Origin: a virus
IMG/VR virus record: IMGVR_UViG_3300046532_000597
Location: 1-25,629 of that record
Length of the DNA stretch: 25,629 nucleotides
Reading direction: 5' to 3' (one strand)
Below are positions 1 through 25,629 of the stretch, piece by piece (position 1 is the stretch's first letter; each line of letters begins with the position of its first letter). Below the pieces are notes generated by a model. It made no database searches. It saw nothing but the letters and a program-made list of their open reading frames with translations, and was not told the origin of the DNA. Both the position numbers and the translations under genes were made by a program.

Positions 1-241
1 AAAATGCCGCGTCGCGGCTCAAGACGATAATTCCAGCGCCGCCACGGTATCCGTTGCCCTCGGCCACAGAAAAACGGCTGAGCGCGCCGCCATCCCCCGC
101 GATAAAGTAAGCGCCTTTTTTGGTGACGTAGAGGTGGCTGTTTTCATACCGGAAATCTGTCGCATATTCGTCATTCCCGGTGTCGCAGATTTTTTTAGCC
201 GTTTCCGTGTTGTACGTTTTTCCGTCAATAATGCGTTTCAT
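1..241 (-). CDS. Small conserved phage/bacterial protein of unknown function, 3' end cut by window edge
   Basis: An open frame read leftward from the ATG at 241 gives 80 codons with no stop before the window edge. It starts MKRIIDGKTYNTETAKKICD and continues with a YRYEN-like stretch, LYVTKKGAYFIAGDGGALS and GGAGIIVLS. I recognise this as a widespread family of small uncharacterised proteins: a start resembling K-I-I-D/N-G-K-x-Y-D/N-T-E-T-A, then a two-stranded 'LY.TK.GAYF..G.GG' core. No catalytic residues are evident. The start is supported by an AAGGAACC ribosome site just upstream and by the shared leader repeat at 260-289. It is the downstream member of the leftward gene group. No function can be assigned. 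Confidence 0.75.
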   Translation of the reverse strand, partial: MKRIIDGKTYNTETAKKICDTGNDEYATDFRYENSHLYVTKKGAYFIAGDGGALSRFSVAEGNGYRGGAGIIVLSRDAAF

Positions 242-259
242 AATTTGGTTCCTTGTGTT

Positions 260-289
260 GGTGTGTTGGATGGTAAGCGGTACATGATA
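260..289 (-). promoter_or_regulatory. 30-bp leader/promoter repeat, copy 1
   Basis: This 30-base stretch is identical to 1447-1476. Read leftward it begins TATCATGTACCGCTTACC and ends at the AACACACC that precedes the ribosome site of the gene starting at 241. The TATCAT could be a -10 element. A TTGACA lies upstream (leftward strand, 315-310), but 20 bases separate the two, which is long for a sigma-70 promoter. Exact conservation in front of two unrelated genes argues for a control signal: a promoter, an operator or a translation leader. Confidence 0.6.
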
Positions 290-296
290 GGGCCGC

Positions 297-332
297 CGGG
301 GCCATTAAGTGTCAACAACCGGCCCCGTTTTT
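297..332 (+). terminator. Possible rightward stem-loop with T-run
   Basis: CGGGGCC (297-303) and GGCCCCG (321-327) form a perfect 7-bp stem with a 17-base loop, followed by TTTTT on the + strand. The shape fits an intrinsic terminator, but it faces against the surrounding leftward genes and the loop is long. It may limit antisense transcription or act in the other direction as a leader hairpin. Confidence 0.3.
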
Positions 333-560
333 GGCGATGTCCTCCGCGATGTCCTCCGCGATTGATTCTGGCGAGGACGCTAATGTCCCAAGGATATTAA
401 CATATGCGTTTTCGTCACAGCCATGCCCTACATCGTCAATCCCCTTGACTATGGCTGTGGCGCGATCCTCCGCATCGTCATGATCTTTTCCCACCACCGC
501 ATCGTAAAACGATTCCCTTCCATCAGAAAAAAATGCTTCGAAAACGTATAGTTCTGTCAT
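312..560 (-). CDS. Small acidic hypothetical protein (82 aa)
   Basis: An 82-residue leftward protein starts MTELYVFEAFFSDGRESFYD. It has an acidic N-terminal half and ends in short repeats (SIAEDIAEDIAKNGAGC); the DNA there contains an in-frame near-repeat GCGATGTCCTC. The start is supported by AAGGAAC about 9 bases upstream, within an ACACAACACAAGGAAC leader like those of neighbouring genes. No signal peptide, membrane segment or known motif is visible. The N-terminus (strand, 'DGRESFYDAVVGKDHDDAEDRA') looks like a small alpha/beta domain. I do not recognise the family. Its place among small leftward genes suggests an accessory or early role. Confidence 0.65.
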   Translation of the reverse strand: MTELYVFEAFFSDGRESFYDAVVGKDHDDAEDRATAIVKGIDDVGHGCDENAYVNILGTLASSPESIAEDIAEDIAKNGAGC

Positions 561-590
561 GGTCTCTGTTCCTTGTGTTGTGTGTTGGTC

Positions 591-824
591 TTAAACTTCC
601 ATTAGCGCGTCAATTTGCGCTTGTGGCACGGTTTCGACATTCAAACCAGCCAGCCATTTGTTAACGTGTTTGGACGTTGTGACGCTGTATTTTTCGGCGG
701 AGCGTATCCATTTGGATTTTTCAGCGTCAAAAGCGGCAACTGGTGTTTGGTAGGATACTAAAATGACTGTGCCGTCATCTTTGAGGATTTCGGTTTGGTT
801 CGGTGCGATTGGGTTGATTCTCAT
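591..824 (-). CDS. Conserved small phage protein, unknown function (77 aa)
   Basis: A 77-residue leftward protein. Residues 13-30 read like 'ILKDDGTVILVSYQTPVAA' and residues 46-59 contain YSVTTSKHVNKWLA, followed by a VPQAQIDALM tail. The pattern of a strand ending in SYxTPVA, then a Y-S-x-T-T-S-K-H-x-N-K-W helix start, then VPQxxID is one I associate with small conserved phage and prophage proteins of unknown function. The conserved K/H/W-rich element could be a nucleic-acid contact, but that is a guess. The start is preceded by AAAGGAACC, and the same 23 bases around the start and ribosome site recur at the gene starting at 1724. Confidence 0.7.
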   Translation of the reverse strand: MRINPIAPNQTEILKDDGTVILVSYQTPVAAFDAEKSKWIRSAEKYSVTTSKHVNKWLAGLNVETVPQAQIDALMEV

Positions 825-843
825 GGTTTTGGTTCCTTTGTGT
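821..843 (-). repeat. Ribosome-site leader repeat, copy 1
   Basis: These 23 bases are identical to 1721-1743. On the leftward strand they run ACACAAAGGAACCAAAACC into the ATG. They contain the Shine-Dalgarno site (AAGGA) with its spacer and start codon, so the unit is a reused translation-initiation cassette rather than coding homology. Confidence 0.7.
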
Positions 844-854
844 TGGGTGTTGTT

Positions 855-1430
855 TTAGCTTTGCGTCATTGGCTTATGGTTGCATGGGCAGATTGTCGCG
901 CCGTGCTTTTCAATGTTGGCGCGGCTTGTCCTGGCGATGTAGCCACAATCGCTGCACGCCATTTTGACCATTCGCGTTGTCTGTTTCTTGCGCTTGGTCA
1001 GATCAACGGCGGCGTGGGGGTAGTCGCCCAGATTTTCGATTATTGGCGCAACGTCATGTTTAAACGTATCGCTTGGTTGCGTTGCGGTCATCTTGCCAGT
1101 TAGCCCGATTGCAAGCGCCGTGCGTTTAAACGCCGCCCCATGCCCCGCTGCAATGCCTTCGATTGCGTGTACCATTTCGTGCGCTAAGATTGCCAAGACC
1201 TCGATGGGATCATCTTGGGACATACTAATAATCATTTCGGCGGTGCCGTCTGCACTGGCTGAGGGGTCAAAACATTGACCAATTACGCCTTTAGCGTTTT
1301 TGCCGCTGGCCCGGCTTGAAGGCCAGCTACAGGAAACGCGCCATTTTAAAGGCAGTGATTTTTCGAGTGGCGCAAAGAGTGCTGTTTCTAGGCCTTGCGC
1401 GGCTTGTGTTAACCATTGTTCGCGGTTCAT
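855..1430 (-). CDS. SprT-like zinc metallopeptidase with C-terminal zinc ribbon
   Basis: A 191-residue leftward protein. The zinc-metallopeptidase signature HEMVH lies at residues 84-88 in the setting 'VLAILAHEMVHAIEG', with a likely third ligand at H97 (GHGAAF). The C-terminus has C159-x2-C162 and C181-x-C183, a zinc-ribbon arrangement (ACSDCGYIARTSR...CPC) as in SprT/SPRTN-like proteins. The cellular relatives process DNA-protein crosslinks; in a phage the target is unknown. The ATG at 1430 is chosen because AGGAC sits just upstream and the 30-bp leader repeat (1447-1476) lies right before it. The frame stays open upstream to 1499 only because it reads through that leader. All visible catalytic and zinc-binding positions are present, so it is likely active. 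Confidence 0.85.
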   Translation of the reverse strand: MNREQWLTQAAQGLETALFAPLEKSLPLKWRVSCSWPSSRASGKNAKGVIGQCFDPSASADGTAEMIISMSQDDPIEVLAILAHEMVHAIEGIAAGHGAAFKRTALAIGLTGKMTATQPSDTFKHDVAPIIENLGDYPHAAVDLTKRKKQTTRMVKMACSDCGYIARTSRANIEKHGATICPCNHKPMTQS

Positions 1431-1446
1431 TTTGTGTCCTCGTGTC

Positions 1447-1476
1447 GGTGTGTTGGATGGTAAGCGGTACATGATA
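1447..1476 (-). promoter_or_regulatory. 30-bp leader/promoter repeat, copy 2
   Basis: Identical to 260-289 over 30 bases and placed the same way, about 16 bases upstream of the SprT-like start. Just upstream on the leftward strand is a small GC hairpin (CCCGG-TTTCG-CCGGG, 1492-1478) that abuts the TATCAT. Copy 1 also abuts GC-rich DNA at this point. Confidence 0.6.
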
Positions 1477-1499
1477 ACCCGGCGAAACCGGGCTACCAT

Positions 1500-1724
1500 T
1501 TAACGCCCTAGTGGTCCTAAGCTACCTTCAAATTCAAGCTGATCAAGCGCTTCTGAGGTTGCACGCCATTCGGTGACATTACCCCCACACGCGGATGCCA
1601 CTCTGTCCGCTTCTTCACGTGTGAAAAAATCGCCAGCGTCTTGCTCATACGTGCGAGACCCGCCCGCCATGTTCAAGCTCGTGATGGAAGTGACGCTGTA
1701 AACCGTGGTGGTGGTTGTGGTCAT
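1500..1724 (-). CDS. Small hypothetical protein (74 aa)
   Basis: A 74-residue leftward protein starts MTTTTTTVYSVTSITSLNMA, followed by 'DAGDFFTREEADRVASACGGNVTEWRATSEALDQL'. The second half looks like a short helix (TREEADRVASA) plus strand, a common layout in small phage proteins in which an 'F.T.EEA' helix flanks a sheet. The Thr-rich start comes from a repetitive GTGGTGGTTGTGG stretch on the + strand. The start is supported by AAAGGAACC and by the leader repeat shared with the gene at 824. I see no catalytic motif or membrane segment and do not recognise the family. Confidence 0.6.
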   Translation of the reverse strand: MTTTTTTVYSVTSITSLNMAGGSRTYEQDAGDFFTREEADRVASACGGNVTEWRATSEALDQLEFEGSLGPLGR

Positions 1725-1743
1725 GGTTTTGGTTCCTTTGTGT
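1721..1743 (-). repeat. Ribosome-site leader repeat, copy 2
   Basis: Identical to 821-843 over 23 bases, again covering the ATG, spacer and AAGGA site of a small leftward gene. The sequence farther upstream (ACTGAAACACACC) also recurs before the gene starting at 2003, so leaders appear to be built from reused pieces. Confidence 0.7.
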
Positions 1744-1775
1744 CGGTGTGTTTCAGTAATTTCAGTATTAGTGGT

Positions 1776-2003
1776 TTAAGCAAATTTATCAAAGGCGTCT
1801 AGGTTGTCCATAAACCTATTATCTGCGGTCCATCGCCCCCATTCACCTGCCGCTATCAGGGCGTCCTTCGCCTCCTCCCATCGGTCTATAAGGTCAAGGC
1901 TTTTTGCGCTACTTATTGACGGTACACACGAGCGGGCTATATGCGCTGCAAGCGTGTTGTTTATTTTGGACATCTTGGCGCGGAGCGTTTCTTCTTTGGT
2001 CAT
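1776..2003 (-). CDS. Small hypothetical protein, first gene of the leftward group (75 aa)
   Basis: A 75-residue leftward protein, largely helical and charged: MTKEETLRAKMSKINNTLAA, then 'SLDLIDRWEEAKDALIAAGEWGRW' and an acidic end. The start at 2003 is preferred over an in-frame ATG at 2060 because TAAGGAGG (2020-2013) lies 9 bases upstream, the strongest ribosome site in the leftward group; the longer form would span that site and the presumed promoter. No known domain is recognised. Being nearest the divergent control region, it is probably the first gene transcribed leftward. Confidence 0.65.
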   Translation of the reverse strand: MTKEETLRAKMSKINNTLAAHIARSCVPSISSAKSLDLIDRWEEAKDALIAAGEWGRWTADNRFMDNLDAFDKFA

Positions 2004-2030
2004 TGTTTCGGCCCTCCTTAGGTGTGTTTC

Positions 2031-2045
2031 AGTGATACCACTATA
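2031..2045 (-). promoter_or_regulatory. Candidate leftward -10 with overlapping inverted repeat
   Basis: On the leftward strand TATAGT (2045-2040) resembles a -10 box upstream of the gene starting at 2003. It overlaps the interrupted palindrome AGTG-ATAC-CACT (2031-2042), which could bind a dimeric regulator. No convincing -35 is seen at 16-18 bases, so this is tentative. Confidence 0.35.
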
Positions 2046-2085
2046 CACGCATCGTGACACATTAATACCCCTAAATTGGGATTAT

Positions 2086-2112
2086 TTGATTTATTTTTTA
2101 AGCTGTTGTAAT
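2086..2112 (+). promoter_or_regulatory. Candidate rightward promoter before terminase genes
   Basis: TTGATT (2086-2091) and TGTAAT (2107-2112) lie 15 bases apart in a distinctly AT-rich stretch between the divergent genes, about 28 bases upstream of the small terminase start. The spacing is short for sigma-70, so the exact boxes are uncertain, but the region must hold rightward initiation if the operon starts here. Confidence 0.35.
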
Positions 2113-2139
2113 GTCGGGATAAATTGGAAAGGGTTTTGG

Positions 2140-2466
2140 ATGGAAAATAAATTAGTGAGAAATATGCCCCCCGCTCGCGGCGCTGGCCGTCCGAAAGGCG
2201 CTCCGAATAAATCAACGGCGCTTTTGAAGGACGCGATTTTGCAAGCGGCTGAGCTTGCTGGCGATAAAGGCGGCATGGTTAATTATCTTCTAAAGCAAGC
2301 GCATGAGAATCCCATTGCTTTCATGGGGTTAATGGGGAAGGTGCTGCCTTTGCAAGTGGTTGCTGACATTACGCAACGGGTTGCCATTGTGACTGAAACG
2401 ATCATGACGCCAATCGAATGGGAAAAACAATGGGCGGATCACCACAGCGACAACCCACCGCATTAG
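2140..2466 (+). CDS. Probable terminase small subunit
   Basis: A 108-residue protein directly upstream of, and overlapping, terL. The N-terminus carries a basic glycine/proline motif RGAGRPKGAPNKST (about residues 13-26), typical of DNA-binding arms in phage small terminase-like proteins. A helical stretch follows (ALLKDAILQAAELAGDKGGM...NYLLKQAHENPIAFMGLMGK). Its expected role is to recognise the packaging site and load phage DNA onto TerL as an oligomer. The call rests on position and this motif, not on a clear family match. The start at 2140 has GGAAAGGG upstream; the open frame extends back to 1804 but would run antisense through the leftward gene. An alternative ATG at 2164 has a weaker ribosome site. 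Confidence 0.65.
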   Translation: MENKLVRNMPPARGAGRPKGAPNKSTALLKDAILQAAELAGDKGGMVNYLLKQAHENPIAFMGLMGKVLPLQVVADITQRVAIVTETIMTPIEWEKQWADHHSDNPPH

Positions 2467-3941
2467 TCGCCTGGGCACCATTTAGTAGGCCGCAATCCCA
2501 GCTTTTAAGCTGCCCAGCGGACGAGATATTCTTCGGCGGCGCTCGCGGTGGGGGCAAAACTGACGGGATGCTTGGTAAATTTGCAATAAAATCAAGCACT
2601 TACGGCAAGGATGCCGTTGGCATATTCTTCCGCAGCACCCGCGAGGATTTGAAGGAGGCGGTTGAGCGATCAAAGGACATTTACACGCCTTTGGGTGCCA
2701 AATATGTTGATAGGCAGTGGACCTTCCCAACTGGTGCGCGGCTCAAGTTCGAATACCTCGAGCGCGACAAGGACGCCCAGAATTATCAGGGGCATTCATA
2801 TACTGATCTATTTTTTGAAGAGCTTACGAACTGGGCAAGCCCGGACCCGATCAATAAACTTCGCGCCACTCTTAGATCGTCGTCCGGCGTGCCCTGCCAA
2901 CTCCACGCCACAGGCAACCCAGGCGGTCCAGGTCACCAGTGGGTTAAGGCGCGCTATATCGATCCCTGCCCCACAGGCGGCAAAATGTTGTGGGAAGAAT
3001 ACAAAAACCCTTTCACGGGCAAATCTGTCAAAATGTCGCGGGTGTTCATCCCGTCAAAGCTATCTGACAACCCAACACTGATGCGCGATCCCGGCTATGT
3101 GGCGCGGCTGTATCAGTCAGGCAGCGCGGAGCTAGTGCGGGCATGGCTGCATGGCGATTGGGATATTGTTGACGGCGCGTTTTTCGATTGCTGGAGTCCT
3201 GGCAAGCATATCGTCCGGCCCTTCCATATCCCTTCCGATTGGCTGAAATTCAGGTCATGCGATTGGGGCAGCGCCAAGCCCTTCAGTGTCGGATGGTGGG
3301 CGGTATGCCCGGAGTTGCACCACACCCAAGACGGCCATGTGATACCGCGCGGCGCTGTTATTAGATACCGCGAGTGGTACGGCGTAGCTAAAGACCCTAA
3401 CGGCGAGGTGCGCCCGGACGTTGGCCTAAAACTGACGGCGGAAGCAGTCGCGGAGGGCATCAAAACTAGGGATGAGGGCGATACGATAGCTTATAGCGTC
3501 ATTGACCCGGCGGCATTCAGTCAGGACGGCGGGCCGTCCATAGTCGAGCGCATGAAGATCAACTTCAGACGCGCCGACAATAAGAGGGCCGGAACCCGTG
3601 GCGCTATGGGCGGGTGGGATCAGATGCGGGCTAGGATGGTGGGTGAGGACTTAGGCGATCCACACGGCCAGCTTCCCATGATGTTTGTATTCAGCACTTG
3701 CACCGACTTCATTCGCACCGTCCCGGCATTGCAGCATGATAGCTCTAGGCCAGAAGACCTTGACACAAGCGCGGAGGATCACGCCGCAGATGAGGCCCGC
3801 TATGGCCTGATGAGTCGGCCTTATGTGCCCAAGTCGGATGCCCCCATCCTCAACCCCACCATGACTATCGGCGGCCCGTCCACCATGACTATGGCCGATC
3901 TGATTAAATCAGTCAGCAAGCGGCGGGCTAGGTATGATTGA
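2418..3941 (+). CDS. terL: Terminase large subunit (packaging ATPase/nuclease)
   Basis: A 507-residue protein that pumps DNA into the prohead and cuts the concatemer. Walker A is GARGGGKT (residues 41-48), Walker B LFFEE (131-135), and the coupling motif ATGNPGG (164-170). The RNase H-like nuclease domain shows the expected three acidic positions: D282 in CDWGS, D363 in VIDPA, and D454/D458 in the EDHAADEARYG segment. Length is normal for the family. The frame overlaps the small subunit gene by 49 bases. The ATG at 2418 lacks a clear ribosome site, and an ATG at 2430 is a possible start, so translation may depend on coupling to the upstream gene. All key residues are intact. Confidence 0.95.
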   Translation: MGKTMGGSPQRQPTALVAWAPFSRPQSQLLSCPADEIFFGGARGGGKTDGMLGKFAIKSSTYGKDAVGIFFRSTREDLKEAVERSKDIYTPLGAKYVDRQWTFPTGARLKFEYLERDKDAQNYQGHSYTDLFFEELTNWASPDPINKLRATLRSSSGVPCQLHATGNPGGPGHQWVKARYIDPCPTGGKMLWEEYKNPFTGKSVKMSRVFIPSKLSDNPTLMRDPGYVARLYQSGSAELVRAWLHGDWDIVDGAFFDCWSPGKHIVRPFHIPSDWLKFRSCDWGSAKPFSVGWWAVCPELHHTQDGHVIPRGAVIRYREWYGVAKDPNGEVRPDVGLKLTAEAVAEGIKTRDEGDTIAYSVIDPAAFSQDGGPSIVERMKINFRRADNKRAGTRGAMGGWDQMRARMVGEDLGDPHGQLPMMFVFSTCTDFIRTVPALQHDSSRPEDLDTSAEDHAADEARYGLMSRPYVPKSDAPILNPTMTIGGPSTMTMADLIKSVSKRRARYD

Positions 3942-3984
3942 GGCCAGCATACGACAAATGAAATTATTTTTATTCTGGAATGTC

Positions 3985-4019
3985 GCCAGAAGGCCAGAAA
4001 AGCCAGAAAGGCCAGAAAC
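3985..4019 (+). repeat. 9-base tandem repeats GCCAGAARR (element 1 left arm)
   Basis: Four consecutive units, GCCAGAAG, GCCAGAAAA, GCCAGAAAG and GCCAGAAAC, lie head to tail after terL. The last units form the left arm of the stem-loop at 3997-4055. The matching units in the second element (4088-4114) read GTCAGAAAG, GTCAGAAAG, GTCAGAAAC. Confidence 0.85.
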
Positions 4020-4055
4020 CTACCCGGTGGAGTTTCCGGCCTTTTTAGCTTTTTC
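3997..4055 (+). terminator. Long stem-loop 1 after terL, possible terminator
   Basis: The arms 3997-4019 and 4032-4055 can pair over about 23 positions. There are two mismatches (A4014 with C4037, C4004 with A4047) and one or two G-T wobbles. The loop is CTACCCGGTGGA. The inner GC-rich part, GGCC.GAAAC with GTTTC.GGCC, is followed by TTTTT, which fits an intrinsic terminator for terL. The stem continues through the T-run, however, which is more than a simple terminator needs. It is paralogous to the hairpin at 4097-4144. Confidence 0.6.
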
Positions 4056-4096
4056 GACTTGCAGCCTGCGGAAACTATTGGTTTAAGGTCAGAAAG

Positions 4097-4144
4097 GTCA
4101 GAAAGGTCAGAAACCTACCCGTTGGAGTTTCTGACCTTTCTGAC
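4097..4144 (+). other. Long stem-loop 2, paralogue of stem-loop 1
   Basis: The arms 4097-4114 and 4127-4144 pair perfectly over 18 bp, with the 12-base loop CTACCCGTTGGA, one base different from stem-loop 1. Where stem 1 has C-G pairs (4012/4039, 4003/4048), stem 2 has T-A pairs (4107/4134, 4098/4143), so both sides of the pair have changed together. Both elements are followed by GACTTGCA. There is no T-run after this stem, so a plain terminator is unlikely. A structured RNA, a packaging signal or a protein-binding cruciform are open options. Confidence 0.7.
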
Positions 4145-4179
4145 TTGCAAAAGTTCTTGATTTGGTACAATAATTATGA

Positions 4180-4299
4180 ATGTACGCCAAACCAAGCAAG
4201 AAAACTAAACCGAAGCCCGCTGCCAAGCCAAGCGCGAACCGCAGCGGCATGACGGCGGCGCTTGGCGGCAAGGTAAAAAAGGGCGGATATGCAGGATAA
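4180..4299 (+). CDS. Tiny lysine-rich protein overlapping the portal start (39 aa)
   Basis: An ATG at 4180 opens a 39-codon frame starting MYAKPSKKTKPKPAAKPSAN and ending KVKKGGYAG. It stops at 4297-4299, after the portal start codon at 4289, so the two frames overlap by 11 bases as in a translationally coupled pair. The composition is extreme: mostly Lys, Pro, Ala, Gly and Ser, with no acidic residue. Such a protein would be disordered and could bind nucleic acid. No good ribosome site precedes the start, and a competing ATG at 4176 opens only a 10-codon frame. I do not recognise a family with certainty. The tight linkage to the portal gene is the main support. Confidence 0.5.
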   Translation: MYAKPSKKTKPKPAAKPSANRSGMTAALGGKVKKGGYAG

Positions 4300-6697
4300 T
4301 TCTTACGATTCTCAAGGCGGCACCTTAGTAACCCCCGAAGATGCGGGCAAGGGAGCGCCGGGAGTTGTCGCCCGCTGGATTGCTGAACTTGATCTCAGCG
4401 ACAAGACTGAATCTAATTGGCGCACCCGTGCCAAGGAGGTGCATGAGCGTTATCGTGACGAAAAGTCTGACAGCTATCAGATCGGCGGCTCTGGCGGTGA
4501 TCGCTACAATATTCTTTATTCCAATATTCAGACGATCTGCCCGGCCCTTTACAATCAGTCGCCCAAGCCTGATGTGCGGCGGCGGTATCGTGACTCTGAC
4601 CCTGTCGGCAAGGAGATCGCCGAAGTTATGGAACGCTGCTTGTCGTTCACGATGGATGACAGTGATTTTGACAGATATATGCGATTGGCGATCAAGGACC
4701 AGCAAATCTGCGGGCGTGGCGTAACCCGTGTTCGCTATGATCCGATCTTCGGCGAAGAATCCGACGAAATGGGTGAGCCTTACGATGAGCTAAAGAGTGA
4801 AGAAGTTAAGTTTGAACACGTTAACTGGGCTGACTTCCGCCACGGGCCGGGGCGTACCTGGGAGGAGATACAGTGGATTGCCTTCCGCCACGTTATGACC
4901 CGCGATGAACTGATTGATAAGTTTGGCGAAGATATAGGCCAAGAGATAGACCTGGATTATTCTCCGATTGGCATGGAAGACAAGGACGGCGATCCTGTCG
5001 CCGACACGTTTAAACGTGCGAATGTTTGGGAAATTTGGTGCAATCGCCAGAAGGAGGTTATCTTTATCTCCAAGGGATTGAAGGAGCGCCCGCTTAAGAC
5101 TGACCCTGATCCTTTGCAGCTTCGGGACTTCTTTCCGATTCCCCGCCCGCTTTATGCAACTGAGAACACCGACAGCTTGGTGCCGATTGAGCCTTTCAGG
5201 TTCTACCGCGATCAGGCCAATGAACTGGACAACATCACGCGCCGCATTTCGGGTGTCATTGCTGCTTGCAAGGTGCGCGGCATTTACGACAGCACAATCA
5301 CTGAGATGTCGAACTTGATGGACGCCAGCGAGAATATGATGGTGCCAGCGCAGGATGTTTTGCCGCTTATGCAGTCTGGTGGGCTAGGTAATGCTATTTG
5401 GATGTGGCCGATTGAGAAGATTGCGGGTGTTTTAAATGAGCTTTACAACCAGCGTGAGCAAATTAAGAAGACCATCTACGAGATTACCGGCATTGCCGAC
5501 ATTATGCGCGGTTCTTCGTCTTCATCTGAGACATTAGGCGCACAGCAGCTAAAGGTTCAGTTCGGCACCATGCGCTTGGATGACATGGGCCGCGATGTTC
5601 AGCGTTATGCCCGCGATTTGGTCAGGATTTCGGCTGAGATTATATCTGAGCAGTTCAGCACCGACAGCATTGCGATGATGACTGACATCAAGCTGCCATC
5701 ACCTGAAGAAAAGATGCAGGCGCAGCAACAGGCTCAAATGATGGGCCAACAGCGGCAGCCTATTCCGTCCCAGCTTCAAGATGTTTTAGACAAGCCGACA
5801 TGGGACGAGTGTATGCAGGTGTTGAAGGACGACAAGCAGCGTTCATATCGGATTGATATTGAGACAGACTCTACTGTTGCTGGCGATCAGGCGATGGATC
5901 AGAAGTCGATGACAGAATTGCTTCAAGGTGTGTCCACCTTTATCAGCAATGCTGGCCCTGCGGTTGCGGCTGGTTATCTTCCGCTTGAGGCGGCTAAGTC
6001 TATGCTAATGTCTGCGGTTCGCAGATTCAGAATGGGCCGTGAGGTTGAAGACGCTCTTGACCTAATTGGCGAGGATGAGTCGGGCGGCAGTGACCAAGGT
6101 GCTGAAGCCCAGCAGCAAGCGCAACAGCAAGCGCAACAGCAAGCGCAGCAAGAACAGGCAGTGGCGGCGCAAGATGCACAGATGAAGATGCAGATGGAGC
6201 ATCAGGAGGCGCAGTTGAAGGCCCAAGAGCTTCAGCAAAAGGCTCAGATGGAGCAAGCCAAGATGCAGATGGAGCAGTCTGGCAAACAGGCTGATCTTGC
6301 GATAGCCGAGAAAGAGCTTGCCTTGAAAGAGCGTGAAATGTCTTTGAAGGAGTTTGAGGCCCAGAAGCCGGAGCCTGACCAAAACATGAAGATTCAGGCT
6401 GATATGCAGATGGCGCGGGAGCGCATGGAATTTGACGCAAGTGAGGCAGACAAGCAGCGCCAAGTCGATCTAGCCAAGGCGATCATGGCTGAATTTAGCG
6501 GCCCAGAGGGTAGCCTTGCTACGCCTGAAGATGCGCTGAACCGTGCTGCGGAGATAATGGGCCGGATTAATGAGGTTGTATCAGCAACGCAAGGCATGGG
6601 CGGCATTCCCCTAGCAGAGACAACGATCATGGTTGCTGATGGTGAGCCAGAAATGGTGCAGGATTTTGGAGTTACAAATGAGCCTTTTCAAAGATAA
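4289..6697 (+). CDS. Portal protein (P22-like podovirus type)
   Basis: An 802-residue protein forming the dodecameric ring through which DNA enters and leaves the head. Position after terL and before scaffold and coat, and size, fit the large P22-type portals. The N-terminal two thirds (about 30-560) carry features I associate with this portal group: an early RYRDE helix, 'YNILYSNIQTICPALYNQSP', the 'PFRFYRDQANELDNITRR' clip/stem region and 'GIADIMRGSSSSSETLGAQQ'. Residues about 600-730 are a Gln/Ala/Met/Lys-rich coiled coil containing a 12-base tandem repeat coding QQQA units; this could be the long barrel. It starts after GGGCGG and overlaps the tiny basic gene upstream and the small gene downstream. 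Confidence 0.9.
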   Translation: MQDNSYDSQGGTLVTPEDAGKGAPGVVARWIAELDLSDKTESNWRTRAKEVHERYRDEKSDSYQIGGSGGDRYNILYSNIQTICPALYNQSPKPDVRRRYRDSDPVGKEIAEVMERCLSFTMDDSDFDRYMRLAIKDQQICGRGVTRVRYDPIFGEESDEMGEPYDELKSEEVKFEHVNWADFRHGPGRTWEEIQWIAFRHVMTRDELIDKFGEDIGQEIDLDYSPIGMEDKDGDPVADTFKRANVWEIWCNRQKEVIFISKGLKERPLKTDPDPLQLRDFFPIPRPLYATENTDSLVPIEPFRFYRDQANELDNITRRISGVIAACKVRGIYDSTITEMSNLMDASENMMVPAQDVLPLMQSGGLGNAIWMWPIEKIAGVLNELYNQREQIKKTIYEITGIADIMRGSSSSSETLGAQQLKVQFGTMRLDDMGRDVQRYARDLVRISAEIISEQFSTDSIAMMTDIKLPSPEEKMQAQQQAQMMGQQRQPIPSQLQDVLDKPTWDECMQVLKDDKQRSYRIDIETDSTVAGDQAMDQKSMTELLQGVSTFISNAGPAVAAGYLPLEAAKSMLMSAVRRFRMGREVEDALDLIGEDESGGSDQGAEAQQQAQQQAQQQAQQEQAVAAQDAQMKMQMEHQEAQLKAQELQQKAQMEQAKMQMEQSGKQADLAIAEKELALKEREMSLKEFEAQKPEPDQNMKIQADMQMARERMEFDASEADKQRQVDLAKAIMAEFSGPEGSLATPEDALNRAAEIMGRINEVVSATQGMGGIPLAETTIMVADGEPEMVQDFGVTNEPFQR
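6110..6145 (+). repeat. 12-base tandem repeat coding QQQA in the portal tail
   Basis: Three near-identical 12-base units, CAGCAGCAAGCG and then CAACAGCAAGCG twice, encode QQQA repeats at portal residues 608-619 at the start of the coiled-coil tail. Slippage could vary the copy number among relatives. Confidence 0.8.
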
Positions 6698-7007
6698 CTA
6701 CGACAAGATTAAATGGGACAAGACCATTCGAGTGGAGAGGGTCGCCGTGTGCAACGACTCCAAGCGATCCCATCTCAATATGCCGTACATAGCTGGCGAC
6801 TATAAGACCTATGACTGCCCGATCACGGGGAAGCCCATTGACGGGCGCGTTGAGCATGAAGAAAATCTTAAAAAACATGGCTGTCGGATACATGAAGCGG
6901 GCGAGTTCGAAGATGTTAAGAAGAACGGGCAAAAGAGAATAAACGCTTCGATTGATGCTGCGATTGATAAATCTGTTGATGCAGTCGCGCGGCAAATAGA
7001 CTTTTAA
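6678..7007 (+). CDS. Conserved small phage protein between portal and scaffold (109 aa)
   Basis: A 109-residue protein starting MSLFKDNYDKIKWDKTIRVE. The centre reads 'NMPYIAGDYKTYDCPITG' and then GRVEHEENLKKHGCRI. This 'PY...D...Y.CPITGK.IDGR..REE.LK.HGC' pattern is a conserved signature of small proteins encoded near portal and scaffold genes in many podoviruses. The two cysteines and nearby histidines might bind a metal, but function is unknown. The start at 6678 is chosen because GGAG lies 6 bases before it; the frame is open further upstream inside the portal gene. It overlaps the portal end by 20 bases. A minor capsid or assembly role is inferred from position only. Confidence 0.75.
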   Translation: MSLFKDNYDKIKWDKTIRVERVAVCNDSKRSHLNMPYIAGDYKTYDCPITGKPIDGRVEHEENLKKHGCRIHEAGEFEDVKKNGQKRINASIDAAIDKSVDAVARQIDF

Positions 7008-7021
7008 CAAAGGGAATAATC

Positions 7022-8053
7022 ATGGCCGAAGACACTCCAGAAGTCATTGAAGATCAATCTATGGATGATTTCATGGGCGATCAATTTGATGCCCTGGAAG
7101 GCGCTGAACCAGAAGAAAGCCCTTCTGAAGCTACACATGAAAGCCCAGAGGCGGATGTCTCTGAGCCTGAAGAAGATTCCGTTGCGGAAGCAGCAGATAC
7201 AGACGTAGAAAGCGAAGTCTCTGAACCTGAGTCTCAGATCGTCACAGCGCCGCAATCTATGTCTGCAAAAGACCGTGAGGCATTTTACGCCTTGCCGCCT
7301 GAAAGCCAGCAATGGATTTCAGATCGCGTCAAGTCGCAAGAAGCAGACTACACACGGAAAACTATGGAAGTCGCAGAACAGAGAAAAGTGTACGATAAAC
7401 TTGAGCAGGCCATTGCGCCGCGCCGTCAGGAATTTGCAATGAACGGAATGGATGAAGGCACCGCTATCGGTCAGCTTTTAGCCCTTTCTGATTATGCAAA
7501 TAACGATCCTGTTGGCTTTTCGCGCTATCTGCTCAATCAACGTGGAATCCCTGTATCTGCATTAACTGAACCCGGTGTAGAGAACTACACTGATCCCCAA
7601 ATGCTTGCCATGCAGAATCGTCTGCAAGGCTTCGAGAACTATTTTACACAACAGCAAACGCAACAAGTAGAGCAGCAGGGTGAAGTCATCTCAGGTGTCA
7701 TAGATAGTTTTGCAACCGCAAATCCTTTCTATGGAGAACTTGAAGGTGAGATGATCCCGATTGTTTCTGCCTTGCGTGAGAGTAAACCCGGACTGACCAG
7801 CGACCAATATCTTGATATGGCTTACAAGATGGCCCTAGCGACCAACGAAGAAGTCTCATCCAAGATAGCGGTTGACCGCAAAGCAAAATCAGAAGCAGAG
7901 CGGATCGCCAAAGCGAAGAAAAGCGCAACGGCGGCTAAGAGGGCTGGGGGAACTAGCATCAGGGCAACTGGTACGTTACCGGCTGGTGCTGCTAAAGCTA
8001 AGAGTGTAGATGATTTTATCGGAGCTTTAGTGGATGAACGCATGACGGCCTAG
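7022..8053 (+). CDS. Probable capsid scaffolding protein
   Basis: A 343-residue protein directly before the coat gene, the classic scaffold position. The first 75 residues are strongly acidic and low-complexity (SEATHESPEADVSEPEED...). They are followed by a helical segment ('DREAFYALPPESQQWISDRVK') of the kind found in podovirus scaffolds, a Gln-rich stretch (QQQTQQVEQQGEV) and a basic C-terminal region from about residue 280 (KIAVDRKAKSEAERIAKAKK). An acidic body with a basic end fits scaffolds that guide coat assembly and then leave the shell. The start has AAAGGGA upstream. No protease domain is visible. Confidence 0.85.
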   Translation: MAEDTPEVIEDQSMDDFMGDQFDALEGAEPEESPSEATHESPEADVSEPEEDSVAEAADTDVESEVSEPESQIVTAPQSMSAKDREAFYALPPESQQWISDRVKSQEADYTRKTMEVAEQRKVYDKLEQAIAPRRQEFAMNGMDEGTAIGQLLALSDYANNDPVGFSRYLLNQRGIPVSALTEPGVENYTDPQMLAMQNRLQGFENYFTQQQTQQVEQQGEVISGVIDSFATANPFYGELEGEMIPIVSALRESKPGLTSDQYLDMAYKMALATNEEVSSKIAVDRKAKSEAERIAKAKKSATAAKRAGGTSIRATGTLPAGAAKAKSVDDFIGALVDERMTA

Positions 8054-8071
8054 ACTTGAAAGGTCTTAATC

Positions 8072-9046
8072 ATGACTGCTAACAGTTCGTTTACGGAGAT
8101 TGCGGCACTAACTTACCGCCATTTCAAAAATACTTATCTTGAAGATAATGTTTCTAACCATACTGCCCTGCACCAGCGGCTCACGGAAAAGGGTCGCGTT
8201 GATCTGATCTCCGGTGGCTGGGAAATTCAGGTTCCTCTGGATTATGCAGAGAACGGCACCTACCAACGCTATAGTGGCTACGACACTCTGAGCATTGCTC
8301 AGTCTGAAGTGTTCACGGCTGCCAACTTCCCTTGGAAGCAGGTTGCCATTAACGTGGTGGCTTCCGGCCTTGAAGTTCGGCAGAACAGCGGCAAAGAAGG
8401 CGTTATCAAGCTCGTCAAAAACAAGCTGAAGAATGCCATGCGTACCGCTGGCAACAACTTCTCGACCGACATCTACAGCGACGGCACCACTGCTAACCAG
8501 ATTAATGGTTTGCAGGCTCTCGTTTCGGATGCTGGCACGGGGACTGTTGGTGGGATTGTTTCTGGAACCTACACCTTCTGGAAAAGCATCCTTCAGTCTG
8601 CTGCGGCTCCCCTACAGGGTGGCGCTGGTATCACGCCAAGTGCAACTACCATCGAGAGCTTGATGCTCCCGCTGTGGCTGAACTTGACGCGCAACAACGA
8701 CAAGCCTGATCTGATCGTTATGGACGACACGTACTTTACGTTCTTCGATGGCAGCCAGACCAGCATCCAGCGTTATACCAACACTACCGACCTAAAAGCC
8801 GGGTCAACGTCCTTGAAGTACAAGGGCGCAGATGTTGTTTATGATAGCTCTGCTTCGGGTATGCCAGACGCTCATGCGTATTTCTTGAACACTGATTACA
8901 TCGGGATTTGCGCCCATCGTGACGCGAATTGGACGGAAGTCCCCGAAAAGTCGTCAGTGAACCAGGACGCGCAGGTTTTGCCGATCATTTGGCAGGGCAA
9001 TATGACCGTCTCGAACCGTTCACTTCAGGGCGTTATGAAAGCCTAG
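8072..9046 (+). CDS. Major capsid (coat) protein
   Basis: A 324-residue protein that should build the icosahedral shell. It follows the scaffold gene by 18 bases and has a GAAAGG ribosome site. The N-terminal arm 'TANSSFTEIAALTYRHFKNT' and the segments 'GGWEIQVPLDYAENGTYQRY', 'FPWKQVAINVVASGLE' and 'GNNFSTDIYSDGT' are typical of HK97-fold coat proteins of tailed phages. So are 'KPDLIVMDDTYFTFFDGSQ' and a final 'NMTVSNRSLQGVM'. No N-terminal prohead protease region is present, consistent with the separate scaffold. The call rests on context plus recognisable family sequence. Confidence 0.9.
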   Translation: MTANSSFTEIAALTYRHFKNTYLEDNVSNHTALHQRLTEKGRVDLISGGWEIQVPLDYAENGTYQRYSGYDTLSIAQSEVFTAANFPWKQVAINVVASGLEVRQNSGKEGVIKLVKNKLKNAMRTAGNNFSTDIYSDGTTANQINGLQALVSDAGTGTVGGIVSGTYTFWKSILQSAAAPLQGGAGITPSATTIESLMLPLWLNLTRNNDKPDLIVMDDTYFTFFDGSQTSIQRYTNTTDLKAGSTSLKYKGADVVYDSSASGMPDAHAYFLNTDYIGICAHRDANWTEVPEKSSVNQDAQVLPIIWQGNMTVSNRSLQGVMKA

Positions 9047-9087
9047 TCGGCTTTCTTGCAAACTTTATTTCCTGAAAGGAAAAAACA

Positions 9088-9591
9088 ATGTCTGACTATG
9101 AAATTACTAACACGATTATCGGGGCGCAGAATATTGCTGACACCTCGACAACCCAAAATCATCCGCTTGGCCTAATCGTCCAAGCAGTTGATCGTGCCTC
9201 CACCGCATACGGTGCTGGTGAGTTCGTTTACCTTAGTGGAGTCGCATCAACGGTGCTTGGCTCTTTCGTGACTTACAACGCAGACGACAATTCAACTGCG
9301 CTTTTGGCTGCTAATGCCATTGGCCCAGTTGCTACTGCGATGTCGATCAATGTTGCCAGTTCATACGGCTGGTATCAGATCAGTGGCAAAGCGGTGGGCA
9401 AGTGCCTTGCCGGTTATGCGGATAACGGTCTGGTTTTCGCAACCGCCACGGCAGGTAGCATCGATGATGCTGTTGTCGCTGGTGATCGCGTTAAACTTTC
9501 TAAGGGTGCAAGTGCAGTCGGAACGCCATCTTCGGGTCTTGCTGAATTTGAGATTCAGCGTCCATTCATGGATGACGCCACGGCTGCTTAA
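9088..9591 (+). CDS. Probable capsid accessory/decoration protein
   Basis: A 167-residue, Ala/Ser/Thr/Gly-rich, beta-prone protein directly after the coat gene, with GAAAGGA before the start. It reads 'HPLGLIVQAVDRASTAYGAG' and 'GEFVYLSGVASTVLGSFVTY', then GYADNGLVFATATAGSIDDAV. This strand-rich layout resembles the small beta-barrel head proteins that follow the coat gene in many marine phages. The likely role is capsid decoration or stabilisation, judged from position and fold style. It ends immediately before a strong terminator and so closes the capsid block of the operon. Confidence 0.65.
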   Translation: MSDYEITNTIIGAQNIADTSTTQNHPLGLIVQAVDRASTAYGAGEFVYLSGVASTVLGSFVTYNADDNSTALLAANAIGPVATAMSINVASSYGWYQISGKAVGKCLAGYADNGLVFATATAGSIDDAVVAGDRVKLSKGASAVGTPSSGLAEFEIQRPFMDDATAA

Positions 9592-9599
9592 CTTTAGTC

Positions 9600-9630
9600 G
9601 GGGGTGTCTCAGTAAGGCACCCCCTTCTTT
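9600..9630 (+). terminator. Intrinsic terminator after the capsid block
   Basis: GGGGGTGTC (9600-9608) pairs with GGCACCCCC (9616-9624) over 9 positions, including one T-G wobble. The loop is 7 bases (TCAGTAA) and TTCTTT follows. It lies 8 bases after the stop of the capsid accessory gene, with no obvious promoter before the next gene. It probably attenuates rather than blocks transcription, lowering output of the tail genes relative to coat. Confidence 0.85.
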
Positions 9631-9645
9631 AACGAAGGAATAAAA

Positions 9646-10257
9646 ATGGTCGAGATGTTAATGGAAGAACGGCATGGGTTTTATGTTGATTTCGAGCTTC
9701 GACCAGAAGAAGACCGTGAGCAGACTATTGCTCAAGGGATGCCCATCTTTAAAGATGTTGAATTTGCTATAATCACCATGCCCGGCGGCGGCTTAGTGGT
9801 TGATAAACAGATAACTGATGCCCTGCTTCAAGAGTGGCGGCACGGTGACAACCGGCGCAAGCCCCCATCACCATTTGCCTTCACGGCTTATGAGGCTTGG
9901 AAAGAGGGCCGTGATGCTCCCGTAAACGGGACTGATTTAAAGAACTGGCCCGGCGTAACCCCGGCACAGTTGAAGACTTGCCAGAACGCCACTATCAGAA
10001 CGATTGAAGACCTAGCAGAGGCGAATGCTGATACAATCAGGAAGCTAGGCATGGGCGGCGTTGCGATGTGCGAGAAAGCTAAGTCTTATTTATCATCTGC
10101 GAATAATAACAAGGCTTCTGAGGAAGTGGCCTCCTTGAAGGTACGGATGGAATCTTTGCTTGAGGCTGTTGAGAAGAAAGACCGTCAGATCGAGGATTTG
10201 CTTGAGCGGCTTGAAGATGCGCCCAAGAAACGTGGTAGGCCAAGAAAAGAGGAATAG
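9646..10257 (+). CDS. Helix-hairpin-helix/coiled-coil protein with AT-hook-like tail
   Basis: A 203-residue protein in three visible parts. Residues 1-95 are an alpha/beta region of unknown fold ('HGFYVDFELRPEEDREQTIA'). Residues 100-150 resemble a helix-hairpin-helix domain (WPGVTPAQLKTCQNATIRTI..DLAEANADTIRKLGMG...A). Residues 157-193 form a coiled coil, ending in the basic KKRGRPRKEE, an AT-hook-like DNA-binding tail. Proteins of this layout sit between coat and adaptor genes in many marine podoviruses; their role is not established. The domains suggest contact with packaged or entering DNA. The start has GAAGGA 6 bases upstream, and the stop abuts the next start. Confidence 0.7.
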   Translation: MVEMLMEERHGFYVDFELRPEEDREQTIAQGMPIFKDVEFAIITMPGGGLVVDKQITDALLQEWRHGDNRRKPPSPFAFTAYEAWKEGRDAPVNGTDLKNWPGVTPAQLKTCQNATIRTIEDLAEANADTIRKLGMGGVAMCEKAKSYLSSANNNKASEEVASLKVRMESLLEAVEKKDRQIEDLLERLEDAPKKRGRPRKEE

Positions 10258-10956
10258 ATGTCGCTTTTAACCTTAATCCAGAACTCTTGCGATACGATTG
10301 GCTTAACTCGTCCCACTGTCGTCATTGCATCTACAGATCAGAACGTGAGAACGCTTCTGGCTTTAGCACAGACTGAAGGCCGTGAGTTACTTGACCGCTA
10401 TTCTTGGCCCGCGACCCAGATAGAAAAGACCCACACAAGTCTAGCGGCTGAATCGCAGGGTGTTATGACGACACTCGCGCCCGGATTTTCTTACATTACC
10501 AGTTCTACGTTTTGGGATAGGACGTTGACGCAGCCTGTAGTTGGCCCTCTGTCACCTATCGAGTGGCAGGCTTTAAAAGCCCGCACAGCGACCGGGCCGT
10601 ATTCCAGCTACCGGCTATTCGGTGGAAAGCTCTACGCCTACCCAGCGCCTCCTGCCGGGAACACTTGGGTGTTTGAATACCAGTCTACATATTTCTGTCA
10701 ATCAAGTTCTGGCACTAACCAATCAGCTTGGGCTGCGGATTCGGATATCGGCGTTTTAGATGAGAACCTGATGGAATTAGGCGGAATCTGGCGGTTCAAG
10801 AAGAAGAACGGCTTGGACTATTCTGAAGATTTTCGGTCTTATGAGCAGAAACTAGCCAATGAGATGTCCCGTGCTGGCGGCAGAAGGGTGCTGGATATGT
10901 CTTCTAGTGGCAGTGCCATGAGTGGGGTTTATATCCCAGAGGGAAGCTGGTCGTAG
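10258..10956 (+). CDS. Head-tail adaptor / tail accessory factor, P22 gp4-like
   Basis: A 232-residue protein. The N-terminus, 'SLLTLIQNSCDTIGLTRPT' followed by 'LLALAQTEGRELLDRYSWP', is the helical bundle typical of gp4-like adaptors, which bind the portal ring and extend the neck. The middle (WDRTLTQPVVGPLSPIEWQA... and YRLFGGKLYAYPAPPAG...WVFEYQS) and the later 'DSDIGVLDENLMELGGIWRF' and 'DYSEDFRSYEQKLANEM' match the strand-helix pattern of the same family. The start immediately follows the upstream stop, with AAGAGGA inside the previous gene. The next structural genes are the gp10-like propeller and ejection proteins, the expected neck order. Confidence 0.85.
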   Translation: MSLLTLIQNSCDTIGLTRPTVVIASTDQNVRTLLALAQTEGRELLDRYSWPATQIEKTHTSLAAESQGVMTTLAPGFSYITSSTFWDRTLTQPVVGPLSPIEWQALKARTATGPYSSYRLFGGKLYAYPAPPAGNTWVFEYQSTYFCQSSSGTNQSAWAADSDIGVLDENLMELGGIWRFKKKNGLDYSEDFRSYEQKLANEMSRAGGRRVLDMSSSGSAMSGVYIPEGSWS

Positions 10957-10994
10957 TACGGTCATTTTAATAACTCAAGAATAAGGATAGCGTC

Positions 10995-11330
10995 ATGCCT
11001 AATGTTACAGAAGAAGATATTGAGAAACTCCTTCGGTCTATGTCACCAGAAGACCGCATGGCCTTCGATGCTATGAATAATGAGGGGAGACTACCCGTTA
11101 TAGAACCTATTGGAGAGATCCCGCTTGGGATTCCTGACGGTATGTCACAAGAGGCCGTTGATGCTATGAATTATGAGGGAACACCACCCGTTATGGAACC
11201 TATGCCAGGGATGTCACCACAGGCCGGTGGGCAAATCGGCGCTTCTCCTGAAGTAAGTGGCATTAATGCAGAAGAAGAAAACAAACGCCGCATGATGGAA
11301 CAGCTTTTGCGAAATCAGTATGGTAGGTAA
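10995..11330 (+). CDS. Small acidic hypothetical protein with internal duplication (111 aa)
   Basis: A 111-residue Met/Pro/Glu-rich protein between the two neck proteins. Two copies of a motif, roughly 'DAMNNEG-RLPVIEP' and 'DAMNYEG-TPPVMEP', are each preceded by MS.E, and their DNA is 37/42 identical (11067-11108 and 11160-11201). It begins 'TEEDIEKLLRSMSPEDRMAF' and ends in a charged helix (EEENKRRMMEQLLRNQYGR). The start has AAGGA upstream. No catalytic motif or membrane segment is visible. Its place suggests a minor neck or virion component or a regulator of assembly. I do not recognise the family. Confidence 0.65.
   Translation: MPNVTEEDIEKLLRSMSPEDRMAFDAMNNEGRLPVIEPIGEIPLGIPDGMSQEAVDAMNYEGTPPVMEPMPGMSPQAGGQIGASPEVSGINAEEENKRRMMEQLLRNQYGR
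11067..11201 (+). repeat. Internal 42-base direct repeat in the small acidic gene
   Basis: Positions 11067-11108 and 11160-11201 match at 37 of 42 bases and lie 93 bases apart (31 codons, in frame). They encode the duplicated DAMN-EG-PV-EP motif. The high DNA identity suggests a fairly recent duplication or gene conversion. Confidence 0.8.
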
Positions 11331-11335
11331 CCAAT

Positions 11336-12877
11336 ATGCTCCAACCCCTCCTCGATAATTCCAGAAAGTCGAAGGTCTCGCAGAGTGCCAGTATCCCTGC
11401 GCCTGTGCGGGGGTGGAACGCCCGCGACTCTCTTGCGAATATGCCGGAGGACTTTGCGGTTGAGTTGGAGAATATATTCCCCAACCTGACAAGCTGCGAT
11501 CTGAGGTCTGGCTTTGCGTCTCACTCAACCGGCAACGGCTCTGGGGCTGTCGAGACTTTGGTGGAGTATGCGGGGCCGTCAACACGCAAGCTAATCTCTG
11601 CGGCTGGCTCTGTAATCTATGATTCATCCGCTGCCGGTGGCTCAACGTCCATTGCCACAGGCAAAGCGAATGCCAGATGGCAAACAACGATGTTCGGCAC
11701 ATCCGGCGGGAATTTCCTGTTTATGGTCAATGGCGAAGATGCTCCGATCTATTACAATGGCAGCGCCTTCGTAACGCCCACGTTGAGCGGCGTGACGGCT
11801 ACAGATATTGTAAATGTGGCAGCGCACCAGAGGCGGCTGTTCTTCGTGTTTAACGATAGCCTGGTATTTGGTTATCTTCCGGTAGTCTCTGTTGCCGGTA
11901 CTGTTGCCACATTTGACATCGGCGGTTTATGCAAAAAGGGCGGCTACCTCCAAGCTATAGGATCGTGGACGCGAGATGGCGGTGCTGGCCCAGACGATCT
12001 TTTCGTGGCTATCACAAGCGAAGGCGAGTGCATTATATATTCCGGCAATGACCCATCCAGCGCAGATGCTTGGAGTCTTGCCGGTGTTTTCAATATCGGA
12101 AAGCCGATAGGCCGAAGGTGTCTTGAGAAATCAGGTTCCGATCTGACCGTTATCACTCAAGATGGCGCTATTTCTTTGTCTGCATTTTTGCCTATTGATC
12201 AGGTCGCGGCTTCCGGTCAAGCCATCTCAACCAATATCCAGAATGAGTTCCTTGCATCAACAAGGGCTTATTCCACTATATTCGGGTGGCAGTCCATTCT
12301 CTACCCGCAGGGATCATACTCATTATTCAACATCCCGTTATCTTCTACGGAATCTGTCCAATACGTTGTGAATAGCCAGACTGGCGCATGGTGTAAATTC
12401 ACCGGGCAGAACGCCGCTTGCTGGTCTTTATACAACGGTGATCTATATTTCGGCGCTCAAGACGGTGGTGTAATATATAAGGCAGATACAGGTACTAGCG
12501 ACAATGCGGCTGATATAGATTGGAAGATCAGGCCATCCTTTAGTTATTACGGGTCTAGGGGAAACAAAAAGATTTTCTCCTTATGCAGACCACATTTCAT
12601 ATCATCCGGGGTTCCATCGTTTGCTATTGATCTGAACCTAGATTTCTCAGATATCAACCCGACAAACATCCCGACCCCATCAGAGACAGCTTCTGCATTG
12701 TGGGATGTCTCAAAATGGGATGAATCCTACTGGGCGGAAGAAGTGACTTCTGCGGCTTGGACAACTGTTTTCGGTATGGGAGAGTGCGCGTCTCCAACAA
12801 TCCGGGGGGGTACAAAAACCGTCAGTATATCTTTCACTGCCTACGACATGATCTGGCAGCAAGGTGGGGCCTTGTAA
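11336..12877 (+). CDS. Neck/DNA-stabilisation protein, P22 gp10-like propeller
   Basis: A 513-residue beta-rich protein. It opens with 'APVRGWNARDSLANMPEDFA' and then 'AVELENIFPNLTSCDLRSGF', the characteristic entry to the gp10-like family that closes the neck after packaging. Repeating strand blades follow (LVEYAGPSTRKLISAAGSVI, 'FLFMVNGEDAPIYYNGSAF', RRLFFVFNDSLVFGYLPV, 'YLQAIGSWTRDGGAGPDD', 'IYSGNDPSSADAWSLAGVF', 'WCKFTGQNAACWSLYNGDLY'), consistent with a beta-propeller. It comes after the gp4-like gene as in P22. The start is preceded by GGTAGGTAA. The stop overlaps the next start as TAATG, so the two are probably translationally coupled. Confidence 0.85.
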   Translation: MLQPLLDNSRKSKVSQSASIPAPVRGWNARDSLANMPEDFAVELENIFPNLTSCDLRSGFASHSTGNGSGAVETLVEYAGPSTRKLISAAGSVIYDSSAAGGSTSIATGKANARWQTTMFGTSGGNFLFMVNGEDAPIYYNGSAFVTPTLSGVTATDIVNVAAHQRRLFFVFNDSLVFGYLPVVSVAGTVATFDIGGLCKKGGYLQAIGSWTRDGGAGPDDLFVAITSEGECIIYSGNDPSSADAWSLAGVFNIGKPIGRRCLEKSGSDLTVITQDGAISLSAFLPIDQVAASGQAISTNIQNEFLASTRAYSTIFGWQSILYPQGSYSLFNIPLSSTESVQYVVNSQTGAWCKFTGQNAACWSLYNGDLYFGAQDGGVIYKADTGTSDNAADIDWKIRPSFSYYGSRGNKKIFSLCRPHFISSGVPSFAIDLNLDFSDINPTNIPTPSETASALWDVSKWDESYWAEEVTSAAWTTVFGMGECASPTIRGGTKTVSISFTAYDMIWQQGGAL

Positions 12878-14292
12878 TGGCTGATCTATTCGGTAGCCCA
12901 GAATGGCAGAAATTAGCCGATGATAACCCCAAAGAATATTATGAAAACACCCCCTTCATGCGTTCCTTATGGGAGGGGCGCTTGCCTACATGGTTGGGGC
13001 AAGCATATGAACAGGATATTAGCCCAGCTATAGAGGCGGCTCCTTCCCCGACAACAATGAAGGGGGCTTTAACTTACGGAAAAGGTGCGTACAACCTCGC
13101 TAAAGGCTTGGTCACAGGTGCTGTTGATACAATTGATAGCGCCCAGAAAGACCCTTATGATCTGAAAAAAGTGCTTGACCTTTCATTAATGGTCACTGGT
13201 GGCGGCGGTCTGTTAGGGCGTGTGCCAGCGGGGTCTGGAAAAGTGCTTGGGGCAAACGTCTACCAAGGTGGGCCGCACAAGTATGGGCCGGAGGGTGCTG
13301 CGAAGTCGCTGGATCACATGGGCAAGGGAGAGGGCGCACAGGCTTACGGCTGGGGCCGGTATGATGCTGGTGCGGAGGGTGTGGCCAAGGAATACCAAGT
13401 TAAAGTTCCGTTTCAAGATATAAAAAGGTCATTCCTAAAGGAATTGCCGGATGACGCAGAGATTGAGGAGGTTATGTCTCTTCTGGGTAAAAAGCACTTT
13501 TCCGAAAGTCAAGAACGTGTTATCCGCGCGTTACATGACGACGATTGGCTGGGATTTGACTCACCGGCAGCGGCGATTTCCGCCGTATATTCAAAAAACA
13601 TTGACAACTGGGACCCGTCTGACGTTTTGCGGCGTGCTGTTAATGACGCTGGCTACCTCTACAAGCACGACCTCCCCGACGAAGACATAGCGCGGTATAT
13701 GGACTGGGATAAGCCGCTGAGCCAGCAGCCGGAGAGTGTGCGGGCGGCTTTGGCTAAAATAGTGCCAGATCATAAAGTTAAGAATGTTGGCGGCGTTCAA
13801 ATGTTGGAAGTAGATGGGAAATGGACAACGCTCGACCTCCGCGACAGCATCCCGGTGGGGACTGTGCCAGATAATGTTACGGGCGGTGAGATTTATCAAT
13901 ACATCCAAAATGTAGCTAGACGTAACGCTAGGGATGCGAATGATATTCCGTCTACAACTACACAAGGTTCTCAACAAGCAGCCTCCGAAGCCCTAGGCCG
14001 CGCAGGCATCCCCGGCCTGAAATACTATGACCAGATGAGTCGGCAGGCTGCTACCGGGCGCGGTTTGCACATAACACCGCCAAGCGATACAGTCAGCGGA
14101 AAATGGATGGTTAAGGGCAATGACCCCAATTCCAAAGGGATGCACTTTGACACCGAAGAAGCGGCGAAGGCAGCACTTAAAGAACAATTGGCGGCTCAAA
14201 CCCGCAACTACGTCACATGGGATCAGGACGTTCTCGACCGCATGAAACTGCTGGAGCGGAACGGGGAATCCATGATTGACGCATTACGATGA
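12877..14292 (+). CDS. Virion-associated protein with ADP-ribosyltransferase-like polyvalent domain
   Basis: A 471-residue protein whose start overlaps the previous stop (TAATG). Residues 1-125 are a probable virion part with a glycine-rich hydrophobic patch (TGGGGLLG, 107-114). Residues about 128-400 resemble the ADP-ribosyltransferase-like domain of phage polyvalent proteins: VYQGGPHKYG (128-137), GEGAQAYGWGRYDAG (151-165), YLYKHDLPDEDIARYMDWDK (260-279) and PLSQQPESVRAAL. The region AASEALGRAGIPGLKYYD (368-385) follows, and the domain closes with RNYVTWDQDVL (443-453). A short domain (about 405-440) appears inserted before that last strand. Relatives usually have YHG or YRG at the first motif, so the Q here may affect activity. 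The neighbours suggest it is packaged and ejected. Family recognition is fair; activity is unproven. Confidence 0.7.
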   Translation: MADLFGSPEWQKLADDNPKEYYENTPFMRSLWEGRLPTWLGQAYEQDISPAIEAAPSPTTMKGALTYGKGAYNLAKGLVTGAVDTIDSAQKDPYDLKKVLDLSLMVTGGGGLLGRVPAGSGKVLGANVYQGGPHKYGPEGAAKSLDHMGKGEGAQAYGWGRYDAGAEGVAKEYQVKVPFQDIKRSFLKELPDDAEIEEVMSLLGKKHFSESQERVIRALHDDDWLGFDSPAAAISAVYSKNIDNWDPSDVLRRAVNDAGYLYKHDLPDEDIARYMDWDKPLSQQPESVRAALAKIVPDHKVKNVGGVQMLEVDGKWTTLDLRDSIPVGTVPDNVTGGEIYQYIQNVARRNARDANDIPSTTTQGSQQAASEALGRAGIPGLKYYDQMSRQAATGRGLHITPPSDTVSGKWMVKGNDPNSKGMHFDTEEAAKAALKEQLAAQTRNYVTWDQDVLDRMKLLERNGESMIDALR

Positions 14293-14714
14293 CGGAACTG
14301 GTCTTTGGCCGTGATGATGAGTTAGCTACCTGGGCAGAAGCACATTACCCAGATTGTGCGCCACTTTCTAGGCCATTGACGGCCATCGGCGTGGCATCAT
14401 ATAGCGGAGATATCATGGGGGTTGCTATTTACCACAATTACCGTCAAAATGACATCGAAATTACTTTCATAACCGCGACCCCTCGTTGGGCCACGCCGGG
14501 CAATATACGGGCTTTATTGCATTACCCGTTTATTCAACTAGGCGTCAAGCGGATGACAGCAATCACGAAAAAATCAAATAAGAAAGCCCGGTCTTTTATG
14601 ACTGGGCTTGGTTTTATCTTGGAGGGTGTGCATCCCTACGCAGCGCGTGACTGCACAGCAGCTTGCACCTATGGCTTATATGCCAAGAATGCGGAGAAAT
14701 GGACAAATGGGTAA
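14289..14714 (+). CDS. GNAT-like acetyltransferase-fold protein
   Basis: A 141-residue protein with an ATGA overlap with the upstream stop. The middle shows the GNAT strand-turn-helix: IEITFITATPRWATPGNIRA (residues 56-75), then VKRMTAITKKSNKKARSFMT (86-105) and LGFILEGVHPYAARD, the usual 'N..A..F...LGF..EG' C-terminal half. The acetyl-CoA loop is not the classic Q/RxxGxG, as is common in phage members of this group. GNAT-fold proteins occur among internal virion genes of podoviruses, and T7 gp13 relatives are often annotated this way. The role may be structural or enzymatic, with the substrate unknown. The stop overlaps the next start by 8 bases. Confidence 0.75.
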   Translation: MTELVFGRDDELATWAEAHYPDCAPLSRPLTAIGVASYSGDIMGVAIYHNYRQNDIEITFITATPRWATPGNIRALLHYPFIQLGVKRMTAITKKSNKKARSFMTGLGFILEGVHPYAARDCTAACTYGLYAKNAEKWTNG

Positions 14715-16707
14715 ATCAACACCAACTCCACCAGAGCCGCCTGATCCCGTTAAAACGGCGGAAGCCCAGGGCGCTATTAACAAAGAAACGGCTATTGCTC
14801 AAGCGAACTTGAATCGTATCGATGAATACACCCCATATGGTTCAAGTGTTTGGGAACAACAGCCAGAAGCAGAGCGGACATATACTCCAAAATGGGAGTC
14901 CGTGCCGATCTACGCCGAGCGGGAATGGATCGAAGATGGTGACGATGGCGGGGATTGGTCAGAGCCAGAAATAACTGGCTACAAGCAAGTCAACACAAAT
15001 GTTGAGCCGGACGAATTAGACCCGACCGAAAGGCGTTGGGATCGTAAAACTACACTTGATCCTGCCCAGAAAGAGATATTAGACAGGCAAAATCAAGTTA
15101 CCGGGGAATTGAATAGGGTCGCTGGTGAGCAAGTTGGCCGTGTTGGGACAGCGTTATCTGATCCATTTAGCTATGAAGGCATTGCTGCCGGTGGCAGTAC
15201 AGATGCGGCAAGGGCGGCGGCACAGAGAGCATCTGGAATTGCTGGTGCTGGTTACAATTATGCGGGCCAACCTGCCGCACCGACATCCCAAGGCATAAGA
15301 GATTCGGCTAACATAGCGGCGAGTTCTGTAGCCAACCCATTTAGTCTAGGTGGCACAGCACCGTCAACGGCTGGCATATCCGGCGCAGCTAATACAGCGG
15401 AAGCTGGCATGGGCCAAGAGTTTAACTACAATGGCCTTCCCGGTGCATTTAACACTCAAGGGGCGCAGTCTGCTGTTCAGACGGCCACGGATGCCTATGG
15501 CAATCCGCTTGACTATTCCGGCGCACCAGCGGCCCCGACTGCTGATGCAGCGGCCCGCCAGCAGGTAATTGACTCAGTTTATGGTCAAATGTCGTCACGC
15601 CTTGACCCTCGCTTTGCGAGTGAGCAGACAGCGATGGAGACAAAACTCGCCAATTCTGGCATTGGTCGTGGAACGCAAGCCTTCTCAAGTTCGATGGACG
15701 ATTTTTACAGGGGCAAGAATGACGCTTATCAAGGCGCACAAAATGCCGCAATCCAAGCTGGTGGGGCTGAACAGTCTCGACTTTTCGGGCTTGGCTCCGC
15801 TGCGCGGCAGAACGCCATATCTGAACAGAACTATCTCCGGGCATTGCCAGGGCAAGAGCAGGGGCAGCTTCTAGGGTATCAGGGGCAACTTGCGGGCCTT
15901 CAAACCGGGGCGCGGGGGAGAGCAGCGGAGGAACGGCTGACGGAGCGAGGAATACCTATCGCAGAGGCTGCACAGCTGCAACAGCTTCGCGGCGCTGAAT
16001 TTGAAGCATCTTCGGCTGCTAGAGACAGGTCTGTTGAGGAGCAGCTACTCCAGCGCGGTATGCCCGCACAAGAGCAAGCTCAGATTCAAGCGATGCGCGG
16101 CGTGGCCTATGACGCTCAAGCGCAGGACAGAAGTCGTGGAATCCAGGAGTATGCTGCACAAAGAGCGGGTTCGCTTGGAGAGCAGCAGCAGGCTTACAAT
16201 ATGCAGCAAGGTCTATTCGGCCTTGACCAATCTGCGCGGCAGCGTGCCATTGAGGAATCTGCCTATCTTAGAAACCTGCCATTGAATGAGACCTCTGCGC
16301 TTCTTTCTGGCAATCAGATCAATAATCCTCAGTTCGGCGCTGCGCCTCAGACCGGCATAGCCAACACTGATTATGCCGGGATGGTGGCTAATAACTACGC
16401 CGGACAGATGAATGCCTACGGCCAGCAAGTAGGTGCAGTCAATGCGAAGAATGCTGCTTTTGCCAGCATGGCTGGGTCGTTAGGCAGTGCTGGAATAGGG
16501 AAGTGGAGCGACAGGCGCGTCAAGAAGAACATATCCAAGGTCGGCGTTCTTGATAATGGTCTCCCGGTATATTCATTCCAGTATATTTGGGGTGGCCCGC
16601 AACAGATTGGCCTCATGGCGCAAGACGTTGAGAAGGTCAATCCTTCGGCTGTTGTTGAGGATAGTAACGGCATCAAAGGCGTTAATTATTCCGAAGCCGT
16701 GAGATAG
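14707..16707 (+). CDS. Repeat-rich virion protein with C-terminal S74 self-cleaving chaperone domain
   Basis: A 666-residue protein. The start at 14707 is preferred over 14608 because the extra codons lie inside the GNAT gene and GGAGA precedes it by 10 bases. The N-terminus is Pro-rich (TPTPPEPPDPVKTAEAQGAI), followed by 'NRIDEYTPYGSSVWEQ'. Two arrays of tandem repeats fill the middle: about five 28-residue units (15160-15585) and about five 35-residue units (15775-16320). The last 66 residues are a peptidase S74 / intramolecular chaperone domain: S601-D-R-R-V-K606 (Ser-Lys dyad, cleavage expected before the Ser), 'LDNGLPVYSFQYIWGG' and IGLMAQDVE. Such proteins lie with ejection genes in many marine phages. 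It may be a trimeric tail or ejected protein that trims itself. Confidence 0.8.
   Translation: MGKSTPTPPEPPDPVKTAEAQGAINKETAIAQANLNRIDEYTPYGSSVWEQQPEAERTYTPKWESVPIYAEREWIEDGDDGGDWSEPEITGYKQVNTNVEPDELDPTERRWDRKTTLDPAQKEILDRQNQVTGELNRVAGEQVGRVGTALSDPFSYEGIAAGGSTDAARAAAQRASGIAGAGYNYAGQPAAPTSQGIRDSANIAASSVANPFSLGGTAPSTAGISGAANTAEAGMGQEFNYNGLPGAFNTQGAQSAVQTATDAYGNPLDYSGAPAAPTADAAARQQVIDSVYGQMSSRLDPRFASEQTAMETKLANSGIGRGTQAFSSSMDDFYRGKNDAYQGAQNAAIQAGGAEQSRLFGLGSAARQNAISEQNYLRALPGQEQGQLLGYQGQLAGLQTGARGRAAEERLTERGIPIAEAAQLQQLRGAEFEASSAARDRSVEEQLLQRGMPAQEQAQIQAMRGVAYDAQAQDRSRGIQEYAAQRAGSLGEQQQAYNMQQGLFGLDQSARQRAIEESAYLRNLPLNETSALLSGNQINNPQFGAAPQTGIANTDYAGMVANNYAGQMNAYGQQVGAVNAKNAAFASMAGSLGSAGIGKWSDRRVKKNISKVGVLDNGLPVYSFQYIWGGPQQIGLMAQDVEKVNPSAVVEDSNGIKGVNYSEAVR
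15160..15585 (+). repeat. Protein repeat array of about 28 residues, five copies
   Basis: Within the S74-domain gene, five consecutive segments follow a pattern like NPF-Y-G-PAAPT-x-G-A-x-x-A-x-x-A (for example YNYAGQPAAPTSQGIRDSAN, FNYNGLPGAFNTQGAQSAV, LDYSGAPAAPTADAA). They probably form a regular fibrous or helical-hairpin rod. Confidence 0.6.
15775..16320 (+). repeat. Protein repeat array of about 35 residues, five copies
   Basis: Directly downstream in the same gene, units follow the pattern AR-R-A-I-E-E-x-L-L-Q-R-G-x-P-x-x-E-x-x-Q-L (for example RAAEERLTERGIPIAEAAQL, RSVEEQLLQRGMPAQEQAQI, RAIEESAYLRNLPLNETSAL). These are probably helical hairpins forming a long stalk before the S74 domain. 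Confidence 0.65.
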
Positions 16708-16716
16708 GAGGACAGT

Positions 16717-18081
16717 ATGGCGACAATTAACCTTTACCGGGATATGCAAAAGGCATTGCTGGGCGAACAGAAGAAGGTGAAAGTGCAGCCCTTCAGAACT
16801 CCTGCTTCTATGACTAAGGAGCAGTCAGCGGCTCATATTACAAGTAAGTTGCTTGACGCATGGAAAGATAAGCAAGCTAAAGAAACAGGCAGCCAGGATC
16901 GCGCTTCTGCTAATAAGATATTGCAAGACTATATCGCCCCGCAAACTCCATTTAGCACTGAGAAATACGGTACTTCCCCTGAAGACCTTATGGTAGCTGC
17001 TAAGGGGTATGACGGTAGTTATGACGATGATGATGGCCAAATTTTAAGTTCTGACAACCAACGTGAATTTTATACGGAAGAAGCAAAAGCAGTAGAGGGC
17101 GCTTATAACGCAGGCGACCCGTCTGGGGCGGCTCTAGTAAGGCAACAGGCAGCGGCGGGGGCGTATAATATGCCCGATCAGCGTGGGTTTTTAGATAAGC
17201 TATTAGGTGCAGAAGAGAAAAAAAAGATGGGGCCAGCAAGCGAAGCCACCATGATGCAGGTCTTGTTGGGAGATAAGGACAAAAGGGATGCGGTCGCGGC
17301 AGCAAAGTTGGCGCGTACTCAGGAGATGGAAAATTATATAAAACAGCAGCAGAACAAGGCTTTCGCGCCGCCCGTTGAAAAACGAACTAATCAACAAAAG
17401 AACGCTATTGCTATGGGCCTTACCCCAGGTACGCAACCATTCAATGATTATATAAGAGCAGCATCAAAGCTCGTTCCCGAAGCGCCTAATCCGTTATTAA
17501 CCAAACATGCGGAAGGTCTGAGCAAAACAATAGACGATTGGACAAAAAAAGGCCGAAACGCTCCCGGTTTTCTTGCAAAACTCGGCGATCTTCGAGGAGT
17601 TCTTTCTAGTGGTGTGAACCAAGGTTTCGGCCAAAAATTCTTAAACAACGCAGCGGCTCTTTCCAAAAGGATGGGCTGGAAAGTTAACGAGCCAAATCTA
17701 GGCGGAGCGCAAGTTGCCGACTCTTTGATTAACCAACTTGTCGTCCCCCGTGTTAAAGACCTTGGAGCAAAACCAACAGATAAAGATTTGCAGTTTATTG
17801 TTGATATATTTCCCAAAATACAAAATCAACCTGGCGCAAACGAGCTTATATTGCAAGTTCTAGAGATTGATTCAAAACGCAATATTGCTAGGGCTGGATT
17901 TATATCGAAATGGCTTAAAGAGAATGCCAAGACAGATCGCTATGGACTGGATTTCCAAGCAAATCTACAGGCATTCGAGAGTAGTAATGATATATTTAAG
18001 GAATTTGTCATTCCAGGATGGGTAAAAAACTCCTCCAGCGGCAAAAAGCTACCCCCAGTCCCAGAGGGGTATAAGAACTAA
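16717..18081 (+). CDS. Probable internal virion / ejection protein (454 aa)
   Basis: A 454-residue, mostly helical, Lys/Ala/Gln-rich protein with an excellent ribosome site (AGGAGG about 6 bases before ATG). Features include 'HITSKLLDAWKDKQAKE', a Asp-rich tract (GYDGSYDDDDGQ), a KKK/AEE helix, and a C-terminal segment 'RVKDLGAKPTDKDLQFIVDI' followed by LPK-like helices. The 'GA.PTDKDLQFI' segment is one I recognise from large virion proteins of other marine phages. No catalytic motif or signal peptide is visible. It lies between the S74-domain protein and a second large helical protein and overlaps the next start (TAATG), so a set of ejection proteins is likely. The assignment rests on context. 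Confidence 0.65.
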   Translation: MATINLYRDMQKALLGEQKKVKVQPFRTPASMTKEQSAAHITSKLLDAWKDKQAKETGSQDRASANKILQDYIAPQTPFSTEKYGTSPEDLMVAAKGYDGSYDDDDGQILSSDNQREFYTEEAKAVEGAYNAGDPSGAALVRQQAAAGAYNMPDQRGFLDKLLGAEEKKKMGPASEATMMQVLLGDKDKRDAVAAAKLARTQEMENYIKQQQNKAFAPPVEKRTNQQKNAIAMGLTPGTQPFNDYIRAASKLVPEAPNPLLTKHAEGLSKTIDDWTKKGRNAPGFLAKLGDLRGVLSSGVNQGFGQKFLNNAAALSKRMGWKVNEPNLGGAQVADSLINQLVVPRVKDLGAKPTDKDLQFIVDIFPKIQNQPGANELILQVLEIDSKRNIARAGFISKWLKENAKTDRYGLDFQANLQAFESSNDIFKEFVIPGWVKNSSSGKKLPPVPEGYKN

Positions 18082-20084
18082 TGGGAGAGGTTAGATATAA
18101 TCCCGAAACACGCAAGGGCATCAGGCTTGAGGATGATAAGTGGGTGCCGACTGACGTAAGGCATAATGCCGAGGGGAATGCTGTCGCCTTTGATGGGGAG
18201 TCTTGGAAGCCAGTTGGTGGAATTAAATCCGTAGCCCCCCAACAAGAACTTTCATGGCCTGATAGGGCGCGTTTAATTGCTAGTGGCGCTCTTTTCGAAG
18301 GCGGAGACGAAGCTGCGGCAGCAGCGCGGTCCACTTTTGGTCCAGAAACTTGGGACGAGGCTATTAAGGATGAACGCCAAAAACTAACGGCGGCTGAAGC
18401 CAAACCGGGATCAACTAAATACAAGATAGGCGGTGCCGTTATTCCTGGCGTCCTTGCCGCGCCGTTTACAGCCGGAGGGTCTCTTGCCCCGACAATAGGA
18501 CGTATGGCAATTCTAGGCGGCGCTGACGCTTTGGCTTCTACTATCGGGAGGAGAGAAGGAAACATTGTTGACCGCGTAACGGAAAACCCACAAGAAACCA
18601 TCCAGAACACGGCTACGGGCATGGTGGCAGCGCCGGTTCTCGGAAAAGGATTAGGATATGCCGGGGAAATAGCTAAAACAGCAGTGAAACCTGTTAGTGC
18701 GATGCTTAGAGCTTTAACCGGGAACAAACTGCCACTTAAAGTTGAGAGGGAAATCCGGGCTATAGCTGAAAAATCTGGGCGGTCAGTTGATGAAATTTCT
18801 GCTCGAGTCGATGCTGGAGAAACCCTTGCGGATATATCTCCTCAAGCGGTTTCTGATTTTACAAAAACTATTCCTCCCAGAATAGCGTCTCAGATTACTG
18901 ATTCCGTCAAAGAGAGAGCCGCTAGAATCCCAGATGCGGCCCGAAGAAATCTTCAGGACGACCTTGCTCCCGAGTCATCTCTAGGGAATATAACAAAGTG
19001 GTTTGGTAAAAAAACATCTGACATTGAAGCTGCCGAAAGCGCATCATATAACAAGATATTTAAAGAAGGTGTCGGGCCATCAAATTCTCTAAATCTTGGA
19101 GTGCAGGACGCTCTACAAAGTCAAAAGTCAGTTCGCAAATACGTTGATGAAATATTGGAGGCTGAAAAACTTCCTCCGATATATAAAATGGTTGAGGGTA
19201 GGGTTGTACTCCTTGACGATGTTAGCCTTGAGATTGCTGAGATTGTCCGTCGTGGTTTATTCGATCTAAGAAAAGCCGCATCGTCGTCCCTAAAATCAAA
19301 AGGTACTTTAGCTACGGGTATAGGTAAACGCGAAGATGATCTCCGCGAGGTGATTGATTTTGCCTCCCCAGAACTGGCCGCTACCCGTGCAAATTGGAAG
19401 CAGGTAAAAGACCTCTCAGAAATATACGAAGATGGCACAAAGCTGTTAAATCTGCCTTCTGAGAAGGCAGAAATATTGATGGATAAAATACTCAAGTCTG
19501 GAGATAAGGACCGTATTGAGGCTTTAAGATCAGGCGTTGCCTTTAGGCTAAAGACACAAGCTGAAAAGTCTTCTTCAAAAGGCAAGCAGATCAAGGATAT
19601 TATAGATGAGGAATCCGGTACTCGTATTATTCTTGAACGGCTGTATCCCGGTGATACCGCCGAGGAGGCATTTAGGCAAATAAACTTGGCTGGTAGTGTT
19701 ACGAACACTGCATCTAAGGTAAAATACACCCCAGTAGATTCCACTAGAGCCAGCATGGCAGGGGCACTCGCCTCGGGATTTGGCCAAACTGCGCGAAGCG
19801 CGGTTACGGGTAGACTCGATTATATGGTTGCCCCCGTTCTTGCCCTTGCTGGTCGTGTGTTATCGCCTATGTCTAATATGAGCGCCAAAAAGCTACAAAA
19901 GATTACAGATATTCTAATATCTGAAAATCCAGAACTTGTTAAGAGAGCGTTAGCCGACCCTAAGTATAAACAAATCTTAATAAAGACCATGAAACAGACA
20001 GCAGACCGGCTTCAGGTTGGAGCCGCCTCGGCTGGCTCTTATGAAGTCCCGCAGGAAATGAAACGCGCATTAGGAGCAAGATAA
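18081..20084 (+). CDS. Probable large ejection protein with hydrophobic Gly/Ala segments (667 aa)
   Basis: A 667-residue protein. Residues 1-46 hold two short strand motifs (GIRLEDDKWVPT and AVAFDGESWKPV) that I have seen at the start of other marine phage virion proteins. Next comes SWPDRARLIASGALFEGGDE and a Gly/Ala-rich hydrophobic tract at 116-155 (KIGGAVIPGVLAAPFTAGGS...), with another at about 176-195, suitable for membrane insertion. The rest is long charged helices, with a further Ala/Gly-rich segment near residues 555-600. This layout suits a protein that leaves the capsid and helps build a channel in the host envelope for DNA. No peptidoglycan-lytic motif is seen. The start overlaps the previous stop (TAATG). 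Confidence 0.7.
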   Translation: MGEVRYNPETRKGIRLEDDKWVPTDVRHNAEGNAVAFDGESWKPVGGIKSVAPQQELSWPDRARLIASGALFEGGDEAAAAARSTFGPETWDEAIKDERQKLTAAEAKPGSTKYKIGGAVIPGVLAAPFTAGGSLAPTIGRMAILGGADALASTIGRREGNIVDRVTENPQETIQNTATGMVAAPVLGKGLGYAGEIAKTAVKPVSAMLRALTGNKLPLKVEREIRAIAEKSGRSVDEISARVDAGETLADISPQAVSDFTKTIPPRIASQITDSVKERAARIPDAARRNLQDDLAPESSLGNITKWFGKKTSDIEAAESASYNKIFKEGVGPSNSLNLGVQDALQSQKSVRKYVDEILEAEKLPPIYKMVEGRVVLLDDVSLEIAEIVRRGLFDLRKAASSSLKSKGTLATGIGKREDDLREVIDFASPELAATRANWKQVKDLSEIYEDGTKLLNLPSEKAEILMDKILKSGDKDRIEALRSGVAFRLKTQAEKSSSKGKQIKDIIDEESGTRIILERLYPGDTAEEAFRQINLAGSVTNTASKVKYTPVDSTRASMAGALASGFGQTARSAVTGRLDYMVAPVLALAGRVLSPMSNMSAKKLQKITDILISENPELVKRALADPKYKQILIKTMKQTADRLQVGAASAGSYEVPQEMKRALGAR

Positions 20085-22775
20085 ATGGCACGCAACGGAT
20101 CAGGAACTTACAGCAACCCGTATCCCAATTTCGTCAGTGGGACGGTAATATCGTCCTCTGAAACTGACGCGAATAACAGTGCGATTGCTACAGCCCTAAC
20201 GCAGTCAATCGCGGTTGACGGGCAATCAACGGTTACTGCTAACCTCCCGCTGAACGCAAAGAAGCTCACCGGCCTGGCGGTTGGCACTGCTGCGACCGAC
20301 AGCATCAGTCTGGGCCAAGCCCAAGCTGAAGCATTCGTCTGGTGCGGCACCGCTGGCGGCTCTGCCAACGCCATCACGCTGGCCCCCAGCCCTGCGATCA
20401 CGGCTTACGCTGCCGGGCAGCGGTTCGTGTGGATGGCAAGCTCTACGGTGAACACAGGTGCCACCACGGTTGCTATATCTGGCCTTGGTGCGATTGCCCT
20501 CCAGGACAACGGAGCGGCTCTTGTTGCGGGCAACCACGCCGCCAGCAAGATGTTCATGGGCATTTTAAATACGACCAGCACCGTCCAGATCATGCAAGTG
20601 CAGAGCAGCGGCACTGATCCGCTAATTGTTTCCAGCCTTACGGTCTCTGGAACGGCCACGATTGGCGGTATCCTGTCGGTTGACGACACTACGACTAGCA
20701 CATCAGGGACGACAGGCAGCATTCACACAGACGGTGGGCTGGGTGTGGCAGGTACGGCGTTTGTAGCGGGTGCGGCTAAAATAGTAGGTGTTACCACACA
20801 TGGCGGGGACGTTCTCTCTGATACGGATAGCACGGACTCAATCGGTTCAAGCGCGGTCCGCTGGGCTGGGACTTGGACCGACGCAATTAACGGCGTCACT
20901 TCGCCAACGGCGCAATACACCAGTGCAGAGGAAACAAAGCTCGCGGGTATTGAAGCGTCTGCTGACGTAACGGATGCAACGAATGTTCTGGCTGGACTTG
21001 CTGGGCAAGTTGCCGTTGCAGCGACCTTTGAGCCTACTGGAGACACATCTGCCAGTGACAACGCCGCCATTGGGTACACCGCTGCCGAGGGTCTAATCCT
21101 TACAGGTCAGGGCAGTACCTCAGACATCACGCTGAAGAACGACGCTGATGCTATTGTGTTCACGGTCCCCACCGGAACTGATGACATCCTGTTCCCTGAT
21201 AATGCAAAAGCAATGTTTGGCGCTAGTTCTGACTTACAGATTTATCATAATGGTAGTTATTCATTAATTTCAGATTCAGGTACTGGAAACTTAATTCTTG
21301 CGTGCCAAGATTTTTCGCTCTCCAATCCCGCTGTAGGGGAGTATATGATAACAGCCGCCGTCAATGGTGCTGTAACTCTTTACTACGATAACAATGCCAA
21401 ACTTGCGACTTCCAGCACAGGCGTAGCCATCACTGGTGAGGCCACAGCCACCGGCTTCACAGGGACGCTAGACGGCGTGCTTGGCGGAGGCACCCCTGCT
21501 GCGGCGACAGTCACAACCATTGACGCATCAGGCGTGGCGACAGCGACAACCTTTGAGCCTGACGGCGACACATCTGCCGGTGACAACGCCGCTATGGGCT
21601 ATACAAGCGTTTTGGGAGCAATCCTGACGGGCCAAGGCTCGACCAACGATGTGACGCTCGTTAATGATGCAGACGCAACCGTACTCAGCATCCCGACCGG
21701 GACGACCAACGTAGCCATCACTGGCGACATCACCGCCAATAACTTTGCTGGCAGGAACCTCATCATCAACGGTGATATGGCGATTGCACAGCGTGGCACT
21801 AGTATCGTAACGCCGACCAACACTGTGTACCTCCTTGACAGATACAAATACTTCATCTCTGGGACAACGGCGGCAGTTACCGTGACGCAGGACTCTGATA
21901 TGCCAGCGGGGCATATCGGTTTTTCGATGAAGGTTGATTGCACTACAGCCGATGCCTCAGTGGCAGCGGGAGACGTTGCTGGTTTTCACTACTATGTAGA
22001 GGGGTTCGACTCAGCCCATTTGGCCGCTGGCACAGCAGCAGCTAAAACCATAACTATTTCATTTTGGGTCAAGTCACCCAAGACAGGCGGGCATGGCGTT
22101 ATTGTTAAAAACGGTGCGAACAATAGGGCGTACCCCGCTTCATACACAGTTTCCGTAGCGGATACTTGGGAATACAAAACGATGACTGTGGCTATGGACA
22201 CAGCGGGCGGATGGATTGGTGCGACAAATGGCATTGGTCTTGGTTTATATTTCCCGCTGATTGCTGGCTCAAATTTCACTGACCCGGCTGACGCATGGGT
22301 CGCAGCGGAGTGTTATGGTATAAACAGTGGCGTTAATATTTTAGACAACGCCGCAAACAATTTTTACTTAACGGAACTTCAGGTAGAAGCGGGGACAGCG
22401 GCGACCGAATTTGAGCGTATTCCCCACTCAACGCAGTTAGCTAAGTGCCAGCGGTATTACGAGAAGACCTATAAACAAGCCACTGCCCCCGGCACCGCGA
22501 CAGAGCAGGGCGCTCTCATAGCCATCGCCAGCACTACGGCGATTATTGCAGTTAATTGGCAGTTTGCCGTTATAAAACGCGCCGCACCGACCGTCGCCTT
22601 ATACTCGTATCTCGGCACTTCGGGGGATTGGAGCGTAGTGACCACAAATGCTGACACCGCATCCGTTTCAGCGCCGTGGGGGGCGCAAGACAGAGCGCTG
22701 ACTAGGCTTGACAGCAGTAGTTTAACCGCTGGCGCGGCTTACTTTGGACACGCAACAGCAGACGCGGAGCTATAA
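20085..22775 (+). CDS. Tail fibre / receptor-binding protein
   Basis: An 896-residue protein. The N-terminus (GSGTYSNPYPNFVSGTVISS, 'ALTQSIAVDGQSTVTANLPL' and AKKLTGLAVGTAATDS) is the virion-attachment domain common to podovirus fibres. A long beta-repeat shaft follows, including paired repeats (FEPTGDTSASDNAAIGYT... near residues 313-370 and FEPDGDTSAGDNAAMGYT... near 487-545). Between them is a cyanophage-fibre-like module (DLQIYHNGSYSLISDSGTGN) in AT-rich DNA. From about residue 558, 'NLIINGDMAIAQRGTS' begins a jelly-roll-like sugar-binding region ending 'VEAGTAATEFERIPHSTQLA' and a receptor-tip-like C-terminus. The mosaic structure suggests host-range switching. The start follows directly on the previous stop (TAAATG). 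Confidence 0.88.
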   Translation: MARNGSGTYSNPYPNFVSGTVISSSETDANNSAIATALTQSIAVDGQSTVTANLPLNAKKLTGLAVGTAATDSISLGQAQAEAFVWCGTAGGSANAITLAPSPAITAYAAGQRFVWMASSTVNTGATTVAISGLGAIALQDNGAALVAGNHAASKMFMGILNTTSTVQIMQVQSSGTDPLIVSSLTVSGTATIGGILSVDDTTTSTSGTTGSIHTDGGLGVAGTAFVAGAAKIVGVTTHGGDVLSDTDSTDSIGSSAVRWAGTWTDAINGVTSPTAQYTSAEETKLAGIEASADVTDATNVLAGLAGQVAVAATFEPTGDTSASDNAAIGYTAAEGLILTGQGSTSDITLKNDADAIVFTVPTGTDDILFPDNAKAMFGASSDLQIYHNGSYSLISDSGTGNLILACQDFSLSNPAVGEYMITAAVNGAVTLYYDNNAKLATSSTGVAITGEATATGFTGTLDGVLGGGTPAAATVTTIDASGVATATTFEPDGDTSAGDNAAMGYTSVLGAILTGQGSTNDVTLVNDADATVLSIPTGTTNVAITGDITANNFAGRNLIINGDMAIAQRGTSIVTPTNTVYLLDRYKYFISGTTAAVTVTQDSDMPAGHIGFSMKVDCTTADASVAAGDVAGFHYYVEGFDSAHLAAGTAAAKTITISFWVKSPKTGGHGVIVKNGANNRAYPASYTVSVADTWEYKTMTVAMDTAGGWIGATNGIGLGLYFPLIAGSNFTDPADAWVAAECYGINSGVNILDNAANNFYLTELQVEAGTAATEFERIPHSTQLAKCQRYYEKTYKQATAPGTATEQGALIAIASTTAIIAVNWQFAVIKRAAPTVALYSYLGTSGDWSVVTTNADTASVSAPWGAQDRALTRLDSSSLTAGAAYFGHATADAEL
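21181..21420 (+). other. AT-rich fibre module, likely exchanged
   Basis: G+C counted by eye is 16/60 at 21241-21300, against 34/60 at 21001-21060 and 37/60 at 21541-21600 in the same gene. The segment encodes the DLQIYHNGS...GTGNL type of shaft unit, common in cyanophage fibres, inserted between two copies of the FEP-GDTS repeat. Composition and module boundaries point to acquisition from a lower-GC phage. Confidence 0.6.
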
Positions 22776-22776
22776 A

Positions 22777-23076
22777 ATGGCTGACTACAAACTCACCGAC
22801 AACGACACAATCATCCGCACCAACGATGGTGCAAGCATTCCCCCCGACCCTGCCAATAGTGACCGGATCGCATACGACGAGTGGGTGGAAGAAGGCAACA
22901 CGCCGGACGCTGCTGACGCAGCACCAGACCCCACATGGCAAGAGAAACGTCAAGCCAATGTCGCTGATGGCGGGTATGGCGCAGTGACGGAGCAGCTAGA
23001 AATCATTGGTGAGCAGGGCATCACCGCCTTCCAGAACCACATTGCCGCTGTTAAAGCTGCAATTCCGAAGCCGTAG
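22777..23076 (+). CDS. Probable tail-fibre partner/assembly protein (99 aa)
   Basis: A 99-residue protein immediately after the fibre gene, with GGAG 7 bases before the ATG inside the fibre's last codons. It begins MADYKLTDNDTIIRTNDGAS and contains 'IPPDPANSDRIAYDEWVEEG' followed by NTPD. The 'I..DP.N.D..AY..W..EGNTP..AD' motif is common in small proteins paired with tail fibres and in fibre-assembly-like proteins. A helical C-terminus ends the protein (EQLEIIGEQGITAFQNHIAA). No membrane segment is present. A chaperone or fibre-associated structural role is likely from position and motif. It overlaps nothing and ends 11 bases before the next start. Confidence 0.65.
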   Translation: MADYKLTDNDTIIRTNDGASIPPDPANSDRIAYDEWVEEGNTPDAADAAPDPTWQEKRQANVADGGYGAVTEQLEIIGEQGITAFQNHIAAVKAAIPKP

Positions 23077-23087
23077 GAGAGTAAAAA

Positions 23088-23252
23088 ATGGGTACTGTTA
23101 AAGACGTTTCCGCAAAACTAAACACGCACGAAGCTGTCTGTGCGGAGCGCTGGAAAGAAACTATTGAGCGTATCAAGCGTATGGAGATGGTTATGATCGG
23201 CTCTGCGGGAGCAGTGATTCTCCTTCTCTCTGGGATGCTCTGGAAAATTTAA
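23088..23252 (+). CDS. Small single-span membrane protein, holin/lysis-type candidate (54 aa)
   Basis: A 54-residue protein starting MGTVKDVSAKLNTHEAVCAE. An amphipathic charged helix (ERWKETIERIKRMEM) is followed by one hydrophobic span (about residues 35-52, VMIGSAGAVILLLSGMLW). A GGAG ribosome site lies 8 bases upstream and overlaps the previous stop. The form 'cytoplasmic helix containing THEAVCAER plus C-terminal membrane span' is common among small phage membrane proteins near lysis genes, including XhlA-like ones. No endolysin is seen in this window, so the lysis role is only suggested. Confidence 0.7.
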   Translation: MGTVKDVSAKLNTHEAVCAERWKETIERIKRMEMVMIGSAGAVILLLSGMLWKI

Positions 23253-23261
23253 CGGTGATCT

Positions 23262-23864
23262 ATGGAAAACAGAAGATTACTAATCTTTGCAGCATTAGCG
23301 ATTCTCCTGCCGCAGGCGTCTAACGCGACTGACACTGTAACATCCTCGACTGTTTCCAGCACTGTGAGCAGTAGCTCGAATACGGTATCAACCTCGTCGG
23401 GCAACACTGTAATCGACAAGGCTCCGGGCACCGCCAGCAGTCCATCTGTCGTTATAAATAATTCTGACATCTGCGTCACAGGCGTCAGTGGTGCAGTGCA
23501 AACGAGCTTTATTGGCTTGAGCGGCGGCACTACGGTGCGGGACAAAAATTGTGAGGTCTTGAAGCTATCTCGCACACTCTATGGGGCTGGCCTCAAGGTA
23601 GCGGCGGTATCCCTCCTGTGCCAAGATGCCCGCGTGTTCGACAGCATGATGGCGGCGGGGACGCCATGCCCATATGGCGGCCAGATTGGAGACAAGGCCA
23701 AGGCCCTGTGGCTGGCAAATCCGACAGAAGCACCGGAAAACACTAAGCTACGCCGTGATGCTATTAAAAAAGCTGCCGCTGCCGAGGCGGTGGAGGATGC
23801 GCGGCAAGAAGCCGAGGCGGAAGCAAAAGAGGGCGCGCGGCCTGAGCCGGAGTATCCAGAATGA
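23262..23864 (+). CDS. Exported cysteine-containing phage protein, unknown function (200 aa)
   Basis: A 200-residue protein with an N-terminal signal peptide (about 1-22, ending PQASNA), then a Ser/Thr/Val-rich linker. A conserved core follows: NNSDICVTGVSGAVQTSFIG (67-86), 'DKNCEVLKLSRTLYGAGLKV', 'LLCQDARVFDSMMAAGTPCP' and GGQIGDKAKALW. Four cysteines (71, 97, 120, 136) could form two disulfides, fitting periplasmic export. I know this core from marine phage genomes, where it has no assigned function. The C-terminus is an Ala/Glu-rich charged helix. The ribosome site is weak. Its stop overlaps the next start as ATGA, so the two exported proteins are probably made together. Confidence 0.75.
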   Translation: MENRRLLIFAALAILLPQASNATDTVTSSTVSSTVSSSSNTVSTSSGNTVIDKAPGTASSPSVVINNSDICVTGVSGAVQTSFIGLSGGTTVRDKNCEVLKLSRTLYGAGLKVAAVSLLCQDARVFDSMMAAGTPCPYGGQIGDKAKALWLANPTEAPENTKLRRDAIKKAAAAEAVEDARQEAEAEAKEGARPEPEYPE

Positions 23865-25189
23865 GGTGGCTGATCGGCCTTTGCGCGGTGGTGTTATTAG
23901 GTGCCCTCATATGTGGATTAGCTAAAAGCGAAGAGCTAACGACCACGAACCTTGTACCGGGTATGAGTGGATTCACGGCCACCGGGGGAACGTCCGTTGG
24001 CACTGGTGCAGGGTGCAGTTCAGGTGCTTATTGCACGAGTGGCACTAACGAAGGCGGCGGCAGCTACACATCCAGTTTTGATGTGCCACTGACCGAGGCC
24101 GAGGTGAAGCTGGGATTTACGCTCAACTCAGCCATCACAATCAATAGCCATATTAGCAATTCGCGGCTTGCCACCTGTAGCAGCGTTTCCCAGTCGGGAG
24201 ACTGCCGGGATATCTTCAAATTAACTATCAGTCTGCTAGATTCTGGTACGCAGGTGCAGTCGTTCACACATCAAGAAGAACTGAACTGGACGGGCCTGAG
24301 GGACTTTACCTTTACCGATACCGTGGCGGCGAACAGCTATGGTGTGCTGACGGGGATGCTTGAATTATATGGAATTGATGCGGGGTATCCAGTTGGCTTC
24401 TACGGCCCGCAATTCAGTGATCCCAGCCTGACGATTGATTACCAGACGGCACTAATACAACAGCAGGTAGAGCAGGAGATACAGCAACTAATCGAACAGA
24501 CGGCGGTTGTGCAAGTGGTGGAATTACTCCCGCCACCGGCCCCCGTTGCAGAGACCACGGCTGCGCCGCCACCTGTTACGGATATTGCGCCCCCTGCCGC
24601 TATGGATATTGCGCCACCAACTATGACGACCACGATTGCGCCCCCCGCTGCCCCGACCATCGCGCCCATTTCGCCGCCGCAAACTGAAACGCAGCAGACG
24701 CAGGAGGCCCAGGCGGAAGCTCAAATCGAAGCTGTCGTGGAGGCCCAACCAGAGGCCCAACCAGAGGCCACAGCGGAGGCGGAGCCAGAGGCCCAGCCAG
24801 AACCTGAAGCAGCGGAGGCCCAGCCCCAGCAAGCCGCCGCCCCTGCCCCCACTAAAACGGCCCCCAAGGCCGCTGCTAAAGCTACCCCAAAGGCCAAGGC
24901 CAGAGCCAGAATGACCCCGGCGGTGGCCGCGCAAACGGTGGTGGACAATATCGCTCCCAGCCAGCGGTATGGCTCTGCGGCTCAGACCACCACACTCGTG
25001 GCAATGGGCATGATTGGCGGCAACCGTACCCTTTTCAAAGGTGCCGGAATAGCAGACGCCCCGACATTCTTTAAATCGACGACTATTCCAGACGGGCCTT
25101 CCATCGTGGATACGATGACCAATTATCGCTTTGGCGGTCAGGCCTCTGCGGCCCATAATGCGCTGGTCGAAAGTCAGTGGAGTAAGTAG
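23861..25189 (+). CDS. Exported beta-domain protein with long Pro/Ala/Glu/Gln linker (442 aa)
   Basis: A 442-residue protein with a signal peptide or anchor (1-22, RWLIGLCAVVLLGALICGLA). A beta-rich domain (about 30-195) has cysteines 52, 58, 106 and 115 and reads like a lectin-style sandwich ('INSHISNSRLATCSSVSQSG', 'LLDSGTQVQSFTHQEELNWT', 'LELYGIDAGYPVGFYGPQFS'). A Gln-rich helix follows at 196-215. Residues 222-275 are Pro/Ala/Ile/Thr-rich with IAPP repeats, 276-325 are Glu/Ala/Gln/Pro-rich, and 326-352 are Lys/Ala/Pro-rich. A small C-terminal domain follows (353-442). Long charged linkers resemble those that span the periplasm. Function is unknown; an envelope or lysis role, or a surface role on infected cells, would fit. 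It overlaps its upstream neighbour (ATGA). Confidence 0.75.
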   Translation: MRWLIGLCAVVLLGALICGLAKSEELTTTNLVPGMSGFTATGGTSVGTGAGCSSGAYCTSGTNEGGGSYTSSFDVPLTEAEVKLGFTLNSAITINSHISNSRLATCSSVSQSGDCRDIFKLTISLLDSGTQVQSFTHQEELNWTGLRDFTFTDTVAANSYGVLTGMLELYGIDAGYPVGFYGPQFSDPSLTIDYQTALIQQQVEQEIQQLIEQTAVVQVVELLPPPAPVAETTAAPPPVTDIAPPAAMDIAPPTMTTTIAPPAAPTIAPISPPQTETQQTQEAQAEAQIEAVVEAQPEAQPEATAEAEPEAQPEPEAAEAQPQQAAAPAPTKTAPKAAAKATPKAKARARMTPAVAAQTVVDNIAPSQRYGSAAQTTTLVAMGMIGGNRTLFKGAGIADAPTFFKSTTIPDGPSIVDTMTNYRFGGQASAAHNALVESQWSK

Positions 25190-25629
25190 ATGGCTGAGAT
25201 TGAATTTGCAGGAGTGAAGTTTACCGGCGGCAAGATGGTCGGTGTCGTGATGGCACTGTCTACGCTGGTCGGTGGCCTGTATGGAGCTTTCGAGGTTTAC
25301 AAAGACTACACTGACATGAAGAAGAAAATCGCAAGCTATTCGGCTCCCGACCTATCCGGCTTCGACAAGAAACTAGCCGTTATGAGCAAGACGATGGGCA
25401 CCGTGACTAAGGAGATGGCGTCTGTCCGCAACCGGGTGTTGGAGGTGCAGCAGATCGTGCGGGATGTCCGGCAGGATACAAGATCAGACGCAGGTAAATT
25501 ATACGCAGGGATCAGCGCCGTTGATGGACGCTCACGGTCACTGGACGCTGAGACACGGGCTGCACTGCGTCAGGCCGAAAAGAATATCCGCGATATTACG
25601 GAATCAGCTTCGGCTCGATTTGATGGAAA
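25190..25629 (+). CDS. Membrane-anchored coiled-coil phage protein, 3' end cut by window edge
   Basis: A frame starts directly after the previous stop (TAGATG), with GGAG about 8 bases upstream, and is open to the window edge (146 codons). It begins MAEIEFAGVKFTGGKMVGVV, then a membrane span (about residues 16-34, MVGVVMALSTLVGGLYGAF), a short 'YKDYTDMKKKIASYSAPDLS' segment and a long charged coiled coil. The pattern 'AGV.F.GGK...V..ALSTL.GG..GAFE.Y.DY..M..KI..Y.APDLS.FDK.LAVM' is one I recognise from many marine phages. Its function is unknown. One N-terminal span plus a coiled coil resembles inner-membrane spanin subunits, but no lysis function is shown. Confidence 0.75.
   Translation, partial: MAEIEFAGVKFTGGKMVGVVMALSTLVGGLYGAFEVYKDYTDMKKKIASYSAPDLSGFDKKLAVMSKTMGTVTKEMASVRNRVLEVQQIVRDVRQDTRSDAGKLYAGISAVDGRSRSLDAETRAALRQAEKNIRDITESASARFDG

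Follow-up and report, generated by a model that had tools for sequence, protein, structure and literature searches.

Terminator-promoter cassettes are known at gene boundaries in phage operons. In such cassettes, one gene ends in a terminator and the next operon on that strand has its promoter no more than ~100 nt further along; the locus analysed here, between the terminase large subunit gene (terL) and the portal gene of a tailed phage, resembles this layout. It differs in that the window, i.e. the whole 25,629-nt stretch of DNA that was analysed (IMG/VR record IMGVR_UViG_3300046532_000597), has two whole copies with complementary halves lost, and in that its stems are built of 9-nt units. 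We propose, with a probability of about 60%, that the two stem-loops of this region, E1 and E2, belong to a tandem hairpin-promoter cassette that supplies terL with an intrinsic terminator and the structural operon with an insulated promoter, at a point of exchange between unrelated terL genes. Literature searches found no publications on this hairpin element.

Two other described systems share features with it. Template-switch (quasi-palindrome) hairpins have perfect stems, and multi-base compensatory changes are possible in them in one event (Monttinen & Loytynoja 2022, PMC8794818), whereas at the window junction such events are presumed. Inverted arms with an internal minisatellite are found in MITE/REP-type palindromes (PMC4596501); unlike them, the window element has no dispersed copies and occupies one genomic site. 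The features of the region are the following:

2418-3941, plus strand: terL, the upstream gene, type A allele (PHROG 979/2 terminase large subunit, E 2e-33/6e-31; Pfam Terminase_6N)
3985-4018, plus strand: left arm of E1, ~3.9 units of GCCAGAAAG (TRF)
3997-4054, plus strand: E1 hairpin, with a core stem at 4010-4019/4032-4041 that continues out to 3997/4054 (folding, inverted-repeat check)
4042-4054, plus strand: T-rich tract TTTTTAGCTTTTT following the core stem of E1 (nT 4.16)
4059-4095, plus strand: decayed promoter copy after E1 (TTGCA...ACTATTGGTTTAAGG), with its -10 lost at AAGG, where it joins E2 (promoter matrix, identity to the relative L084)
4085-4113, plus strand: left arm of E2, three GGTCAGAAA units, two in the sister contig L003 (TRF, comparison with L003)
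4097-4144, plus strand: E2 hairpin, perfect 18-bp stem 4097-4114/4127-4144 with a 12-nt spacer (inverted repeat, folding)
4145-4174, plus strand: conserved promoter, -35 TTGCAA at 4145-4150, 18 nt, -10 AATAAT at 4169-4174 (aligned in 13 lineages)
4180-4299, plus strand: 39-aa basic ORF, MYAKPSKKTKPK..., overlapping the portal start and beginning 5 nt after the -10, a spacing as in 13 lineages
4289-6697, plus strand: portal gene, in the downstream operon (PHROG 12082, E 3e-183)

Both stem-loops lie on the coding strand, E1 being located ~55 nt beyond the terL stop, with the operon promoter ~90 nt downstream of it. The earlier note on this DNA had described them from the letters, and its description is accurate. 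The left arms consist of 9-nt tandem repeats, the loops CTACCCGGTGGA (4020-4031) and CTACCCGTTGGA (4115-4126) are near-identical, and each right arm is followed by GACTTGCA (4056-4063 and 4142-4149), whose second copy starts within the end of the E2 stem and mostly corresponds to the -35 box of the promoter. C-G pairs of E1 at 4012/4039 and 4003/4048 are T-A pairs in E2 (4107/4134 and 4098/4143, respectively). The E1 core stem comprises 10 bp with one mismatch, and its extension brings one more; these mismatches, A4014xC4037 and C4004xA4047, are proper pairs in E2. Folding indicates that the 12-nt 'loop' is partly self-pairing.

The E1 and E2 stems are real and far beyond chance. The E2 arms, in two registers, are the only perfect inverted repeats of at least 15 nt (spacer of up to 60 nt) in the window, and no inverted repeat of 15 nt was found in 200 first-order Markov random sequences. 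Compared with shuffled sequences, the folding z-scores are -6.3 for 3970-4180, -4.9 for E1 and -6.2 for E2, with fold energies of -15.3 kcal/mol for the E1 core and -33 kcal/mol for 3985-4060. Both hairpins are also carried by L003 (IMGVR_UViG_3300047669_000425), 99.8% identical to the window over 8741 nt, and thus they are not an artefact of one assembly. The two contigs have six differences in total, two of them within ~20 nt of the L003 contig ends. Two of the other four fall in the hairpins. One is the 9-nt unit of the E2 left arm, which indicates that the arms change by unit slippage, with the proviso that repeat number may be miscounted in short-read assemblies. The other is position 4037, a T in L003 that makes a proper A-T pair, so that this E1 mismatch is a recent polymorphism.

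E1 is a credible intrinsic terminator for terL, as far as can be judged from its sequence. Like described intrinsic terminators, it has a stable, G+C-containing hairpin of 10-24 bp past the stop codon, directly followed by a T-rich tract (TTTTTAGCTTTTTCG); it departs from them by a loop and a stem that are longer than usual and by an interrupted T-run. In a d'Aubenton-Carafa-type scoring, 60 random places of the window had a median of -71.5, their 95% point lying at -34.7 and the highest score at -15.4. E1 scores +4.8 and its copy in L003 +19.0, in line with the earlier suggestion that it may terminate terL transcription. E2 has no proper T-run (TTTCTGACTTGCAAA) and scores -15.7, and the single hairpins of the relatives L005, L006, L011, L092 and L094, with scores of -26 to -47 and none above zero, are not canonical terminators either. 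A simple terminator scan listed none in the region, because it allows only loops of 3-8 nt.

Just downstream of E2 is a sigma-70-type promoter that is conserved in relatives, with its hexamers at the 16-18 nt separation of this class. Thirteen lineages have the same block 35 to 6 nt before the start of the small ORF, typically TTGCAA or TTGACA, 18 nt and AATAAT. A leave-one-out matrix that excluded the window gave 41.8 bits to the window promoter, and the next match in the window reached 7.4 bits. As the -10 to ATG spacing of 5-6 nt holds in all 13 lineages, the mRNA of the structural operon is probably leaderless, with a predicted start on the ORF ATG at ~4180. We rejected a riboswitch or leader of the portal operon, since transcription is predicted to start at the ATG and both hairpins precede the conserved -35. 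The window version of the 39-aa ORF has no family match in Pfam or PHROG; in relatives, this small basic ORF is replaced by a longer version starting with MPSTSKKQRKFMAAAANNP. Elsewhere in the window, another block, TTGCAAACTYTNTTTCCTGAAAGGAARAAA, is conserved just before a gene start (window 9056-9088; L097:9889; L094:5259). It is an inverted repeat containing a likely ribosome-binding site, AAGGA.

The second-best match to the promoter matrix is found directly after E1, at 4066-4095. At 4074-4088 this decayed copy is identical to the promoter of L084 at 14 of 15 bases (0.01 expected), and it ends where E2 begins, at the shared AAGG. The presence of a promoter remnant after E1 indicates that the repeated unit comprises a hairpin and a promoter. 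Each unit would originally have been a stem-loop serving as the 3' end (terminator) of the upstream transcript, with the operon promoter immediately after it. In the upstream unit, the E1 hairpin and its T-run would still act as a terminator for terL, the -10 of the promoter being gone; the downstream unit retains an intact, conserved promoter, and its hairpin E2 would at most provide weak termination, 3'-end protection or promoter insulation. Transcription would stop at ~4042-4054 and restart at ~4180, directly on the ATG. The left arms are minisatellites of 9-nt units that gain and lose copies. The sequence itself, the paired stems, the conserved promoter and its decayed copy, the dispensable nature of the hairpins and the varying unit number are shown directly; the points of termination and restart, the order of duplication or insertion and the function of the cassette are what we infer from the DNA.

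Querying with terL and portal yielded ~20 distinct junctions in which portal identity was 75% or more. At the same place, five further contig groups (L094, L011, L092/L093, L005 and L006) carry a hairpin built of the same arms. The stem GGTCAGAAAC/GTTTCTGACC is common to these distant relatives, whereas their loops differ, from ~8 to 57 nt: L094 and L011 have a 24-nt loop (GGATAAAAACC...GGGG), L005 has CCTTCGCAATAA and L006 ~8 unpaired nt. The 57-nt loop of the L092/L093 hairpin (L092:1862-1918) has TATTGTCAC tandem repeats of its own. In L091, the hairpin is different and weak. In L011, L092 and L094, terL ends at the left arm, and the hairpin touches its stop codon. In such a position ribosomes can suppress termination, as reported for tR2 (PMC4824070). 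In L005 and L006, terL and the promoter are separated by an extra gene, a small Glu-rich ORF (L005:3758-3975, L006:6524-6730) whose stop lies within the right arm of the hairpin. From these five cases, the hairpin is always found between the 3' end of a gene and the promoter.

Other relatives do without it. The closest one by portal, L084 (95%), and many others have no hairpin at all, which makes the hairpins dispensable. The repeats too are missing in L084, L118, L095, L148, L151 and L009, all of which have the same promoter, and L009 and L012 lack hairpins even though their terL is of the window's type. In hairpin-free relatives, terL runs straight into the promoter, and in L095, L148 and L151 its TGA stop forms part of a TTGACA -35. 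There is no room for any terminator in L084, L095, L118 and others, and therefore termination of terL is not essential in the group. The promoter block is kept in the 13 lineages with or without hairpin, and the hairpins are thus optional additions upstream of it.

The earlier note had taken the near-invariant loop and the paired changes as signs of selection on structure plus loop sequence. As for the loop, a search in relatives had been set beforehand as a test, and its outcome went against selection: among viral contigs and 84,980 prokaryote genomes, the window loop matches only L003, and the distant relatives keep the stem with other loops. The likeness of the E1 and E2 loops is therefore best read as a trace of duplication. 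As for the stem, the idea fares better. On seven distinct stems, 94.4% of cells are paired, compared with 31-58% after sliding one side. Three pairs across the stems show changes on both sides, namely the C-G/T-A pair at the third base of the unit (upper half) and, in the lower half, pairs two and three. In this alignment an N was placed at one bulge position in the rows of L005 and L006, replacing a poor MAFFT gap placement, and the alignment is thereby fitted to the structure; the permutation control was modest (24/500), with a small set of seven stems. The E1/E2 co-changes occupy the same place of the same 9-nt unit. Since the arms are inverted copies of one unit, paired changes can arise in a single event, by unit duplication, slippage or template switching. 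The pairing data are thus moderate evidence that the stem is kept across lineages, rather than proof of stepwise compensation.

Comparison of the flanking genes reveals a point of repeated exchange. L084 and the window share 92.7% DNA identity from 4168, at the -10, to 10997, and their terL products have no detectable similarity over the first 361 residues. L005 has a terL 93-95% identical and a portal 80% identical to those of the window, and L011 and L094 differ in terL type but have nearly identical hairpins and the promoter in common. The two terL types both have matches among terminase large subunit families, and they clearly share only their last ~30 residues, NPxxxIGGxSTMTMxDLxKSVSKRRxxYD. 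The corresponding codons have 81-87% nucleotide identity (window 3840-3939; L084, L092, L094, L095 and L118). Two terL genes without detectable N-terminal similarity thus alternate in one slot, with a sharp module-exchange joint at the promoter. Hairpin presence is scattered on the portal tree, with at least three changes on supported branches; together with the mosaic comparisons, this places the hairpin at a repeated gene-exchange point. The promoter of the second unit resembles that of L011 and the remnant in the first that of L084. The double cassette may have come from a tandem duplication, as the near-identical loops would suggest, or from insertion of a unit from another lineage, as the L011- and L084-like promoters would.

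These data also bear on other readings of the stem-loops. It is conceivable, if doubtful, that the units are maintained as the exchange joint itself, marking with the promoter and the last ~30 terL codons the site of terminase swapping. Somewhat less likely is that, in place of a terminator, a structured RNA lies between terL and the portal operon, either a stabiliser of mRNA 3' ends or a site of processing by RNase III. Stems of 18-24 bp exceed what a terminator needs, their pairing is maintained and most members of the hairpin family have no T-run; yet the T-run of E1 is of terminator grade, close relatives have no hairpin and no Rfam family reaches its gathering score. At relaxed Rfam thresholds nothing credible appeared: the weak matches were mostly to eukaryotic miRNA models and far below cut-off, the best having 27 bits for a cut-off of 66. 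Less probable again, the GGYCAGAAA repeats and their inverted copies could be operator sites (iterons) for a phage regulator beside the -35, with the hairpin as a by-product. That the repeats cluster beside the promoter, that the E2 arm directly abuts the -35 box and that the unit is conserved between lineages with varying loops would fit such sites. However, six relatives have the promoter without any repeats, the distance to the -35 ranges from 0 to ~10 nt, unit number differs between near-identical contigs, and base pairs co-vary, which is not required of protein-binding sites.

We give lower odds still to a mutational product with little function, in which slippage and template switching at a recombination junction would have made an inverted minisatellite and maintained its perfect pairing. 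A single template-switch event is able both to form a perfect stem and to mend one (PMC8794818), and the unit indel between near-identical contigs, the scattered presence of the hairpin and the coincidence of the junction with a mosaic breakpoint all agree with it. On the other hand, several lineages have retained the stem with diverging loops, and the T-run of E1 is well placed. A packaging signal or a mobile palindrome, which the earlier note had listed, is very improbable, although the element adjoins the terminase genes and is palindromic and duplicated. A pac/cos site was rejected since the element is missing both in relatives that have the same portal (L084, L118, L095 and others) and in two that have the same terL type (L009 and L012). 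A REP/MITE-type element was rejected since there are no dispersed copies: among viral contigs, the arms are found only at the terL/portal junction of this phage clade, and six arm-like matches in prokaryote genomes are without terL or portal and look like chance. The element is real and clade-specific, a duplicated terminator-promoter cassette accounts for it well, and we found no evidence for a new RNA class, a packaging site or a mobile element.

The tandem hairpin-promoter cassette illustrates that near-identical hairpin loops within one genome can signal duplication rather than selection, and that what look like compensatory changes in stems made of repeats have to be interpreted with the help of relatives. 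For this uncultured phage group, it pinpoints a promoter heading the structural operon, with a probably leaderless mRNA, and the joint where unrelated terminase genes are exchanged. If the stem-loop units were themselves maintained as that joint, unrelated terminase genes would be swapped while the structural operon keeps its own stop and start control, and the window would be a snapshot of the process, with an L084-like promoter remnant in the first unit and an L011-like hairpin and promoter in the second.

What the first reader, a model, noticed from the sequence alone, without database searches (positions are those of the whole stretch)
12877..14292. Candidate virion-delivered ADP-ribosyltransferase-like protein
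The protein joins a virion-type N-terminus to sequence resembling the ADP-ribosyltransferase domain of phage polyvalent proteins, and its gene sits between neck and ejection genes. T4 Alt is a known example of an ADP-ribosyltransferase injected with phage DNA. Here a similar role would be carried by a podovirus-type ejection set. The first motif is YQGGPH rather than the YHG/YRG form I associate with relatives, so activity is uncertain. A small extra domain seems inserted near residues 405-440.
Basis: partly seen in the sequence, partly recalled or inferred. Interest (0 to 1): 0.6.

Follow-up and report, generated by a model that had tools for sequence, protein, structure and literature searches.

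The report
Phage ADP-ribosyltransferase-like protein with swappable inserts
A gene among the virion-building genes of an uncultured phage encodes an ADP-ribosyltransferase-like protein, probably injected into the host, whose fixed enzyme frame carries small domains in its surface loops that related phages swap wholesale, much as antibodies keep a frame and change their loops.

Summary
ORF 12877-14292 (471 aa) lies among P22-type head/tail genes and encodes a divergent ADP-ribosyltransferase (ART) domain. The window protein itself hits no ART model. Its family does: 47 of 73 relatives match Pfam ART-PolyVal, profile-profile probability is 98%, and a relative's model best matches solved ART-superfamily structures, though none below E 0.001. 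The first motif is Q-for-H, as in 11 of 156 cores, recurring in separate lineages and under purifying selection. The position of the PARP catalytic Glu is Asn throughout. Activity is therefore unproven.

The more notable result: the 'small extra domain' is one of three exchangeable inserts. Close relatives keep four framework blocks (about 83-95% DNA identity) while the segments between show no similarity. One helical cassette occurs at loop 1 here, at loop 2 in other phages (up to 60% identity), and outside ARTs altogether. Two phages carry ART paralogues with matching frames and different inserts. The N-terminal module also precedes other effector-like domains. I read it as a modular virion effector whose inserts probably set the target. 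Virion presence, activity and target are inferred. New variant of a known kind.

The parts
12877..13248 (+). N-terminal module, residues 1-124: helical with a long hydrophobic helix 58-91. Weak match to a module shared by many solo ART proteins and by non-ART proteins; proposed virion-packaging/delivery part
   Evidence: AF2 helices, pLDDT about 55; shared N-term HMM hits the window at E 2.4e-4 and about 30 other ORFs
13258..13278 (+). ART motif I, VYQGGPH (Q130 in place of His), strand 1
   Evidence: H in 145, Q in 11 of 156 cores
13321..13395 (+). ART motif II, GKGEGAQAYGWGRYDAG...Y (Y162, Y173 invariant), strand 2 and following helix
   Evidence: profile-profile match to canonical ART-PolyVal, prob 98.1, E 9e-14
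13368..13653 (+). Site 1 insert = helical cassette A (DIKRSFLKELPDDAE..DDWLGFDSPAAAISA), core residues 178-257
   Evidence: no DNA similarity to L003 between blocks 13247-13367 and 13654-13749; same cassette at site 2 elsewhere; pLDDT 90-97, all helical
13654..13749 (+). Framework block 2, YLYKHDLPDEDIARYMDWDKPLSQQPESVR (strands 3-4)
   Evidence: 90% DNA identity to L003; conserved across the family
13750..13972 (+). Site 3 variable segment with a small beta module (residues 301-318) and helices
   Evidence: no DNA match to L001 or L003; secondary structure
13973..14044 (+). Framework block 3, AASEALGRAGIPGLKYYDQMSR (D385, R389 invariant)
   Evidence: 94% DNA identity to L003
14045..14198 (+). 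Site 2 insert = cassette B (SGKWMVKGNDPNSKGMHFDTEEAAKAAL), beta-beta-beta-alpha; a 7-residue linker in most relatives.
   Evidence: weak DUF2188 match, E 0.051
14199..14289 (+). Framework block 4: motif III TRN(444)YVTWD(449), strands 5-6, C-terminus; Asn where PARP-type enzymes have the catalytic Glu
   Evidence: PARP table in PMC7955679
11336..12877 (+). Upstream neighbour: tubular tail B-like (neck/tail) gene
   Evidence: 30% to phiGT1 tubular tail B; phrog_5107
14289..14714 (+). Downstream neighbour: GNAT-like, IVPA/P22 gp14-type gene
   Evidence: Pfam Acetyltransf_3 E 5e-4, phrog_4470, phiGT1 gp16 note

Best explanation
The gene encodes a late, probably virion-packaged effector. A short N-terminal module carries it into the particle and then the host. 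An ART-superfamily domain then binds NAD and probably modifies a host or defence macromolecule early in infection. The domain is a conserved frame with exchangeable cassettes in its loops: site 2 directly precedes motif III, the place of the substrate-recognition (acceptor/ARTT) loop in other ARTs; site 1 follows the helix after strand 2. Recombination within the short framework blocks, perhaps helped by duplicate copies in some phages, swaps the cassettes and so probably re-targets the enzyme. Shown: ART kinship of the family, insert positions, cassette exchange, reuse of one cassette at different sites, swap of the whole ART for another domain, purifying selection. Inferred: packaging, injection, catalysis (uncertain here because motif I is Q and motif III Asn), target, and that the inserts set specificity.
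For: ART kinship: 47/73 relatives hit PF18760, 26 DUF3990; profile-profile 98%; the minimal relative's model (pLDDT 86.7) best matches MbcT, RES toxins and exotoxin-type ARTs in the PDB and ART-PolyVal proteins in BFVD at E about 1e-18; one polyvalent protein (L065) carries a full canonical PF18760 domain plus an ART of this family. Exchange: framework blocks of high DNA identity interrupted by unrelated segments in window/L001/L003, L021/L022/L024, L010/L012, L033/L038; 52 of 64 pairs with 75-90% framework identity have site-1 inserts without detectable similarity. Cassette A at both sites, 60% identity, E 6e-35, and in about 8 non-ART proteins. Two ART genes on one contig with shared frames and different inserts, in two phages. 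N-terminal module before an unrelated domain: 94% DNA identity over 2,236 bp ending at motif I (L255/L024), and before LPD23 in the gene next to an ART gene (L016). Context: in the head/neck/tail block of all podovirus-type relatives mapped, but at at least four different places. Framework dN/dS about 0.15 in the Q clade. Published inference that phage ARTs near virion genes are packaged (PMC5512222, PMC9503650).
Against: No direct evidence of virion presence or activity. P0001 itself has no ART hit in Pfam, and its full-length model has no PDB match. Best PDB E-value for the relative is 0.02, not significant alone. His of motif I is Gln, and the PARP Glu position is Asn in every core examined. 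The inserts could not be placed relative to the NAD pocket in 3D (no coordinates at hand), so the specificity role is by analogy only.
Confidence: 0.5

Rival explanations
1. The window protein is a pseudoenzyme: an ART frame that no longer catalyses but still binds NAD, ADP-ribose or a protein, and mainly displays the cassettes as binding modules (decoy or inhibitor).
For: Q for H in motif I and Asn at the PARP Glu position. Replacing the catalytic His strongly reduces activity in other H-Y-E ARTs, as cited in PMC7955679.
Against: Y162, Y173, D385, R389 and N444 are kept in the Q clade and dN/dS is about 0.15. Glu at motif III is not universal even in canonical ART-PolyVal (16 of 58). The table in PMC7955679 lists a Q-Y-T member among mono-ARTs.
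Confidence: 0.25
2. The domain degrades NAD (glycohydrolase or phosphorylase like RES-domain toxins) rather than modifying a macromolecule, acting on host metabolism or NAD-based defence.
For: The top PDB fold matches of the minimal relative are MbcT and the RES toxin of P. putida.
Against: Those matches are not significant alone, the sequence motifs are ART-PolyVal/PARP-like, and a pure NADase would not need exchangeable loops.
Confidence: 0.12
3. It is not injected: a moron expressed late, or from the prophage, that acts inside the producing cell, for example on assembly or on superinfecting phages; proximity to structural genes only reflects co-transcription.
For: Its place within the structural block varies, and relatives lie in bacterial contigs, probably prophages.
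Against: The gene stays inside the virion gene block although its place changes, and close homologous domains lie in giant polyvalent proteins thought to be packaged.
Confidence: 0.25

Closest known systems
ART-PolyVal (Pfam PF18760), ART domain of phage/plasmid polyvalent proteins (Iyer et al. 2017, PMC5512222)
   Same: Motif I-II block is homologous (98% HHalign); relatives match the Pfam model; same phage late-gene setting; same polyvalent proteins carry both
   Different: Q in motif I, Asn at the PARP Glu position, extra GEGAQAYG and GIPGIKYLDxxSR motifs, and three exchangeable inserts; solo protein, not polyvalent, in the window
Sulfitobacter phage phiGT1 gp5 (QLB38217.1)
   Same: Solo ART of this family in a P22-type podovirus structural module (30% identity)
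   Different: Has His in motif I, no long site 2 insert, and sits between portal and scaffold genes; annotated hypothetical
T4 Alt
   Same: Proposed logic: an ART packaged in the virion and injected
   Different: R-S-E clade, no sequence similarity found, proven activity
RES-domain toxins (MbcT, P. putida RES)
   Same: Nearest solved folds of the minimal family core (prob 0.8-0.93)
   Different: NAD-degrading chromosomal toxin-antitoxin enzymes; no sequence similarity found
Polymorphic toxin systems / tail-fibre C-terminal exchange
   Same: Conserved delivery N-terminus with exchangeable C-terminal effector
   Different: Here exchange also happens inside the enzymatic domain, at fixed loop positions

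Membership tests
ART superfamily, H-Y-[EDQ] clade | ART fold | tested here: met
   Family level: Foldseek list headed by ART-superfamily structures, BFVD ART-PolyVal E about 1e-18. The window protein's own full-length model found nothing
ART superfamily, H-Y-[EDQ] clade | His in motif I | tested here: not met
   Gln130 in the window; His in 145/156 family cores
ART superfamily, H-Y-[EDQ] clade | Tyr in motif II | tested here: met
   Y162 invariant in 73 sequences
ART superfamily, H-Y-[EDQ] clade | acidic/Gln residue in strand 5 | tested here: inconclusive
   PARP Glu position is Asn444. D449, at the end of the strand, is Asp in 97/156 cores; D385 is invariant. Which one is the published strand-5 Asp could not be fixed
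ART-PolyVal (PF18760) | Pfam gathering score 31.2 bits | tested here: not met
   No hit for P0001; phiGT1 gp5 30.0 bits; 47/73 relatives hit at E<=0.1, N-terminal part of the model where positions were shown
Polyvalent protein | several unrelated effector domains in one polypeptide | tested here: not met
   Window protein is N-terminal module plus ART; relatives L009, L023, L065 meet it
T4 Alt-type virion ART | R-S-E active site | tested here: not met
   Motifs are Q-Y-N/D
T4 Alt-type virion ART | present in virion and injected | not testable with these tools
   Needs proteomics; phiGT1 MS exists in Table S3 of PMC10386132 but supplements were not readable here

The most novel reading that the evidence does not exclude
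Phages maintain an open-ended system for re-targeting an injected NAD-dependent enzyme: a constant ART frame with fixed loop slots filled by interchangeable mini-domains, swapped by recombination between duplicate or related genes, with the whole enzyme also replaceable behind one delivery module.
Probability: 0.35. Interest if true: 0.85.

Novelty: new variant of a known kind. Interest (0 to 1): 0.6.

Why it matters
ARTs in phage polyvalent proteins have been predicted effectors without known targets since 2017. A natural series of proteins with the same frame and different loop cassettes offers a direct way to find targets: compare what near-identical frames with different inserts bind or modify. 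If cassette equals target, it is a new way for phages to diversify injected effectors, and the cassettes themselves are a catalogue of small binding domains.

Tried and rejected
Direct Pfam, PHROGs, NCBIfam and PDB sequence searches of P0001: nothing useful. Full-length Foldseek of the P0001 model: noise, probably because inserts and the N-terminus dominate; repeated on a minimal relative. Hypothesis that inserts are just fast-evolving loops: rejected by cassette reuse at other sites and sharp DNA block ends. Inteins or introns: considered and rejected (inserts of 40-100 aa, in frame, no splice motifs apparent by eye; not searched). One single diverged site-1 domain: iterated HMM clustering gave several small families, not one, though common deep ancestry of some cannot be excluded. 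Profile search of the family against PDB sequences: nothing. Search for a wider family of the N-terminal module with one sequence: only 5 loci. Literature search for earlier reports of insert exchange in phage ARTs found none, in open-access papers only.

Full report
What is there. The window is a 25.6-kb fragment of an uncultured virus with a P22/Mx8-type podovirus structural block: terminase, portal, scaffold, major head protein, tail genes, then the gene in question, a GNAT-like gene, an S74-domain gene, two long genes in the ejection-protein position and a tail fibre. The ORF at 12877-14292 encodes 471 aa and abuts both neighbours with overlaps of 1 and 4 bases.

Is it an ART? P0001 alone matches no ART model, but its relatives do. 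phiGT1 gp5, in a cultured Sulfitobacter podovirus, reaches 30.0 bits against PF18760 ART-PolyVal (cut-off 31.2). Of 73 aligned relatives 47 match that model and 26 match DUF3990. A profile of the family against canonical ART-PolyVal domains taken from the same set of loci aligns motifs I and II at 98.1% (E 9e-14), and a second local alignment pairs GIPGIKYLD..SR..GTRNFVVF with GyDGI....VaF.P.QIK. An AlphaFold model of a relative with short inserts (L079; pLDDT 86.7, pTM 0.79) retrieves MbcT, RES toxins and exotoxin-type ARTs as its top PDB hits (best prob 0.93, E 0.02) and viral ART-PolyVal proteins at E about 1e-18. The full-length P0001 model (pLDDT 77.7) retrieved nothing. I take ART kinship as secure for the family and therefore for the window protein by homology.

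Active site. Motif I is Q130 instead of His. In 156 cores His occurs in 145 and Gln in 11; Gln recurs in separate backgrounds (the window clade; the L087/L014 lineage; L064), and one phage carries a Gln and a His copy on the same contig (L168/L169). In the 102 canonical ART-PolyVal domains gathered for comparison, His was found in all 74 with a readable motif I. Y162 and Y173 are invariant. At the PARP Glu position all cores have Asn (N444); the selection pattern accepted N or Y there, and no member was dropped for lacking N. In canonical ART-PolyVal domains that position is Glu in only 16 of 58. Iyer et al. name an Asp in strand 5; D449 (Asp in 97 of 156) or the invariant D385 could be meant, and I could not decide. 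The framework of the Gln clade is under purifying selection (dN 0.08, dS 0.53 for window-L001), so the protein is functional, enzymatically or not.

The main finding: exchangeable inserts. Aligning relatives shows that the ART frame is interrupted at fixed places. Site 1 (P0001 172-257) holds about 55-127 aa in most relatives but is almost empty in MetMV. Site 2 (390-441) is a short linker (typically 7 residues) in most but holds more than 20 and up to 101 aa in about a third. Site 3 (292-365) varies too. At DNA level, L001 and L003 are 95% identical through motif II, then share nothing for about 290 bp, then 88% over 102 bp, nothing, 93% over 180 bp, nothing at site 2 (15 against 186 bp), then 94%; the adjacent tail gene and GNAT gene match continuously. 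The window shows the same block pattern against L003 (84, 90, 94 and 87%). L021, L022 and L024 combine two site 1 inserts and two site 2 states independently. L033 and L038 have 96% identical frames and unrelated site 1 inserts. In 52 of 64 pairs with 75-90% framework identity the site 1 inserts have no detectable similarity. Pairs are not independent, so the figure is descriptive.

Cassettes move. The window's site 1 insert (cassette A, with DDWLGFDYPSQAISAA) occurs at site 2 in MetMV, L043, L083 and L088, with up to 60% identity and E 6e-35 between sites. Among 80 loci found with cassette A alone, most have it at site 1, at least 12 at site 2, and about 8 have it in large non-ART proteins. 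Two further, weaker families also occur at both sites (L003 site 2/L066 site 1 at E 1e-5; L015 site 1/L054 site 2 at E 0.004). Cassette A is over-represented in the later counts because it was searched for. Cassette A is modelled as a confident all-helical domain (pLDDT 90-97) and the site 2 insert, cassette B, as beta-beta-beta-alpha. Contigs G003 and G005 each carry two ART genes, at their two ends, with matching frames and different inserts; such copies could serve as donors.

Delivery module. The N-terminal about 100 residues of solo ART proteins share a weak module. In L255 it is followed by an unrelated domain (ParB-like by eye; no Pfam hit) although the DNA is 94% identical to the ART-encoding L024 for 2,236 bp up to motif I; in L016 the gene after the ART gene has the same N-terminal module followed by LPD23 (78 bits) and an HELQH peptidase-like motif. 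So whole effectors are exchanged behind one N-terminus. The ART gene itself sits at different places of the structural block in related phages: after terminase (L004, L014, L087), after portal (L010), between the tail genes (L012, L046, L047), or before the GNAT gene (window, L001-L003, L013, L015). L087 has an 88% identical head protein but its ART lies elsewhere.

How it probably works. Published surveys argue that ARTs next to virion genes are packaged and injected (PMC5512222, PMC9503650). I adopt that for delivery. Site 2 lies just before motif III, where the acceptor/ARTT loop of other ARTs contacts the substrate (general knowledge of PARPs and ART toxins), so the inserts most likely choose the target. 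This is inference. Catalysis in the window copy is about even odds.

Novelty. ARTs in polyvalent proteins and effector shuffling are known. I found no report of cassette exchange inside the ART domain at fixed loop slots (open-access papers only). Hence a new variant of a known kind.

Noticed in passing
L255:1867-2748: Same upstream DNA and N-terminal module as the ART genes of L024, but the C-terminal part is a different domain (IVDQDNNIIEGAHRLEALRKLG, ParB-like by eye; no Pfam hit).
   Followed up: partly
L131, L136, L141, L144, L146, L147, L148, L162: Cassette A (LPEDA...DDWLGFDYPSQAI) stands in large proteins without an ART around it: an apparently undescribed mobile domain; no Pfam family covers it in the window protein.
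   Followed up: partly
G003 (L168, L169) and G005 (L170, L171): Two ART paralogues at the two ends of one contig, with matching frame DNA and different inserts; assembly probably breaks at the repeat.
   Followed up: partly
window 14289-14714: GNAT-like gene at the IVPA/P22 gp14 position; L004 carries a GNAT-like domain fused to the C-terminus of its ART.
   Followed up: no
L017:3715-5167: ART gene split over two overlapping ORFs, possibly a frameshift or a decayed copy.
   Followed up: no
window 10995-11330: 111-aa gene between the tail genes with two similar NxEGxxPVxEPxxxxP-type stretches; no PHROG hit. The space between the tail genes is about 1 kb in L001 and L002.
   Followed up: no
L065:2721-9503: One 2261-aa protein holds a canonical ART-PolyVal domain and, downstream, an ART of the insert-bearing family.
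   Followed up: yes
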